From the NCBI GenBank assembly GCA_014762755.1, contig JABURI010000172.1, positions 1 through 64,000 on the forward strand: 64,000 nt of DNA, written 5' to 3'. Below the pieces are notes generated by a model. The model saw only the letters and a list, made by a program, of their open reading frames with translations, was not told where the DNA came from and searched no databases. Shown in pieces: positions 1 to 64,000 of the stretch. How positions within the stretch are numbered: the stretch's first letter is position 1; every line of letters starts with the position of its first letter. Position numbers and translations under genes: made by a program. This stretch comes from Marinobacter sp. (GTDB taxonomy: Bacteria; Pseudomonadota; Gammaproteobacteria; Pseudomonadales; Oleiphilaceae).

Positions 1-247
1 CCAGCGTATTATCCACCATTACGCCGATAGCGTCCTGATTATACTCAAAGTACAGGTCGATCAATTCCCTTACCGTGGCACGGACACGCTGATCGTAGCC
101 CGGCCTCCGGTGGTCGAACAGATATTGGAATGTCGGCTCATTCCGATAGGCATGGTAAAGAATGGACTGAGCTTCGTTCCGGGCCGTATCGTCCAGACGC
201 ACAATTACCGGCTCAGGTTTGTTATTGTTTTCTTTGCCGTCAGTCAT
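1..247 (-). CDS. GNAT-like acetyltransferase (C-terminus outside window)
   Basis: Manual minus-strand translation from ATG at 247: MTDGKENNNKPEPVIVRLDDTARNEAQSILYHAYRNEPTFQYLFDHRRPGYDQRVRATVRELIDLYFEYNQDAIGVMVDNTL; open to window edge. Family assignment tentative. Confidence 0.5.
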   Translation of the reverse strand, partial: MTDGKENNNKPEPVIVRLDDTARNEAQSILYHAYRNEPTFQYLFDHRRPGYDQRVRATVRELIDLYFEYNQDAIGVMVDNTL

Positions 248-261
248 TGCCTTCCCCTTTT

Positions 262-792
262 TCAGATGGTCAGTGTCAAACGAACTGAAACCTTACCCGG
301 GTCGTTGCCCCGGTCCATGGCAGCCTGGTCGATGACCACACCATGTTCTGTATTGAGCCTTTCAAGCCAGGAGGCAACGTCGGCATAGGGTACGCCGTCC
401 ATCCAGACACGGATTGCACTGTCACCACTGGGTTCAAAGCGCTGCAATGCCAATCCTGCCTCCCGTGCGGAGCTGGTTACCAGCGCCATCAGGGCGCGGC
501 CATCGGCCGGTTTGTCTACTGCTGTGGACGTGCTGGACGACGAGGTCCCCGCCAGGCCCTGGATCACCGGCTCGTTCGCCTGCATCCAGCTCAGCAGTTC
601 CGCTGCGTTATCGCGGGCGCTGACCGCCCGGTCATGGAATCCGGCAACCGGTTGCCACACCGCAAAATAGAGAATCCCCAGAAGTACGGCGATTGCAAGC
701 ACACTTAACGCCTGCTGGTCACGTCTGGGCAACTGATCGTATTGCGCAATAAGCTTGCCAACGGCCGGTTGTTCCTTCAAACGTTCAAACAT
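262..792 (-). CDS. gspM: Type II secretion system protein M
   Basis: 176 aa, N-terminal TM (ALSVLAIAVLLGILYFAVWQPV); last gene of ordered gspE-M cluster. Confidence 0.88.
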   Translation of the reverse strand: MFERLKEQPAVGKLIAQYDQLPRRDQQALSVLAIAVLLGILYFAVWQPVAGFHDRAVSARDNAAELLSWMQANEPVIQGLAGTSSSSTSTAVDKPADGRALMALVTSSAREAGLALQRFEPSGDSAIRVWMDGVPYADVASWLERLNTEHGVVIDQAAMDRGNDPGKVSVRLTLTI

Positions 793-796
793 TCCG

Positions 797-2101
797 TTAC
801 CCTCCCGATACCGTCAGCCGGCCACGGGCGCCGCCGGATTCATTGACTACCGAGCCGATCTGGGCCTGAAGGCCCTGCCCTGACAAGCCATTGCGCAGAG
901 CGCTCAGGCGATCGTAGCTGTCTGCGCGGATATCCACCACCAGTTCGCCCCGGTCCTGACTGTAGTTGACCGAGTTGAAGGTTACCGAACCGGAGGAAGG
1001 TAACTGGGAGTATTGCTGACCGGTGTATTTCATCAGCGCGATAAAGTCGAGTTCCGGGCCCCGGGAGCCGGCAACCCGCAACTGGCCTTCAAGAACCCGG
1101 CGCACATTTCCGGCATGGGTGCGGCGATCGTCCGGAAAGGCGTCCCGGTATATGGCCATGGCCTGTTCTTCGAGTTCTTCTGCCTGCCCCTGATAATAAA
1201 AGCCCATTCCGACCTCAAGCGCCACCTGGATAATGAACCAGATCGAGGCAACAGCGATCAACGGTTTCCAGGGTTTGAACGCGCTTTCCTTGCCGGCCTT
1301 GACCGAAAAGGCGCCCTGGCAGAGATTGATGGGCTGGCAGCGGTGGTGATGGTGGGCGTGGGCAAGGAGTTCCAGTGGCATCAGATCGAGCTCTTCCTGG
1401 CGAACGGCCAACCGGCCCGGCGCCCTCAGATCTGCAATCACTGACTGGTGATATTCCAGCTCGTCCGGGGTGCCGTAAAGACTAACGGGAACCTCGGCCA
1501 TCACTTCCTCGCTCGGCGGGACCGCCAGGGTATGGGCGAACATTCCGAGGTTGGCTGCCTGCATGCTCAGCCATTCGCCGCGGTCGCTGACCAGCATGGC
1601 CACTTCACCATCCAGGCAGATGCTCCACCCCCCTTCCGTTGATGGCAAAAGTGATGCATCGGGATAGATGGCGTCCAGGCGGGCGTTCTCCCATCCCGAG
1701 AACAGGGTCGTCCAGTTGCCCATCCGTTCCCGATCGATGGCGGCCACCAGATAGCCTTCTTCCGAATGCTTGCCCAGGGCCAGGTGAACGGAATCAATGT
1801 CCTGGGCAATCTGCTCCTCCACAGCGTAGGGTAGAGCCTGAAGGATAAAACGATTCTGTTTGGCCGGAATATCAGCGACACAGAACAGCGCGTCCTCGCC
1901 GGGTATCAACCCCACCAGCAACACGTTTTCCAGCGCGTTCTGGGCCAGGGTCTGTTCAATGGTGTCACGGTTATCCCCGGTGCCCCGGGCCTGGGCATCG
2001 CCGGTGGCATCCTGGAGCACCCAATTGAACAGCTGGGCATCCGGATTCTCATCGACATCCGCAAACGGCGGGACCGGCCGGACAAAAAGGCGATAAGACA
2101 T
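797..2101 (-). CDS. gspL: Type II secretion system protein L
   Basis: 434 aa, actin-like cytoplasmic domain plus TM; position between gspK and gspM. Confidence 0.9.
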   Translation of the reverse strand: MSYRLFVRPVPPFADVDENPDAQLFNWVLQDATGDAQARGTGDNRDTIEQTLAQNALENVLLVGLIPGEDALFCVADIPAKQNRFILQALPYAVEEQIAQDIDSVHLALGKHSEEGYLVAAIDRERMGNWTTLFSGWENARLDAIYPDASLLPSTEGGWSICLDGEVAMLVSDRGEWLSMQAANLGMFAHTLAVPPSEEVMAEVPVSLYGTPDELEYHQSVIADLRAPGRLAVRQEELDLMPLELLAHAHHHHRCQPINLCQGAFSVKAGKESAFKPWKPLIAVASIWFIIQVALEVGMGFYYQGQAEELEEQAMAIYRDAFPDDRRTHAGNVRRVLEGQLRVAGSRGPELDFIALMKYTGQQYSQLPSSGSVTFNSVNYSQDRGELVVDIRADSYDRLSALRNGLSGQGLQAQIGSVVNESGGARGRLTVSGG

Positions 2102-2103
2102 GG

Positions 2104-3117
2104 CTATCCTTCTGAAATGGTATAAGGCTCTTTGGTAATTCGGTTTTTCTGTCCGGTATCCCTGTGAACCGTCCGGACCTCACCTTCCCCGTTACGGAAA
2201 ACGGTGCTGACCATATTAACGACACGATTATCGTAGGTAATCCGTGAAACAACTTCAAAAAAACGGGTTTGCAGGGTAAGGCCCGTAGTCTTGAGCCCGA
2301 GGCCAGCAAACTCTGGCAAGGCGAGGAAATCCTGGAGGTTGCTGAACGATTCCTCTTCCCGTTTCTCCAGCACCGAGGCGATCGCCGCCTCTGACAATTC
2401 CTCGTGCAGGGACTGCAGCACAGGCCCGGTTGCCGTATTGACATTGATCCCCGCGCCACTGACCGGTAAGGCAACCACATGGGGCCTCAGGGCCTGGTAG
2501 ATTTCCTCGGTCATGCCCTCGATCAGTCTCAGTTCCGTGACATCAACAAAGGGCTGGTTACCGGCGCGGTACCCGGGGTCGGCCATCAGATACTGGCCAT
2601 CCTCGGCGCCATAGGCGCTGATGGTCTGGTCGTTGCCGTCGATCCAGTCGATCAGCGCATCGGCGGTAATGCTTGTGATGCCAAGAACCATGAGCAACCG
2701 GGTGAAACGATCCTTTGCGAGGGTGTCCACCTGCCCTGCTGGCGTGACCAGGTCATTCAGATTGAACCGACCACCGAGGTCATCGATCTGCACCTCAGCG
2801 ACGCTGTTGCCCTCGTCCAGGGGAAGTATGGCGGCATTCATGGCCCAGAATTCATCCAGGCTATCGACCATCGAGCCATCCTCTTTGTCCTCCTCGAAAT
2901 CCCGGACCAGGATGCGGCGGGCGAAAGCCTCGGCCCCGAGGGCAATACTCTGACCCTGTTGCTGCGCCAGGTAGTGTCCCGCCTGGAATACCCGGATATT
3001 GAGTTGCTGGGTCATGCCTGAGGCAAGCATGACCACCAGGGCCATGGCCAGCAACACCATCACCAGGGCGACCCCGCGCTGCTTGTTTCCGAAGTGGCGA
3101 TCCCGGGAGAACCTCAT
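2104..3117 (-). CDS. gspK: Type II secretion minor pseudopilin K
   Basis: N-terminal RGVALVMVLLAMALVVMLASGM; T2SK-like region; cluster position. Confidence 0.93.
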   Translation of the reverse strand: MRFSRDRHFGNKQRGVALVMVLLAMALVVMLASGMTQQLNIRVFQAGHYLAQQQGQSIALGAEAFARRILVRDFEEDKEDGSMVDSLDEFWAMNAAILPLDEGNSVAEVQIDDLGGRFNLNDLVTPAGQVDTLAKDRFTRLLMVLGITSITADALIDWIDGNDQTISAYGAEDGQYLMADPGYRAGNQPFVDVTELRLIEGMTEEIYQALRPHVVALPVSGAGINVNTATGPVLQSLHEELSEAAIASVLEKREEESFSNLQDFLALPEFAGLGLKTTGLTLQTRFFEVVSRITYDNRVVNMVSTVFRNGEGEVRTVHRDTGQKNRITKEPYTISEG

Positions 3118-3884
3118 CCCGCAGCTCCGTTCTGCTGTGGGGTAATTTCCTGACCTGGCTGCTGCTGACCCGGCTGTTCGGGTTGTTGTTCGTCCTCTTC
3201 TTCCTCGTCCGTCTGAGTGGCTGCTTCATTGGCCTGATTGACCAGGCCCTGCGCAGCGGCCGGGTCGAAGTCCGGCAGGGCAAAGGTGCGGACCAGTTCA
3301 CCAAACCGCTCGTGTTCGATGGTGACCTCAATGCCCAAAGGCATGGGCAGTTCCGGGCGTTCGCCCGGGGTCAGACCAGCGAGATCATCATCCGACGGCC
3401 AATCCTCCTGCCAGGCGCGCTCGCTGTTCATGAAGCGCACGTCAAAGGCGGTAATGTCCTCAAGCAGCAGCACGTTCTCGCTGTTGTCTTCCTGGCCCTG
3501 ATCCACCGTGGGCCAATAGCGACGAAAGAGCTCGGTACCGGTGTATTCCCACCCTGCCCGCTGTAGCCCGCTGCGCCTCAGCCCAAGCGGATTACGCCAG
3601 CCCTGGCGGGTCAGCATCAGGGCATAGCCTTCCTCCCGGCTGGTCAGTGCCGGCTGAAAGTCCCCGTAGACATCCCGGGCGGAACGATTCACCACCTGGG
3701 TGATGTCCCGTTCCAGGAGCAGCATGGCGCGCTGGATCCAATCAAATTCCTCAGCCAACTCGTTGACCCGGTCCCTGGAATTGACCACGCCGTTAATGAC
3801 CTGCCAGACACCGAGACCGATCACTGCCGTAATGGTCACCGCGATCAGCACTTCCATGAGGGTGAAGCCGGACTGGCGCATCAC
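3114..3884 (-). CDS. gspJ: Type II secretion minor pseudopilin J
   Basis: Prepilin motif SGFTLMEVLIAVTITAVIGLG; overlaps gspK and gspI by 4 nt. Confidence 0.93.
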   Translation of the reverse strand: MMRQSGFTLMEVLIAVTITAVIGLGVWQVINGVVNSRDRVNELAEEFDWIQRAMLLLERDITQVVNRSARDVYGDFQPALTSREEGYALMLTRQGWRNPLGLRRSGLQRAGWEYTGTELFRRYWPTVDQGQEDNSENVLLLEDITAFDVRFMNSERAWQEDWPSDDDLAGLTPGERPELPMPLGIEVTIEHERFGELVRTFALPDFDPAAAQGLVNQANEAATQTDEEEEDEQQPEQPGQQQPGQEITPQQNGAAG

Positions 3885-4258
3885 TTTTCCCCCACGAATG
3901 CCGAGAGAGTGTGAAGCGGCACCGGATCGCTGCGCTCATCGGTGTACTTGGCCACGGATACCTCGATCCGCCGCATAGTGGGCTCGGCCGTTGCCTTCAC
4001 CGCCGTGGTGACCCGCCACCGGAAAGGACCGTAATCAGTATCGGTGGAGTTTTCGGAGATCCCCGGCAACTCCTCCTCGAGGCGAATGGCGTTGATGCGG
4101 TTATCGGCGATCCATCCCGCCAGGGTCTTGTCCCTGATCCGCTCGAAACTGGAGATATACTGGCTGCCCACTTCGGCCGCCGCCGTCGCGATCAGGCCGA
4201 ACACCAGCAGGGCGACCAGGACCTCAATCAGGGTAAAGCCACGGGACCGGTGCATCAT
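3881..4258 (-). CDS. gspI: Type II secretion minor pseudopilin I
   Basis: Prepilin motif RGFTLIEVLVALLVFGL. Confidence 0.92.
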   Translation of the reverse strand: MMHRSRGFTLIEVLVALLVFGLIATAAAEVGSQYISSFERIRDKTLAGWIADNRINAIRLEEELPGISENSTDTDYGPFRWRVTTAVKATAEPTMRRIEVSVAKYTDERSDPVPLHTLSAFVGEK

Positions 4259-4782
4259 GCCTCACCCTCTGACCCGGGCTTGCGCCAATGGATGCCGGTC
4301 ACACCATCAGACTCCAGCACATGCATGTAGTCGGTGTCCGACCCCACGGTGAATTCGATCTGGAAAGGAGTGGTCTCGCCACTGGAGAAAAACACGATGT
4401 CCGGCAGTTGCCGGTCTTCCTCCGAGGCAAGCCTGGGGGCGTCGTTCTCAATGTACTCGGTGGCAACCAGCCATTCCGGGAACGCCCGTGCCTGGAAGAT
4501 GCGTTCGCCGGAAGCTTTCCATTCCGCCGTCTGGTCCTGAAAGGCGACAAACTGGTAACCGCCCTCCTCCAGCCTGACCCCCATCTCGAGGTTGTTCAGC
4601 ACAGCCTGCTCCGAGGCGGTCTGCATCAACAGATACAGTTCTCTGACCTGATTCTCCAGTTCCCGTTGCTGGGAACCGCCTCCCAGGGTGAATACCGCGA
4701 GGGAGGCAAGCAGACCCACCACGATCAGGACAACGAGGATTTCTATCAGCGTAAAGCCGCTTTGCGTTGTCCTGTCCCGCAC
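4255..4782 (-). CDS. gspH: Type II secretion minor pseudopilin H
   Basis: Prepilin motif SGFTLIEILVVLIVVGLLA; cluster position. Confidence 0.92.
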   Translation of the reverse strand: MRDRTTQSGFTLIEILVVLIVVGLLASLAVFTLGGGSQQRELENQVRELYLLMQTASEQAVLNNLEMGVRLEEGGYQFVAFQDQTAEWKASGERIFQARAFPEWLVATEYIENDAPRLASEEDRQLPDIVFFSSGETTPFQIEFTVGSDTDYMHVLESDGVTGIHWRKPGSEGEA

Positions 4783-4788
4783 AGCCGA

Positions 4789-5241
4789 TCAGCCTTTGGT
4801 CTTCCAGACACTGATATCTGCGGCGTCACCATCGCCACCTTCCTGGCCGTCAGCGCCGTAGGAATACAGGTCGTAGGGACCCTCGGTACCGGGACTTACA
4901 TACTGGAACTGGTTGCCCCAGGGATCTTCCGGAACACTCTTGAGATAGCCATCCGGATTCCAGTTATTCGGCTCCGGGCTGCCGCTGGGCTTGGACACCA
5001 GCGCTTCCAGGCCCTGCTGCGTGGACGGGTAATGGCTGTTGTCCAGGCGGTACAGGTCGAGAGCGCTCTGGATGTTCTTGAGCTGGGTCTCGGCGATCGT
5101 GACTTTGGCCTGGTCACTACGGCCCATGATATTGGGGGCCACGATGGCAACCAGCAGGCCCAGTATCACCATGACCACCATGATCTCGATCAGGGTGAAA
5201 CCGCGCTGTTTGGACTGTTTGTGCATAGTCTTGCTCGTCAT
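4789..5241 (-). CDS. gspG: Type II secretion major pseudopilin G
   Basis: RGFTLIEIMVVMVILGLLVAIVAPNIMG ... YRLDNSHYPSTQQGLEALV; start chosen at MTSKTMHKQ, supplied ORF extends to 5316. Confidence 0.95.
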   Translation of the reverse strand: MTSKTMHKQSKQRGFTLIEIMVVMVILGLLVAIVAPNIMGRSDQAKVTIAETQLKNIQSALDLYRLDNSHYPSTQQGLEALVSKPSGSPEPNNWNPDGYLKSVPEDPWGNQFQYVSPGTEGPYDLYSYGADGQEGGDGDAADISVWKTKG

Positions 5242-5308
5242 TTTCTCACTCGTCGTTGCTATGGATTCCTTTCCCGGAAAAAGTACTGCCGGGCCACTGG
5301 CCCGGATA

Positions 5309-6520
5309 TCAGCCAACCAGGTTACTCATGTTCAGGATGGGCAGCATGATCGCCAGAACGATGATCAGCACCACCACACCCATCACCAGCAGCATCATGG
5401 GCTCAAACAGGCCGACAATGGCTGCAATCTTGGACTGCAGGGTGTTTTCCTGCATCCGGGCGGTTCGTTCCAGCATATTATCAAGTTCTCCACTGGCCTC
5501 GCCGCTGGCAATCATGTGCAGCATCATCGGCGGGAAGTAGCCGGTCTGCTCCAGAGACCGGTGCAGTGCCCCGCCCTCACTGACCTTACGGGCGGCATCC
5601 CGCAGTCTCTCCCGAAGGTAATCATTGGATAACACTTCGCCGGCGATTCGCATGGCCTCCACCAGCGGCACGCCACTGGTGGTCAGGATGCTCAGGGTGC
5701 TGGCGTAGCGGGCGGTGTTCACGCCCCGCACCATGTCAGAAACCAGTGGCAGGTGAAGCAAGCGCTTATGAAACCGTTTGCGGAAACCGGGCTTGCGCAA
5801 GGCCACGCGAAAACCGACCAGCGCTACAATCAGGATGATCAGAAGGTAGACACCATAAGTGGCGAGAAATTCCGACATGGCCAGCATGGCCATGGTCAAT
5901 GCCGGCAGTTCCTGGCCCTGTTTCAGGAACACCTCGATGATGTCCGGCACCACATAGGTCAGAAGGAAGACCACGATGGCAATGGCCACGAAACTGAGAA
6001 TGATTGGGTAGATGGCCGCCAACTGGATCTTCTGTCGGGCCTCCTGCCGATTCTCGGTGTAATCGGCGAGGCGATTCAGCACGAGGTCCAGGTGGCCGGC
6101 ATGCTCGCCCGCTGCAACTGTAGAGCGGTACAGCCGGGGAAACGCTTTCGGGAACTCACCCAGACTGTCGGCCAGGCTGTAGCCCTCCATGACTTTGGCC
6201 CGGATGGCAATGAGCATGCTCCGGATTCGCGGCCTGGCAGATTGCTGGGCAGCGGCACTGAGCGCCTGCTCTACCGGTATCCCGGACTGGATCAGGGTAG
6301 CCAGCTGGCGGGTGACCAACGCGAGGTCTGAGGCGGTCAGGGAGCCGCGACCACTGAGTGGACTGGCCCGGCGCTGTTTTTCCACCGCTGGCTCCACCGC
6401 CAGTGGCGTCAGTCCTTTTTCCCGGAGTTGCTGGCGCACAGCCCTTGGAGCATCGGCCTCAAGCACGCCCTGTTTCTGCTTGCCTCGGGCATCCAGAGCC
6501 TTGTATTCGTATGCTGGCAT
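5309..6520 (-). CDS. gspF: Type II secretion inner membrane protein F
   Basis: MPAYEYKALDARGKQKQGVLEAD; polytopic; 403 aa. Confidence 0.96.
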   Translation of the reverse strand: MPAYEYKALDARGKQKQGVLEADAPRAVRQQLREKGLTPLAVEPAVEKQRRASPLSGRGSLTASDLALVTRQLATLIQSGIPVEQALSAAAQQSARPRIRSMLIAIRAKVMEGYSLADSLGEFPKAFPRLYRSTVAAGEHAGHLDLVLNRLADYTENRQEARQKIQLAAIYPIILSFVAIAIVVFLLTYVVPDIIEVFLKQGQELPALTMAMLAMSEFLATYGVYLLIILIVALVGFRVALRKPGFRKRFHKRLLHLPLVSDMVRGVNTARYASTLSILTTSGVPLVEAMRIAGEVLSNDYLRERLRDAARKVSEGGALHRSLEQTGYFPPMMLHMIASGEASGELDNMLERTARMQENTLQSKIAAIVGLFEPMMLLVMGVVVLIIVLAIMLPILNMSNLVG

Positions 6521-6523
6521 GGT

Positions 6524-8110
6524 TTACTGGCTCCGGTGGGTTACACGGAGAACTTCTTCCACCGTGGTCACTCCATCCAGGATTTTCTGAACCCCATCGG
6601 CATGAATACTCGGACCGCCCTTGCGCGCCTCTTTTTCCAGCTCCAGTTCGCCAGCACGCTTGTGGATCAGCGAGCTGATTTCCTCGTTGATCTCCACCAC
6701 TTCATAGATACCGATACGTCCCCGATACCCCAGCTGGTTGCAGTGCTCACAGCCCCGGGCGCGATAGATGGTCGGCGGATTGGCCGGGTCCTGCTGCAGG
6801 AATTCGCAATGCTCCTCGCTTGGGGTGTACGGCTCCCGGCATTCCTTGCACAGCACGCGAACCAGGCGCTGGGCGACAATGCCCACCAGGCTCGAGGAAA
6901 TCAGGAAGGGTTCGATCCCCATGTCCATCAAACGGGTGATGGCACCGACCGCCGTGTTGGTATGTAAGGTTGAGAGCACCAGGTGACCGGTCAGACTGGC
7001 CTGCACTGCGATCTCGGCGGTTTCCAGATCCCGGATCTCACCGATCATGACCACATCCGGATCCTGACGCAGGATCGCCCTCAAGCCCCGGGCGAACGTC
7101 ATGTCCACCTTGGTGTTGACCTGGGTCTGGCCGATACCCGGCAGGTTGTACTCGATCGGATCCTCAACGGTCAGGATGTTCCGGCTGCGGTCATTGATCT
7201 CCTGCAAGGATGCATACAGCGTGGTGGACTTACCGGAACCCGTGGGGCCGGTTACCAGCAGGATGCCATAGGGACGATAGATCAGCTTACGGAGGACCTT
7301 CAGATCTCGCCCGGCCATCCCGAGCGATTCAAGTCGAATCGAGCCGGCCTGTTTGTCCAGCAAACGCAACACCACCCGCTCGCCGCTGGATGACGGCATG
7401 GTGGAAACCCGGATATCCACTTCCCGACCGGCGACCCGCAGAGCAATCCGGCCATCCTGGGGAATCCGCTTCTCGGCGATGTCCAGCTTGGCCATGACCT
7501 TGATCCGGGACACCAGCAGCGGGGCTAACGCCCGCTTGGGCTGCACCACTTCCCTCAGCACGCCGTCAATCCGGAAGCGCACCACCAGTTGTTTTTCGTA
7601 GGTTTCGATATGGACGTCCGAGGCGTTGGTCTTGACGGCTTCGGTCAGGATGGCATTGATCAGCCGGATGATCGGCGCATCGTCCTCCTGCTCCAGCAGG
7701 TCTTCGGTTTCCGGCACCGAATCCGCCAGAGAGGCCAGGTCCATGTCATCGCCAATGCCCTCGACCATCTGCATCGCTTCTGCGGAATCGCTCTGGTACG
7801 CCGCATTCAGTGCCTGATCAAACCGGTCGGGGTCGATGGTAGAGAACCTTGCCCGGCCACCGCTCAGGCGGTTCGCCTCAGCAACGGCCGAGTGAGAGGC
7901 ACCGGGGCGAACCAGAATGATCGGCTCACCCTCCTCGGAACGGGTCAGAATCACCCCGTTGCGTTTCGCGAAGGTAAACGGAAGACGTCCCAGCGGAGCA
8001 TCCTGCGGCTGAACTTCGGTCTCAATGGTCAAGGTCGTCCTCGTTTTCGTCAGGCAATCTTCTTGTCGGTAACCGAGGCTATATCGACCCGGAAACCCTT
8101 TTTGATTCAA
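6524..8110 (-). CDS. gspE: Type II secretion ATPase E
   Basis: Walker A GPTGSGKSTTLYASL, Asp and His boxes, zinc-binding CKECREPY...CEHCNQLGYRGR; start codon uncertain, N-terminal 20-30 aa may be overpredicted. Confidence 0.96.
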   Translation of the reverse strand: MNQKGFPGRYSLGYRQEDCLTKTRTTLTIETEVQPQDAPLGRLPFTFAKRNGVILTRSEEGEPIILVRPGASHSAVAEANRLSGGRARFSTIDPDRFDQALNAAYQSDSAEAMQMVEGIGDDMDLASLADSVPETEDLLEQEDDAPIIRLINAILTEAVKTNASDVHIETYEKQLVVRFRIDGVLREVVQPKRALAPLLVSRIKVMAKLDIAEKRIPQDGRIALRVAGREVDIRVSTMPSSSGERVVLRLLDKQAGSIRLESLGMAGRDLKVLRKLIYRPYGILLVTGPTGSGKSTTLYASLQEINDRSRNILTVEDPIEYNLPGIGQTQVNTKVDMTFARGLRAILRQDPDVVMIGEIRDLETAEIAVQASLTGHLVLSTLHTNTAVGAITRLMDMGIEPFLISSSLVGIVAQRLVRVLCKECREPYTPSEEHCEFLQQDPANPPTIYRARGCEHCNQLGYRGRIGIYEVVEINEEISSLIHKRAGELELEKEARKGGPSIHADGVQKILDGVTTVEEVLRVTHRSQ

Positions 8111-8238
8111 CTAATTCAGAAAGGCTACCACAGGATATGGACCCGCTGAATAACTCTATACACTATACTGCCACTAAAACGTTGCAGTCTGATAACCTGT
8201 GGCCTTTCGAATGGCCCACCAAGCACTCAGGATGATCG

Positions 8239-8886
8239 ATGTTGTCAATTCACCCACGGCTTCCCATGGCGCTGGCAATGGTTGCAGTAGCCGCCATGCT
8301 GGCCATCACTGCGTGGCAGGGATACCGCTTCTGGCAGACAGAAACGCAGCCAATCCTCGCCGGTCGCGGGCAGGCCGCACAACAGTCCGTACCGAGTACC
8401 CGGGAGGTTCCTCAGGTAGATTTGGCAACCCTTACCCTGTTTGGTTCCCCGGCCGCTGATGGTGCCGCCGCCGAACTCGATACCGAGAACCTGCCTGAGA
8501 CCAACCTGCGCCTCTTTCTGCGTGGCGTTCTCGCGGCCAGTGGCGAATTTCCCGGCAGTGCGCTGATCGAGGACGACAAGAGCAAGACGGAAGTCTACCT
8601 CGTGGGCGACGAGCTGCCGGGCAATGCCACCTTGAGATCAGTATTTCCCAACAGGGTCATTATCGAACGCTCGGGCAAGCTGGAGAATCTTTACTTCCCT
8701 GAAGACGCGGATCGCTCCGGCATGTCCTTCACCGCGGACGATCGGATGGAACAGGCAGAGCCTGCTGCCTCCAGCCAGGACCAGACCACCGCTTCACCCA
8801 CCACCCCGAGCGCCGATCAGCAGCGGCGTGAGGAAATCCGCCGGCGTCTCGAACAGCTCCGGGAACGCCTACGGACAAACAACTAG
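8239..8886 (+). CDS. gspC: Type II secretion system protein C (short, no obvious PDZ domain)
   Basis: N-terminal TM followed by HR-like region (LFLRGVLAASGEFPGSALIEDDKSKTEVYLVGDELPGNATLRSVFPNRVIIERSGKLENL); divergent from gspE. Confidence 0.85.
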   Translation: MLSIHPRLPMALAMVAVAAMLAITAWQGYRFWQTETQPILAGRGQAAQQSVPSTREVPQVDLATLTLFGSPAADGAAAELDTENLPETNLRLFLRGVLAASGEFPGSALIEDDKSKTEVYLVGDELPGNATLRSVFPNRVIIERSGKLENLYFPEDADRSGMSFTADDRMEQAEPAASSQDQTTASPTTPSADQQRREEIRRRLEQLRERLRTNN

Positions 8887-8894
8887 GTCCGGCC

Positions 8895-9554
8895 ATGACC
8901 ACGGCAGCGCCAGGACTGTGCCGCCGCTCCGGTTGGATTCCCCTCCTGCTTGCTGTCTCGTTGGTCAGTGCCCTGGAGCTGGGTAATCGTTTGATGAATT
9001 ACGTACTCCAGGAGTTTGGCCAGGAAGCCCATCAGCGACTGACCGACTGGCAGCGGCTGCATGACCTCGCTGCCAATGCGCCGGTCGACCGTCAGCTCCG
9101 GCTGGTCAATTCGTTCTTCAATCGGGTGAATTTTGTCAGCGATATCCGCCACTGGGGCGAAGAGGACTACTGGGCGACCCCGATTGAACTTCTGACCACG
9201 AACGCGGGCGATTGCGAAGATTTTTCCATTGCAAAGTACCTGACGCTGAAATCCATGGGTGTGCCCGATGACCAGCTTCGGGTCGTCTACGTCAAGGCTC
9301 TGGAACTGAACCAGGCCCACATGGTTTTGGCCTGGTATCCCGAACCCGACGCCGATCCGCTGATTCTGGACAATCTCATAAATGACATCAAACCAGCGTC
9401 GGAACGCACTGATCTGGAACCCGTTTATAGCTTTAACGGCGAAGGACTCTGGCTCAATAAATCCGGCGGCAGGCAGACTCGGGCCGGGGAATCGGAAAAA
9501 CTCTCACGCTGGCAGGAACTCAACAAACGCCTCGACCAGTCGCTCCGCCCCTGA
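8895..9554 (+). CDS. Transglutaminase-like cysteine protease (LapG/BTLCP family)
   Basis: Cys/His/Asp motif arrangement (TTNAGDCEDFSIAKYLTL ... NQAHMVLAWY ... PLILDNL). Confidence 0.88.
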   Translation: MTTAAPGLCRRSGWIPLLLAVSLVSALELGNRLMNYVLQEFGQEAHQRLTDWQRLHDLAANAPVDRQLRLVNSFFNRVNFVSDIRHWGEEDYWATPIELLTTNAGDCEDFSIAKYLTLKSMGVPDDQLRVVYVKALELNQAHMVLAWYPEPDADPLILDNLINDIKPASERTDLEPVYSFNGEGLWLNKSGGRQTRAGESEKLSRWQELNKRLDQSLRP

Positions 9555-9674
9555 CCGTCCGGCCCAGGGAAGCATGGCGGTAAATGACACTTCGAATGTC
9601 GCCAGCCGACAATGACCGACTGGCTCGAGGCGCTAGAATGCCAACCCGACCAAAGATTCAGATGGAGTGCGACC

Positions 9675-11279
9675 ATGAGATGCTGGAACGGCTGGGGCGA
9701 TGACCAGTTTTCACTTGAACTGCCCAGGGAGGGCCACGCTTTCCTGAATGACCGGATCGGAAAGGGACAGCCCCTGGGTGATGCAAGTCTTGATGCCGTT
9801 TGCGCCCTCGTGCCGGAGTCGCGGCTCACTCCCGATTCTGCCACATGCTCCCTGATCGACATCACGCCCGAGGCCCGCGTCCGCCACGCCCGGGGTCAGA
9901 GCCTGCCGGACTGGCTGGCCATGCGTAGCGGCAACATTGGCCTGTTTCCGGACGGAGTGGCCCTGCCCCGCACCACCCATGAGATCCAGGTACTGCTCAA
10001 CTATGCCCGACAGTATGGTATCCAGCTGATTCCCTACGGCGGCGGGACCAGCGTCGCCGGCCATATCAACCCGGCGGACACCGGGAAGCCGGTGCTGACC
10101 GTAAGCCTTGCCAACATGAACCAGCTGACCGATCTGGATCGCGAAAGCCAGATCGCAACCTTTGGTGCCGGCACCCCCGGCCCCTTGGTGGAATCCCAGC
10201 TCCGCGCCCACGGTTATACCCTCGGTCACTTTCCCCAGTCCTTTGAACTCTCGACCATCGGTGGCTGGGTGGCTTCCCGCTCCAGCGGCCAGCAGTCGTT
10301 GCGCTACGGCCGGATCGAGCAGCTCTTTGCCGGGGGCCGGATCGAGACACTCAAGGGCCCCCTGGAGATTCCGACCATCCCCGCCTCCAGTGCCGGTCCG
10401 GACATAAGGGAGATGATCCTCGGGTCCGAGGGCCGCATGGGCATCATCACCGAGGTGAAAGTCCGGGTCAGCGAACTGCCAGAGCACGAAAGCTTCCATG
10501 TGGCCTTCTTCCCGGACTGGGAGAGTGCCCGCACCGCATGCCGGAAGCTGGTCCAGCAAAGAACACAGCTGTCCATGTTGCGCCTGAGCAACCCGGTGGA
10601 AACGGAGACACAACTGGCACTGGCCGGTCGCCCGACCCTGATCGGCGTTCTGGAGCGCTTCCTGGCCTTCCGGGGTGCCGGGCCTGGCAAATGCATGATG
10701 ACCTTCGGGGTCACCGGCACCCGGCAACAGTGCAAGGCGGCGCTGGTCCAGGTCAAGACCATCTGCAAGGAATACTCTGGTGTCTATACCGGTACCCGTA
10801 TGGGTGAAAAGTGGGCGGAGAAACGCTTCACCATGCCCTACCTGCGCGAGGCCCTCTGGCAACTCGGCTACGCGGTGGACACCCTGGAAACCGCCACCGA
10901 CTGGTCGAAGGTGGACAACCTGATGAGCCTGATCGAGTCCAATCTTCGCGAACGCCTCTCAGACGAGGAGGAAAAGACCCACGTCTTCACTCACCTCTCT
11001 CATTTCTATGGGCAGGGCTGCAGTATCTACACCACGTACGTGTTCCGCGTCGGTGCCAACCATGAGCAGACTCTCCGACGCTGGCACAGACTAAAACATT
11101 CGACCTCCGAACTGATCGTCAACAACGGCGGTACGATCAGCCACCAACATGGCGTCGGCAAAGACCACGCGCCCTACCTTCCGGTCGAGAAAGGCGAGCT
11201 GGGCATGGAGGCTATCCGGGCTCTGTGCCACCAGTTTGACCCCGATTCATTGCTCAATCCCAAAACACTGGTGGAGTAG
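9675..11279 (+). CDS. FAD-binding oxidase, alkyldihydroxyacetonephosphate synthase-like
   Basis: FAD_binding_4 region (FPDGVALPRTTHEIQVLLNYARQYGIQLIPYGGGTSVAGHI), YTGTRMGEKWAEKRFTMPYLRE, C-terminal NNGGTISHQHGVGKDHAPYL; start MRCWNGWGDD chosen inside ORF 9612-11279. Confidence 0.88.
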   Translation: MRCWNGWGDDQFSLELPREGHAFLNDRIGKGQPLGDASLDAVCALVPESRLTPDSATCSLIDITPEARVRHARGQSLPDWLAMRSGNIGLFPDGVALPRTTHEIQVLLNYARQYGIQLIPYGGGTSVAGHINPADTGKPVLTVSLANMNQLTDLDRESQIATFGAGTPGPLVESQLRAHGYTLGHFPQSFELSTIGGWVASRSSGQQSLRYGRIEQLFAGGRIETLKGPLEIPTIPASSAGPDIREMILGSEGRMGIITEVKVRVSELPEHESFHVAFFPDWESARTACRKLVQQRTQLSMLRLSNPVETETQLALAGRPTLIGVLERFLAFRGAGPGKCMMTFGVTGTRQQCKAALVQVKTICKEYSGVYTGTRMGEKWAEKRFTMPYLREALWQLGYAVDTLETATDWSKVDNLMSLIESNLRERLSDEEEKTHVFTHLSHFYGQGCSIYTTYVFRVGANHEQTLRRWHRLKHSTSELIVNNGGTISHQHGVGKDHAPYLPVEKGELGMEAIRALCHQFDPDSLLNPKTLVE

Positions 11280-11282
11280 ACC

Positions 11283-12869
11283 ATGGCCAGAAAGGGAAGC
11301 CTTGCAGACCTGGCCACGGCCAATCCCGAATTCGACGTGGTTGTGGTCGGTGGCGGCATCACTGGCGCCGGAGTTGCCCGGGAGGCGGCCGGCAGCGGTC
11401 TCCGAACCCTGCTGGTCGAACAGAAAGACTTCGCCTGGGGCACCTCGAGCCGGTCCTCCAAAATGGTCCATGGTGGCCTCCGCTACCTGGGCAGCGGCAA
11501 CCTCCGGCTGACGCGGGAATCGGTAACCGAGCGACAGCGCCTGATGCATGAGGCGCCGGGGCTGGTGGACCCTCTCCCGTTCGTTATGCCCCATTTTCGC
11601 AAAGCCTTTCCCGGCCCGAAACTGTTTCAGTTATTGCTGGGCATCTATGATCGCATTGCCGGCGTCAGGACACACCGATACCTGAATCACCGGGAAGCCC
11701 TGCAATGGGTCCCGGGCCTCACCCCGGAAAACCTGAACGGCGCCAGTCTGTTCATGGATGGCGTGACCGACGATGCCCGCCTCGTGCTTCGGGTCCTGGA
11801 TGAAGCCCGGCGGGACGGCGCCGTCTGCCTTAACTATACCGAGGCAAGAACACTGCACCGACATGAGGGACGAGTGAGCGGTATTGATTTGGTGGACGCC
11901 GAAGACGGACATTCGGTGGCGGTCAGAACCCCGCTGGTCATCAACGCCACGGGTGCCTGGGCTTCGATGCTTCAACAACAGGTGACCGCCTCAGCCCTCC
12001 TGCACATCCGGCCCTTGCGGGGGAGCCACCTGGTGGTGCCCTGGAGCCGGTTGCCGGTGTCCTGCGCGGTCTCGCTGCTGCATCCGGATGACCGGAGACC
12101 GGTTTTTGCCTTTCCCTGGGCGGGAACGACGGTACTGGGCACCACCGATCTTGATCACCAGCGAGATATCAACTGCGAACCCGGCATTACCCCGGAAGAA
12201 GTGGACTACCTGATGGCCATCGCCCGGGCGCTGTTCCCGTCGGCCGGTCTGGACCGGAAGGAAGTCGTATCCTCCTGGGCCGGCGTGCGCCCTGTCGTGA
12301 CTGACGGTTCCGGCAAGTCCGCCTCAAAGGAAAACCGGGAGCACGTGGTGCAGGAGGATAACGGACTGGTCAGCATTGCCGGCGGTAAGCTCACGACTTT
12401 CCGGCGCATCGCCCGGGAAGCGCTTGAACTCGGCCTGGGCGAACAACGCAGGCACCTGCTGCGCGCTGGCGCCAGCCCGGTGTTTGCCCCGCTTGCACCA
12501 ACAGACCGCCCGGCAGGAATAGCCTTTCTTGACTGGCAGCGCCTGCAGGGCTGGTATGGGCCCAACGTCCACCCGCTTATTGAACAGGCTGATCTGGCGC
12601 CCATCGCCCATACCGGGGTGCTTTGGGCGGAGCTTGCCTGGAGTTGCCAGCATGAACAGGTGGTACACCTGGATGACCTTCTGCTTCGCCGCACCCGTGT
12701 GGGACTTGTGTTGCCGAATGGCGCGTCGGAACTGCTGCCGGAGTTAAGGCGTTATTGTCAGCCACGCCTCGGTTGGACCGATCAACAGTGGGAGCAGGAA
12801 GAAAAACGCTACCTGAAGCTGTATCACCAGGCCTACAGCCTGCCGGAGGATGACGCCCGACATGAGTGA
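11283..12869 (+). CDS. Glycerol-3-phosphate dehydrogenase/oxidase (GlpD-like)
   Basis: DVVVVGGGITGAGVAREAAGSGLRTLLVEQKDFAWGTSSRSSKMVHGGLRYL; DAO fold. Confidence 0.9.
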   Translation: MARKGSLADLATANPEFDVVVVGGGITGAGVAREAAGSGLRTLLVEQKDFAWGTSSRSSKMVHGGLRYLGSGNLRLTRESVTERQRLMHEAPGLVDPLPFVMPHFRKAFPGPKLFQLLLGIYDRIAGVRTHRYLNHREALQWVPGLTPENLNGASLFMDGVTDDARLVLRVLDEARRDGAVCLNYTEARTLHRHEGRVSGIDLVDAEDGHSVAVRTPLVINATGAWASMLQQQVTASALLHIRPLRGSHLVVPWSRLPVSCAVSLLHPDDRRPVFAFPWAGTTVLGTTDLDHQRDINCEPGITPEEVDYLMAIARALFPSAGLDRKEVVSSWAGVRPVVTDGSGKSASKENREHVVQEDNGLVSIAGGKLTTFRRIAREALELGLGEQRRHLLRAGASPVFAPLAPTDRPAGIAFLDWQRLQGWYGPNVHPLIEQADLAPIAHTGVLWAELAWSCQHEQVVHLDDLLLRRTRVGLVLPNGASELLPELRRYCQPRLGWTDQQWEQEEKRYLKLYHQAYSLPEDDARHE

Positions 12870-14421
12870 CACACCTCTGATCCTGGCCATCGATAATGGC
12901 ACCCAAAGCGTTCGGGCCCTGCTGTTCGACACCCTTGGCAACCTGGTTGGCAAGGGCAAGCAGGAAATCGAGCCCTATTTCTCGGAGCAACCCGGGTGGG
13001 CCGAGCAGCATCCGGATTACTTCTGGGAGAGCCTTGGGGTGGCCTGCGACAGACTCTGGCAGGGTACCGATGCCAGCCCGGACCATGTGGCTGGCGTCAC
13101 CGTGACAACCCAGCGAGGCACCGTCATCAACCTTGACCGGAATGGCAATCCCCTGCGCCCGGCCATCATCTGGCTTGACCAGCGTCACGCCCGCGTCGAC
13201 GGATCGGTCAAAGGCCCCTGGGGCTGGCTGTTCAAGATCACCCGTCTGGAAGACACCATCACAAGGTTTCGCGAGAAAACCCAGGCGAACTGGCTCGTTC
13301 AGAATCAGCCGGAGGTCTGGGGAAAAACCCACAAGTTCCTGCTGCTCTCTGGCTATCTAAATTTCCGGTTGACCGGCCAGTACCGGGATTCAATCGGCAG
13401 CCAGGTCGGTTATCTGCCCTTTGACTACAAGAAACACCGGTGGGCGGGCAAACATGACTTCAAATGGCAAACCATGCCCGTCACTCCGGACCAGCTACCG
13501 GAACTGGTGGCACCGGGTGACAGAATCGGCGAGCTTCTCCCCGAGGCCGCCCGACACCTGGGTGTACCCGAGGGTCTTCCTGTGATTGCGGCGGCCTCCG
13601 ACAAGGCCTGTGAGATTCTGGGATCCGGCGGCCTGAGTCCGGACGTTGGCTGTATGAGCTACGGCACAACAGCAACCATAAACACCACCAGCCCAAGATA
13701 CGTGGAACCGGTGCGCCTGATGCCACCCTATCCCGCCGCCCTGCCCGGTCATTATTCCACGGAAGTCATGATCTACCGCGGTTACTGGATGGTGAGCTGG
13801 TTCAAACGGGAATTCGGTCTCAGAGAGCGGAATATTGCCGAAGAGCTGGACATTCAACCGGAGGTCCTCTTCGATGAGCTGGTTCGGGATGTGCCTCCCG
13901 GCTCCATGGGGCTCATGCTGCAGCCTTACTGGTCGCCGGGTGTGCGCCAACCGGGTCCGGAGGCCAAGGGCGCCATCATCGGTTTTGGCGATGTCCATAC
14001 CAGGGCTCACATCTACCGGGCGATCCTGGAAGGGCTCGCGTACGCCTTGCGTGAAGGCAAGGAGCGGATTGAGAAGCGCAGCGGTGTGCCCATCCGAAAG
14101 CTTCGGGTTGCCGGCGGCGGTTCCCAGAGCGATGCGGCCATGCAACTGACCGCGGATATTTTCGGATTACCCGCGGAGCGGCCCCACACCTATGAAACCT
14201 CGGGCCTGGGTGCCGCCATCGATGCCGCCGTCGGGCTGGGTCTGCATCCGGACTTTGCGTCAGCGGTCTCTGCCATGACCCGTGTTGGCGAGTGCTTCCA
14301 ACCCGATCCAACGACCCATGCACTGTATAACCGGCTCTATTCCGAGGTGTATCTGGACATGTATCCCCGGCTGCAGCCAATTTACCGGAAAATCCGTGAC
14401 ATAACGGGGTATCCTCGCTGA
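12862..14421 (+). CDS. FGGY-family carbohydrate kinase
   Basis: LILAIDNGTQSVRALLFDTLGNLVG; FGGY C-terminal RKLRVAGGGSQSDAAMQLTADIFGLP; overlaps upstream stop. Confidence 0.92.
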   Translation: MSDTPLILAIDNGTQSVRALLFDTLGNLVGKGKQEIEPYFSEQPGWAEQHPDYFWESLGVACDRLWQGTDASPDHVAGVTVTTQRGTVINLDRNGNPLRPAIIWLDQRHARVDGSVKGPWGWLFKITRLEDTITRFREKTQANWLVQNQPEVWGKTHKFLLLSGYLNFRLTGQYRDSIGSQVGYLPFDYKKHRWAGKHDFKWQTMPVTPDQLPELVAPGDRIGELLPEAARHLGVPEGLPVIAAASDKACEILGSGGLSPDVGCMSYGTTATINTTSPRYVEPVRLMPPYPAALPGHYSTEVMIYRGYWMVSWFKREFGLRERNIAEELDIQPEVLFDELVRDVPPGSMGLMLQPYWSPGVRQPGPEAKGAIIGFGDVHTRAHIYRAILEGLAYALREGKERIEKRSGVPIRKLRVAGGGSQSDAAMQLTADIFGLPAERPHTYETSGLGAAIDAAVGLGLHPDFASAVSAMTRVGECFQPDPTTHALYNRLYSEVYLDMYPRLQPIYRKIRDITGYPR

Positions 14422-14537
14422 TACTCCAGCGAACTGGCCATCGTCTCGCTGAAGGTCAGTAATTTCCAACAGTCCCGAGCCGAAAAACTCGCAGTAGTAT
14501 AGACTTGAATCTCTGAAAGTCTGTTTGCAGAAGGCCC

Positions 14538-17414
14538 ATGTCACGGTACCAGAGCGAAGCCTCCAGATCCGATCTGCCGATTGCCCTGCCGCAAATCGTC
14601 GGGCTGGTTATTGTCCTCGCTTCGCTGCACCTGACTGCCCGCAACGACTATCTGCTCTTCCACACACTGGTGGAAATGATCCGTATCGTCGTACTGGCTG
14701 GACTCTTCGCTCTGGCCTGGCACACCCGCCACTGGGCCACCAACAGCTTTCTCGGGGTTATCGGCACTGCCGCGGTGTTCATTGCCTCCCTTGAGCTGCT
14801 CCATACCATTGGCTACAAGGGCATCGGCATTTTCCCCGACGATGATGGCAACCTGCCTACCCAGTTATGGGTTGCGTTCCGCTACCTGGAGGCCTTCGCC
14901 TTTCTGATCGGCGTCATGGCTGTCAGGTGGCGCATCAGCCTGATGTTACCGTTTACGGTCTTTGGTTCGGCCACCGTAATTCTGGTACTTGCGGTTTTTT
15001 CCGGAGTGTTTCCGGACAGCTATCTCGAGGGCACGGGACTGACTCCGTTCAAGGTTACCTCCGAGTATATTATTGCCGGGATCTTTGCGGTCACCATGGC
15101 ATGGCTCTACCGCCAGAGACGGCGATTCGCCATGCCGGTCTTCTATCTGATCCAGACCTCTCTGATATTCAACATCCTGGCCACACTGACACTCACCCGG
15201 TATGTCAGTGTCTATGGCTTTGCTAACGAACTTGGTCATTACCTGCTTTTGGTATCAGCCTATCTGATCTATCGGGGCGTATTGGTGACCGGACTGATCC
15301 GGCCTTACCAGTTTCTCTTCCGTGACGTGAAACGCCACGAAGAACACCTCTCGGAACTGGTTGACGAACGGACCGCCCAGCTGGCCCGTAGCGAATCCCT
15401 GACCAGTACTTTCATCGAACACTCGCCAGCACTCATCTATCTGATGGATGCGGACGGTCGCATAACACTCACCAATCCTGCGTTTCGGAAACTGCTTGGC
15501 CTTGAGGGCCAAAAGATTCCGGGCAAGAGTATTTTTGACGTCTTTCCGCCCAGCGCGGCCGCGTCAATCAGCCGTCAGGACCAGCGAGCACGGGAGCTGG
15601 GCACGCCAATCACCGTAACCGATATCGTGAACTTCGAGAACGAGCCGAGGATGTTCGAGGCCGTACATTTTCCGATCCTCGATCAGAACGGCGAGCTAAC
15701 CGGCAGCGGCGCCATTGCCACGGACGTTACCGACCACCGACGGACCCAGGCCAACTACGAACTAATGGTCCAGGCCGCCATGGATGGTCTGCTGGTGATG
15801 GACTACGACGCAAACTTCATCCAGGTCAACCGTGCAACGGAGGAAATCACGGGATATACCCAGACCGAGCTGTTGGGCATGAACATCCGCGACCTGGAAG
15901 TCGATCTGGATGCCGCAGCCATCGAGCGATCACTGGACCAGGTCATGGTCGAGGGTTCCGGGCGACTGGAAAGCCGCTGGCGCCGGAAAGATGGCAGTGT
16001 CCGGGATGTGGAAATCAGTGCCCACGTCTTTGACGGCACGTTCACCTCGGGATTTTTCTCCTTCGTCCGGGACATTACCAAGCGCAAGTCCAATCTCGCC
16101 AAAATCGAGTTCCTCGCCCACTTTGACCCTCTGACCAGGCTCCCGAACAGGGCCCGGTTCGAGGAACTGGTCAATGGCCGAATCGAGGAAACTGGATCCT
16201 CAGGCAGTCGGTACGCCCTGGTCTATCTGGACCTGGACAACTTCAAGGACATCAATGATTCCCTGGGCCATACCGTCGGCGATAACCTGCTGAAGGAAGT
16301 TGCCCGCCGACTGGGCACTCTCACCCCGGAAACTCATGTTATCGCCCGCGCAGCCGGAGATGAGTTCATGGTGTTGGCCAAGCTCGGGCCCGAGGAAAAA
16401 GCCTATGTGCATGAGATGGAGAGGCTGCATCAGTTATTCGCCAGCAGTTTCGCCGTAGACGGGCACCATCTGGCGACATCTGTCTCCATGGGCGTGGCCT
16501 TGTTTCCCGACGATGGCGATAACTTCACGACACTCTCCCGCAATGCGGACACCGCCATGTACGCCGCGAAAATGGAGGGAAGAAACACCTTCCGCCGGTT
16601 CGATACCGCCATGCAGGAGAAGGCGTTCGAGCGCCAGAATCTGTTGGCCAAGTTGCGTGGGGCGCTGGAAAGGAAGGAAATGGAAGTCTATTACCAGCCC
16701 CAGATGGACCTGGCTACGCGCAAGATCACCGGCGCGGAAGCGATCCTGCGCTGGAACAACCCTGAGCTGGAATGGGTATCCCCGTCACGCTTCATTCCCA
16801 TTGCCGAAGAAAGTGGCCTGATCGTGGAGATTGGCGAATGGGTGCTGCGGGAAGCCTGCCGTCAGGGCAAGGCCTGGATGGATCAGGGTATGCCGCCGAT
16901 TACTCTGGCGGTCAACCTGTCTGCGATCCAGTTCCAGCGGGGTGATCTGTGTGACAAGGTGGGCGGGATACTGGACGAGACTGGCTTTGAGGGCCGTTAT
17001 CTGGAACTGGAACTGACGGAATCCGTACTGATCGGTGATCAAAAACGGGTGGTGAACACCATTCAGGGACTGAAACAGCGCAACATCCATCTCGCCATCG
17101 ACGATTTTGGCACTGGCTATTCAAGCCTCGCGTACCTGAACCGCTTCGCGGTAGATAAGCTCAAGATTGATCGCTCCTTCATACGTGACATGGGCACGGA
17201 TCCCGATATCTCATCGGTTGTGCTTGCGATCATCCGCATGGCACACAGCCTGGGGTTGAAAGTAATTGCAGAAGGTGTCGAGAATGCCACCCAGCTTGAG
17301 CAACTCGACAGGCTCGCCTGTGACGAAGTACAGGGTTATCACCTCGGCAAACCGATGCCTGCGAGTAAGTTCCAGCACCTCCTCAGCAACGGTGTCACGA
17401 CGCTCCCTCATTAA
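14538..17414 (+). CDS. MASE3-PAS-PAS-GGDEF-EAL protein
   Basis: N-terminal multi-TM with ELLHTIGYKGIGIF (MASE3-like), two PAS regions, RAAGDEF, EAL region (EAILRW, ELTES, DDFGTGYSSL, KIDRSFI). Confidence 0.92.
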   Translation: MSRYQSEASRSDLPIALPQIVGLVIVLASLHLTARNDYLLFHTLVEMIRIVVLAGLFALAWHTRHWATNSFLGVIGTAAVFIASLELLHTIGYKGIGIFPDDDGNLPTQLWVAFRYLEAFAFLIGVMAVRWRISLMLPFTVFGSATVILVLAVFSGVFPDSYLEGTGLTPFKVTSEYIIAGIFAVTMAWLYRQRRRFAMPVFYLIQTSLIFNILATLTLTRYVSVYGFANELGHYLLLVSAYLIYRGVLVTGLIRPYQFLFRDVKRHEEHLSELVDERTAQLARSESLTSTFIEHSPALIYLMDADGRITLTNPAFRKLLGLEGQKIPGKSIFDVFPPSAAASISRQDQRARELGTPITVTDIVNFENEPRMFEAVHFPILDQNGELTGSGAIATDVTDHRRTQANYELMVQAAMDGLLVMDYDANFIQVNRATEEITGYTQTELLGMNIRDLEVDLDAAAIERSLDQVMVEGSGRLESRWRRKDGSVRDVEISAHVFDGTFTSGFFSFVRDITKRKSNLAKIEFLAHFDPLTRLPNRARFEELVNGRIEETGSSGSRYALVYLDLDNFKDINDSLGHTVGDNLLKEVARRLGTLTPETHVIARAAGDEFMVLAKLGPEEKAYVHEMERLHQLFASSFAVDGHHLATSVSMGVALFPDDGDNFTTLSRNADTAMYAAKMEGRNTFRRFDTAMQEKAFERQNLLAKLRGALERKEMEVYYQPQMDLATRKITGAEAILRWNNPELEWVSPSRFIPIAEESGLIVEIGEWVLREACRQGKAWMDQGMPPITLAVNLSAIQFQRGDLCDKVGGILDETGFEGRYLELELTESVLIGDQKRVVNTIQGLKQRNIHLAIDDFGTGYSSLAYLNRFAVDKLKIDRSFIRDMGTDPDISSVVLAIIRMAHSLGLKVIAEGVENATQLEQLDRLACDEVQGYHLGKPMPASKFQHLLSNGVTTLPH

Positions 17415-18063
17415 GCGCGTGAAAACTTGCCCCCAGAAGTTCGCAGACCTCCTCATCCGTTACCGGGTAAAAGTTGCGATAGAACTGCCCGACATAGTTG
17501 AAATCCGCCGGTTCCTGCAAGCAGATGCAGTGATCGACCATGTCCTCATATTTCGCGGTTGTGCCTTCCGGACCCGCCGGGATAGCAATGATCAGGGACC
17601 GGGCACCAGCATTTCTCACGATTTCGATCGCCAGATCCATGGTCGCGCCGGTCGCGATGCCATCATCGACCAGGATCACCTGCCGACCCTGGATATCCGC
17701 CCTTGGTGCATATCCCCGATAAGCCTTTTTCCTTTCCGAGATGACGCTCAGCTCCAGATCCCTCACCCGCTTTATCTGGTCCGACGTGATCGCCAGGGAG
17801 CGCACCAGCTCAGAATTCAGATGCGGAATCCCGTCCTCACCCACAGCCCCCATGGCAACTTCCGGCTGCCAGGGCACCTCGAGCTTGCGGATATTCAGGA
17901 AATCCAGCTGCAGGTGAAGTGTCCGGGCAATCTCGTATCCGACCGGGATACCGCCTCGCGGTAAGCCGAGGACAAGTGCATTGGGCTCGATTGCCATGGT
18001 CGCTAACTGTTCAGCCAATCGTGCGCCGGCGTCTTTCCTGTCCTTGAAACGTAATTCGGCCAT
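17395..18063 (-). CDS. Phosphoribosyltransferase family protein
   Basis: LGLPRGGIPVGYEIARTL; PRPP loop VILVDDGIATGATM. Confidence 0.88.
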   Translation of the reverse strand: MAELRFKDRKDAGARLAEQLATMAIEPNALVLGLPRGGIPVGYEIARTLHLQLDFLNIRKLEVPWQPEVAMGAVGEDGIPHLNSELVRSLAITSDQIKRVRDLELSVISERKKAYRGYAPRADIQGRQVILVDDGIATGATMDLAIEIVRNAGARSLIIAIPAGPEGTTAKYEDMVDHCICLQEPADFNYVGQFYRNFYPVTDEEVCELLGASFHALNEGAS

Positions 18064-18359
18064 CCTTGCCCCCTTGATTCCTGGCCGCTTCCCTTCAAAC
18101 CATAGTAGCGCTTGCCCGGCTCATCAGGAAATTTCTGTTTGAGCAAAGATACGTACAACTCGCGCCCCCCGGAATCGGCTAGTTTTTGATCCAGATCTAC
18201 CACGTTCATCGTTTTTGGTTCTATATTTATACTGCACAGAAGAACAGAACAGGTAGGCAAGGCCGCCAACGACCTGCCAGGTAGTTGCCAATCGACGGCT
18301 TCTGTCCGGATTGATGTTAGTTACGGTGATCCGGCGTAACATCTCCAACAGGTGTAGCC

Positions 18360-20489
18360 ATGATGCATAGACGCAACTATAGAAAAGCTTTTTTTGGAAC
18401 TCTCCTGACCTCCGCCCTTCTTGCAGGCTGCGATGGCAGCTCGTCCAACTTTGACAGATTCCCGGACGTGATTGATAACGGAGGAACGCTCCCCCAGGCG
18501 GATATATCCCCTGCCGTACTTGATAGTGCTGCGTCGTTCCTGGGCGCAGCCACCGGCAAGGAGATACCACTGACAGTGGACTCCGTGATTTTTATCAACT
18601 CGGCCCTCGGCCTGAACGATGTCCCCAATGATCCGCAGAACCTGTTTGGTGATCTGTGGATGGTCGTCCGGGACGCCTACGGCGTGCCGGTTCTCGACGC
18701 TAACGGATGTATGCAACCTATCGCATCCGAAACCATCACCCTCCCGGATGGCACGACCACCGATACGGTGCCCATGGTCCTCGACACGCTGGAAGAGGAG
18801 CCTGTGTGCGCGGTCCTGGAAGGTTATGAGCAGTATACGATCGAGCTGGAAATTGGCCGGCTGAACATGGTTCGCACCATGACCCAGAATCCGACCGTGT
18901 TTGCGCGCGCTCTGGAGGAGGCGATCAAGAACATCAACGCTTCCGAAGCGATCAAGCTTGACCCCGCCGGGCGTCTGATCCTGGTCTCCAGTGACCCGGT
19001 CACCGGTTTACCGGTTGAAAGCACCATCGACTCCCCTCGGGAGAACCTGGCCCTCTACAACGCTCTTCTCAAAGAAGGTCGAATTGCGGGATATGGCCCT
19101 GAGAAACACGAAGGTGGCCAGACTATTGCACCGCAATGGCTCGAGATCCGGGATGACCTGGACCTGGGTGACCTCGCCTATTTGAGGGATGGCACGCCGG
19201 GGCGGGATCACGGCGTCGATTTGCACGAAGGCTATGCGGATCTGTCCCAGACCGTTCACGACCGGCAAATGGACTATGCAACCCAGCTCCTGAGCTACAT
19301 TCAGTATTATGACGACGGCAGCGCTTGTCATTATCGTGATGAGACAGGATACGCCTGGGAGCAGGTATTCGGCCTCGAGGATTACAACGGGGTGAACATC
19401 AACGGCTTCATGACCCATGCGGACGACGCACGGCGCACTATCGTGTTCATGCACGATGTCATCCAGGATATGCCGGAAGCACCCCTACAGACCCTGCCCA
19501 CAGCCGATGGCAGGTTTGACCTGATGCATGCCGCGGCTTCCTTCCTCGGTGGTGCCTCCAACAAGAGTGTGCCGCTGACCATTGACGGCCTGGTGTTCAT
19601 CAATACCGTTCTCGGGCTCAACGAAGGCGTGGATTTCACCAACAAGGGTGAGGTTTTCGGTGACCTGTGGGCACTGGAACGTGATTTGGATGGTGTTCCC
19701 GTCCTCGATGAGAATGGCTGCCCCCAACCTCTCTCAGTTAACGGTGGTTTCGTGCCAATGGTGCTCGACCCGGATTCCGGAGAATGCGTGATCGTCGAAG
19801 GCTATGAGGACGACGTGATCGAACTCGAGCTTGGCCGCCTCAACGTGGTACGGGTGGCGCTGACCAACCCGCGCGTTCTCGATCGGGCTCTGTATGATGT
19901 CATGAATTCCATCAATGCTTCTGTCGGTCTGAAGCTGGACCTTTCCGGTCGGCTCGCCTATGGGGTCGATGAGGGAACCGGTAACGTGACCTATCAAACG
20001 GTCGATTCCCCGCTCGCCGGCCTTTCGCTGTACTGGGCACTGATGCGCTGGGGAAAGCTCGAGGGCACCGTTGAAATCATGCAGGATGGCACATGGACTC
20101 AGGTAGACTTGGCCATCAAGCCGGAACTCGAGCAACAGCTGACCGATGAAGGACTGTTGTTCCTGATGAAAGGCACTGCAGCCTGCCAGGGTAATGCTGC
20201 CGAGTGCGGAGCGAAACGGCTGGCCAGCGGTTACGTGGATTACAGCGCTTTCACCCACACCACCGAAACCATCTATTCAGGTGCCATGGTGGATTTCGTG
20301 GAACGCCAGCCGGACGACCTGAGCTGCGCCTACGGTGACCGTACGGAAGATGTCTGGGTACGGGTGCTGGGTAGTGATGGTTACTCTGGCAGCAATATCG
20401 ATGCCTTCGTGAAGCAGGCCGAGGACACCCGCAACGTCATCCAGTTCATCCACACGGTGATCCAGGATCCACTGCCTGAAGCAATCTGA
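18360..20489 (+). CDS. Secreted lipoprotein with two tandem homologous domains
   Basis: Lipobox TSALLAGC; internal repeat AASFLGAATGKEIPLTVDSVIFINSALGLN / AASFLGGASNKSVPLTIDGLVFINTVLGLN. Confidence 0.85.
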   Translation: MMHRRNYRKAFFGTLLTSALLAGCDGSSSNFDRFPDVIDNGGTLPQADISPAVLDSAASFLGAATGKEIPLTVDSVIFINSALGLNDVPNDPQNLFGDLWMVVRDAYGVPVLDANGCMQPIASETITLPDGTTTDTVPMVLDTLEEEPVCAVLEGYEQYTIELEIGRLNMVRTMTQNPTVFARALEEAIKNINASEAIKLDPAGRLILVSSDPVTGLPVESTIDSPRENLALYNALLKEGRIAGYGPEKHEGGQTIAPQWLEIRDDLDLGDLAYLRDGTPGRDHGVDLHEGYADLSQTVHDRQMDYATQLLSYIQYYDDGSACHYRDETGYAWEQVFGLEDYNGVNINGFMTHADDARRTIVFMHDVIQDMPEAPLQTLPTADGRFDLMHAAASFLGGASNKSVPLTIDGLVFINTVLGLNEGVDFTNKGEVFGDLWALERDLDGVPVLDENGCPQPLSVNGGFVPMVLDPDSGECVIVEGYEDDVIELELGRLNVVRVALTNPRVLDRALYDVMNSINASVGLKLDLSGRLAYGVDEGTGNVTYQTVDSPLAGLSLYWALMRWGKLEGTVEIMQDGTWTQVDLAIKPELEQQLTDEGLLFLMKGTAACQGNAAECGAKRLASGYVDYSAFTHTTETIYSGAMVDFVERQPDDLSCAYGDRTEDVWVRVLGSDGYSGSNIDAFVKQAEDTRNVIQFIHTVIQDPLPEAI

Positions 20490-20504
20490 CTTAAATCGGC
20501 CTTC

Positions 20505-20532
20505 AACAAACCCCGCTTCGGCGGGGTTTGTT
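20505..20532 (+). terminator. Rho-independent terminator, probably bidirectional between convergent genes
   Basis: Perfect 12-bp stem aacaaaccccgc-ttcg-gcggggtttgtt. Confidence 0.9.
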
Positions 20533-20574
20533 TAAAATCACAGGCCTGAATCACGCCCGGTAGGCTGGTGAAGT

Positions 20575-21843
20575 CTACTGCACCATGATGCGATTACGCC
20601 CATGACGCTTCGCCCGGTAGAGCGACCGATCACAGATCGACAGCAACTCGCGAACCGTGACAGCCTGTTCCCTGCAACTGACCACCCCTGCGCTCAAGGT
20701 AACCCGAAAAGCCTGGCGCTCGTCACTGACAAAGCTCTCGGTTTCAATGGCGTGCCTTAAGTCTTCCGCAACCTGTGCCGCATTCTCCAGCGACGTTTGC
20801 GGCATCAGTATGAGAAACTCCTCGCCACCGGTCCGGGCGACCACATCCGATTTCCGGACCCGGTGCTGGATCAACTCCCCGAAACGCTTCAGAACCACAT
20901 CCCCGACCGGATGGCCGTAGGCGTCATTGATTTCTTTGAAGTGGTCCAGATCCACGGCAATGAGAGAAAACTCTCCGCCATATCGATCCTGCTGTACCGC
21001 GGTCTCTTCCAATTTGCGAATGAAGTAACGACGATTGAACAACCCAGTGAGCTCGTCGGTAACGGACAGAGTTTCAAGCTCCAGCTCCAGACGCTTCTCA
21101 TCGTCAATGTCGATCACCATGCCCTGCCAGACCACCTTGCCATCCGGCTCCCGTTCTGGTTCCGCTACGCCCCGAAGCCAACCAGTCAGTCCGTTGTTGA
21201 TGACCCGGTAATCGCATTCCCATTGTTCGAGACTTCTGAATGAGTCAGCAATGGAATCGCGAACCGCCTGAAGATCATCAGAGTGAATATGCTGGAATAG
21301 CAACTCGGCGTCTGAACAGGCCTCTTCCGGGGTAAGACCGAAGAAATCCTCGACCTTCCTGCTCATGTAGGTGAAGTAGCAGCGACCGTCCGGTTCCATG
21401 ACAAAGGTATAGATAATGCCAGGCAGGGACTCCGCCAGTTGCGAAAGCCGGTGCTCGGTGACTTTCTCTTCCGTCACATCGAGATGGGTTCCCATGAGCC
21501 AGCGCGGGTGCTCACCCTCTGTGCCGTTGAGCAACATTCCCCGGGTATGGATGTAGCGCCACTGTCCATCCTTGTGTCGCATACGGATGACACACTCGAA
21601 CTGCGGGCCCTTGCCATCCAGGTATTTCTGCAAGGCTTTCCAGGCCAGCTCAAGATCTGCCGGGTGGCACAGTTGCTCCCAGGTGCCGAAGGTCACCGGA
21701 GCCAGCTCATCCAGGGTATAGCCCAACATCTCCGCCCAACGCTCATTGAAGATGACATCGTTGGTGTCGAGGTTCCATTCCCAGGTACCTGCCCCCGTGC
21801 CATCAAGTATGGCTTTAAGGCGAATTTCCGGAGATAACTGCAT
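20575..21843 (-). CDS. PAS-PAS-GGDEF diguanylate cyclase
   Basis: Two PAS/PAC segments, VTDELTGLFNRRYF, RTGGEEFLILMPQT; start chosen at MQLSPEIRLK. Confidence 0.92.
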   Translation of the reverse strand: MQLSPEIRLKAILDGTGAGTWEWNLDTNDVIFNERWAEMLGYTLDELAPVTFGTWEQLCHPADLELAWKALQKYLDGKGPQFECVIRMRHKDGQWRYIHTRGMLLNGTEGEHPRWLMGTHLDVTEEKVTEHRLSQLAESLPGIIYTFVMEPDGRCYFTYMSRKVEDFFGLTPEEACSDAELLFQHIHSDDLQAVRDSIADSFRSLEQWECDYRVINNGLTGWLRGVAEPEREPDGKVVWQGMVIDIDDEKRLELELETLSVTDELTGLFNRRYFIRKLEETAVQQDRYGGEFSLIAVDLDHFKEINDAYGHPVGDVVLKRFGELIQHRVRKSDVVARTGGEEFLILMPQTSLENAAQVAEDLRHAIETESFVSDERQAFRVTLSAGVVSCREQAVTVRELLSICDRSLYRAKRHGRNRIMVQ

Positions 21844-21979
21844 CCCTGTCCCCCTGACCTGGCATTCCCGGCCGGCCCAACGCTCCCCGACACCAACCCG
21901 CGGACGCGATCCGACGACCTGAAGACCGAACAAACATTCAGACTATTAAGTGTAGCTGAAAACGGGAGACACAGAGGAA

Positions 21980-24844
21980 CTACGCGGGGCTCAGCCGGCA
22001 CGCGGCATACTTGAACTCCGGGATCTTCCCGTCCGGGTCCAGCGCCGGGTTGGTGAGCAGGTTGGCGGCCGCCTCCGTGAAGGCGAAGGGTACGAACACC
22101 ATGCCCTCGGGCATGGCCTGATCGGCCCGCGCCGTCAGGGTGATGCTGCCGCGCCGGGTCGCAATATGAATTGCGTCTCCCGATGTTACGCCCAGGCGCG
22201 CCAACTCCCCTGGCGCCAGAAACGCAGCGGCCTCGGGCTCCCGCTCATCCAGCACCCGGCTGCGGCGGGTCATGGCGCCGGTGTGCCAGTGTTCAAGCAG
22301 TCGCCCGGTAGTCAGCACGGTGGGATAATCCTCATCCACCGGCTCGTCCGGGGGCAGCGGCCGGGTCGGCGAAAATCTGGCCCGGCCCCCGGCGCGAGGA
22401 AAGGCATCGGAGAAGACAACATCCTGCCCCGGCGCGTCGTCCGCAGCACAGGGATAGGTCACGGAACCTTCGCGTTCCAGGCGGGACCAGGAGATATGAT
22501 CGAGTGAGTGCATGCCTTGTTTCATCTCGGCAAACACCTGCTCGGGGCCCGCGTAGTTCCACCCCAGCCCGAAGCGCCGGGCCATTTCCTGAATAATCCA
22601 CCAGTCGGGCTTTGCCTCCCCCGGCGGCGCCAGCGCGGCACGGCCCATCTGCACTTGCCGGTTGGTGTTCGTGACCGTACCGGATTTCTCCGGCCAGGCG
22701 GCGGCAGGCAGGATGACGTCAGCAAACTGGGCGGTTTCCGTGACAAACAGGTCCTGGACCACCAGATGCTCCAGGGCAGCGAGGGCGGCCCGGGCGTGGG
22801 TCAGGTCTGGATCGGACATTGCGGGGTTCTCACCGAGGATGTACATGCCCCTGATCGTCCCTGCCTGAATGGCGCCCATGATCTCCACAACGGTAAGCCC
22901 CGGCTCCGGATCGAGCCTGGCGCCCCAGAGTTCTTCAAATGCTGCGCGCAGCTGGGCATTCCCCACCGGTTGGTAGTCGGGCAGAACCATGGGGATCAGA
23001 CCGGCGTCAGAGGCACCCTGCACGTTATTCTGCCCCCTCAGAGGATGCAGGCCGGTCCCGGGCCGGCCTGTGTGGCCGCACGCCAGAGCCAGTGAGATCA
23101 AGCAGCGGGCGTTATCCGTGCCATGCACATGCTGGGATATCCCCATACCCCAGAAGATCATCGCCCTGTCCGCGCCGGCATAGGCGCGGGCTATCTCGCG
23201 AATGAGCTCAGGAGCAACGCCGCACTGTGGACTCATCGCCTCCGGGGTCATGTCCGCAACACTCGCTGCCAGCGCCGCGAAGCCCTCGGTGTGGGCATCA
23301 ATATAGGTTCGGTCATACAGGCCCTCGTCGACGATCACGTGGAGCATGGCGTTGAACAGTGCCACGTCGCCGGCCGGTGAGAAGCGCAGACTGCGCCAGG
23401 CATAGGCGTCCAGCGCCTGGCCCCGGGGGTCGATGATGATCAGTTTGGTGCCGTTTCGCGCCGCCTGCTTGAAGTAGGTGGCGGCCACCGGGTGGTTAAC
23501 CGCCGGGTTGCAGCCGGTGAGGATCACGACATCCGCCTGAAGCGCCTGCATGAACGAAGCGGTCACTGCCCCCGAGCCCAGGCACTCCATCAACGCTGCT
23601 ACGGAGCTGGCGTGGCAGAGCCGTGTACAGTGATCAACATTGTTCGAGCCAAAACCGGTGCGAACCAGTTTCTGGAACAACCAGGCCTCTTCGTTGGAAC
23701 ACTTGGCGCTGCCAAAGCCCGCGAGCGCACTTGGGCCGTGCCTCGCTTTGAGTTGTGTCAATCCGGTTGCAGCCAGATCCAGTGCTTCTTCCCAGCTCGC
23801 CTCGCGGAAATGGCTCAAGGGGGAGGCCGGGTCAAACTCGGGGTCGAGCCCCTTGGGCACGCCTTCCCGGCGGATCAGCGGACGGGTCAGCCGCGCCGGG
23901 TGTGAGGGATAATCGAAGCCGAAGCGGCCTTTGACGCAGAGCCGGCCCTGGTTTGACGGCCCGTCCCTACCTTCCACGAAAAGAATGCGACCCGGGTTCT
24001 CGCCCGTCAGGGAAGGCTCGTCTTTGACGTGATAGGTAAGCTGGCAGCCCACCCCGCAATAGGGACAAACGGAATCCACGGTGCGATCGGCCATGGCGGA
24101 GTCTCCGCGGCCCTGTTCGTCCACAAGCGTTGCGGGCATGAGCGCCCCCGTCGGGCAGGCCTGCACGCACTCACCGCAGGCAACGCAGGTGCTGTCTCCC
24201 ATCGGGTCATCGAAGTCGAAGACAACCTTCGACGCGGCGCCGCGATGTGCCAGCCCGATCACGTCGTTGCCCTGCACCTCACGACAGGCCCGCTCGCATA
24301 AGCCGCAAGTGATGCAGGCATCCAGGTTGACGCTCATGGCAGAATGAGTACCGTCGTGCCCCCGGGCGTGGGGCAACGCATCGGACCGCGCCGCGACGTG
24401 GTGAACAGTGGGCTCATCACGTTCTGAACGGGCCGGGAGCCGCTGACGCACGGCACTGGCATCGATGGCCAGCTCATCCGCTGTTTGCCACAGGTGGCTG
24501 GCGCGGTCGGGACTGTTCGGCCGTTCAGTCTGGTCGGCCAGCAGCAATTCCAGCACAGCTTTGCGGGCCGCCTGAACACGGTCGGAACCGGCACTACGGA
24601 CAACCATACCCGGCGCCGCCTTGCGGATACAGCTCGCGGCCAGCACTCGCTCCCCTTCCACTTCCACCATGCAGGCCCGGCAATTGCCATCGGCCCGGTA
24701 ACCTGGCGCGTCTTTGAAGCACAGGTGCGGGATGGTCTCGCCGGCACGCCTGGCAACCTGCCATAGGGTTTCCCCGGGAAAGGCCTGCACTTCAACGTCG
24801 TCCAGTGTCAGAGTAAAGCTGGTGTCGGCATCGCTCATGACCAT
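21980..24844 (-). CDS. fdsA: NAD-dependent formate dehydrogenase, molybdopterin alpha subunit
   Basis: N-terminal 2Fe-2S and 4Fe-4S motifs (CITCGLCERACREVQG, CVACGECVQACPTGAL), CPYCGVGCQLTYHV, Cys-type active site VDHCTRLCHASS. Confidence 0.92.
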   Translation of the reverse strand: MVMSDADTSFTLTLDDVEVQAFPGETLWQVARRAGETIPHLCFKDAPGYRADGNCRACMVEVEGERVLAASCIRKAAPGMVVRSAGSDRVQAARKAVLELLLADQTERPNSPDRASHLWQTADELAIDASAVRQRLPARSERDEPTVHHVAARSDALPHARGHDGTHSAMSVNLDACITCGLCERACREVQGNDVIGLAHRGAASKVVFDFDDPMGDSTCVACGECVQACPTGALMPATLVDEQGRGDSAMADRTVDSVCPYCGVGCQLTYHVKDEPSLTGENPGRILFVEGRDGPSNQGRLCVKGRFGFDYPSHPARLTRPLIRREGVPKGLDPEFDPASPLSHFREASWEEALDLAATGLTQLKARHGPSALAGFGSAKCSNEEAWLFQKLVRTGFGSNNVDHCTRLCHASSVAALMECLGSGAVTASFMQALQADVVILTGCNPAVNHPVAATYFKQAARNGTKLIIIDPRGQALDAYAWRSLRFSPAGDVALFNAMLHVIVDEGLYDRTYIDAHTEGFAALAASVADMTPEAMSPQCGVAPELIREIARAYAGADRAMIFWGMGISQHVHGTDNARCLISLALACGHTGRPGTGLHPLRGQNNVQGASDAGLIPMVLPDYQPVGNAQLRAAFEELWGARLDPEPGLTVVEIMGAIQAGTIRGMYILGENPAMSDPDLTHARAALAALEHLVVQDLFVTETAQFADVILPAAAWPEKSGTVTNTNRQVQMGRAALAPPGEAKPDWWIIQEMARRFGLGWNYAGPEQVFAEMKQGMHSLDHISWSRLEREGSVTYPCAADDAPGQDVVFSDAFPRAGGRARFSPTRPLPPDEPVDEDYPTVLTTGRLLEHWHTGAMTRRSRVLDEREPEAAAFLAPGELARLGVTSGDAIHIATRRGSITLTARADQAMPEGMVFVPFAFTEAAANLLTNPALDPDGKIPEFKYAACRLSPA

Positions 24845-24857
24845 TGTCTCCCTCCCC

Positions 24858-26573
24858 TTACCCCTTGGCGATCAGATTTCGGCTGGCGAGTTCTCCGCGA
24901 AAATCTCGCAACAGGCTCTGCACCGGGTTGGATGCCGCCTGACCTAGACCGCATATGGAGGCATCCGCCATTACACCGGCCAGTTGCTGGAGTGTCTCCT
25001 CATCCCAGGTCTTGCGCTCCAGCAACGTCAGCATTTTCTCGGTACCAACCCGGCAGGGGGTGCACTGTCCGCAGGACTCATCGGCGAAGAAACCCAAAAG
25101 ACTGGAGGCCGCAGCGGGCAAATCGTCCTGATCGGACAGAACGATCACCGCGGCAGAGCCGATAAAGCAGCCGTGTTCCTGCAGCGTATCGAAATCGAGG
25201 GGAATGTCGGCTTTGCTGCCGGGCAGTATCCCGCCTGATGCCCCGCCGGGCAGATAGGCCAGCAGACGATGGCCTTCGGCCATACCGCCGCAATATTCCG
25301 CAATCAACTCATTCAGGGTGATCCCCGCGGGAGCCAGGTGCATGCCGGGTCGGGCGACTCGCCCGGAAACCGAAAAGCTGCGAAGGCCACGACGACCATT
25401 CCGCCCCTGGCTGGAGAACCACTCGGCGCCCTGGGCGTAAATGCGCGGGATCCAGTAAACTGTCTCCACATTGTTGACCAGGGTCGGCCGGCCGAATAGC
25501 CCCTTTTGAGCCACGAAAGGCGGTCGGTGGCGCGGCTTGCCGGGTTTGCCCTCCAGGGACTCGATCAGTGCGGATTCTTCACCGCAGATATAAGCGCCTG
25601 CGCCGCGTCGGAGAATCACGAAGCCCGGCTCGACAATTCCGGCGGCTTCAAGCTCGGCAATGGCCGCGGTCAGAACCTTGTGCAGGCCGGGGTACTCGTC
25701 CCGTAGATAGATGTAGAGGGCCTGTGCCTCGACAGCCCAGGCGCTGACCAGAGCGCCCTCCAGGCATCGGTGGGGTTCAACTTCCAGGTAAAAACGGTCC
25801 TTGAAGGTGCCCGGCTCGCCTTCGTCGGCGTTGATCACCGCGTAGCGTGGCCCCTCCTCAGCCCGCACCGCCTGCCATTTTCGGAAGGTGGGAAATCCGG
25901 CGCCCCCCAGACCGCGCAGGCCGGCGAGTTCGAGTTCCTTCGCGAGCGAATCGACACACGCCCGGCCTTCCCGGCAATCCATCAGCAGTTGATAACCGCC
26001 TGCCGAGCGATACTCGTTCAGACCTTGCCAGCGAATCTCCTCTGGCTCAATCTGCCCGTGCTCAATCGCAGCGACCACGTTCCGGACGTTGGCGTATCGC
26101 ACATAATGACGTCCCACGGCCACCACGGGCGCTGTGTCACACCGCCCCATGCAGGGGGCGCGCAGCACCCGCACCCGTTCAGGATCAGCCCCGGCTGCCA
26201 GAGCCTGATGCAGCGACTCTGCCCCGGCCAGTTGGCATGAAAGCGAGTCGCATACCCGCAGGGTTATCTCGGGCGGTGGCGTCTGCTCGTCGTGAATAAC
26301 GTCGAAATGGGCGTAGAAGGTGGCGGTTTCATAAATGGCGGCCATGGGCAGATTCATGAAAGAAGCCAGGGCCCGGAGGCGGGACATGGAGAGGTGCCCG
26401 TAGGTGTCCTGCAGTGCATGCAGGTGCTCGATCAGGCGATCACGGTGGCGCAAGGTCGGATCGTTACGCTCGTCCCCGATCAGATCCCGCAGCTCCGCCA
26501 GTACGTCGGGCTCCAGTTGGCGCCCACGAAGCGAAGAGCGCCGGGGTTTTACCTTCTTTTCGTCTGTTCTCAT
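24858..26573 (-). CDS. fdsB: Formate dehydrogenase diaphorase subunit, NuoE-NuoF-like fusion
   Basis: NuoE-like CDSLSCQ...CMGRCDTAP followed by NuoF-like GLRGLGGAGFPTFRKWQ...NADEGEPGTFKDRFYLE, GRRGLRSFSVSG and C-terminal CGQCTPCRVG. Confidence 0.9.
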   Translation of the reverse strand: MRTDEKKVKPRRSSLRGRQLEPDVLAELRDLIGDERNDPTLRHRDRLIEHLHALQDTYGHLSMSRLRALASFMNLPMAAIYETATFYAHFDVIHDEQTPPPEITLRVCDSLSCQLAGAESLHQALAAGADPERVRVLRAPCMGRCDTAPVVAVGRHYVRYANVRNVVAAIEHGQIEPEEIRWQGLNEYRSAGGYQLLMDCREGRACVDSLAKELELAGLRGLGGAGFPTFRKWQAVRAEEGPRYAVINADEGEPGTFKDRFYLEVEPHRCLEGALVSAWAVEAQALYIYLRDEYPGLHKVLTAAIAELEAAGIVEPGFVILRRGAGAYICGEESALIESLEGKPGKPRHRPPFVAQKGLFGRPTLVNNVETVYWIPRIYAQGAEWFSSQGRNGRRGLRSFSVSGRVARPGMHLAPAGITLNELIAEYCGGMAEGHRLLAYLPGGASGGILPGSKADIPLDFDTLQEHGCFIGSAAVIVLSDQDDLPAAASSLLGFFADESCGQCTPCRVGTEKMLTLLERKTWDEETLQQLAGVMADASICGLGQAASNPVQSLLRDFRGELASRNLIAKG

Positions 26574-26746
26574 TGTTTTTGACCAGGCCCCGAAGTACAC
26601 AAAAGACAGCCTTGTTGGCTGGCCTGACTATTTACAAGTCATTGAAGCATATCAGGGTATGATGCCACCAGCGGATCGTGAATTGGTCAGACAGGAAGAT
26701 GACCCTGGCCCGAGATCTTCAGGTGATGGGAGCTGAAAAGAAATAA

Positions 26747-26820
26747 TGGAGGCGCGGGTCGGAATCGAACCGGCGTACACGGAGTTGCAGTCCGCTGCAT
26801 AACCACTCTGCCACCGCGCC
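26747..26820 (-). tRNA. tRNA-Cys(GCA)
   Basis: Reverse complement GGCGCGGTGGCAGAGTGGTTATGCAGCGGACTGCAACTCCGTGTACGCCGGTTCGATTCCGACCCGCGCCTCCA; cloverleaf, anticodon GCA, encoded CCA. Confidence 0.96.
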
Positions 26821-26915
26821 GGGAAAAGTCCGTGGAGATCGAGGACTTTCATGCTCTCAGGTGGGCTGTGAGAGACTTGGGTTTTGATTTCCAACCGGCG
26901 AAACCGGAGAGAAAT

Positions 26916-26991
26916 TGGAGCGGGAAACGAGATTCGAACTCGCGACCCCAACCTTGGCAAGGTTGTGCTCTACCAACTGAGCTATTCCCGC
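26916..26991 (-). tRNA. tRNA-Gly(GCC)
   Basis: Reverse complement GCGGGAATAGCTCAGTTGGTAGAGCACAACCTTGCCAAGGTTGGGGTCGCGAGTTCGAATCTCGTTTCCCGCTCCA; anticodon GCC. Confidence 0.97.
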
Positions 26992-27175
26992 TCTGCGTTC
27001 TGAGGCATTGCCTCGTCAACGGTTGCGTATTCTACGGATTACGGTTCCGGCGTCAATACCTTTTTTCAAGTTTCTGTTTTATAGGGAATTGTTGGTCAAA
27101 GTTTGTTCGCCGGGCTGCTCCTGAAAGCCAGCACGGCGCACAATCAACTACGATGAATATGGAGCCGGAAAAGCC

Positions 27176-27961
27176 TCAAAGGGTATCGAAAAAGGCTTTG
27201 GCCCCTCCAGCCATGAAGTAATAGTTCTGCACTCCCCGGGCTTCGAGCAAGTATTGCAGCCACTGCACCTGCTTGCCCACTGCATCGTAGATCAACAAGG
27301 GCCTGGTGTGATCGGTCCGTTCAGCAAGCAGTCGGTCCCATTTTTCCCGATTGTCGAACGGGATTCGCTTCTCCCACCCCATGAACAGCGCCAGCCCGGC
27401 ACGTTCCTTGGAGTCCCGGGCATCAACCGCAAAGCCGGCTGCCTGGAGTTCAAGGCCGAACTGGTCCGGCGGCAACAGATGGGCCTCGAATTTTTCTTTG
27501 GTGAGCAGCTTCCCGGCATCGTCCAGCGGCTGCCCAAGCAGGACTGTTCGGTCCGGATTTGCGCGCGCCCAATCAAAGATTCCGGCATCGAATGACCTCG
27601 GCGCCACAGGGCTCTGGTGCTCGACTTTCACCACCGCCCGGTAGGATTTCTCACAGGTGCGGCCATTACAGTAGAACACCAGCGGTTTACCGGTCTCAGC
27701 CTCCAGGCTGGCGACCCGACTGGCAAAGTCGCGGTCCGATAGCGCAATGTGGTGGGCACCGGCTATGTGAAGCGTGTCGTATTCGAAACGAGAGCGAACG
27801 TCGATCACGGTCAGCTTGTCCAGCTGGTCACGCAGCTGATTCAGTTCGATGATGGGAACAGAGGGGTAGAGTTTTCTTCCGGGAAATCCTTCATCTGCTT
27901 GCAGAAGCCCGGAGATCAACAGAAGTATGCATAAAACCACAGGTTGCTGTAGCTTGATCAT
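27176..27961 (-). CDS. Exported rhodanese-like domain protein
   Basis: Signal peptide; VIDVRSRFEYDTLHIAGAHHIAL ... LVFYCNGRTCEKSYRAV. Confidence 0.8.
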   Translation of the reverse strand: MIKLQQPVVLCILLLISGLLQADEGFPGRKLYPSVPIIELNQLRDQLDKLTVIDVRSRFEYDTLHIAGAHHIALSDRDFASRVASLEAETGKPLVFYCNGRTCEKSYRAVVKVEHQSPVAPRSFDAGIFDWARANPDRTVLLGQPLDDAGKLLTKEKFEAHLLPPDQFGLELQAAGFAVDARDSKERAGLALFMGWEKRIPFDNREKWDRLLAERTDHTRPLLIYDAVGKQVQWLQYLLEARGVQNYYFMAGGAKAFFDTL

Positions 27962-28337
27962 CAGTATTACATCCTTGTTCAGTGTTGATACGCCTTAAAT
28001 GTGGTTCGGACTCCGCCGGTCAGCAAGGCGATATTGACGGTATTTTGTAAGATGATCCTGCTTCTGTGTGTGTAACTGTTAGCATTTGCAACCAGAAAAT
28101 ACCTCCCCTCAACACGTGTAAATGCCTACGAGAAAAAGCTGGGCTTTTGGTAACAGCAGGAGTACAGTGACTGCCGTTGGAAAGATTTAGCAAAGCATTT
28201 CATCAATAAGACGCTGCAAAGCAGTAGCAAGTCCTGTTTTTGATCCCGCCAGTTTTTTGTTTCCCGCACAGCGCTGATCAGTGATCACGAGGATCCCTGG
28301 CGGCACATTGAAAATATCGAATTCAGGATTTTTATCT

Positions 28338-28544
28338 ATGTCTACTACTACCGGCACCGTCAAGTTCTTCAACGAATCCAAGGGCTTCGGCTTCATTACT
28401 CGCGAAAGCGGCCCGGACGTATTCGTTCACTACAGCGCCATTCAGGGCGGCGGTTTCAAGACTCTGGCAGAAGGCCAGCAGGTCGAGTTCACCGTTACCC
28501 AGGGCCAGAAAGGTCCTCAGGCGGAAAATGTGATTGGCCTGTAA
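28338..28544 (+). CDS. Cold-shock protein (CspA family)
   Basis: [38 protein letters not shown]1/RNP2 motifs. Confidence 0.97.
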
Positions 28545-28560
28545 CTAACAGCCAAACACG

Positions 28561-28586
28561 AAAAAGGCAGCTTCGGCTGCCTTTTT
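28561..28586 (+). terminator. Rho-independent terminator, bidirectional between csp and SbcC-like gene
   Basis: Perfect 11-bp stem aaaaaggcagc-ttcg-gctgccttttt. Confidence 0.92.
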
Positions 28587-28591
28587 GCGTT

Positions 28592-31240
28592 TCAGGGTAT
28601 GGCCAGACTCTTCAGTGCCTGCAGATCCCTGGGCTCGACGCCCAGATCCTGCCAGTTCTCCGGGTGGCAGGTGAACAACAGAATCTGATGCCGCTGCGCT
28701 GCATCGAACAGTATCCTCTTCATTCCATCCAGCCGCTCCGCATCGGAGTGCACCAGGGTATCATCGAGGATAATCAGTGTTGGTCGCCCTGCTTCCCTTA
28801 ACAGGTCCGCATAGGCCAGGCGGCTTATCAATCCCATCTGTTCCCTCGCTCCGAAACTAAGCTCGGTCATCTGTCCCAGCTCGCCACCACGGGTAAACCT
28901 GCCGGGCATCAGATGCTCGTCGACTTCCAGCGTTGCCTCCGGGAAAAGTACCGAAAGGTAGTGATTCAGGTGTTTTTGCAACGGTGCCTGAAGGCGACGG
29001 GTCAATGCCTGGCGCTTTCCGGTGAGCACCTTCAATAGCAGATCAAGCGCCTGGGCGCGCCGGTGCAGTTCTCCATACCTGCGATTGACATGTTCATACT
29101 CTCCGGACTTCTCGCTGAGTTGTTCCTCAAGCCCTTCTGCTCCCCAGGCTTCCAGCCGGACCCGGATATCCCGAAGCTCCCGCTCCCGGTTTTCCTGGGC
29201 TTTTTGCTGGGTTTCCGCAGCCTGCCGGAAACGCTGGATGTCCTGCTGAAGCAGTTCCGGCCGGGCCTCACGTATCTTCTTGTCCAGTGATTCAAGGCTC
29301 TCCAGCACCGTCGCTTCCCGCTTCTCCGATTCGGAGATCTTATCGGCCAGCTCCCGAAGCTGGCGCTGGCTCTGAGAATTGTTCAATTCCTCCGTGAGCT
29401 GCTGCCATTCCCGGTTGGCGTTCTCGACATTCTGTCTGGCGGTCAGGATGGCCGTCTGGTGTTTGCTCCGGGCAGTTTCGGCTTCTGACAGACGATGCTC
29501 CGCATCTTTTCTTGCCCTTTCGGCTTCAGGAAGGCCGGGGAGATTGGTATCAGCCACACCCGTTGACTTCAGTACCGAGTCTAGCTCCCCTTTTCGAGCC
29601 TCCAGGTCCGCCAGGGTACCCCGGGTCTCGGTACGAAGACGTTCCAGCCCCTGGGGCGCAACCGACACCAACAGATCTGCAGTGTGCTTCAGCCTGTTCT
29701 CCGCATCCCGAAACCGCGCCAGCTTCTGTTCCGCTTCTTCAACGTTATGGACACCAAGTGCTCGAAGCTGTTCACTCAGGGTTTGCTCAAGATGTGCCAG
29801 GGTGCGCCGGACGCTCGCCAGATCTTCTCCCCCAGGCGTAATGCCGAGGCGTCCCACACCGGGAATCTCCAGTGTGGTTTCTTCGAGGAGGCGACGTTCA
29901 CCCTCCCCCTCAATGCTTTCGTCGCTTAGATGCAGGCTTTGTCCCTGCTCCAGCTGCCAGGTGAGACGCGTGGCGATGGTCTGGCTTCTGATTCCTTCTT
30001 CGTCAAACTGGCGCTGGGTCACCCTGGCGTGTTGCACCAGATCAGGGTCAATCCTGTTCTCCTGCTTTTGCTTGCTGGCCTCGTCCAGCTCTTGCTGGAA
30101 CCCGGTGGCCTTGTCCAGGTTTTGCCGGAGAGTCTTGTGCTGGTTTTCCAGCCGAGTGACTTCCTGTTTGAGCCTGGCAAGAGTTTCCAGCTGGCGGGCC
30201 TGTTCAACGGTTTTGATCGCCGCATCGTAGCTTTCACGCGCATCCTGAAGAGCCTTGTCGAGACCAGGGGTTCGGGCCTCTTGCTCTGTCAGAACCTCCC
30301 GGGCCTTACGGAGATCGGTTTCTCGCTGCTCCAGCTTTTTGCCCTGACTCTGCACTTGCTCCAGGTTCTGGCGAAGCAGATTCAGATTCTGACGCACGTG
30401 ATCGAGCGTCTCCTTTTCTCTCAATCGTTGCGCCTGAAGTGACTCCACCTGACGGAACTGCTCCTGGGCCTGCTCCATCCTGCGGCGAGCCTCCTCCCAG
30501 GGCCGGTCCCGATTCGCGCGCTCAAACTCCGTCGCGAGCGTTCCCAGGCGATCCACCTGGACCTGATATTGCTCGATCCGGGACTGCAATTCGGCAATCT
30601 GTCCTTCCAGTTCAGCACGTTCCTTTTCAAGCTGCTGATATTCCCCCCGGGGTTTGCCGGTACCGGTAAGCAATTCCGCGCGCTGCTTTTCCACGGCCTG
30701 AATCACCTCATCGCCGCCGGTACTGGCCACTTCACCAACGAGGTTGTTGAGGGCGGATTTCAGGTGATCGCCGGCGTGCTCAACGGCCTTCTCGATATCC
30801 TGGCCGGTGCCCTGCTCGACCCAGAGCAACCCCGGTATACCCCAGTGCTCTTCCTTGCTGGCTCCCTTTTTAGGGAACTGGTACCCCAGTAATTCCGCAA
30901 GCTTCTCTTCGGCTTCTTCACCACTGAAAGTCTGGCCGTCAACCTGCAAATCACATCGCTTGCGCTGGAGGAAACTTTTGGTCAGCGACCAGTGATGGCC
31001 CTCGTGCTCAAAATCCAGTTCGATCGCCGGCGCCGCTGCAGAGTCACCCCAGGGCCGCAGGTCTTCAACGGATTTGGATCGATGGCGTTCGAAGAAGGCA
31101 GCCCGGATGGCCCGCACCAGCGTGCTTTTTCCGGATTCGTTCGGGCCGTGGATCAGGTTGATACCCGGTTGCAGTCCCTCGAGGGTGATCGGATTTCGGA
31201 ATTGGCGAACCTGTTCGAGCCTCAGTCTCTCGAGTCTCAC
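28592..31240 (-). CDS. SbcC/YhaN-like SMC-type ATPase
   Basis: Walker A HGPNESGKSTLVRAI, long coiled coil, C-terminal LSFGAREQMGLISRLAYADLL and Walker B LIILDDTLV. Confidence 0.88.
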   Translation of the reverse strand: MRLERLRLEQVRQFRNPITLEGLQPGINLIHGPNESGKSTLVRAIRAAFFERHRSKSVEDLRPWGDSAAAPAIELDFEHEGHHWSLTKSFLQRKRCDLQVDGQTFSGEEAEEKLAELLGYQFPKKGASKEEHWGIPGLLWVEQGTGQDIEKAVEHAGDHLKSALNNLVGEVASTGGDEVIQAVEKQRAELLTGTGKPRGEYQQLEKERAELEGQIAELQSRIEQYQVQVDRLGTLATEFERANRDRPWEEARRRMEQAQEQFRQVESLQAQRLREKETLDHVRQNLNLLRQNLEQVQSQGKKLEQRETDLRKAREVLTEQEARTPGLDKALQDARESYDAAIKTVEQARQLETLARLKQEVTRLENQHKTLRQNLDKATGFQQELDEASKQKQENRIDPDLVQHARVTQRQFDEEGIRSQTIATRLTWQLEQGQSLHLSDESIEGEGERRLLEETTLEIPGVGRLGITPGGEDLASVRRTLAHLEQTLSEQLRALGVHNVEEAEQKLARFRDAENRLKHTADLLVSVAPQGLERLRTETRGTLADLEARKGELDSVLKSTGVADTNLPGLPEAERARKDAEHRLSEAETARSKHQTAILTARQNVENANREWQQLTEELNNSQSQRQLRELADKISESEKREATVLESLESLDKKIREARPELLQQDIQRFRQAAETQQKAQENRERELRDIRVRLEAWGAEGLEEQLSEKSGEYEHVNRRYGELHRRAQALDLLLKVLTGKRQALTRRLQAPLQKHLNHYLSVLFPEATLEVDEHLMPGRFTRGGELGQMTELSFGAREQMGLISRLAYADLLREAGRPTLIILDDTLVHSDAERLDGMKRILFDAAQRHQILLFTCHPENWQDLGVEPRDLQALKSLAIP

Positions 31241-32382
31241 TGGCTGACCTCCTGTTTACCGCTATTGAGCAGGCCTGTCAGGATTGCCAGGGCATCCCTC
31301 GCCGATTCCGGGCTGTCGCCCAACTGGAGCTGCCTCAACTCCTCAATGGTTTCTCCCAGGTAACCATCGGCGTTAAGCGCTGCGATATCTTCTTCCGTGG
31401 GCTCAAGCTGAAGTCCGGCACGGTCACAACTCACACTTCGAAACCGCGCTTCCGCTAATGAAAGCGCGTGATCAAGCCGCTGGAGCCCCTCAAGGGTAAT
31501 CGCGCCTTCGAGGCGGATATCCAGAACCGAAGCTTCCGGCAGGTTCTCCATCCGCTCGATCAGCCGGTCCAGATCCGATGGGACAGAAAGCGTTTCACGC
31601 CACTGGTGCCAACGATAATGAGCCGTATCAACGCTCTTCACTGCTGGCACCGTAGCTGGCCCTGCAATATCGACGATCAGGGCATAGCCGGCTTCGTTGT
31701 TCCGGAATCGCTCCGGCTCCGGCGTACCACTGTACCAGGTTCGCTCATTGATCTGCTTGGCACCATGCCAATCGCCCAAAGCCAGGTAATCAAGCCTGGC
31801 CTGCTCTGCCCGATCCGGAGCGATCGGATTGGTCGCATCCACTTCCTCCGGCAGCACCCCCTGAACACTCCCATGGGCAAGACCCACCCGCACGAGGCCG
31901 GCAGGCGTCTCCCTCTCACTGAAGTCTTCGGTGAGATCACTATAAGTGTGGCGCTGGGTCAGCGGTGCGCTGAGTACTGCAAGGCCCTGCTCTTCGAGCA
32001 GAATCACGTCCGGCTCAAGCGCCAGATGAATGTTATCGGGGACCGCCTGCAAACGCCGGGCCCGTGTCCAGACGCTCTCGGCAAGGGCAGCATCGTGGTT
32101 GCCCGGGAGCATGACCCATGGGCCCTTGAAGGCGCTGGTGGCATTGAACACCCTACGAATCGTACGGTCGGAAACCCCTTGCGCGTCGAACACATCGCCC
32201 GCCACGAGGACTGCATCGCATTCGTGTTCAACGGCCAGTTGTGCCAGCCTTTCGATCGCCCCAAAACGGGCCTCAGCCAGCGCAGCGCCATCTTCCGTTT
32301 CGAAACGACTGAATGACCGGCCCATTTGCCAGTCCGCGGTATGAAGAAATCTGGGCACAAGCGTTCCCCTGTCCGAATGCAT
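31237..32382 (-). CDS. SbcD/YhaO-like DNA exonuclease (metallophosphoesterase)
   Basis: FLHTADWQMGR, LVAGDVFDAQG, LPGNHDAAL; overlaps SbcC-like gene by 4 nt. Confidence 0.9.
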   Translation of the reverse strand: MHSDRGTLVPRFLHTADWQMGRSFSRFETEDGAALAEARFGAIERLAQLAVEHECDAVLVAGDVFDAQGVSDRTIRRVFNATSAFKGPWVMLPGNHDAALAESVWTRARRLQAVPDNIHLALEPDVILLEEQGLAVLSAPLTQRHTYSDLTEDFSERETPAGLVRVGLAHGSVQGVLPEEVDATNPIAPDRAEQARLDYLALGDWHGAKQINERTWYSGTPEPERFRNNEAGYALIVDIAGPATVPAVKSVDTAHYRWHQWRETLSVPSDLDRLIERMENLPEASVLDIRLEGAITLEGLQRLDHALSLAEARFRSVSCDRAGLQLEPTEEDIAALNADGYLGETIEELRQLQLGDSPESARDALAILTGLLNSGKQEVSQ

Positions 32383-32490
32383 GCTCTATCAACACGCATT
32401 CAAGGTTACCGATCCTTGAAGAAAATTGCACAACTCTCTGATTGGCGGGCGCTTTGGGGTGTAGAAGAAAGCGGAAGAGTCGAAGAAGGC

Positions 32491-32520
32491 GGGGTCAGAT
32501 GAAAGCATTCATCTGACCCC
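32491..32520. repeat. Perfect REP-like palindrome GGGGTCAGATGAA-AGCA-TTCATCTGACCCC
   Basis: 13-bp perfect inverted repeat with 4-nt loop, immediately downstream of the minus-strand beta-barrel gene. Confidence 0.85.
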
Positions 32521-32529
32521 ATTTTCACG

Positions 32530-33138
32530 TCAGAACAAAAACTCGGGGCCGATACTGAAGACGTTGATGTCGGATTCACCCGTCTCGTCTTCATCGCCAA
32601 CATCCATAAGAAAGTCCCAGTCGGCCCGCACGCGGAAATTCTCGGAAACATCAAAACTGGCGCCAAGACCGGTTCTGAGAGAAAAATCCGTGTCGTCATC
32701 GCTGAATCGTAAATTGCCTGCACTGGTCTGCGCAGTAGCTTCATAGTTCAGCTGCCAGTACATGACACCTGCTTTGGCAAACACCTTGAACCGACCGGTT
32801 CTTGGCATTCCCAACTGCAACGTCGCATCAAAGAAGTGGCCATCGACCTCGGCGGAAGCAAAACCGAGTCCCTCAACTGTTCCGGATGCGGACACCTCAT
32901 CAATGTAACGATAGCCAAACTCGAAGTTCGCAAAGCCGATGTACTCCGTTCCGCCATAAATACGGCCTGTCAAAGAGCTGTCATCGCATGAGGAGATTTC
33001 GGCACCCGAGCAAAAATCATCGACTTCAGCCTGGCCTACAGAGATGCCGAAATACCCGGGATAGAACTCCACTGCCTGGGCGCCAGAGGCGTACATAGAG
33101 CCGGCCATGACGGCGAGCAAAAGGGATCTGATCTTCAT
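32530..33138 (-). CDS. Outer membrane beta-barrel protein
   Basis: Signal peptide ending GAQA; alternating strand pattern; C-terminal FSIGPEFLF aromatic terminus. Confidence 0.82.
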   Translation of the reverse strand: MKIRSLLLAVMAGSMYASGAQAVEFYPGYFGISVGQAEVDDFCSGAEISSCDDSSLTGRIYGGTEYIGFANFEFGYRYIDEVSASGTVEGLGFASAEVDGHFFDATLQLGMPRTGRFKVFAKAGVMYWQLNYEATAQTSAGNLRFSDDDTDFSLRTGLGASFDVSENFRVRADWDFLMDVGDEDETGESDINVFSIGPEFLF

Positions 33139-33162
33139 GGTTGGGAACTCCTTTTCTGTTAA

Positions 33163-34134
33163 TCAGTAGAGTGGCGCCACCCTAACGGACTGACAGTCGT
33201 CAGAGCTTTGAACTGTCTGGCCATTTATCCACACCGCCACACCCGTTGCGGTTCCACCCGCACTGTCACCATAAAGGACTTGGGCTTCTCCCTCGCTCGA
33301 AACACTGATGATCCCTTCTCTCGGACAGTTTTGAGGTTCCACAAACACAAGAGGATCCGGAGTCGACACTTTAAGATAACCACCAACGGAGGAACCAATG
33401 AGAGTCCCGCCAATCCGGATCTCAGTCGTGGATCCGATTCGCTTCAAACTGGTATTTGAATCCTTGAGCGCGACATAACTCTCACCTACTTCAAATTCCA
33501 GCCCGGCGACCTTCTCCGTCACACAACCATTGTCAGTGCCCAACTCAACCTCGAAAACCAGAGATGACCGTCCCTCAATCCGGAACGACCTCGTGCCTTC
33601 TGAATCAACAAGCACACCACTCAGATCATTATAGATTTCGTATCCTTCCCTTTTTTGCCATTCGCCGGTCTGGTCTGTAATTGCCTCTCCGCTTTGGTAG
33701 GTTCCGGTAAGAATGACCTGGTCAGAGTCTGGAGTGGTCACCAGGCAATCGTTAAATAACCAACGTTCGTCAGCATTACTTCCGGAACCGGAAACACTCA
33801 GAGTTGCGGTACCATCATTTTCACAAACAAGCTGGTCACCATTTTGGTTCGACAGAACTGTGCGAACATCCTCAATCAGGTCAAACCCGGCTTCAACATC
33901 ACTGTAGATGCCCAGCATGTTCCCGACATCCTCTGCTCCAGATATTTGAATTGTCTTATTCTCAAAGTCGTTTGGGTCGAGCGTAAGTTCATAGACAGGA
34001 ATGTCGGGCAATTCACAGCTCAAGGCTACAGCACTATCACTACCGGCACTCCCACCTCCGCCTCCGCCACAAGCAGCCAGGGCAGAAGCTCCCACAACCA
34101 GGGATCCCTTTCTCAGCACCCGCATAACATCCAT
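33163..34134 (-). CDS. Hypothetical lipoprotein
   Basis: Lipobox ASALAAC followed by Gly6 linker; no recognised domain. Confidence 0.7.
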   Translation of the reverse strand: MDVMRVLRKGSLVVGASALAACGGGGGGSAGSDSAVALSCELPDIPVYELTLDPNDFENKTIQISGAEDVGNMLGIYSDVEAGFDLIEDVRTVLSNQNGDQLVCENDGTATLSVSGSGSNADERWLFNDCLVTTPDSDQVILTGTYQSGEAITDQTGEWQKREGYEIYNDLSGVLVDSEGTRSFRIEGRSSLVFEVELGTDNGCVTEKVAGLEFEVGESYVALKDSNTSLKRIGSTTEIRIGGTLIGSSVGGYLKVSTPDPLVFVEPQNCPREGIISVSSEGEAQVLYGDSAGGTATGVAVWINGQTVQSSDDCQSVRVAPLY

Positions 34135-34361
34135 TTTTGTTGTCCTCTTACTGCTACATCTTCGGTCGATCGACGTAGCGAAATCCTGACCGGCCCACTA
34201 CAAAGATAGTCCATTTACCGGAGTGGACCAGGGAACCCAGCAGAAATTTAAGGCCCAGCTCACGCTTTCGACGTAACAATCACAACAATCCGGTGACTTC
34301 TACTTCTGCACGAAGCCGGTACCTGAATTCGGACCGATAAATCCTGTATATTCAGAACAGC

Positions 34362-34390
34362 CGCTGCCGCCTCTGCGTGGCGGCTTTTTT
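34362..34390 (+). terminator. Terminator-like hairpin upstream of rhodanese gene
   Basis: gccgcc-tctgcgt-ggcggc followed by tttttt, 27 nt before the 34417 ATG. Confidence 0.7.
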
Positions 34391-34416
34391 ACGAAAGACT
34401 ATCGGGGTATTTCACC

Positions 34417-34797
34417 ATGAAAACCGTTCACGACATGGTCCAGGCTGCAAAGACCGAAATCCGGGAAGTACCTTTGGACCAATCCGAAGACGCCATCAAA
34501 AAAGCGGATATGTTGATTGATGTTCGCGAAGCGGACGAGTTCCACGCGGGCCACATTCCGGGAGCCGTAAACATTCCAAGGGGCATCCTGGAATTCAAAC
34601 TGACCAACGACCCCGCCTTCGAAGACCGGGCGCTGAATATGGTGATCTACTGCAAGAACAGTGGTCGCTCTGCGCTCTCGGCCAAGGCAATGAAAGAGAT
34701 GGGATATCTTCACGTCCAGTCTATTGCCGGGGGAATTGATGCGTGGCAGGACGCAGGGAAGCCCGTCGTCAAACCGGAACTGCCCGATTTCATCTGA
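34417..34797 (+). CDS. Rhodanese-like domain protein
   Basis: LIDVREADEFHAGHIPGAVNIPRGILEF ... VIYCKNSGRSALSAKAM. Confidence 0.93.
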   Translation: MKTVHDMVQAAKTEIREVPLDQSEDAIKKADMLIDVREADEFHAGHIPGAVNIPRGILEFKLTNDPAFEDRALNMVIYCKNSGRSALSAKAMKEMGYLHVQSIAGGIDAWQDAGKPVVKPELPDFI

Positions 34798-34852
34798 CTA
34801 GTGTCCCGTCTGGGCAGGCAAGTACGCCTGCCATGTTATACTGACTGCCACT

Positions 34853-34938
34853 CAACGGGGTGCCCTTCCCACGAAAAACGGAGGGCTGAGACCATACCCG
34901 CGGAACCTGATCCGGCTCGCACCGGCGAAGGGATTGAG
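34853..34938 (+). ncRNA. TPP riboswitch (THI element)
   Basis: aacggggtgccc ... gagggctgagaccatacccgcggaacctgatccggctcgcaccggcgaagggat; immediately upstream of thiBPQ. Confidence 0.95.
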
Positions 34939-34999
34939 TATTCACCGCTCCGGTGAAACCGCGGCATGGTTCCCCAGATCGAATCCGAGGATACGAACC

Positions 35000-36004
35000 A
35001 TGCCGAGACGCTCCCTGGCCCTTTTCGCAGGCATTGCGCTGCCCCTGCTGGCTCATGGCCAGGCCAACGAAACCCTGACCGTCTACACCCATCCTTCATT
35101 CGCCGCCGCATGGGGCCCCGGGCCGGGCGTGAAAGAAGCGTTCGAACAGCGGTGTGACTGCACCCTGGAATATGTTGTGCTTGATAGCGGAGGCGACATA
35201 CTCCAGCGGTTGCGCCTTGAAGGAAATTCCACCGACGCGGATGTGGTGCTCGGGCTGCACACCGGCACCATGGAAACCGCCCGCCAGACCGACCTGCTCG
35301 CCCCGCACGGCATCACGTTTGAGTCTCTTGAACTGCCCATCGACTGGCAGGATTCGTTGTTCGTGCCTTACGACTGGGGCTATTTCGCCTTCGTCTACAA
35401 CACCGAACAGTTACCCAACCCACCAAACAGCCTGGAGGAACTGGTCAACGCACCCGAGGAACTCCAGATCATTATCCAGGATCCCCGGACCAGCACACCG
35501 GGCCTTGGTCTGCTGCTCTGGATGAAGGCGGTCTATGGCGACCAGGCTGGCGAAAAATGGCAGGCCCTCAGTGACAACATTCTTACCACCACCAAGAGCT
35601 GGAGTGATGGCTACTTCTCACTGTTCATGAACGGTGAGGCACCGATGATTCTCTCCTACTCCACCTCTCCGGCCTATCACATGGCTATCGACAAGACCGA
35701 TCGTTACCAGGCCGCAGAATTCGAAGAGGGGCATTACCTGCAGGTGGAAGTGGCGGCTCTGGTTGAACCCTCTGAACAGAAAGCACTGGCCCGGGACTTC
35801 CTGCAGTTCATCCTGACCGCGGATTTCCAGCGCCACATTCCCCTGAAAAACGTGATGTATCCGGCCATTGATCTGGGAGACGAATTACCGGAGGTGTTTG
35901 ATCGCCTGATCCAGCCCGACAACACCCTGTTTATCGATCCGGCCATCGTCGCCGAAAAACGCAAATCCTGGCTGGATGAATGGCTCAACGCCATGATTCC
36001 GTAA
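35000..36004 (+). CDS. thiB: Thiamine ABC transporter substrate-binding protein
   Basis: Signal peptide, ETLTVYTHPSFAAAWGPGPGVKEAFEQRCDCTLEYV; downstream of TPP riboswitch; start moved from supplied 34934. Confidence 0.94.
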   Translation: MPRRSLALFAGIALPLLAHGQANETLTVYTHPSFAAAWGPGPGVKEAFEQRCDCTLEYVVLDSGGDILQRLRLEGNSTDADVVLGLHTGTMETARQTDLLAPHGITFESLELPIDWQDSLFVPYDWGYFAFVYNTEQLPNPPNSLEELVNAPEELQIIIQDPRTSTPGLGLLLWMKAVYGDQAGEKWQALSDNILTTTKSWSDGYFSLFMNGEAPMILSYSTSPAYHMAIDKTDRYQAAEFEEGHYLQVEVAALVEPSEQKALARDFLQFILTADFQRHIPLKNVMYPAIDLGDELPEVFDRLIQPDNTLFIDPAIVAEKRKSWLDEWLNAMIP

Positions 36005-37686
36005 TGCGCCAAGTCCCCTTCGGTGCCTCTCTGGCGCCATTCAGCCACCCGGGCTGGCAGATCGGCCCGGGCCTGCTCATCGCCGGCAGTTTGCTGGCAT
36101 TGACCATTGCCGGTGTGGCCGCACTGCTCTGCCAGGCCCCTCTACCCGAGGCGTCCGAACTTTGGCAGAACCGTTATCTCAGCAATGTCATCCGTTTCAC
36201 GGTCTGGCAAGCCACCTTGTCCACCGGACTCAGTCTGGTCCTGGGGCTGGTCATTGCACTTGTCCTGGTGAGGCAGCCCCGATTCCCGGGCCGGGGCCTG
36301 CTGTTACGGATGATGGAGCTGAGCCTGGTACTGCCAACCATCGTAGCGGTTTCTGGCCTCGTGGGGGTCTATGGCCGGCACGGCTGGCTGACTTCAGTGA
36401 TTGACCACTGGACCACATTCGGCTGGAATCTCTACGGGCTTAACGGCATCGTGCTGGCCCACATCTTTTTCAATGCACCGTTGGCCGGCCGGATTCTGCT
36501 CCAGGCGCTGGAATCGGTGCCCGCGCCCCGGCGGCGGGTGGCCAGCCAGCTGGGGCTACAAGGCTGGTGGCTCTGGCGTACCCTGGACTGGCCGGCAGTG
36601 AGCCAGGTTTTACCCGGCCTTGCTGCCCTGGTGTTCACCCTCTGCTTTACCAGTTTCGCCATCGTGATGACCCTCGGTGGAGGACCTGCCTCCACAACCC
36701 TCGAAGTGGCGATCTACCAGTCCCTGCGTTTTGAATTCGATTTCGGTCGCGCTGCCCTGCTGGCGATTGTGCAATTGCTGATCTGTGGAGCGATCTGGCT
36801 CTTGATGGTGCGTCGAGGTTTATCCGCTAACCTTACGCCACAACGCAGTTTTCCAGAAACGATACTCCGCCCAGACAGTCTCGGTCTTACACGGTTCCGG
36901 GATGTCGCGTTGCTGCTGTGCTTTACCCTCTTTCTGCTTCTGCCCCTTGCCGCAATCCTGGTTCGGGGCATGCCGGGGCTGGTCACTGTTGCCATTGACG
37001 GTGGTAACCCGCTGGCGGATCTGGCGAACGCAACATTGCGAAGCTTCGCCATTGCCCTGCCCGCCGGCGCACTTTCAGTGCTGTCGGCGCTCCTGGTGCG
37101 GGCCCTGGCCAGTCGGGGTGGCCCGCATCTGATCAGATTGTCTTCGGTGGCAACCGCGGTGCCCCTGATGGTCCCCCCGATCGTCCTCGGTACGGGCCTT
37201 TTCCTGCTGCTCCGGCCGAGCCTTGGGCACGCCTATCAGGGACTGGCGCTGGTTGCCCTGATCAATGGCCTGATGGCCCTGCCATTTGTCACCCAGCTCC
37301 TCAGGGGACCGCTGACGGGCCTGGATGAGGCCACCACACGACAGGCGGACCAGCTTGGATTACTGGGCTGGTATCGCTGGCGCTGGCTGCACTGGCCCCG
37401 GCTCAGGCGCCCGCTCGCCCTGGCCATGGCCTACGGCACCGGGTTGTCACTGGGGGACTTCGGGGTGATCGCACTGTTCGGCTCGCCGGGACAACCGACG
37501 GTGCCGGTCCTGCTTTACCAGCAACTGGGCAGCTACCGCATGGAACTCGCGGCCGGCACCGCCCTGTGGCTGGTAACTCTTCTGCTGCTCGTCTTCGCGG
37601 CCTTCAATTTGCCGGGTTACAGACGCAAACAGAGCCGACACCAGCAAGATGCATTGAAGACCCTTGCGGAGGCCCGCCATGCTTGA
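36004..37686 (+). CDS. thiP: Thiamine/thiamine pyrophosphate ABC transporter permease
   Basis: Polytopic, two BPD_transp-like halves; ATG overlaps thiB stop. Confidence 0.92.
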   Translation: MRQVPFGASLAPFSHPGWQIGPGLLIAGSLLALTIAGVAALLCQAPLPEASELWQNRYLSNVIRFTVWQATLSTGLSLVLGLVIALVLVRQPRFPGRGLLLRMMELSLVLPTIVAVSGLVGVYGRHGWLTSVIDHWTTFGWNLYGLNGIVLAHIFFNAPLAGRILLQALESVPAPRRRVASQLGLQGWWLWRTLDWPAVSQVLPGLAALVFTLCFTSFAIVMTLGGGPASTTLEVAIYQSLRFEFDFGRAALLAIVQLLICGAIWLLMVRRGLSANLTPQRSFPETILRPDSLGLTRFRDVALLLCFTLFLLLPLAAILVRGMPGLVTVAIDGGNPLADLANATLRSFAIALPAGALSVLSALLVRALASRGGPHLIRLSSVATAVPLMVPPIVLGTGLFLLLRPSLGHAYQGLALVALINGLMALPFVTQLLRGPLTGLDEATTRQADQLGLLGWYRWRWLHWPRLRRPLALAMAYGTGLSLGDFGVIALFGSPGQPTVPVLLYQQLGSYRMELAAGTALWLVTLLLLVFAAFNLPGYRRKQSRHQQDALKTLAEARHA

Positions 37687-38293
37687 CGTGAAGAATCTGA
37701 CCTTCCGCTACCCGGACACGGAAACCACCTGGCGGTTCAGCTTTCAGGTGGACCATGGGCAATGTATTGCCATAAACGGCCCCAGTGGTTCCGGGAAGTC
37801 CACGCTCCTGAACCTGCTCGCCGGTTTCCTGACAGCGGATTCCGGCTCCATCCTTTGGGAAGGTGAATTACTCAATGAGCTGCCGCCATGGGATCGCCCG
37901 GTAACCAGCCTGTTTCAGGAACATAACCTGTTCGAACACCTCGATGTGCAGACCAACATTGGTCTGGGTATGCATCCCGGACTCAAGCTGAGCGCGAGCC
38001 AGAAACAGGCCATCTCCAATGGACTTGCCAGCGTCCGCATGGCCGGCTTTGAAAGTCGTATGCCCGGGGACTTGTCCGGCGGGCAACGTCAGCGTGTGGC
38101 CCTGCTAAGGGCCCTTTTGCGGGACCAACCCATCCTTCTGCTGGATGAGCCTCTCACGGGCCTGGATGCAGACGCACGCAACCAGTTACGGGCCCTGCTG
38201 TTCCGACACAAGGCCGCAGGCAAGGTTCTGGTTCTGGCGAGCCACGACGCGGAAGATCGAAAGATACTGGCGGATAAGCAATTGAATCTCTAA
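37679..38293 (+). CDS. thiQ: Thiamine ABC transporter ATP-binding protein
   Basis: Walker A GPSGSGKST, LSGGQRQRVALLRALL, LLLDEPLTGLD. Confidence 0.94.
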   Translation: MLDVKNLTFRYPDTETTWRFSFQVDHGQCIAINGPSGSGKSTLLNLLAGFLTADSGSILWEGELLNELPPWDRPVTSLFQEHNLFEHLDVQTNIGLGMHPGLKLSASQKQAISNGLASVRMAGFESRMPGDLSGGQRQRVALLRALLRDQPILLLDEPLTGLDADARNQLRALLFRHKAAGKVLVLASHDAEDRKILADKQLNL

Positions 38294-38346
38294 GCTGTCA
38301 TTAGCTTGATATTCAATAACTTCCCGAGGCCCGGACGTATCCAAAG

Positions 38347-39510
38347 ATGGAACCACGCCCTTCCCAGTCCCAGGCATCTGACCCTACCGGATCCCGGCCC
38401 GGCAATGCCCGGCTCGAATCCGGCAGACTGACCATTACCGGGGACTGGATTCTGTCGGGCTATCACGCGCTGCTGCAACAGCTCGAAGCGCTCCCCGCCG
38501 GTGCGCGCACGCCAGAGAGCCTGGACCTGTCGGCCCTGGAACACATCGACACCGCCGGTGCCGCGGTATTGGCATCCTTCCTTGGTCCGGAAGCCCTGGA
38601 ACAGCACGTTGCCGCGCAGGAGGCCCTGCCGGAGGAAAAGGCGGCCCTGCTGCTGGCCGTGGCCCGGTCCCTGGAGGACTGGCAGGAACCGGTGCCTCCG
38701 AAGGTTTCGCCGATTCGACTGTTCCTGGGCCATACCGGCCAGCAGGTCGAAGCCCTCGGCCATTTGATCTGGGTGTTACTCGGATTCATCGGCCAGACCC
38801 TGGCCGCCATGGCCTGGGTGCTGCCCCGGCCGAAACGCTGGCGGGTGACGCCGTTTGTCGCGTCCATCCAGGACACCGGCCTGAACGCGCTGCCCATTGT
38901 CGCCCTGCTGACCTTTCTGGTCGGTGCTGTGGTCGCCTTTCTTGGTGCCACGGTACTGGAGGATTTCGGTGCCACCATTTACACGGTCAACCTGGTGGCC
39001 TTCTCTTTCCTCCGGGAATTCGGTGTGTTGCTCGCCGCTATTCTGCTTGCAGGCCGGACTGCAAGTTCATTCACCGCCCACATCGGCGCCATGAAGGTAA
39101 ATGAAGAGCTTGATGCCATCCGGACCCTGGGGCTGAGCCCCATTGAGTTGCTGGTGTTACCCCGGGTTCTGGCCATGATGATCAGCCTCCCGATCCTGAC
39201 CTTTGTCGGGATGATGGCCGGTATGGTGGGCGGTGCCTTGGTGTGCGTACTGTCACTGGATATCACCCTCACCCAGTTCCTGACCATTATCGAGCGGGAT
39301 ATCGCTCTGCGGCATTTTCTGGTGGGGATTTCCAAAGCTCCGGTCTTTGCCTTCCTGATCGCGGTCATCGGCTGCCTGGAAGGATTCAAGGTGGCCGGCA
39401 GCGCCCAGTCTGTGGGCGAACACACCACCTCCAGTGTGGTGCAGTCCATCTTTATCGTAATTCTGTTGGACGCCATTGCTGCGCTATTCTTTATGGAAAT
39501 GGGGTGGTAA
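38347..39510 (+). CDS. STAS-MlaE-type ABC transporter permease
   Basis: N-terminal STAS-like region (SLDLSALEHIDTAGAAVLASFL) plus MlaE-family permease (LREFGVLLAAILLAGRTASSFTAHIGAMKVNEELDAIRTLG). Confidence 0.92.
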   Translation: MEPRPSQSQASDPTGSRPGNARLESGRLTITGDWILSGYHALLQQLEALPAGARTPESLDLSALEHIDTAGAAVLASFLGPEALEQHVAAQEALPEEKAALLLAVARSLEDWQEPVPPKVSPIRLFLGHTGQQVEALGHLIWVLLGFIGQTLAAMAWVLPRPKRWRVTPFVASIQDTGLNALPIVALLTFLVGAVVAFLGATVLEDFGATIYTVNLVAFSFLREFGVLLAAILLAGRTASSFTAHIGAMKVNEELDAIRTLGLSPIELLVLPRVLAMMISLPILTFVGMMAGMVGGALVCVLSLDITLTQFLTIIERDIALRHFLVGISKAPVFAFLIAVIGCLEGFKVAGSAQSVGEHTTSSVVQSIFIVILLDAIAALFFMEMGW

Positions 39511-39513
39511 ACG

Positions 39514-40350
39514 ATGGCGGCAGCAGAAGGCACCAGGCAGACACAGCGCACATCAGAACGAGTTATTGAGGTCAGAAATCTCTGCAACCGTTTCGGGGAC
39601 CACGTTGTCCATGAGGGTCTGGATCTGGGCCTGTACCGTGGGGAGATCCTTGGTGTGGTTGGCGGTTCCGGAACCGGCAAATCCGTGCTGCTGCGCAGTG
39701 TCATCGGTCTTCACAAACCCACATCCGGTGACACCCGGGTCTTCGGCGAAACGCTGGACGCCCTGTCTCCCCGCGCCCGCTCCCGTATGGAGCAGCGGTT
39801 TGGGGTGCTGTTTCAGGGCGGCGCGCTGTTTACATCACTGAACCTTCAGGAAAACATCGCCGTTCCGCTTATTGAGCATGCCGGCCTGAAACGCCCGGAT
39901 GCCGAGCAGGTGGCACGAATGAAACTTGCCCTGACTGGCCTTCCGCCGGATTCCGCCCTCAAATATCCGGCGGAACTTTCAGGTGGTATGGTCAAGCGGG
40001 CAAGCCTGGCGCGGGCCCTGGCCCTGGATCCGGAAATCCTGTTTCTGGACGAACCCACGGCGGGCCTGGATCCGATTGGCGCAGCCGCTTTCGATGAGCT
40101 GATCGTTACCCTGCGGAACGCCCTGGGCCTGACGGTTTTCCTGGTCACCCATGATCTGGACACCCTGTACTCCACCTGTGACCGGGTTGCCGTGCTGTCA
40201 CAAAAGCGGGTACTGGTGGCGGACACCCTGGACGCCGTCGCGGCCAACCCGGACGAATGGATACAGGATTACTTCAATGGCCCACGAGGCCGTGCCGCGA
40301 GCTATGCCGCGGCTAATCGAACACCGAGGCAACAAGGAGAAAGCGTCTGA
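39514..40350 (+). CDS. Mla-type ABC transporter ATP-binding protein
   Basis: GGSGTGKSVLLRSVIGL, LSGGMVKRASLARALALDPEILFLDEPTAGLDPI. Confidence 0.94.
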   Translation: MAAAEGTRQTQRTSERVIEVRNLCNRFGDHVVHEGLDLGLYRGEILGVVGGSGTGKSVLLRSVIGLHKPTSGDTRVFGETLDALSPRARSRMEQRFGVLFQGGALFTSLNLQENIAVPLIEHAGLKRPDAEQVARMKLALTGLPPDSALKYPAELSGGMVKRASLARALALDPEILFLDEPTAGLDPIGAAAFDELIVTLRNALGLTVFLVTHDLDTLYSTCDRVAVLSQKRVLVADTLDAVAANPDEWIQDYFNGPRGRAASYAAANRTPRQQGESV

Positions 40351-41288
40351 TGGAGCCCCGGGCCCACCATGTCATCATTGGTCTGTTCACTGTAATTGCG
40401 GTCAGTGCTGCACTTGTATTCGCGCTCTGGCTGGGCAAATCCTCGGCGGACCGGGAGTGGGCGTATTACCAGATCGGTTTCGATCACCCGATTTCCGGCC
40501 TCTCCGAGGGTAATCCGGTGTTGTACAGCGGTGTTCCGGTGGGTGAGGTACTCGAGCTGACGCTGGATCCGGACAATCCAAGCCACGTTCGGGTACTGGT
40601 CCGGGTCGACAAAGAAGTGCCCATTCGCAAGGACACACACGTCGGCCTGATCCTCGCCAATATCACCGGCAGTATGAGTGTGCAGTTCCGGGGCGGCACC
40701 AAAGACAGTCCCGTTCTTGAGGGGGATCGCAATAACCCGCCCCTGATCACGGCAGACCCGTCAGCCTTCAGCAGCCTGCTGACCAATGGCGAGGCACTGA
40801 TCGAGAAAACCGAGATCCTGCTCACCAATGCCAACAACCTGTTCTCCGAGAAAAACCTGGAAAACATGGCCAGTATTCTGGAAAACACCCGGAACGCCAC
40901 CGACTCACTGCTGGCCCAGCGCGAGGAGCTGCTGGCGCTCATGGAGCAGTTCGATGCCGCCGGTGTCCGGGCGGAAGAAGCAGCCATCAAGGTCTCCAGC
41001 GTATCCGATAACGCCAATGCCATCCTGCTGGAAAAGGTTGCACCGGTGCTCAACTCCATGGACCAGGCGCTATCAACCCTTCAGCCGGCTCTGGCCCGAA
41101 TCGATGAGCTGACCCGCAATAATGAGGGTGCGCTGGATGCCGGCCTGCAGGGGCTGGGAGAGCTGACACCGGCGATCCGGGAGCTGCGCAGTGCCCTGCG
41201 CAACCTGAACCAGTTTGCGACACGACTGGAGGCAAACCCTGCAGGCACCCTGCTGGGCGGTTCCAACATCAAGGAAGTTGAGCAATGA
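40350..41288 (+). CDS. MCE-domain (MlaD-family) protein
   Basis: Single N-terminal TM; MCE region YYQIGFDHPISGLSEGNPVLYSGVPVGEVLELTLD. Confidence 0.93.
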   Translation: MEPRAHHVIIGLFTVIAVSAALVFALWLGKSSADREWAYYQIGFDHPISGLSEGNPVLYSGVPVGEVLELTLDPDNPSHVRVLVRVDKEVPIRKDTHVGLILANITGSMSVQFRGGTKDSPVLEGDRNNPPLITADPSAFSSLLTNGEALIEKTEILLTNANNLFSEKNLENMASILENTRNATDSLLAQREELLALMEQFDAAGVRAEEAAIKVSSVSDNANAILLEKVAPVLNSMDQALSTLQPALARIDELTRNNEGALDAGLQGLGELTPAIRELRSALRNLNQFATRLEANPAGTLLGGSNIKEVEQ

Positions 41289-41893
41289 GAAGCTGTTTTC
41301 GAGCAGTCATCCCGGTGATAGCGTCAGTTGCCCTGGCCGCCTGTACGGTTTTCCCGACCCCGGATGCGCCCCGCGTCATGGATCTGGGCTCCGTTGAATC
41401 CGTGCCTCGCCTGGAAACACGCCATAGCCAAACCCTGAGGGTGGACACACCCCTGGCGTCCGAACCGGTAAACGGGACCCGCATCCTGACGAAACCTACC
41501 CCCCATGAGTTTCAGATGTACGGCAGCGCACGCTGGCGCGACAGTGCGCCTGTTCTGATTCGCGATCACCTCATCGACACACTGCGCCGGAGCCAGGGTT
41601 TTGCCAACGTCGTGACCGACACCAGCGCAGCCAGCACGGACCTGACGCTGATCAGCGAGCTATCTGCATTTCAAGCGGAGACAATCGAAGGGAAAACGCG
41701 GGTTGTTATTGAGCTGCACGCGGAAATGCTGAATAACCGGTCACGCAAGAGCCTGTGTGTCCGTAACAGCCGACTGTCCCAGCCGGCGGCAAGCGGTACT
41801 CTCGACGCGGTGGTCGAGGCCTTCGCTAATACCGCCGATCAACTGGGGAAAGAAACACTGCTCTGGGCGCACCAATGCCTGGCGGAAAACTGA
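41285..41893 (+). CDS. ABC-type transport auxiliary lipoprotein (PqiC-like)
   Basis: Lipobox SVALAAC; position at end of MCE operon. Confidence 0.8.
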   Translation: MRSCFRAVIPVIASVALAACTVFPTPDAPRVMDLGSVESVPRLETRHSQTLRVDTPLASEPVNGTRILTKPTPHEFQMYGSARWRDSAPVLIRDHLIDTLRRSQGFANVVTDTSAASTDLTLISELSAFQAETIEGKTRVVIELHAEMLNNRSRKSLCVRNSRLSQPAASGTLDAVVEAFANTADQLGKETLLWAHQCLAEN

Positions 41894-41914
41894 AACCGGA
41901 GACCCACGTTCCGG

Positions 41915-42466
41915 TTATTGGGCTTCAGGAAACAGATCCTTCCATGCCGCTTTGAGGTAAAGGAACATGGACCAGAGCGTCAGCACCGCAGCGACGTACA
42001 ACAGGGCGATGGCGACATAGGCCAGGGTCTGTCCCGGGGGAAATGCCAGCAAACCGACAATGGCCGCCATCTGGGCGGTCGTCTTGATCTTGCCGATGTA
42101 GGAAACCGCCACGCTCGCCCGACTACCCATTTCCGCCATCCACTCCCGTAGCGCGGAAATGACGATCTCCCGACCGATGATGACCGTGGCCGGAATGGTC
42201 AGCAACGCGGCAGAGTGTTCTTCTATCAGCACGGCCAGGGCCACCGCCACCATGAGTTTGTCCGCAACCGGATCCAGAAAGGCGCCAAAAGGCGTGCTTT
42301 GGTTGAGTTTCCGGGCCAGGTAACCATCCAGCCAGTCAGTCACTCCGGCGAGGGCAAAAATAAGCGCACTGACGATGTAGCTCCACTCCACCGGCAGGTA
42401 GAACACCACGACGAACACCGGGATCATCACGATGCGGGAGAGTGTGAGCAGGTTGGGCAGGTTCAT
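41915..42466 (-). CDS. pgsA: CDP-diacylglycerol--glycerol-3-phosphate 3-phosphatidyltransferase
   Basis: [26 protein letters not shown]-alcohol signature [27 protein letters not shown]. Confidence 0.96.
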
Positions 42467-42473
42467 GGGCTTC

Positions 42474-44348
42474 CTATTCGTCATGCAATGCTGCGTAAAT
42501 CGTTTCCGCCAGGGCCTTGCTGATGCCCTGCACTTTCGCCATCTCGTCGACGCTGGCTTTCCGGATCTCCTGGATTCCACCGAAATAACGGATCAGGTCG
42601 CGGCGCCGTTTCGGACCAACCCCTTCGATTCCTTCAAGGGTGGACTGACGCCGTTTCTTGTCCCGTCTCGCCCGATGACCGGTAATGGCGAACCGGTGGG
42701 ACTCGTCCCGGATATGCTGGATCAGGTGCAACGCGGGCGAATCAGCGGGCACTCTGAAAACATCCCCGGTCATGGCATCAATGAGTTGCTCCATACCGGC
42801 CCGGCGCGTAACACCCTTGGCGACGCCAATCAGCGGGATATCCGAAATTCCTAGCTCATCAAACACTTCCCGCGCCACATTCAACTGGCCCTTACCGCCA
42901 TCGATGAACACGAGATCGGGACGTTTGCCTTCACCGGCGACCATTCGCTTGTACCGTCGGGTCAGCACCTGGCGCATGGCACCATAGTCGTCGCCCGCCT
43001 TGACGTTTTCGATGTTGTATAGCCGGTAGTCGCTCTTCAGCGGGCCATTCTCGTCGAAAACGACACAGGATGCGACCGTGTTTTCCCCATGGCTATGGCT
43101 GATATCGAAACATTCCATACGCGAAGGGGTTTCCGGCAGCTCCAGCAGGTCCCGCAGCGCCAGCAAACGACGGTAGACGGTCTCCTTGCTGGCCAGGTGC
43201 GTCAGCAGGGTCTGCCGGGCATTGGTCATGGCCAGTTCCAGCCAGCGGCGCCGTTCTCCGCGCACATTACCACGAATCCGGGTCTCGCGGTTAGCCGCCT
43301 CGGAAAGCGCCTGGGCCAGCAGTTCCTGCCCCTCCACATCAACCGGCACCAGGATATCCCGGGGAATCTCGCGGCGGGTGTTGCCACCGAAATAATACTG
43401 GCCCAGAAATGCGCTGAGCAATTCACCTTCGGTCTGCTCGATCGAATACCGGGGGAAGTAATCCTTTGTGCCCAATACCCGGCCACCGCGCACAATGATC
43501 ACCACAATGCAGACAATGCCAGCATCCTGGGCAATGGCGATGACATCCGCATCGCCTCCGGCACTGTCCACGGACTGCTGCTCCTGGACGTGACGCAGGT
43601 GGTTGATCTGATCGCGGTAGGCCGCGGCCTTCTCGAATTCCAGGTTCTTCGAAGCGGTTTCCATGGCATTCATCAGGTCATGGAGGATGGCCGGATTCTT
43701 GCCCTCCAGAAACATGGTGGCATGGCGGATATCTTCCCGATATTCCTCGGGACCGATAAACCCGACGCAAGGTGCCGTACAGCGGTTGATCTGGTATTGC
43801 AGGCAGGGCCTTGTCCGGTTCCTGAAATAGCTTTCACTACAAGATCTTATGCGGAAAACCTTCTGCAGAATGTTAAGGCTTTCCTTGACCGCTCCGGAGC
43901 TCGGGAAAGGTCCGAACCAGGTGCCGCCACCTTTCTTGGTCCGGCCCCGTCGAAAAGTCAGAGACGGATAGTCCGTGTGGGAGGAAAGATAGATATAAGG
44001 GTAGGACTTATCGTCCCGCAGCAGGATGTTATAGGGCGGCCGCAGGGATTTGATCAGGTTCTGTTCCAGCAGCAAGGCTTCGGTCTCGCTGCCGGTAATG
44101 GTGACCTCGATGGCTTCGATTTTGGCGACCAGGGCTTCGGTCTTGGGTGCCAGGCCGGTTTTGCGGAAATAACTGCTGACCCGCTTTTTCAGGTTGCGGG
44201 CCTTACCGACGTACAGCACCTCCCCCGCTGCGTCATACATCCGGTAGACGCCGGGCCTTTCGGTCAACTGCTTCAGGAAGTTTTTACTGTCGAACTCCCC
44301 GTTGTGTTCGGGCTTGGAGTCAGACCTTGTCGGCATCCAGTAATCCAA
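42474..44348 (-). CDS. uvrC: Excinuclease ABC subunit C
   Basis: GIY-YIG region [33 protein letters not shown] motif; C-terminal HhH. Confidence 0.98.
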
Positions 44349-44994
44349 GCCGCACGGCCATCAGGGCCAGTTCCACGTCACTGGAGATTTCCAGTTTCTC
44401 AAAGATCCGGTAACGGTAGCTGTTGACGGTCTTCGGGCTCAGGCACAATTTGTCGGAGATGTCCTGGACCTTCTGACAATCCACCACCATCATGGCAATC
44501 TGCATTTCCCGCTCGGACAGCCGCTCGAACAGGGCGAGCTCACCATTTTCGCTCTTGTCACCGGCGATCTGCTTCAGCGCCATTTTCTGGGCAATTTCCG
44601 GGCTGATGTAGCGCTGGCCGGAATGGGCCTGCCGGATGGCACGTACCATCTCCTGGATGTCCGCACCCTTGGTGATATAGGCACTGGCGCCGCTTTGCAT
44701 GACCCGGGTCGGATAGGGATCGTCGGCACAGGCCGTCACTACAATCACGCGGATGGAATCATCAATTCGAAGGATCCGGCGGGTGGCCTCCAACCCACCG
44801 ATACCCGGCATGCGGATATCCATGAGTACGATGTCAGGTCGTTGCTTGCGCACGAACTCGATGGCGTCTTCTCCGGACGATGCCTGACCGATCACATCAA
44901 TGTCGGGGTTATCCGCCAGCATCCGGGTTATTCCGGAACGAACCAGCTCGTGGTCGTCGACAACCAATACCCTGATCAAGATTTCACCTCGCAC
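44320..44994 (-). CDS. uvrY: LuxR-family response regulator, GacA/UvrY type
   Basis: RVLVVDDHELVRSGITRML; HTH LSEREMQIAMMVVDCQKVQDISDKLCLSPKTVNSYRYRIFEKL; synteny with uvrC-pgsA. Confidence 0.95.
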   Translation of the reverse strand: MRGEILIRVLVVDDHELVRSGITRMLADNPDIDVIGQASSGEDAIEFVRKQRPDIVLMDIRMPGIGGLEATRRILRIDDSIRVIVVTACADDPYPTRVMQSGASAYITKGADIQEMVRAIRQAHSGQRYISPEIAQKMALKQIAGDKSENGELALFERLSEREMQIAMMVVDCQKVQDISDKLCLSPKTVNSYRYRIFEKLEISSDVELALMAVRLGLLDADKV

Positions 44995-45026
44995 ACGGCT
45001 TTAAGCAAAGACAGGGGGATTCTACC

Positions 45027-45278
45027 CTACTCGGGTGCGCCCAGTCCGGCAGTATTTTCTACCGGATCGAACCAGACGACCAGATCTCCCCGCCGGACAG
45101 CCGCCATGACACGTTCCCTTTCGGCAAACGGGTTCTCGGTGTCATTGAGGCCATGGTAGCGGGTGCAGTACTCCTCAACCAGTCCCTGAAGCTGGTCTCC
45201 GGTGAGCAATTCCGTATCCACCACGAATTTTTCCTGCCGTGGGTCCGGTTCCGGTTGCAGCGCTGCTTCGTCGGTCAT
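45027..45278 (-). CDS. YheU-family protein
   Basis: FVVDTELLTGDQLQGLVEEYCTRYHGLNDTENPFAERERVMAAVRRGDLVVWFDP; start at MTDEAALQ. Confidence 0.82.
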   Translation of the reverse strand: MTDEAALQPEPDPRQEKFVVDTELLTGDQLQGLVEEYCTRYHGLNDTENPFAERERVMAAVRRGDLVVWFDPVENTAGLGAPE

Positions 45279-45407
45279 TATCCCTCCTGTGAGTATGGGT
45301 ATGGTAAGGATTAAACGCTCCGGGTAGAAGCCCCTGCACCAACAAGTCAGCTTCAAAATCCCGCGATGATTCACTATCATGCGTCGCTTTCAACGGTTTG
45401 GATGCTA

Positions 45408-46112
45408 ATGAACCAGTCTGTCTTTCGTCTGACCCTGCCCATCCTGTTCGGTTACATTCCGCTGGGAATGGCCTTCGGCGTGCTGTTCTCGACACAGCTG
45501 GACTATCCCTGGTGGGCAGCACCGTTGATGGGCGTGCTGATCTATGCCGGGGCCGGCCAGATTCTGGCTGTCAGCCTGCTGGCCGTTGGCGCAGGGATGG
45601 TCGAGGTCTTTGTGGCCATGTTCGTGCTGAACGCCCGCCACCTGTTCTACGGTCTGTCACTGCTGGGCCAGTTCCGCGGTGCCGGCTGGCGCAAGGCCTA
45701 TCTGATCTTCGGGCTGACTGACGAAACCTATTCCCTGCTCACCAGCCGTCCCCGGGGGCCGGACCGGCACCACGAACAGGAGCTGGACTTCCGCATCACC
45801 GGTTTTAACCAGTGTTACTGGGTGATTGGCTGCGCCATCGGCGCTCTGCTGGGCGAAAACGTGGCCTTCGATAGCACGGGTATCGAATTTGCGCTCGTTG
45901 CCCTGTTTATCGTGCTCACGATCGAACAATACAAGGCCCTGAGAGACGGCTTCCCGATCTGGACCGGTGCCGCCGCAGCCGGAGTTGCCATGCTGCTTTT
46001 GGCCCCCTCTCACCAGCTGATCGGGGCTATTCTCATCGTAACCGCCGTATTGCTGGTGCATTACCGCCGTCTGAAGGCCAGGAGTGCCACCGAGGGCGTC
46101 ACACATGGCTGA
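45408..46112 (+). CDS. azlC: AzlC-family branched-chain amino acid exporter subunit
   Basis: PILFGYIPLGMAFGVLF ... WWAAPLMGVLIYAGAGQ ... LNARHLFYGLSLL. Confidence 0.93.
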   Translation: MNQSVFRLTLPILFGYIPLGMAFGVLFSTQLDYPWWAAPLMGVLIYAGAGQILAVSLLAVGAGMVEVFVAMFVLNARHLFYGLSLLGQFRGAGWRKAYLIFGLTDETYSLLTSRPRGPDRHHEQELDFRITGFNQCYWVIGCAIGALLGENVAFDSTGIEFALVALFIVLTIEQYKALRDGFPIWTGAAAAGVAMLLLAPSHQLIGAILIVTAVLLVHYRRLKARSATEGVTHG

Positions 46113-46446
46113 CATTTCCTACCTGCTGTCCTTCATAGCCGTGGCGGCCATCGCCACCTTCGCGCCCCGGGTGATTCCGTTCGTGTTCTTCGAGCGTCAC
46201 ACCGAGCACCCGCTGATCAAGCACCTGGGCCGCTACCTTCCGGCTGCGGTGATGGCCTTGCTGGCAACGGTGTTCCTCACCCGTTCAGGCGACTGGCACG
46301 CGGTCCTGCCCGGCCTGGACGCAATCCTCCCCGGGTTGCTGGTGGTGGCCATCCATCTCTGGCGCCGCAACGCCCTGCTGTCCATCGCAGCCGGTACAGC
46401 CGCCTACATGGTGATCCAGCAAACGGGTTTTCTCTCCGGACTCTAA
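46105..46446 (+). CDS. azlD: AzlD-family transporter subunit
   Basis: Small polytopic protein overlapping azlC; FAPRVIPFVFFERHTEHPLIKHLGRYLPAAVMALLA. Confidence 0.92.
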   Translation: MADISYLLSFIAVAAIATFAPRVIPFVFFERHTEHPLIKHLGRYLPAAVMALLATVFLTRSGDWHAVLPGLDAILPGLLVVAIHLWRRNALLSIAAGTAAYMVIQQTGFLSGL

Positions 46447-46517
46447 GCCTTTTGCCTTTCAGGTACGTACAGCTACAGTGAAGGAAGGCTCGAAATCCCA
46501 CCGACAGAGAGAACTTC

Positions 46518-46820
46518 ATGGTTACGCTCAACATCAACGGCGAGCAACACGAACTCGACGTCCCGGACAACATGCCGCTGCTCTGGGCCATCAGGGATGG
46601 CGTTGCCCAACAGGACAACTTTGATACCTACCTGCTGCCCCGGATGCCGGACGCACCCAGGGAAATCCATATCCACCTGATGGACCGCCAGGACGAACCC
46701 ATGGGTGGCGTCGGTGAGCCCGGCCTGCCTCCGGTTGCGCCCGCCCTGTGCAATGCCATCTATGCGGCTACCGGCAAGCGCATACGCCGGCTGCCCGTTG
46801 GCGATCAGCTGAAGGCCTGA
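46518..46820 (+). pseudogene. Hybrid remnant: N-terminus of molybdenum hydroxylase 2Fe-2S subunit (IorA-like) joined to C-terminus of large subunit (IorB-like)
   Basis: MVTLNINGEQHELDVPDNMPLLWAIRDG resembles the start of IorA-type 2Fe-2S subunits; DNFDTYLLPRMPDAPREIHIHLMDRQDEPMGGVGEPGLPPVAPALCNAIYAATGKRIRRLPV resembles the extreme C-terminus of IorB-type subunits; all cluster cysteines absent. Confidence 0.75.
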
Positions 46821-48678
46821 CGCCAGGGGCACCGGTGGCCAGGATTACAAACTCCTCCCCACCCCAACGCCCAAGATGATCCTCCTGGCGCAACACATTG
46901 GCGACCTTCCGGGCAACTTCACGCAGCACCTCATCGCCGGCCTCATGCCCCCAGGAGTCATTGATGCCCTTGAAATGGTCGAGATCCAGCAGGAGCACTG
47001 AGAACGGCAAGCCATGGCGTCGTGATTTGGCCAGCTCCCGATCGAGCTCTTCCTCTGTGCGGTAGCGGTTCCACGCTCCAGTCAGTGAGTCGTGGCTTGC
47101 AACGTGACTGAGCTGCTTATTGGCTTTCGCCAGAGCTGCCTGCTCTGCTCGTAGCAACTGATTCAGCCGGGTGATTTCGCTGATCGATGCCAACAGTGCC
47201 ATGTCTTCGGCCAGGTCCACGGCCGCGAGCCGTTCCACACGTTTCCAGGACTCGCTGCTACCTTCGATCCTTTCCAGCCAAGAATCGAAAGCCCTTCGAA
47301 AGTTCTCATCCTCACCCGGGGCACTGGTAAGGATGTCTTCCTCTGGCCTTCCTTCCCAATAGACACCCCTGCCCTGTTCTGGCCGGAAAATCAGAAACCA
47401 GCTCGTAACCTGCTCACCGGGCACCGGAACCGCCAGCAAGCCGCAGACGGCCCCGGTCTCGAGGTCACTGGCCAGAGGCTCGGCCGCCAGTCGCGATGAC
47501 AGCCACGGAGAGCGCCCTGTCTCCCGATTCAGTCTCGCAACCAATTGTCTGAGAGCCCCCATGGGCAAGGCTTCCCCGACAGTGACGACATCATCGTTGT
47601 TGGCGTACGCCATGCCGCTTGCCCGGAATAACGCAATCCAGTCAGTGGCGTATTTCTCCAACATTCCGGCGGGCGACAATCCGGCGGTTATATCCGTGAC
47701 AAGGACATCCCGGGATTTGTGAACTCTGTGAAGAAATTGTGCTTCCATCCGCGATTTCAGCAGGAACAGGCGCTGGGTAGCCATCAGAACCAGGGTACGG
47801 GCGGCATCCCGCGATGTCGGAGACAAAGGGACTGGCTTAGAGGAAGTACATGTGACCAGGCCCCATAGCCCCGCCGGGCCTACCAGAGCAATGGAAAGCA
47901 ACGCCCGGGCACTGAAGTAATCAAGGTACTCTGTCTGCCGGCGTGAGGGCGCCCGGAGTAGTGTGCCGCTGGCGTCGATCTCTGCCAACTGATCCGCAGA
48001 CAACGTTCCGGACACCAGCACGGGGACCAGACCCGCCCCGAGGTCCGGAATACTCCGGACCTGGTGCCTGATCATGTTGCGACGCTGAGCAGGCGGGTAC
48101 GCCTCAGCGGAAAAACGCTGCCCCTTCAGGGGCGAGATGCCTTTGCCCGTGCTCTCCGCCAGAAATACCCCATGTCCCTGCTCATCGAAATGGGCAACGA
48201 CCACCCGATCAAAACGTACAAGATCGCGTACCCCGTCCACGAGGATCTTCATCAGGTCATTCGGGTTGTGGGCGTTACCCAGTTTGCCAAGCCACCGGCT
48301 GACAGTACCGGTCAGTCGACGACTTCCAAGCCCGGTGATGGGTTCGATTTCGACTATCACCCAGGCCCCGGATCGGAACGCGTTGATCTGCAGCCGGACT
48401 CTCTGCCCCTGGTCGCCCCTGCGAATCGACACCGGGCCACTCAGGGCATCATCCTCGCTCAGCTCCCGGCGAATGCGGGCGAGAATACGATCTCCGAGAA
48501 CAGAGTCCGGAGATTCATCAAGCAGCTTCTCGGCAGGTACTTGCAGAAAGTACTCGGCGTTTGCACTGCACTGGACAATTCGATCCATCGAGTGGGTCAG
48601 TACCAGCAGGCAGCCGCATGGCTGAATCCTGAGAGCGCTCCGCTTGCAACCGTCGAGTCCGGCCATCTGCTTGGTCAC
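46768..48678 (-). CDS. Degenerate phytochrome-like (PAS-GAF-PHY) GGDEF protein with truncated GGDEF domain
   Basis: LRIQPCGCLLVLTHSMDRIVQCSANAEYFLQ (phytochrome PAS-like), VRFDRVVVAHFDEQGHGVFLAES (GAF), SWFLIFRPEQGRGVYWEGRP (PHY-like), SHDSLTGAWNRYRTEEEL...RWGGEEFVILATG then loss of homology. Confidence 0.78.
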   Translation of the reverse strand: MTKQMAGLDGCKRSALRIQPCGCLLVLTHSMDRIVQCSANAEYFLQVPAEKLLDESPDSVLGDRILARIRRELSEDDALSGPVSIRRGDQGQRVRLQINAFRSGAWVIVEIEPITGLGSRRLTGTVSRWLGKLGNAHNPNDLMKILVDGVRDLVRFDRVVVAHFDEQGHGVFLAESTGKGISPLKGQRFSAEAYPPAQRRNMIRHQVRSIPDLGAGLVPVLVSGTLSADQLAEIDASGTLLRAPSRRQTEYLDYFSARALLSIALVGPAGLWGLVTCTSSKPVPLSPTSRDAARTLVLMATQRLFLLKSRMEAQFLHRVHKSRDVLVTDITAGLSPAGMLEKYATDWIALFRASGMAYANNDDVVTVGEALPMGALRQLVARLNRETGRSPWLSSRLAAEPLASDLETGAVCGLLAVPVPGEQVTSWFLIFRPEQGRGVYWEGRPEEDILTSAPGEDENFRRAFDSWLERIEGSSESWKRVERLAAVDLAEDMALLASISEITRLNQLLRAEQAALAKANKQLSHVASHDSLTGAWNRYRTEEELDRELAKSRRHGLPFSVLLLDLDHFKGINDSWGHEAGDEVLREVARKVANVLRQEDHLGRWGGEEFVILATGAPGVRPSADRQRAAGVCACR

Positions 48679-48863
48679 ATCTTTAGTGAAGAATTCAATA
48701 AATTATACACTGCGCCTGCGCAAGGCCCTGAAATATTCCCTCATCATCGAAGCCGGCGTCTAAACCATTAGTGGCATTCGAGTAGCAGGCTACACTTCCA
48801 GGCATCTATAATATCCGGCCGTGCCGCGGTCTGCGGCAACCCCCTAAACCAGACGGTCCCGCG

Positions 48864-49811
48864 ATGAACCTGATCGACATCTTTCTCCAGACGCTGGAAA
48901 CCACCCTCCCGGTATTTGCCATGGTCTTTATCGGGCTCGGACTGCGGCGAATCGGCTGGATAGACGCCCCTTTTATCAATACCGCCTCGGCCCTTGTCTT
49001 CAAGGCAACACTGCCGACGCTGGTATTCCTCAGCATTATCCGCGCCGACCTTAACATCGCCCTGAATCCGGAACTGCTGCTGTTCTATCTGCTGGCCACC
49101 CTTGGTGGATTCGGTCTGACCTGGCTCTGGGCCACCTGGCGGGTACGCAGGGAGGATCGCGGGGTCTACGTGCAAGGGGCTTTCAGGGGCAACTGCGGGA
49201 TTGTCGGCCTGGCGCTGGCGGCCAACCTGTATGGCGATTTCGGCTTATCGGCGGGGGGTATCCTACTCGGCCTGGTGATCATTTCCTACAACGCCCTGTC
49301 GGTGGTGGTGCTGCTCGCCTACCAGCCCGGTCAGTCCGCCAGCTGGCAGAAGATCGTCCACGACATTGTCCGTAATCCGCTGATAATCGCCGTTGTGATA
49401 GCCATACCCTTTGCCTGGCTCAATATCGGCCTGCCGACCTGGGTCATGACGAGTGCTGACTATTTTGCTTCCCTGACCCTTCCCCTGGCGCTGCTGTGCA
49501 TCGGCGCAACCGTGTCACTGAGCTCCATCCGCAGTGACAGTAAGACCGCGTTCGGATCCAGCGCCATAAAGATGATCGTGTTGCCGGCCCTCTGCACCTT
49601 TGCCGGCTGGCTGGCCGGTTTCCGGGGCCCGGAGCTGGGGCTGATGTTCCTGTTCTTCGCCAGCCCGACCGCCGCCGCCAGTTTTGTGATGGCCAAGGCG
49701 CTGGGTGGCAATGACCGGCTGGCGGCCAATATCATCGCCCTGACCACCCTGATGGCCAGCGTGACGGTTACCGCCGGTGTCTTCCTGTTGCGCAGTTACG
49801 GCATCATCTGA
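48864..49811 (+). CDS. AEC-family transporter
   Basis: 10-TM pattern; GNCGIVGLALAANLYG; SPTAAASFVMAKALGGNDRLAANIIALTTL. Confidence 0.92.
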   Translation: MNLIDIFLQTLETTLPVFAMVFIGLGLRRIGWIDAPFINTASALVFKATLPTLVFLSIIRADLNIALNPELLLFYLLATLGGFGLTWLWATWRVRREDRGVYVQGAFRGNCGIVGLALAANLYGDFGLSAGGILLGLVIISYNALSVVVLLAYQPGQSASWQKIVHDIVRNPLIIAVVIAIPFAWLNIGLPTWVMTSADYFASLTLPLALLCIGATVSLSSIRSDSKTAFGSSAIKMIVLPALCTFAGWLAGFRGPELGLMFLFFASPTAAASFVMAKALGGNDRLAANIIALTTLMASVTVTAGVFLLRSYGII

Positions 49812-50563
49812 GCGCCGATCGCACGAATGACCTGGAATCCCCGCTGACACCCATCGAGGTAACCGCCTCCAAACAGGTTGTAGTGGTTCAGGTAGTGATA
49901 CAGGTTGTAGATGTCCCGCTTACGCGGATAGTCCGGAGTGCGGGCGTACATCCGGTCGTAGGCCTCGTAGAACGGCTCGCCGAAGCCGCCGAACATTTCG
50001 GTCATGGCCAGGTCCGCCTCCCGGTCACCACAATAGACGGCCGGGTCGATCAGCCAGGGGGCGTTCCGATCAAACAGGGCATTGCCGCTCCAGAGGTCCC
50101 CGTGTAAGAGGCTCGGATGCTCACAACGGCTATCCAGCCACCGGGCCAGGACCTCGCCGTGGCGCTGAAGCACCGTCTCAAACTCACCACGAACCTCCGG
50201 GTTCCGGATCCGCCCTACCTGGTACCCCAGACGGTCTGAGACAAAAAATTCGCCCCAGGAATCCGACCAGCGGTTCGGTTGCGGCGACAGGCCAATGTAG
50301 TTGTCCCGTCCCCAGCCATATCGATCCTGCTTCAGCCGGTGCATCAGCGCCAGCCCTTCACCGAGCATGGCAAGGGTTTCGGCTGTTGCCGGCTCAGACT
50401 CGATACCGGTGATCTCCAGCGTACTGTCATCCACCCGGGCCACCTCGGGAATCCGCACATCCGTGACCCCCGCCTGAGTCAACGCTGACCGGAGGCTCTC
50501 GAGGCCCTCCGCCTCGCAGATCAGTGCGTCGGCAAATCCGGTAGTATTATGTTTGATGAACAT
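49796..50563 (-). CDS. Fructosamine kinase family protein
   Basis: PSLLHGDLWSGNALFDRNAPWLIDPAVYCGDREADLAMTEMFGGF; start at MFIKHNTTGF. Confidence 0.93.
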   Translation of the reverse strand: MFIKHNTTGFADALICEAEGLESLRSALTQAGVTDVRIPEVARVDDSTLEITGIESEPATAETLAMLGEGLALMHRLKQDRYGWGRDNYIGLSPQPNRWSDSWGEFFVSDRLGYQVGRIRNPEVRGEFETVLQRHGEVLARWLDSRCEHPSLLHGDLWSGNALFDRNAPWLIDPAVYCGDREADLAMTEMFGGFGEPFYEAYDRMYARTPDYPRKRDIYNLYHYLNHYNLFGGGYLDGCQRGFQVIRAIGAQMMP

Positions 50564-50645
50564 GACTCTGCCCTTTCTTGAATCGTTTCCGGCCGGGGCG
50601 TTAGATTGTACTGAGGCTAACACGTAACGGAGTCGCGCGACCGCT

Positions 50646-50924
50646 ATGGACAAGAAACGCTGGAAAATGCTGATCTCTGGCAAGGTGCAGGGAGTCTACT
50701 ACCGTGCCTCTACCGAAAAGGAAGCCAATCGGCTGGGGCTTTCCGGCTACGCCAGGAATCTGCCAGACGGGCGCGTTGAGGTAATTGCCGAAGGCAGTCC
50801 CGAGGAACTCCGCCAGTTGCACCGATGGTGCCAGGAGGGGCCTCCCGCAGCCAAAGTGACCGGCATCGAGGTTGAAGAACAGCGGGCCAACGGGGAGTTC
50901 TCGAATTTCGGGGTACGGTACTGA
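50646..50924 (+). CDS. Acylphosphatase
   Basis: MLISGKVQGVYYRASTEKEANRLGLSGYARNLPDGRVEVIAEG. Confidence 0.97.
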   Translation: MDKKRWKMLISGKVQGVYYRASTEKEANRLGLSGYARNLPDGRVEVIAEGSPEELRQLHRWCQEGPPAAKVTGIEVEEQRANGEFSNFGVRY

Positions 50925-50928
50925 AAAT

Positions 50929-51597
50929 TCAGAGATACCGTTGCCTCAGCGCCTGTTTCAACGCTTTCCGCCAGGCTTCTACATCGACCTCACAACTGCT
51001 CAGGACCTCAAAGTCCCTGTTCTCCAGGACCTCATCCTTCGGCGGCGCAGCGGACTGGATCACCCGGTCTCGTTCCTCCAGCAGGGCTGCAATATGAAAA
51101 CGGTAGAGCCTGACAAAGTGGGTTATCCAGATGTTCACAGGCCAACTCGGCGAGGCGTGGTCAATCTCAAACTCGCCAAGCCGGGGAATGATCTGGTCGG
51201 CGGAATGCCACTTCTCGTCGGTTACCCAGCGGTTGGTGGTAAAGAGACCGACCGGGTAGCCCCAGGCATCCATGGAGATGGCGATGAGGTGCATGGTGCG
51301 ATCCTCACCCTGCTCCCCATCCGGAAGCCTCAAGAACGTATGGAAATGGCCGTGTTCCGGGTTGTCCGGACGGTGGGCGTGGTAATAGTACTGGCTGCGG
51401 GTATCCCGGTCGAAGACATCACCCTTTGGGTAATGCTCCATTTCATAGAAGGTTCCCTGCCCCTTTAACACCTCACCGACAATATTCAGCCCGCCTTTCT
51501 CAAGCACGCGATAGCACTCCCGGACCCGTTTGGCCGAATCCAGGAGACTTTCGAGCTCTTCGTCCGCCAGGGCGGAGAGGTCAGGCTGAAAACCCAT
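50929..51597 (-). CDS. Conserved hypothetical protein
   Basis: 223 aa starting MGFQPDLSALADEELESLL; ATG overlaps upstream stop, same-strand operon with phosphatase-like lipoprotein. Confidence 0.75.
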   Translation of the reverse strand: MGFQPDLSALADEELESLLDSAKRVRECYRVLEKGGLNIVGEVLKGQGTFYEMEHYPKGDVFDRDTRSQYYYHAHRPDNPEHGHFHTFLRLPDGEQGEDRTMHLIAISMDAWGYPVGLFTTNRWVTDEKWHSADQIIPRLGEFEIDHASPSWPVNIWITHFVRLYRFHIAALLEERDRVIQSAAPPKDEVLENRDFEVLSSCEVDVEAWRKALKQALRQRYL

Positions 51598-52406
51598 TAA
51601 AGGCCCATGAGTTCCCGGACAGCACCTTCCCGGCTGGTCTTCATGCCGGCAGCACGTCCTTCTTCGATGGCAATCTCCGCAGGCACACCCATGTGGAAAC
51701 GGTAGAGAGCCCACATGGCCCCTACCCGGTTACTACTGGCGCAATGAAGCAGGATCGGATAATTCGCCGGTGACGATGCGATCTTCGAGAACGCCTCAAC
51801 CTGCGACTGCGTTGGTGCGGTGGTTGAAACACCCAGGGCATAGAAGTTCAGACCAGCGGCATGTGCCTCGGCTTTCTCTTCCGCTACCCCTTCTTCTTCC
51901 GTCAGCAGACTGACCACCGTATTGAACCCCTGGGCCTTCAGTTCCGCCATCGCGCCTTTCTCTACGTGACCGCCGGCTGCAATGAAAGGAGACGGCCGAT
52001 TGTAATTCTTGACTATCTGAGGCATCTCGCTGCCATAGGGCACCATGGGCCAGTCGTTTTCGATGGCAAACGGCAGGCCACGGTCGGGATTTTGCGCGGC
52101 TGTTCGGGGAACGGCAGCAGGCATTGGCTGGGCTGTACCACCACCGGACGCTGAGCCTGCCGCACAGGGGTTCGCTGACGGACTTGCTGCAGCACACGGA
52201 TTGGCCGCGGAGCAGGGGTTCGCCGCACTCGGGCTCGCCGCCGCACACGGATTCGCAGCAGCACACGGGTTGGCCGCCGACTGGCTGCTTGTCTGGGCCT
52301 GGGTCGGGGCCGGGTTCTGCGAATCGGAGCAACCGCTAACCCCCATGCCCAAAGCAATGGTAATGGCCACAGGCAATGCGGCACGTTTGAATCGATAACA
52401 GGTCAT
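51597..52406 (-). CDS. Lipoprotein with Cys-containing NPCAA repeats and DSP/BLH-type phosphatase-like domain
   Basis: Lipobox LGMGVSGC; NPCAAANPCAAASPSAANPCSAANPCAAASPSANPCAAG; PTP-loop-like LLHCASSNRVGAMWALYR. Confidence 0.82.
   Translation of the reverse strand: MTCYRFKRAALPVAITIALGMGVSGCSDSQNPAPTQAQTSSQSAANPCAAANPCAAASPSAANPCSAANPCAAASPSANPCAAGSASGGGTAQPMPAAVPRTAAQNPDRGLPFAIENDWPMVPYGSEMPQIVKNYNRPSPFIAAGGHVEKGAMAELKAQGFNTVVSLLTEEEGVAEEKAEAHAAGLNFYALGVSTTAPTQSQVEAFSKIASSPANYPILLHCASSNRVGAMWALYRFHMGVPAEIAIEEGRAAGMKTSREGAVRELMGL
52155..52285. repeat. Imperfect short tandem repeats encoding NPC(A/S)A units
   Basis: Recurrent gcagcacacggattggccg/ccgcacacggattcgcag units in the coding sequence. 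Confidence 0.75.
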
Positions 52407-52418
52407 GACTGCGCTCCT

Positions 52419-53030
52419 TCAGTTCTTTTTAGTGTCTTCCGGATAGAGATCAGAGGCCTGGTAGGGCCCGCCCAGTTTCTGCTCAACCTTGCTGCCAAGC
52501 TTGAAACCACCCCAGGCCATTGCCGCCAGCACGATAATGATGAGCCATTCGGGAATGCCGGTAAGATCCATCAGCGTCTGCCCCTGAGGCCCGGGTGTCG
52601 CGAGGTAGAGCTGCTCGAGTGGGCCAAACCAGGCGGCAAACAGCGCGGTGCCAATGACCATTCCAATCATGAATACGACCGCGTCAATCCGTCCCCCGGC
52701 AAACCCGGCCACCGAAGTGCCCGGGCAATAGCCGCCGATGGCAAAACCGGCACCGATCAGCAATCCCCCAACCGCCATGGCAAGATAGAAAGGAGTGGGC
52801 ACGTAGTAGCTGGCATCGCCCATCAAACCGAACAGTTTCGACAGCCACAGCAGCAGGGCCGCGACAATGACGGCGGTAAACATCACCTTGAAGACAGACC
52901 AGTCTTCAAGCCGAAACTGCCCGGTGAGCTTCCGGGGGCTGCCAAACCCGGCATTTTCAAGCACAAAGCCGAACAGGAAGCCGGCAAGCAAGCCGGACGC
53001 AACGCCTGAATCATAGAGAGGCCAGATCAT
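52419..53030 (-). CDS. YeeE/YedE-family transporter half (sulfur compound transport)
   Basis: AGFLFGFVLENAGFGSPRKLTGQF ... GGYCPGTSVAGFAGGRIDAVVFMIGM. Confidence 0.9.
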   Translation of the reverse strand: MIWPLYDSGVASGLLAGFLFGFVLENAGFGSPRKLTGQFRLEDWSVFKVMFTAVIVAALLLWLSKLFGLMGDASYYVPTPFYLAMAVGGLLIGAGFAIGGYCPGTSVAGFAGGRIDAVVFMIGMVIGTALFAAWFGPLEQLYLATPGPQGQTLMDLTGIPEWLIIIVLAAMAWGGFKLGSKVEQKLGGPYQASDLYPEDTKKN

Positions 53031-53533
53031 TGCCAGTACCTCCTCACAATAAAGCTGAACAGGAAACCCGCCGCGAAGAAGCAGATCAGGAACACGAAGC
53101 CCCCGACCGCCAGCGCCGCACCACCGGAAAGACCGAGGCCGCTGGTGCAGCCGCGTGCCAATCGGGCACCGAGTCCAGTCAGGACGCCCCCGATCAGAGC
53201 CAGCACGAGCCGGCTACCCACCCCGGATGACGGCCCCCGTTCCACCTGAGGCCTGAATCTTCGACCGGAGAGCGCACCGACAAGTGCCCCAATGAACGCT
53301 CCGAGCACCTCCCAGGTGATCCAGGCCTGCTGGGGTTCGCCGCGGACATAGTCACCCAGGTAGCGGTTGGCGGCCGTCAGTTCCGGTGCCAGCCACTGCC
53401 CGACTTCTGCGGTCAATCGGGTGAAGAAGCCGCTGGCACCCAAACCGTGGCCGGTCAGGACAAAGGTGAGAAACAGTGCCAACCCCAGGGCGATGCCTGC
53501 CCATAGAGGTGACCAGAAGGGGCGTGGAGACAT
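53027..53533 (-). CDS. YeeE/YedE-family transporter half
   Basis: LIGGVLTGLGARLARGCTSGLGLSGGAALAVGGFVF; 4-nt overlap with second half. Confidence 0.92.
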   Translation of the reverse strand: MSPRPFWSPLWAGIALGLALFLTFVLTGHGLGASGFFTRLTAEVGQWLAPELTAANRYLGDYVRGEPQQAWITWEVLGAFIGALVGALSGRRFRPQVERGPSSGVGSRLVLALIGGVLTGLGARLARGCTSGLGLSGGAALAVGGFVFLICFFAAGFLFSFIVRRYWQ

Positions 53534-53662
53534 ATCCGACTCCTTTTCGTTCAGTAGGTTATACCTGTTTTATATATGGTTATTCCCTACTGTCAAACCC
53601 ACAAGGCTGGATACCGCTCAAGAAGTGATACTGATCAAGTTTAGACCTGGAATACGCCCAAT

Positions 53663-53692
53663 AAAAAACCCCGCCATTTCTGACGGGGTTTT
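53663..53692 (-). terminator. Rho-independent terminator downstream of tRNA-Ser
   Basis: Minus-strand aaccccg-loop-cggggtt followed by T-tract. Confidence 0.85.
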
Positions 53693-53696
53693 ATAT

Positions 53697-53787
53697 TGGC
53701 GGAGAGGGAGGGATTCGAACCCTCGATACGCTATTAACGTATACACACTTTCCAGGCGTGCGCCTTCAGCCACTCGGCCACCTCTCC
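53697..53787 (-). tRNA. tRNA-Ser(GGA)
   Basis: Reverse complement GGAGAGGTGGCCGAGTGGCTGAAGGCGCACGCCTGGAAAGTGTGTATACGTTAATAGCGTATCGAGGGTTCGAATCCCTCCCTCTCCGCCA; long variable arm, anticodon GGA. Confidence 0.97.
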
Positions 53788-54015
53788 AATAAACTGTTTC
53801 AAATCAGCGATGTTGCCGCTCATTTGAGGGCGCAAACTTTAATAGTTTTTCAGGCCCTTGGCAACACCCTAGCTCGAAATCGCCGAAAAAATTTCACTTT
53901 GGCCCGGATTCCGGTTAACGGTTGAACAGGTTGAGGACTATCGTTAACAGAACGCTGATGACAATCATCGAGGTGATCGGTATAAAACTGCCCTCTCAGA
54001 ACAAGGAGAATAACA

Positions 54016-54546
54016 ATGCTGATGAAAGCAGACCAATCTGTCCTGGTACTGGTCGATCTCCAGGAAAAACTGATGCCCGCGATCAGCTTCGGCGAGGAAG
54101 TCGCGGACCGGTGTACGACGCTTGCAACGATTGCGGGACTCCTCGGGGTTCCTGTGCTCGGCACCGAACAGTTGCCGGACAAGCTCGGTCCCAATATCGA
54201 ATCGGTGCGGGAACTGTGCAATTCGCTTCTGGACAAGACCCATTTTGATGCCTGTCCCGATGGCCTGATCGATCAGCTGCCGGAGGGTCGACAGCATATT
54301 GTCATTGGTGGCTGTGAAACCCATGTGTGTATGATGCAGACCGCCTTGAGCCTGCTGGATGCCGGCTACAAGGTGTGGGTGGTCGCCGATGCCACCGGCT
54401 CACGAAACGATTTTGACCGGGATGTTGCCCTGGACCGCCTGAACGAAAGTGGTGCCCGCATCGTGACACTGGAGATGGTGGCCTTTGAATGGATGCGCGA
54501 TTGCCGGCACCCCCGCTTCCGGGATATCCAGGCACTCATCAAGTAA
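54016..54546 (+). CDS. Isochorismatase-family hydrolase
   Basis: LVLVDLQEKLMPAI ... HIVIGGCETHVCMMQTALSLLDAGYKVWVVADATGSR. Confidence 0.94.
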   Translation: MLMKADQSVLVLVDLQEKLMPAISFGEEVADRCTTLATIAGLLGVPVLGTEQLPDKLGPNIESVRELCNSLLDKTHFDACPDGLIDQLPEGRQHIVIGGCETHVCMMQTALSLLDAGYKVWVVADATGSRNDFDRDVALDRLNESGARIVTLEMVAFEWMRDCRHPRFRDIQALIK

Positions 54547-54617
54547 TCGGCCCGATGGGGTCATCCAGCACCCGGTCTCGGGCGCATCCCCGGCATCTCA
54601 ATTATCAGAGGTTTGTC

Positions 54618-55277
54618 ATGCTCAATATGGATTTCAGTGAAAAGGTGGTGATCCGTACCGCAGAGATGGACTGGGTACCCAGCCCTGCCGGGGGTGTGAT
54701 GCGGAAACCACTGGCCCGGGAGGAAGCCGAGCGGGGTCATGCAACCAGCGTGGTCCGCTACGAGCCGGGCGCGTCCTTCAAGCGCCACGAACACCCGCTG
54801 GGCGAGGAAATCCTGGTGCTCGAAGGCGTATTCTCTGATGAGACCGGCGACTATCCGGCCGGCACCTACCTGCGTAATCCGCCAGGCAGCGGCCATGCGC
54901 CCTTCAGCAAAGAAGGGTGTACCCTGCTGGTCAAGCTGCACCAGTTTGACGAAAGGGACACGAAAACCGTGCGTGTCGATACCCGCACGGCTGAATGGTT
55001 ACCGGGCATTGGCGGCCTTCAGGTCATGCCCCTGCATGATTTCGAACACAAACATGTGGCACTGGTGAAATGGCCGGCCAATGAGGTATTCCAACCGCAC
55101 CGGCACTTTGGTGGCGAGGAAATCTTCGTGCTCTCGGGAGAGTTTTGCGACGAACACGGCCGCTATCCGGCAGGCACCTGGATCCGCAGCCCGCACATGA
55201 GCCAGCACCACCCCTTCGTGGAGCAGGAGACGGTAATCTGGGTCAAAACCGGTCACCTGCCCCTGACGACGCCGTAA
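54618..55277 (+). CDS. Tandem cupin (ChrR-like cupin) protein
   Basis: Two copies: FKRHEHPLGEEILVLEGVFSDETGDYPAGTYLRNP and FQPHRHFGGEEIFVLSGEFCDEHGRYPAGTWIRSP. Confidence 0.92.
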   Translation: MLNMDFSEKVVIRTAEMDWVPSPAGGVMRKPLAREEAERGHATSVVRYEPGASFKRHEHPLGEEILVLEGVFSDETGDYPAGTYLRNPPGSGHAPFSKEGCTLLVKLHQFDERDTKTVRVDTRTAEWLPGIGGLQVMPLHDFEHKHVALVKWPANEVFQPHRHFGGEEIFVLSGEFCDEHGRYPAGTWIRSPHMSQHHPFVEQETVIWVKTGHLPLTTP

Positions 55278-55282
55278 AAACA

Positions 55283-55301
55283 AAAAAGGCCCCGAAGGGC
55301 C
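55283..55301 (-). terminator. Terminator for minus-strand hypothetical gene
   Basis: ggccc-cgaa-gggcc stem flanked by aaaaaa (U-tract on minus strand). Confidence 0.65.
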
Positions 55302-55314
55302 AAGAGAGTGCGCA

Positions 55315-55686
55315 TCAGGATGACATTGCTGAGGACTGCCAACCGACGCTGCTGAAGAGATCGTTGCTCGCGCCATCGCGGGCAGGCGTGTAGTGGATGT
55401 CGTTCTCGCCCGCTGGCACGGCAAACACGTGGTAGGCCTCCGGTCCGAAGGGATCCAGTGCGGTACCGAGGTAGTCAAAACGGTCCGGCACCGGCTCACC
55501 GGACAGAGCCACCCGGAACTGACGCTCAATGGTCGGGGTTCCGACATTCAGCGGCTGCTCCACCCAGAGGTACACGGCCTTGTGCGGGACGATGTATTCG
55601 CAGCGCACTACCCGATAGCCCTCTTTCAGGTTCAGGGTGGTCGGTTCTTTTCCGGCCTCAACGCGGAATTTGTGAATCGTTTTCAT
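55315..55686 (-). CDS. Hypothetical protein
   Basis: 123 aa MKTIHKFRVEAGKEPTTLNLKEGYRVV...; plausible coding and own terminator. Confidence 0.7.
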   Translation of the reverse strand: MKTIHKFRVEAGKEPTTLNLKEGYRVVRCEYIVPHKAVYLWVEQPLNVGTPTIERQFRVALSGEPVPDRFDYLGTALDPFGPEAYHVFAVPAGENDIHYTPARDGASNDLFSSVGWQSSAMSS

Positions 55687-55790
55687 GGCTGCTTCCTCCG
55701 AGTTGCCACATCACAATTCCCATACTCCTCTGTATCCAGCGTCGAGAAAATAAGCTTTTTTGGTCTTTATGCCTCGAAAAAGACGATGCT

Positions 55791-56708
55791 TCAGCGCCCG
55801 GAGTCCGTACCCAGCTCGCTGAAGTTGACCGGTTCCATGCAGATTGCCCGTACCCCCTCGTGGGCAAGTTTGCGGCCCCGGGTGATCGCGAACAGCTCGT
55901 CCTGCACCTCGTCGATACTGGCGATGTGCTCCACCTCATACTGTCGGCAGACTTCCCGGCGTATCACCGTCGGCGCGGCAAAGACTCCATAACCCTGGCG
56001 GCCAAAGACCTTGATCAGGGCACTGTCATCGACTCGCGCCATCAGCTTCATCCGCACACCCTGAAGCGACAACCAGTTCATCAGGCGCTCGAAATACGGA
56101 GCATCGGTGGCATTGGCCAGCAGCGGCTGACCATTGAGGGAATCGGGGAAGCCTTCCCGGAGATTGGCGGCCAGTGCCGGCGCGGCATAAAGGCTGATAC
56201 TTGATCCGGCGACCGGATGCACCGTGAACGGGCCATGCTCGTCCAGCCCGGGCATCCGGTCCGCCAGCACAACATCCAGCTCCTTGCGCTTGAGGCTCAA
56301 CACGAGATCTTCGGTTCTGCCGGTCCGACACTCCAGCTGCACCGGCCGTTTGAGCACCATGGCAGGCTGCAACAGGTAATAGGCGATGAGCTTGTGGATC
56401 GACGCGGAAATACCCGCAGAAAGGGTCAGGGGGCGATCGGCCGGTGCGAGACTGAGGGTATCCGTCAGCTCCCCGGTCAGGGCGAAAATGTCGTCGGCAT
56501 AGCCGAGAATCATCCGACCGAGATCCGTCAGGGCCAGTCGTCGCCGTTCCCGGGTGAAGAGCCTGCCGCCAACCGCCGTCTCGAAGGTGGCCAACTGGCC
56601 GCTCAGGGTCTGCGGGGCCAGATCCAGCACTTCACTGGCCCGGGCAATCGAGCCTTCCCGGCTGATCACCCAGAAGTAATACAGATGCCGGAGGTTAAGC
56701 TGTTCCAT
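55791..56708 (-). CDS. LysR-family transcriptional regulator (NhaR-like)
   Basis: LNLRHLYYFWVISREGSIARASEVLDLAPQTLSGQLATFE. Confidence 0.93.
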   Translation of the reverse strand: MEQLNLRHLYYFWVISREGSIARASEVLDLAPQTLSGQLATFETAVGGRLFTRERRRLALTDLGRMILGYADDIFALTGELTDTLSLAPADRPLTLSAGISASIHKLIAYYLLQPAMVLKRPVQLECRTGRTEDLVLSLKRKELDVVLADRMPGLDEHGPFTVHPVAGSSISLYAAPALAANLREGFPDSLNGQPLLANATDAPYFERLMNWLSLQGVRMKLMARVDDSALIKVFGRQGYGVFAAPTVIRREVCRQYEVEHIASIDEVQDELFAITRGRKLAHEGVRAICMEPVNFSELGTDSGR

Positions 56709-56730
56709 GAATTCGGACCTCCCGGGGTCA

Positions 56731-57348
56731 TCAAGCCGGCCTGGGTACCTTCAGGATTTCGCCAAAGGTGACGTACTCACTGCCTCCGAGACGTCCCAGG
56801 GGATCAATCGCCGAACCGTCGAAACGCAGGCGATCCTTGTCATCCCGCGTAATGGCCTCGTCGGCCACATGGATGGCGTTGATCCTGCCGAAAATCAGGG
56901 ACTGGGGTGCCGCGCCAATCTCCTTGATCTCGTACAGCTCACAGGCAAGCGCAACACGGCAGTCTTTCAGACGCGGTAACGGTGCCCCCTCGAACCCGGT
57001 CAGTTCCAGGTCCACATTTTTCAGCTCGGATTCCCCGTGCGGCAGGGTCCTGGAAGTCTCAGTCATCGCCTCCGCCAGCTCCCTGTGGGCAATATGAACC
57101 ACAAAATGCCGGTTGGTTTCGATATTTACCCGGGTGTCCTTGAATGAGCCGTCCGTGGGTTTCTTGCCGACTGAAAACATCAGCAGTGGCGGGTTGCTGG
57201 TGATCGGGGTGAAAAAAGAGAACGGCGCCAGATTATAATCGCCGTCCGGATTCTCACTCAGCACCCAGGCGACCGGCCGGGGAATGATAGTCTGGGTCAG
57301 GATGTGGTAGACCTCTTTCGGGTCCATACCATCAAAATCAATCTGCAT
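56731..57348 (-). CDS. Flavin reductase family protein
   Basis: IIPRPVAWVLSENPDGDYNLAPFSFFTPITSNPPLLMFSVG; start at MQIDFDGMDP. Confidence 0.93.
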   Translation of the reverse strand: MQIDFDGMDPKEVYHILTQTIIPRPVAWVLSENPDGDYNLAPFSFFTPITSNPPLLMFSVGKKPTDGSFKDTRVNIETNRHFVVHIAHRELAEAMTETSRTLPHGESELKNVDLELTGFEGAPLPRLKDCRVALACELYEIKEIGAAPQSLIFGRINAIHVADEAITRDDKDRLRFDGSAIDPLGRLGGSEYVTFGEILKVPRPA

Positions 57349-58543
57349 CTGCGCCTCCTGTCTGCAGCTTCTGTGTTGCCCTCGAACGGGCCAGCCATAG
57401 CATAACGAGAATGGCCTGAAGGACCAGGAAAGGTACGGAGACCATAACAAGGCCGGACCACCCCACCCAGGCAAAAACCGCACCGGCGGAAAGCGACGCA
57501 GTCGCCTGGGAACCGAACACCAGGAGATCGTTCAGGCCCTGCACCCGGAAACGCTCGGAATCCTGGTAGCCCTGTGGTAACAGCGCGGTGCCACCCACGA
57601 ACAGGAAGTTCCAGCCAACGCCCAGCAACAGGAGCGCCCACAGGTAATGATGGAAGCTGATACCGGCCGCCGCGAGCAGCACGCACGCCAGGTAGGCCAG
57701 CAGGCCGCCAACCATCATCAGCGGAATCCCCACCACGCGCGTCAGCCAGCCGCTGATCAGTGACGGCAGGTACATGGCCATGATGTGGAGCTGGATAACG
57801 GTTTTGGCGTCGTCGAGGCTGTGACCGGCCATTTCTGTCATACTGAGAGGTGTCGCGGTCATGATGAAACTCATCACCGCATAGCCGATGGCGGCGGCAC
57901 CAATCGCTGCCAATACCATGGGATTGACCAGAATGTCGCGCAGTGGCCGACCACCGCCAATGTGATCTTCCCGCACCAGTTCGCCTTTCGAACGATAACC
58001 CGTAAAAAGCGTTACCAGGGCTACCGCCTGCACGGCCAGCAAACCAAGCCAGCTATCCATAAAGGGGTGGGCTTCATCCGGGCCGGCACCCAGCGTGGCA
58101 ATCTCGGGTCCCAACCAGGCCGCCCCAAGGCCACCCAGAAGCACCCTGGCTGCGGCGGAAGCCGCAAGTTCCGGCCCGACCGACTCCATCGCGGCAAATC
58201 GGTACTGGTGCACGACGGCAAGGCCACTCCCACCCACGATCGCTGCCACACAAAGCAAGGGGAAAGAGCCCTGCCAGGAAGCAAGAGCCCCCAAGCCACC
58301 GGCCAGGATGCCCATTGTGGCTCCCAGCAGCATCACCGGCTTGCGCCCTATCCGCTCCATCAGCCAGGTCGCCAGCTTGACCGATAAAACCGTGCCGACC
58401 ACCACAAGCCCCACCGGTAGCGTGGCCCACTCGGCAGACGGCGCCAGAGCCCGGCCCTGGATACTGCCAATCACGATAATAAATGGTGCAGTACACATGG
58501 CCAGCGCCTGCGCGGCCACCAGCACCCAGACATTCAGGGGCAT
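57338..58543 (-). CDS. MFS transporter
   Basis: 12-TM pattern; LATWLMERIGRKPVMLLGATMG. Confidence 0.92.
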   Translation of the reverse strand: MPLNVWVLVAAQALAMCTAPFIIVIGSIQGRALAPSAEWATLPVGLVVVGTVLSVKLATWLMERIGRKPVMLLGATMGILAGGLGALASWQGSFPLLCVAAIVGGSGLAVVHQYRFAAMESVGPELAASAAARVLLGGLGAAWLGPEIATLGAGPDEAHPFMDSWLGLLAVQAVALVTLFTGYRSKGELVREDHIGGGRPLRDILVNPMVLAAIGAAAIGYAVMSFIMTATPLSMTEMAGHSLDDAKTVIQLHIMAMYLPSLISGWLTRVVGIPLMMVGGLLAYLACVLLAAAGISFHHYLWALLLLGVGWNFLFVGGTALLPQGYQDSERFRVQGLNDLLVFGSQATASLSAGAVFAWVGWSGLVMVSVPFLVLQAILVMLWLARSRATQKLQTGGADAD

Positions 58544-58546
58544 GAA

Positions 58547-59371
58547 TTATTTTTTCCTGTAGGCAGTGCCGTTCGGGCACTCAATGATTTCGTAGAGTTC
58601 CGGCATGTCGTCCGCCAGCTCGGAGGATCCCGGGATCAGGTAGCCGCCGGGATTGAGAGCGGCATGGAACCGGGCCAGTATGGCCTTTCTCTTCTCTGCC
58701 GAGTAGTAAACGAGCGTGTTCTGGCAGACCACCACATCGAATTTGCCCGGCAACGTTCGTTGAAGCAGGTTCAGCTCACGGAACTCGACCAGGGAACGGA
58801 TATCCGGCCTGACTCGCCAGACGCCCTTATCGACAGGCCGGAAAAAACGCTCCTTGCGTTCGGCGGTAACGCCGGCCTCGTCGGGACCGATCTCGTAGTG
58901 TGCCCGGCGGGCGACCTCCAGAGCACTGCGGGAAGTATCCGTCGCGAGAATCCTGGTTCCAGCGACGCTCCCGGGGTTTTTATCCCTGAATTCGTTCACG
59001 ACCATGGCAATGGAGTAAGGCTCCTGGCCGGTGGTACAGGCGGCCGACCAGATAGAAACGCGCTTGCCGGGGGCACGCCTGGCGATGTCCGGCAGTACCA
59101 GCTCGGCCAGCAACGCGAACACCGACGTCTCGCCGAACCACCTGCTCTCACTCATGGTCACGGCATCGATGACGGCTTCCTTCAGTCCGGATCGGCCGGG
59201 TTTGCCAAGCCGCTCCAGCAAATCCTCGATAGAAGCCAGCTGATAGTTATCCAATACCGACCGGAGCTGTCGCTGGGCAAGACCCCGGGCAGCATCCCTC
59301 AGCAGAATTCCGCAGGCGTCCCGGAGATAGATCTGCAAGGCCTGATAGTCGCTTGTCTTTATCGTTTCCAT
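58547..59371 (-). CDS. CheR-family protein-glutamate O-methyltransferase
   Basis: VSIWSAACTTGQEPYSIAMVV; FDVVVCQNTLVYYSAEKRKAILARFHAALNPGGYLIPGSSE. Confidence 0.93.
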   Translation of the reverse strand: METIKTSDYQALQIYLRDACGILLRDAARGLAQRQLRSVLDNYQLASIEDLLERLGKPGRSGLKEAVIDAVTMSESRWFGETSVFALLAELVLPDIARRAPGKRVSIWSAACTTGQEPYSIAMVVNEFRDKNPGSVAGTRILATDTSRSALEVARRAHYEIGPDEAGVTAERKERFFRPVDKGVWRVRPDIRSLVEFRELNLLQRTLPGKFDVVVCQNTLVYYSAEKRKAILARFHAALNPGGYLIPGSSELADDMPELYEIIECPNGTAYRKK

Positions 59372-59527
59372 TGACTCATTATTATATTCGCGTAATCAAA
59401 GCGGCATTTTACCACCTTCGGCTGGCCGTTGCGTGGGATCAATCTGCTAACATCCTGCTTCACACAGCTGGTCCCGGTTACAGACCCCAGCCTTGATTTT
59501 GCCAACAACAGCGAGAGTGTTCCGGAT

Positions 59528-60145
59528 ATGACCCCATACGTACCGTTTTCCCGCCACCTGGTTTCAACGTTGCTGGCTGCGTTGGCTGCCTTGTGCCTGG
59601 CCTCCGCGCCGGCACATGCTCAGTCGGATGACGGGGATGCGCAAACGCCCCAGGTCCGGTTTGTGACAAGCCACGGCGAATTCGTGCTCGAACTGCGCCC
59701 CGACGTAGCCCCCGAAACCGTCGAGAACTTCCTGCAATACGCGCGGGAAGGCTTCTACGACGGAACCGTATTTCACCGCGTCATCCCGGGATTCATGATC
59801 CAGGGTGGCGGATTTACTCCGGAATTGTCCCGTAAACCGACCCGTGACCCGATCGTCAACGAAGCCACCGCGGACCTGCCGAACCAGCGGGGCACCATCG
59901 CCATGGCCCGCACCAGCAATCCGGATTCGGCAACCTCACAGTTTTTCATCAACGTCGTCGACAATGACTTCCTCAATGACGGCGTCCGTGGCCCGGGCTA
60001 CGCCGTGTTCGGGAAGGTGACCGATGGCATGGATGTGGTTGACGCCATTGCCGGTGTCGAAACCGGCTACGCCCGGGGTATGAGGGACGTGCCCGTGGAG
60101 CCGGTCGTCATTGAGCAGGTCTCGGTGATCGGCAACGACGAGTAG
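59528..60145 (+). CDS. Exported peptidylprolyl cis-trans isomerase (cyclophilin)
   Basis: Signal peptide ending [37 protein letters not shown]. Confidence 0.94.
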
Positions 60146-60148
60146 AAC

Positions 60149-62026
60149 ATGACAGACTGCACCGTGCGCCCGCCAGCCATCGAACCCGCAGAACTTGTCT
60201 GGCGGGACGGAATCCCGGAATCCGTCCGGTTCGGGGACGTCTATTTCAGCCGGGACAATGGCCTGGAAGAGACCCGGTATGTTTTCCTGAACCACAACAA
60301 CCTGCCGGATCGGTTCCAAGAAGTACCACCGCTGGGCGCATTCGTGATTGCAGAGACCGGCTTCGGCACCGGTCTCAATTTTCTCGCAGCCTGGCAGGCC
60401 TGGCGTGAACACCAACCGGATAACGGGTCCGTCCTGCACTTCATCTCCGCCGAGCGCTACCCGCTCACGCGGGACGATCTCAAGCGTGCCCTGAACCTCT
60501 GGCCCGAACTGGCGCCACTGGCGGCAGAGTTGCAGGCCCACTACCCGCCTCTGGTCCGGGGCACACACCGCCTGGTTCTGGATGAGGGCCGGGTTCGCCT
60601 GACGCTGTACTTTGGCGATTTACTGGATGCCTGGGAGGCACTGTCGTTCTCGGCGGATGCCTGGTTCCTGGACGGCTTCGCTCCAGCCCTGAATCCCGAC
60701 ATGTGGCTCGACCGGGCCATCGCATTGATCCGCGAACACAGCCGGCCGGGCACCACGCTGGCCACCTTCACCGCGGTCGGCAGAATACGCCGGGCACTCG
60801 AGGGTGAAGGCTTCGAGATGCGCAAAACACCGGGTTACGGGCGCAAACGGGATATGATTGCCGGAGTGTTGTCCAGCGCCGTTTCGGGTCACTCTCCCAC
60901 GGCTTCCGGAACCGTCGCCATTATCGGTGCGGGCATTGCCGGCGCGCTGCTGGCCCGGAACCTGGCCAGTCGGGGTGTGGCCGTTACCCTGATCGATGCA
61001 GAGGACCATGCCGGTAATGCAGCCTCCGGGAATCTTCAGGGCGCCCTGTATGTAAAGCTCGGTGTCGAGTTCAACCCCCAGACAGAACTCGCCCTTTCCG
61101 CCCTGGCGTTCAGCCAGCGGGCCTACGAGCCCTACCGGGGTGCTTTCTGGCACCCTGTCGGTCTGCTGCAGCTGGCCTGGAATCCCCAGGAAGCAGACCG
61201 GCAAAACCGTTTTCTTGACCGCAACCAGTATCCCGAAGAAATTCTGTACCCGGTCGACGCCGCCACTGCCTCCGAACTCACCGGTACACCGGTCAGCACC
61301 AGCGGATTGTGGTTTCCCAACAATGGCTGGCTCTCGCCGGGCCGCCTCTGCAGTAATCTGGCCAGTCACCCACTCATCGAGTGCCGCTTCGGGACACGCG
61401 TGGAGCGGCTGATGCCGTGCAACGGCAAATGGCACCTGTCCAGCTCCAGTGGCGCAGACATCATCGCAGACCGTGTGGTCATTGCCGCAGGCCATAAGAC
61501 GCCGGAACTGATTCCCCTCAAGGGTGAGTACCGGTTCAAGGCCATCCGGGGCCAGGTGACCCACCTGCCCGAGGAAACCATCCGGACACCGAAGGCGGTT
61601 ATCTGTGGCCAGAAATACCTGAACCCGTGCCAGGACGGTTTGGCCGTGACCGGAGCCACATTTGACCTGCACAGCACCGATGCCAGAGTCACCCGCGAGG
61701 GCAACACGGAGAATCTGCAGCAACTCAGTGACATGTTACCGGGGTTGTTTGCCGAGAGCGGCGGCAAAGGCGATTTCGAGGGGCGGGTCGGATTCCGCTG
61801 CACCACCCACGATTATCAGCCAGTGGCCGGAATGATGGCAGACTGCAACGGACAATCCCTCGAGGGCGTCTACCTGCTTACTGGCCTGGGCAGCAAGGGG
61901 CTCACCTACGCCCCCCTGCTGGCCGAATACGTCGCGGACCTGATCACCGGGCAACCGGCCTGCCTGCCCGGTACACTCGCGCACAGCATCCGGCCGGACC
62001 GGATATGCCGGCGTCGGGCCGGCTGA
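60149..62026 (+). CDS. mnmC: Bifunctional tRNA (mnm5s2U34) methyltransferase / FAD-dependent oxidoreductase
   Basis: N-terminal methyltransferase (FVIAETGFGTGLNFLAAWQAW) and C-terminal DAO domain (VAIIGAGIAGALLARNLASRGVAVTLID). Confidence 0.97.
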   Translation: MTDCTVRPPAIEPAELVWRDGIPESVRFGDVYFSRDNGLEETRYVFLNHNNLPDRFQEVPPLGAFVIAETGFGTGLNFLAAWQAWREHQPDNGSVLHFISAERYPLTRDDLKRALNLWPELAPLAAELQAHYPPLVRGTHRLVLDEGRVRLTLYFGDLLDAWEALSFSADAWFLDGFAPALNPDMWLDRAIALIREHSRPGTTLATFTAVGRIRRALEGEGFEMRKTPGYGRKRDMIAGVLSSAVSGHSPTASGTVAIIGAGIAGALLARNLASRGVAVTLIDAEDHAGNAASGNLQGALYVKLGVEFNPQTELALSALAFSQRAYEPYRGAFWHPVGLLQLAWNPQEADRQNRFLDRNQYPEEILYPVDAATASELTGTPVSTSGLWFPNNGWLSPGRLCSNLASHPLIECRFGTRVERLMPCNGKWHLSSSSGADIIADRVVIAAGHKTPELIPLKGEYRFKAIRGQVTHLPEETIRTPKAVICGQKYLNPCQDGLAVTGATFDLHSTDARVTREGNTENLQQLSDMLPGLFAESGGKGDFEGRVGFRCTTHDYQPVAGMMADCNGQSLEGVYLLTGLGSKGLTYAPLLAEYVADLITGQPACLPGTLAHSIRPDRICRRRAG

Positions 62027-62030
62027 GACC

Positions 62031-64000
62031 TCAGTTCAGGGGTGTCAGCAGTTCCCCTTCGGGGCTGAACAGGATGATCATCCGGTCCTGCCCCGAGCGC
62101 ACCAGCGCGGTGATTTCATCGTCCCGGTAGTTGGCGAGCCGATGGACAGACGTCTCTCCGGTCGCCAGCTGGTAACGCCACTCGCTCCGGAACGCTGGTT
62201 CGCTGTCATCGGTTTCAACTGGCTCAACCAGTGAAATGCGGCTAACTATGCCCCGGGTCTGGCCAGATGAAGCGCTGGCCTCTCCGGTGAAATTGCCGTC
62301 GGTGTCGCCTCCGGCCACCATATCACCATCAAACCCGGTCAGCGCATTCATGTTCTCCCGAGCAGTGTCATCACCGTCATTGAGCGTAAAGGCCCTGACC
62401 GGAGCACCACTGGAGGAGTAGGACAACAGGAACCCGGCCTGACTGGATACCGACTCACGCACCAGACGGGGACTATCATCATCGCCGGTGGTGACGGAAT
62501 AATCTCCGTCACTCTCGCCCAGCAACCAGAGGTTATTGCCACTGAACAGGCCGACAGTGACCCTCTCATCGCCCGCCGTTCCCACCTGATAGACCGTCGG
62601 ACTTGTGGTTGCACCGCCGGCGGCGTAAAAATACGCATCTTCCCCGCCAATCACCTCGGCACCCCCGACCGATCCGGTGGCCGAGCCGAACACCATGGGT
62701 GATATGGTCAATACCGAACTGCCGGCCACGGTGTCATCGCCGGCGGACCCCACCTGTCGGGTCCAGGCAACTTCCGGTACCGGTGTATCGCCGTCCAGCA
62801 CGGTATCAATCCGCTGCAGGAAACTGTCCACACCGCCAGCCGAACTCTGTTCCGGCCAGGTTCCGGTGGTCTCACCGGCCAGGATTACATAGCCGGACTC
62901 CGGATGGATCCCGGCATCCCGAACCCGATCAATACCGTCGGTACCGCTGCTCAGTGTCCAGTAGGGAGCGTATTCGCCTCCATTCAAGGCACCGTCAAAC
63001 CAGAAGACCGACACCACGACGTTATCGTCACCCGTGCTGTAAGCAACGACGAATTCGTGCCTGTCCACCTTGGTGTTGTTCTCGGTAACCTTCCGGGTCA
63101 CCGTGCTGATGACCGGCGACGAGGCAGCAATATTGGCGCCTTCCGGCGTGACGCCCGCTTCCTGTAGCAGGTTGCCTTTCTGGTCGATGATCCTGACCTT
63201 GACGCGGTTGCCGTCTGCACTGTCATAACCGGTCAGGAAAAGCCTGCCATTGTGACCAAGGGCCATGTCCGTGGGCACGAAACCGCTCGATGGCAGAACA
63301 ATCGGTGCCGTCAGCTCGTTCAGGCTGATACGAAGCAGATCTTCCGAAGCAGGCCGGGCATAACCCTCGCGCCCCGCCTGGTAGGCCTCGTCCAGCGCCA
63401 GCTGGATAAACCGGTCGGCCAGGTCCGGGTTGGTATAGCTATCCGCAGGCACGCGGACACGGAAGGTGACCTCATCCTGATCAGCCGGGAAGCTCAGGGT
63501 CGGATTCTCAACCCAGAGCCCGTTCTCCTGTTGCTCGATCACAAACTCGCTATCGAGTCGTGCGGTGGAGCTCTCGGAATGGATCAGACGGGCCTGCACC
63601 GTGCCATCGCGCTCTCCCTCAATAACAGCCCGGTATTCCCGGAAATCGCCCACATTCAGGGTGTCCCGTGGCCCACCGTTCAGGGTTTCCAGAGCAACCA
63701 CCGGCTCGTCGTCGTCAATGGTAACGGTCGTCTGCACACCACCGTTATTGGCACCGAGGCCGGCGAGGCCGGAACGGACCTCGGTCAGGGTGAGTCGTGC
63801 AGCCTCGGAAAGCTCGGCAAAGCTGTCCTCGACCACCTCGAGGCGGATATAGCATTCGGTGATTCCAGGCTCGAGGGTGACGACACCCCGGGTTAGATAG
63901 CCATTGTCATCCGCTTCATAGGTCAGGTAGCCGAGCGCATCGCCGTTTTCATTCACCGGCGGCGAAGAATCGATCCCCAGCCCCACAATGTCCTTGCCGA
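62031..64000 (-). CDS. Large Calx-beta-like domain protein (N-terminus outside window)
   Basis: Repeated ...GVVTLEPGITECYIRLEVVEDSFAELSEAARLTLTEV... and TIDDDEPVV; frame stays open to window edge, so the supplied 63986 start is probably internal. Confidence 0.75.
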   Translation of the reverse strand, partial: GKDIVGLGIDSSPPVNENGDALGYLTYEADDNGYLTRGVVTLEPGITECYIRLEVVEDSFAELSEAARLTLTEVRSGLAGLGANNGGVQTTVTIDDDEPVVALETLNGGPRDTLNVGDFREYRAVIEGERDGTVQARLIHSESSTARLDSEFVIEQQENGLWVENPTLSFPADQDEVTFRVRVPADSYTNPDLADRFIQLALDEAYQAGREGYARPASEDLLRISLNELTAPIVLPSSGFVPTDMALGHNGRLFLTGYDSADGNRVKVRIIDQKGNLLQEAGVTPEGANIAASSPVISTVTRKVTENNTKVDRHEFVVAYSTGDDNVVVSVFWFDGALNGGEYAPYWTLSSGTDGIDRVRDAGIHPESGYVILAGETTGTWPEQSSAGGVDSFLQRIDTVLDGDTPVPEVAWTRQVGSAGDDTVAGSSVLTISPMVFGSATGSVGGAEVIGGEDAYFYAAGGATTSPTVYQVGTAGDERVTVGLFSGNNLWLLGESDGDYSVTTGDDDSPRLVRESVSSQAGFLLSYSSSGAPVRAFTLNDGDDTARENMNALTGFDGDMVAGGDTDGNFTGEASASSGQTRGIVSRISLVEPVETDDSEPAFRSEWRYQLATGETSVHRLANYRDDEITALVRSGQDRMIILFSPEGELLTPLN

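Follow-up and report, generated by a model that had tools for sequence, protein, structure and literature searches.

Organization and conservation of the cassette

The window (the whole 64,000-nucleotide stretch of Marinobacter sp. DNA that was analyzed) carries on its minus strand four adjoining genes, here called A, B, C, and D, which span positions 50929 to 53533. The ORF calls place a 4-nt overlap at the A/B junction, a 12-nt gap between B and C, and a 1-nt overlap (TAATG) between C and D, reproducing in every detail the tight packing of four minus-strand genes described in an earlier note on this DNA. The genes and their features are listed from the upstream edge.

53697..53787, minus strand: tRNA-Ser(gga), boundary outside the cassette at its upstream edge (ARAGORN)
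53027..53533, minus strand: gene A, C-terminal-half YeeE/YedE protein (PmpA-like), 168 aa (PF04143)
52419..53030, minus strand: gene B, N-terminal-half YeeE/YedE protein (PmpB-like), 203 aa (PF04143)
51597..52406, minus strand: gene C, NPC-repeat lipoprotein ending in a DUF442-type domain, 269 aa (PF22741, PF04273, lipobox)
52158..52271, minus strand: NPC Cys-repeat stretch of C, residues 46 to 83 (five NPC units)
51726..51743, minus strand: active loop of C, Cys222-A-S-S-N-Arg227 (alignments; 3gxh fold match)
50929..51597, minus strand: gene D, DUF6969 protein, 222 aa (PF22308, 250.9 bits)
51289..51381, minus strand: His-rich core of D, candidate metal or catalytic site (H73, H75, E81, H84, H86, H103)

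A promoter and terminator scan of positions 50400 to 54000 returned no signal clearly over the shuffled background.

Judged by their sequences, genes A and B are two separate halves of a PF04143 (YeeE/YedE, PmpAB-like) transporter. Gene A matches profile positions 176 to 309 (E = 3.4e-20) and gene B positions 4 to 145 (E = 1.4e-14), both above the cut-off, and the split transporter named in the earlier note is thus recovered as two proteins covering opposite halves of the profile. Cys129 of A lies in a GCTSG motif and Cys102, the single cysteine of B, in a GYCPGT motif; both are also present in the homologues of locus L163, which come from the same kind of operon and are 52% identical to A and 51% identical to B. 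Elsewhere in the window's genome, two further half matches to PF04143 form another pair (G000:C90:34532-35380; L217 and L218), and one of them has a TAG inside its reading frame.

Gene C encodes a Cys-repeat lipoprotein, as had been proposed, with a lipobox (VSG-Cys26) and five NPC units (Cys 48, 54, 65, 71, and 81); in an alignment of five orthologues, the number of NPC units ranges from 3 to 6. Its C-terminal domain gives weak PTP-like matches, above the cut-off, to PF22741 and PF04273, and its TIGR01244 score of 47.9 bits is below the cut-off of 85.85. The top structural match to a model of C (pLDDT 72.8) is the DUF442 protein 3gxh (Foldseek, E = 1.1e-5, prob 1.00), and PTP structures are also among the Foldseek matches. 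The loop HCASSNR, previously read as CxxxxxR, is actually C-x4-R, running from Cys222 to Arg227, which is the rhodanese length: rhodanese loops have six residues and PTP loops have seven. The loops of the DUF442 structures 2f46 (CRTGTR) and 3gxg (CLANYR) are equal in length to that of C, and the loop of phosphatase 25xa is one residue longer. Model match and alignments therefore place both a DUF442 (PTP-like) fold and a CX4R loop in C.

Thiosulfate sulfurtransferase activity has been proven for a DUF442 domain that has a rhodanese-like site (PMC5823870); given this precedent and the CX4R length, C is more likely to be a sulfurtransferase than a phosphatase. C might instead act as a phosphatase in the periplasm, its Cys-rich stretch serving as a linker, in an operon serving as a signaling or phosphate module apart from sulfur, as the PTP-like profile matches and the PTP structures among the Foldseek matches would allow; but the six-residue loop shared with DUF442 proteins, the DUF442 protein at the top of the fold matches, and the cytochrome or small peptide that replaces the C domain at sister loci make this very improbable. 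A CX5R phosphatase was dropped as a candidate because the loop is CX4R.

The A-B-C-D order is kept in five genomes, namely, those of the window, two congeners (L045 and L046), Marinobacter sp. C7 (L062), and Pseudidiomarina salinarum (L063). In the congener G143 (locus L197), the tRNA-Ser gene is about 35 bp from an acylphosphatase gene with nothing between them; in the window, the cassette separates the tRNA-Ser gene from an acylphosphatase gene, that of L197 being 80% identical. Since all four genes occur together in five genomes and the site is empty in a congener, the cassette is a discrete unit, and its genes, on whose co-conservation the candidate operon of the earlier note depended, are indeed conserved together. 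A close orthologue of C is present in only 2 of 36 sampled congeners (G144 and G158), and the idea of a genus-wide feature was abandoned for that reason.

In a distant gammaproteobacterial genus (L163 to L165), the order is A-B-NPC peptide-D-rhodanese-ArsR, followed by a small membrane protein. There an exported NPCGP peptide of 77 aa stands where C would be, and identities are about 51 to 52% for A and B and 36% for D. The sulfur theme of the putative module in the window thus holds in its co-conservation, in its PF04143 halves, in the DUF442-like domain with its rhodanese-length loop, and in the rhodanese and BigR-like ArsR genes (the latter scoring 102.2 against a BigR cut-off of 155) of these relatives; what has to be revised is its core, which is the NPC stretch together with DUF6969. 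The pairing of a phosphatase-like protein with an unknown one gives way likewise, the lipoprotein being only one of several carriers of NPC repeats.

DUF6969 and its linkage to Cys-repeat proteins

Gene D matches PF22308 (DUF6969) at 250.9 bits, with a cut-off of 27, and its residues 21 to 204 align to profile positions 3 to 201. The protein previously left uncharacterized is therefore no orphan but a member of a Pfam family, DUF6969. No signal peptide was seen in D. The AlphaFold2 model (pLDDT 90.7, pTM 0.91) consists of an antiparallel sheet and helices; it has zero Foldseek matches at E ≤ 0.001 in the PDB and BFVD, and the DUF6969 profile yielded a single, meaningless match among PDB sequences, such that none of these three sources provided a fold or sequence match marking DUF6969 as an enzyme. 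Assignments as an MNIO or a cupin were dropped, there being neither a family nor a fold match. Among open-licence papers, none was found on DUF6969, PF22308, or NPCAAK-type strings, and none linking Cys-rich RiPPs with sulfane sulfur.

Residues H73, H75, E81, H84, H86, H103, and N122 are identical in all 111 DUF6969 sequences, and H82 is identical in 110; residues 81 to 88 were in the scan motif for 80 of the 111, so that invariance there is partly by selection, and H73, H75, H103, and N122 are outside that motif. In the model, HxH pairs on neighboring strands suggest a metal site, and the invariant His/Glu/Asn set appears to resemble a catalytic or metal site more than a chaperone groove.

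Genome contigs scanned with the DUF6969 alignment yielded 563 confirmed loci, the best 80 of which were kept. In 67 of these best 80, an NPC/PCA-type repeat protein is encoded within 4 kb of DUF6969, usually directly upstream; the Cys-repeat neighbor in L063 is weaker than those in the 67. An automated count over 111 loci found 82 with at least 4 copies of a Cys tripeptide and 90 with at least 3, a few of which could be wrong-frame ORFs, and inspection added six loci (L055, L058, L096, L140, L171, and L172), bringing the total to between 82 and 96 of 111, depending on the criterion. An exported Cys-repeat protein thus sits beside DUF6969 in about 85% of the 111 loci, which come from alpha-, beta-, and gammaproteobacteria. 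In L082, L090, L101, L122, L134, L137, and L138, there is no clear adjacent NPC-repeat gene, and NPC repeats occur elsewhere in the genome.

Co-occurrence was assessed in an HMM-drawn sample of 398 genomes of the phylum, 21 of which have DUF6969 besides the window's own. A strict NPCx3 DNA pattern is present in 10 of the 21 genomes with DUF6969 versus 15 of the 377 others (odds ratio, 22; P = 3e-8), these 25 genomes probably including at least 2 false ones, since the matches in G534 and G264 resemble noncoding tandem repeats. The distance from the pattern to DUF6969 is no more than about 2.2 kb in 8 of the 10 co-occurring genomes, and when all Cys-repeat types are considered by inspection, 17 of the 21 have an adjacent one.

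Taken together, these data indicate that DUF6969 and Cys-repeat proteins are almost certainly functionally linked. The sampled loci are related and not phylogenetically independent, as would be expected if the linkage were an inherited gene order, uninformative about function; but the Cys motifs, the carrier domains, and the genes on either side differ between separate DUF6969 clades, yet the Cys-repeat protein stays, which leaves this explanation scarcely any probability.

Beyond the repeat itself and either an export signal or a membrane anchor, the DUF6969-linked proteins have nothing in common. Besides the lipoprotein of the window, the carriers include cytochromes c matching PF21342 (SoxA-TsdA_cyt-c) and peptides of 60 to 140 aa with NPCGP, SPCGL, GCC, CAAGC, or KKPCAAKKPC repeats. 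The DUF6969 clade of the window (5 rows; SH-aLRT, 99) is nested in a clade (17 rows; SH-aLRT, 91) whose other members are partnered with NPC cytochromes, and therefore one fused domain was replaced by another while the repeats persisted. From these sequence patterns, the Cys repeat is probably the client of DUF6969. In the rhodanese clade (L054 to L059 and L171), the peptide is located between YeeE/YedE and DUF6969; these small peptides have a conserved membrane anchor that ends in IDHTRH, and the shared motif AIDHTRHxLP, possibly a recognition sequence, precedes their Cys repeats.

NPC proteins also occur without DUF6969, mostly in family f194 and beside cytochromes, and DUF6969 is therefore not required by every such protein. 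Two f194 loci (L179 in G220 and L181 in G217) encode NPC-repeat cytochromes and small NPC proteins with no DUF6969 nearby, and their neighborhoods contain a gene similar to the one for an ArsS-type radical SAM protein in L125; repeats of this kind may be served there by another partner. At the end of contig G332:C65 (L176), an exported protein that consists of little else than NPCAA and NPCNA units, 20 NPC in all, runs off the contig, and a search of genome G332 did not find DUF6969. A HEAT-repeat-like protein directly follows DUF6969 in L132, L137, L138, L173, and L174, which are mostly alphaproteobacterial, and several of these have no adjacent Cys-repeat gene.

Sulfur-related neighbors and the possible role of the repeats

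Within 3.5 kb of DUF6969, the 111 loci encode SoxA/TsdA-like cytochromes (42 loci), YeeE/YedE proteins (33), rhodaneses (10), FGE-like proteins (8), thioredoxins (6), DsbD (5), MNIOs (4), and ArsS (4). YeeE/YedE is far more frequent than a generous background of 2% would give, the loci being mutually related, and several DUF6969 loci have no sulfur gene nearby. A sulfur role for the cassette of the window is likely.

In 8 of the 111 loci (L097:6048-6941, L082, L094, L100, L108, L135, L138, and L141), FGE/SUMF1-like genes (PF03781) adjoin those for DUF6969 and NPC proteins, and PF03781 is the superfamily of both the formylglycine-generating enzyme and EgtB. The MNIO genes are in L049 (8251-9294), L080, L117, and L175, and that of L049 scores 396.8 bits, the bufferin-maturase cut-off being 310. 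The FGE-like and MNIO neighbors would also fit other cysteine or metal chemistry.

We propose that the cassette represents one form of a widespread system with two parts, an exported Cys-repeat protein and a dedicated cytoplasmic DUF6969 protein. DUF6969 would most likely bind the unfolded Cys repeats ahead of Sec export and modify or load their cysteines at its His-rich, probably metal-binding site. In the periplasm, the DUF442 domain of C could take sulfane sulfur from thiosulfate or polysulfide, the Cys repeats would hold it or pass it on as a relay, and A and B would import sulfur species across the inner membrane. We infer that DUF6969 is an enzyme, that the repeat is its client, and in which direction sulfur flows; the reading as a whole, with DUF6969 maturing or loading the repeats and a sulfur relay outside, seems to us about evenly poised, and chemical modification by DUF6969 is at best an even prospect.

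Two other accounts of the repeats bear on this proposal. The cysteines could stay unmodified and form a multithiol carrier of sulfane sulfur, similar to SoxYZ, with DUF6969, as chaperone or sulfur donor, maintaining them in a reduced, export-ready state instead of acting as a maturase. Sulfur genes surround many DUF6969 loci, and the neighboring thioredoxin and DsbD could keep periplasmic thiols reduced; the catalytic or metal character that the invariant His/Glu/Asn set seems to have argues against a chaperone, the several loci without a nearby sulfur gene also count against this account, and we regard it as unlikely, if a serious competitor.

Alternatively, the repeats could bind copper or zinc, as a periplasmic metallothionein or bufferin would, with DUF6969 as a metal-dependent maturase or metallochaperone and the sulfur genes secondary. 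Their motifs do resemble those of Sec-exported bufferin and EGKCG-repeat precursors (PMC12452194), and one of the four MNIO genes near DUF6969 exceeds the bufferin-maturase cut-off; but YeeE/YedE, rhodanese, and SoxA/TsdA-like neighbors are far commoner than MNIO, and the cassette of the window showed no metal transporter, which renders metal binding distinctly unlikely as the primary role.

Returning to maturation or loading by DUF6969, a RiPP would require a precursor of repeated core motifs, modified after translation, beside a dedicated modifying protein; the genetic pairing is seen, with DUF6969 as a candidate for the modifying role. The pairing of DUF6969 with Cys-repeat proteins suggests a previously undescribed system that makes or loads such proteins. 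It is tempting, albeit somewhat doubtful, to go further and regard DUF6969 as a new family of Cys-modifying (RiPP-type) maturases, with a fold absent from the PDB, that acts on Sec-exported Cys-repeat proteins, full-length cytochromes and lipoproteins included, and would define a new class of modified poly-cysteine proteins for extracytoplasmic sulfur chemistry. For an uncharacterized family, these results point to a concrete, probable client and supply over 560 candidate loci. Should DUF6969 indeed modify or load cysteines, a further enzyme family would join the field of Cys-repeat precursors, whose known examples come mainly from MNIO systems, and the occurrence of NPC repeats on unrelated exported proteins around sulfur transporters would be explained.

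Comparison with known systems

The arrangement recalls bufferins and other MNIO-modified, Sec-exported precursors, in which an exported precursor with repeated cysteines adjoins a gene for a dedicated cytoplasmic partner (PMC12452194). It differs in that a profile search detected no MNIO maturase gene among the cassette genes of the window, that Pfam does not class DUF6969 as an MNIO, and that the DUF6969 model has no fold match in the PDB.

Similarities to the bigR operon and Blh (DUF442-ETHE1) of Xylella and Agrobacterium lie in the DUF442-type domain of C, its rhodanese-like loop, and the sulfur setting, as well as in the BigR-like ArsR gene of L163 to L165 (PMC5823870). In contrast to Blh, C is exported as a lipoprotein and has no ETHE1 domain, and the profile search found neither an ETHE1 sulfur dioxygenase domain nor an ArsR/BigR regulator among the cassette genes of the window.

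PmpA and PmpB match the C and N halves of PF04143, respectively, with one key cysteine each (PMC11582611). Genes A and B likewise encode two short PF04143 proteins, with A corresponding to the C half and B to the N half, and both have a cysteine in the expected type of motif (candidate counterparts, by motif, of TsuA Cys293 and Cys91). At 168 and 203 aa, however, they are longer than the approximately 130 aa of PmpA and PmpB, and their operon also encodes DUF6969 and a Cys-repeat protein. The same paper, which concerns SoxT, reports pmpAB as having no link to sulfur oxidation in Hyphomicrobium denitrificans (PMC11582611), a result that weighs against our proposal.

Finally, sister loci fuse NPC repeats to a domain matching PF21342, as in SoxA/TsdA-type cytochromes c, although that domain scores 42.4 bits against a SoxA equivalog cut-off of 110. 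In the clade of the window, a DUF442-type domain takes the place of the cytochrome.
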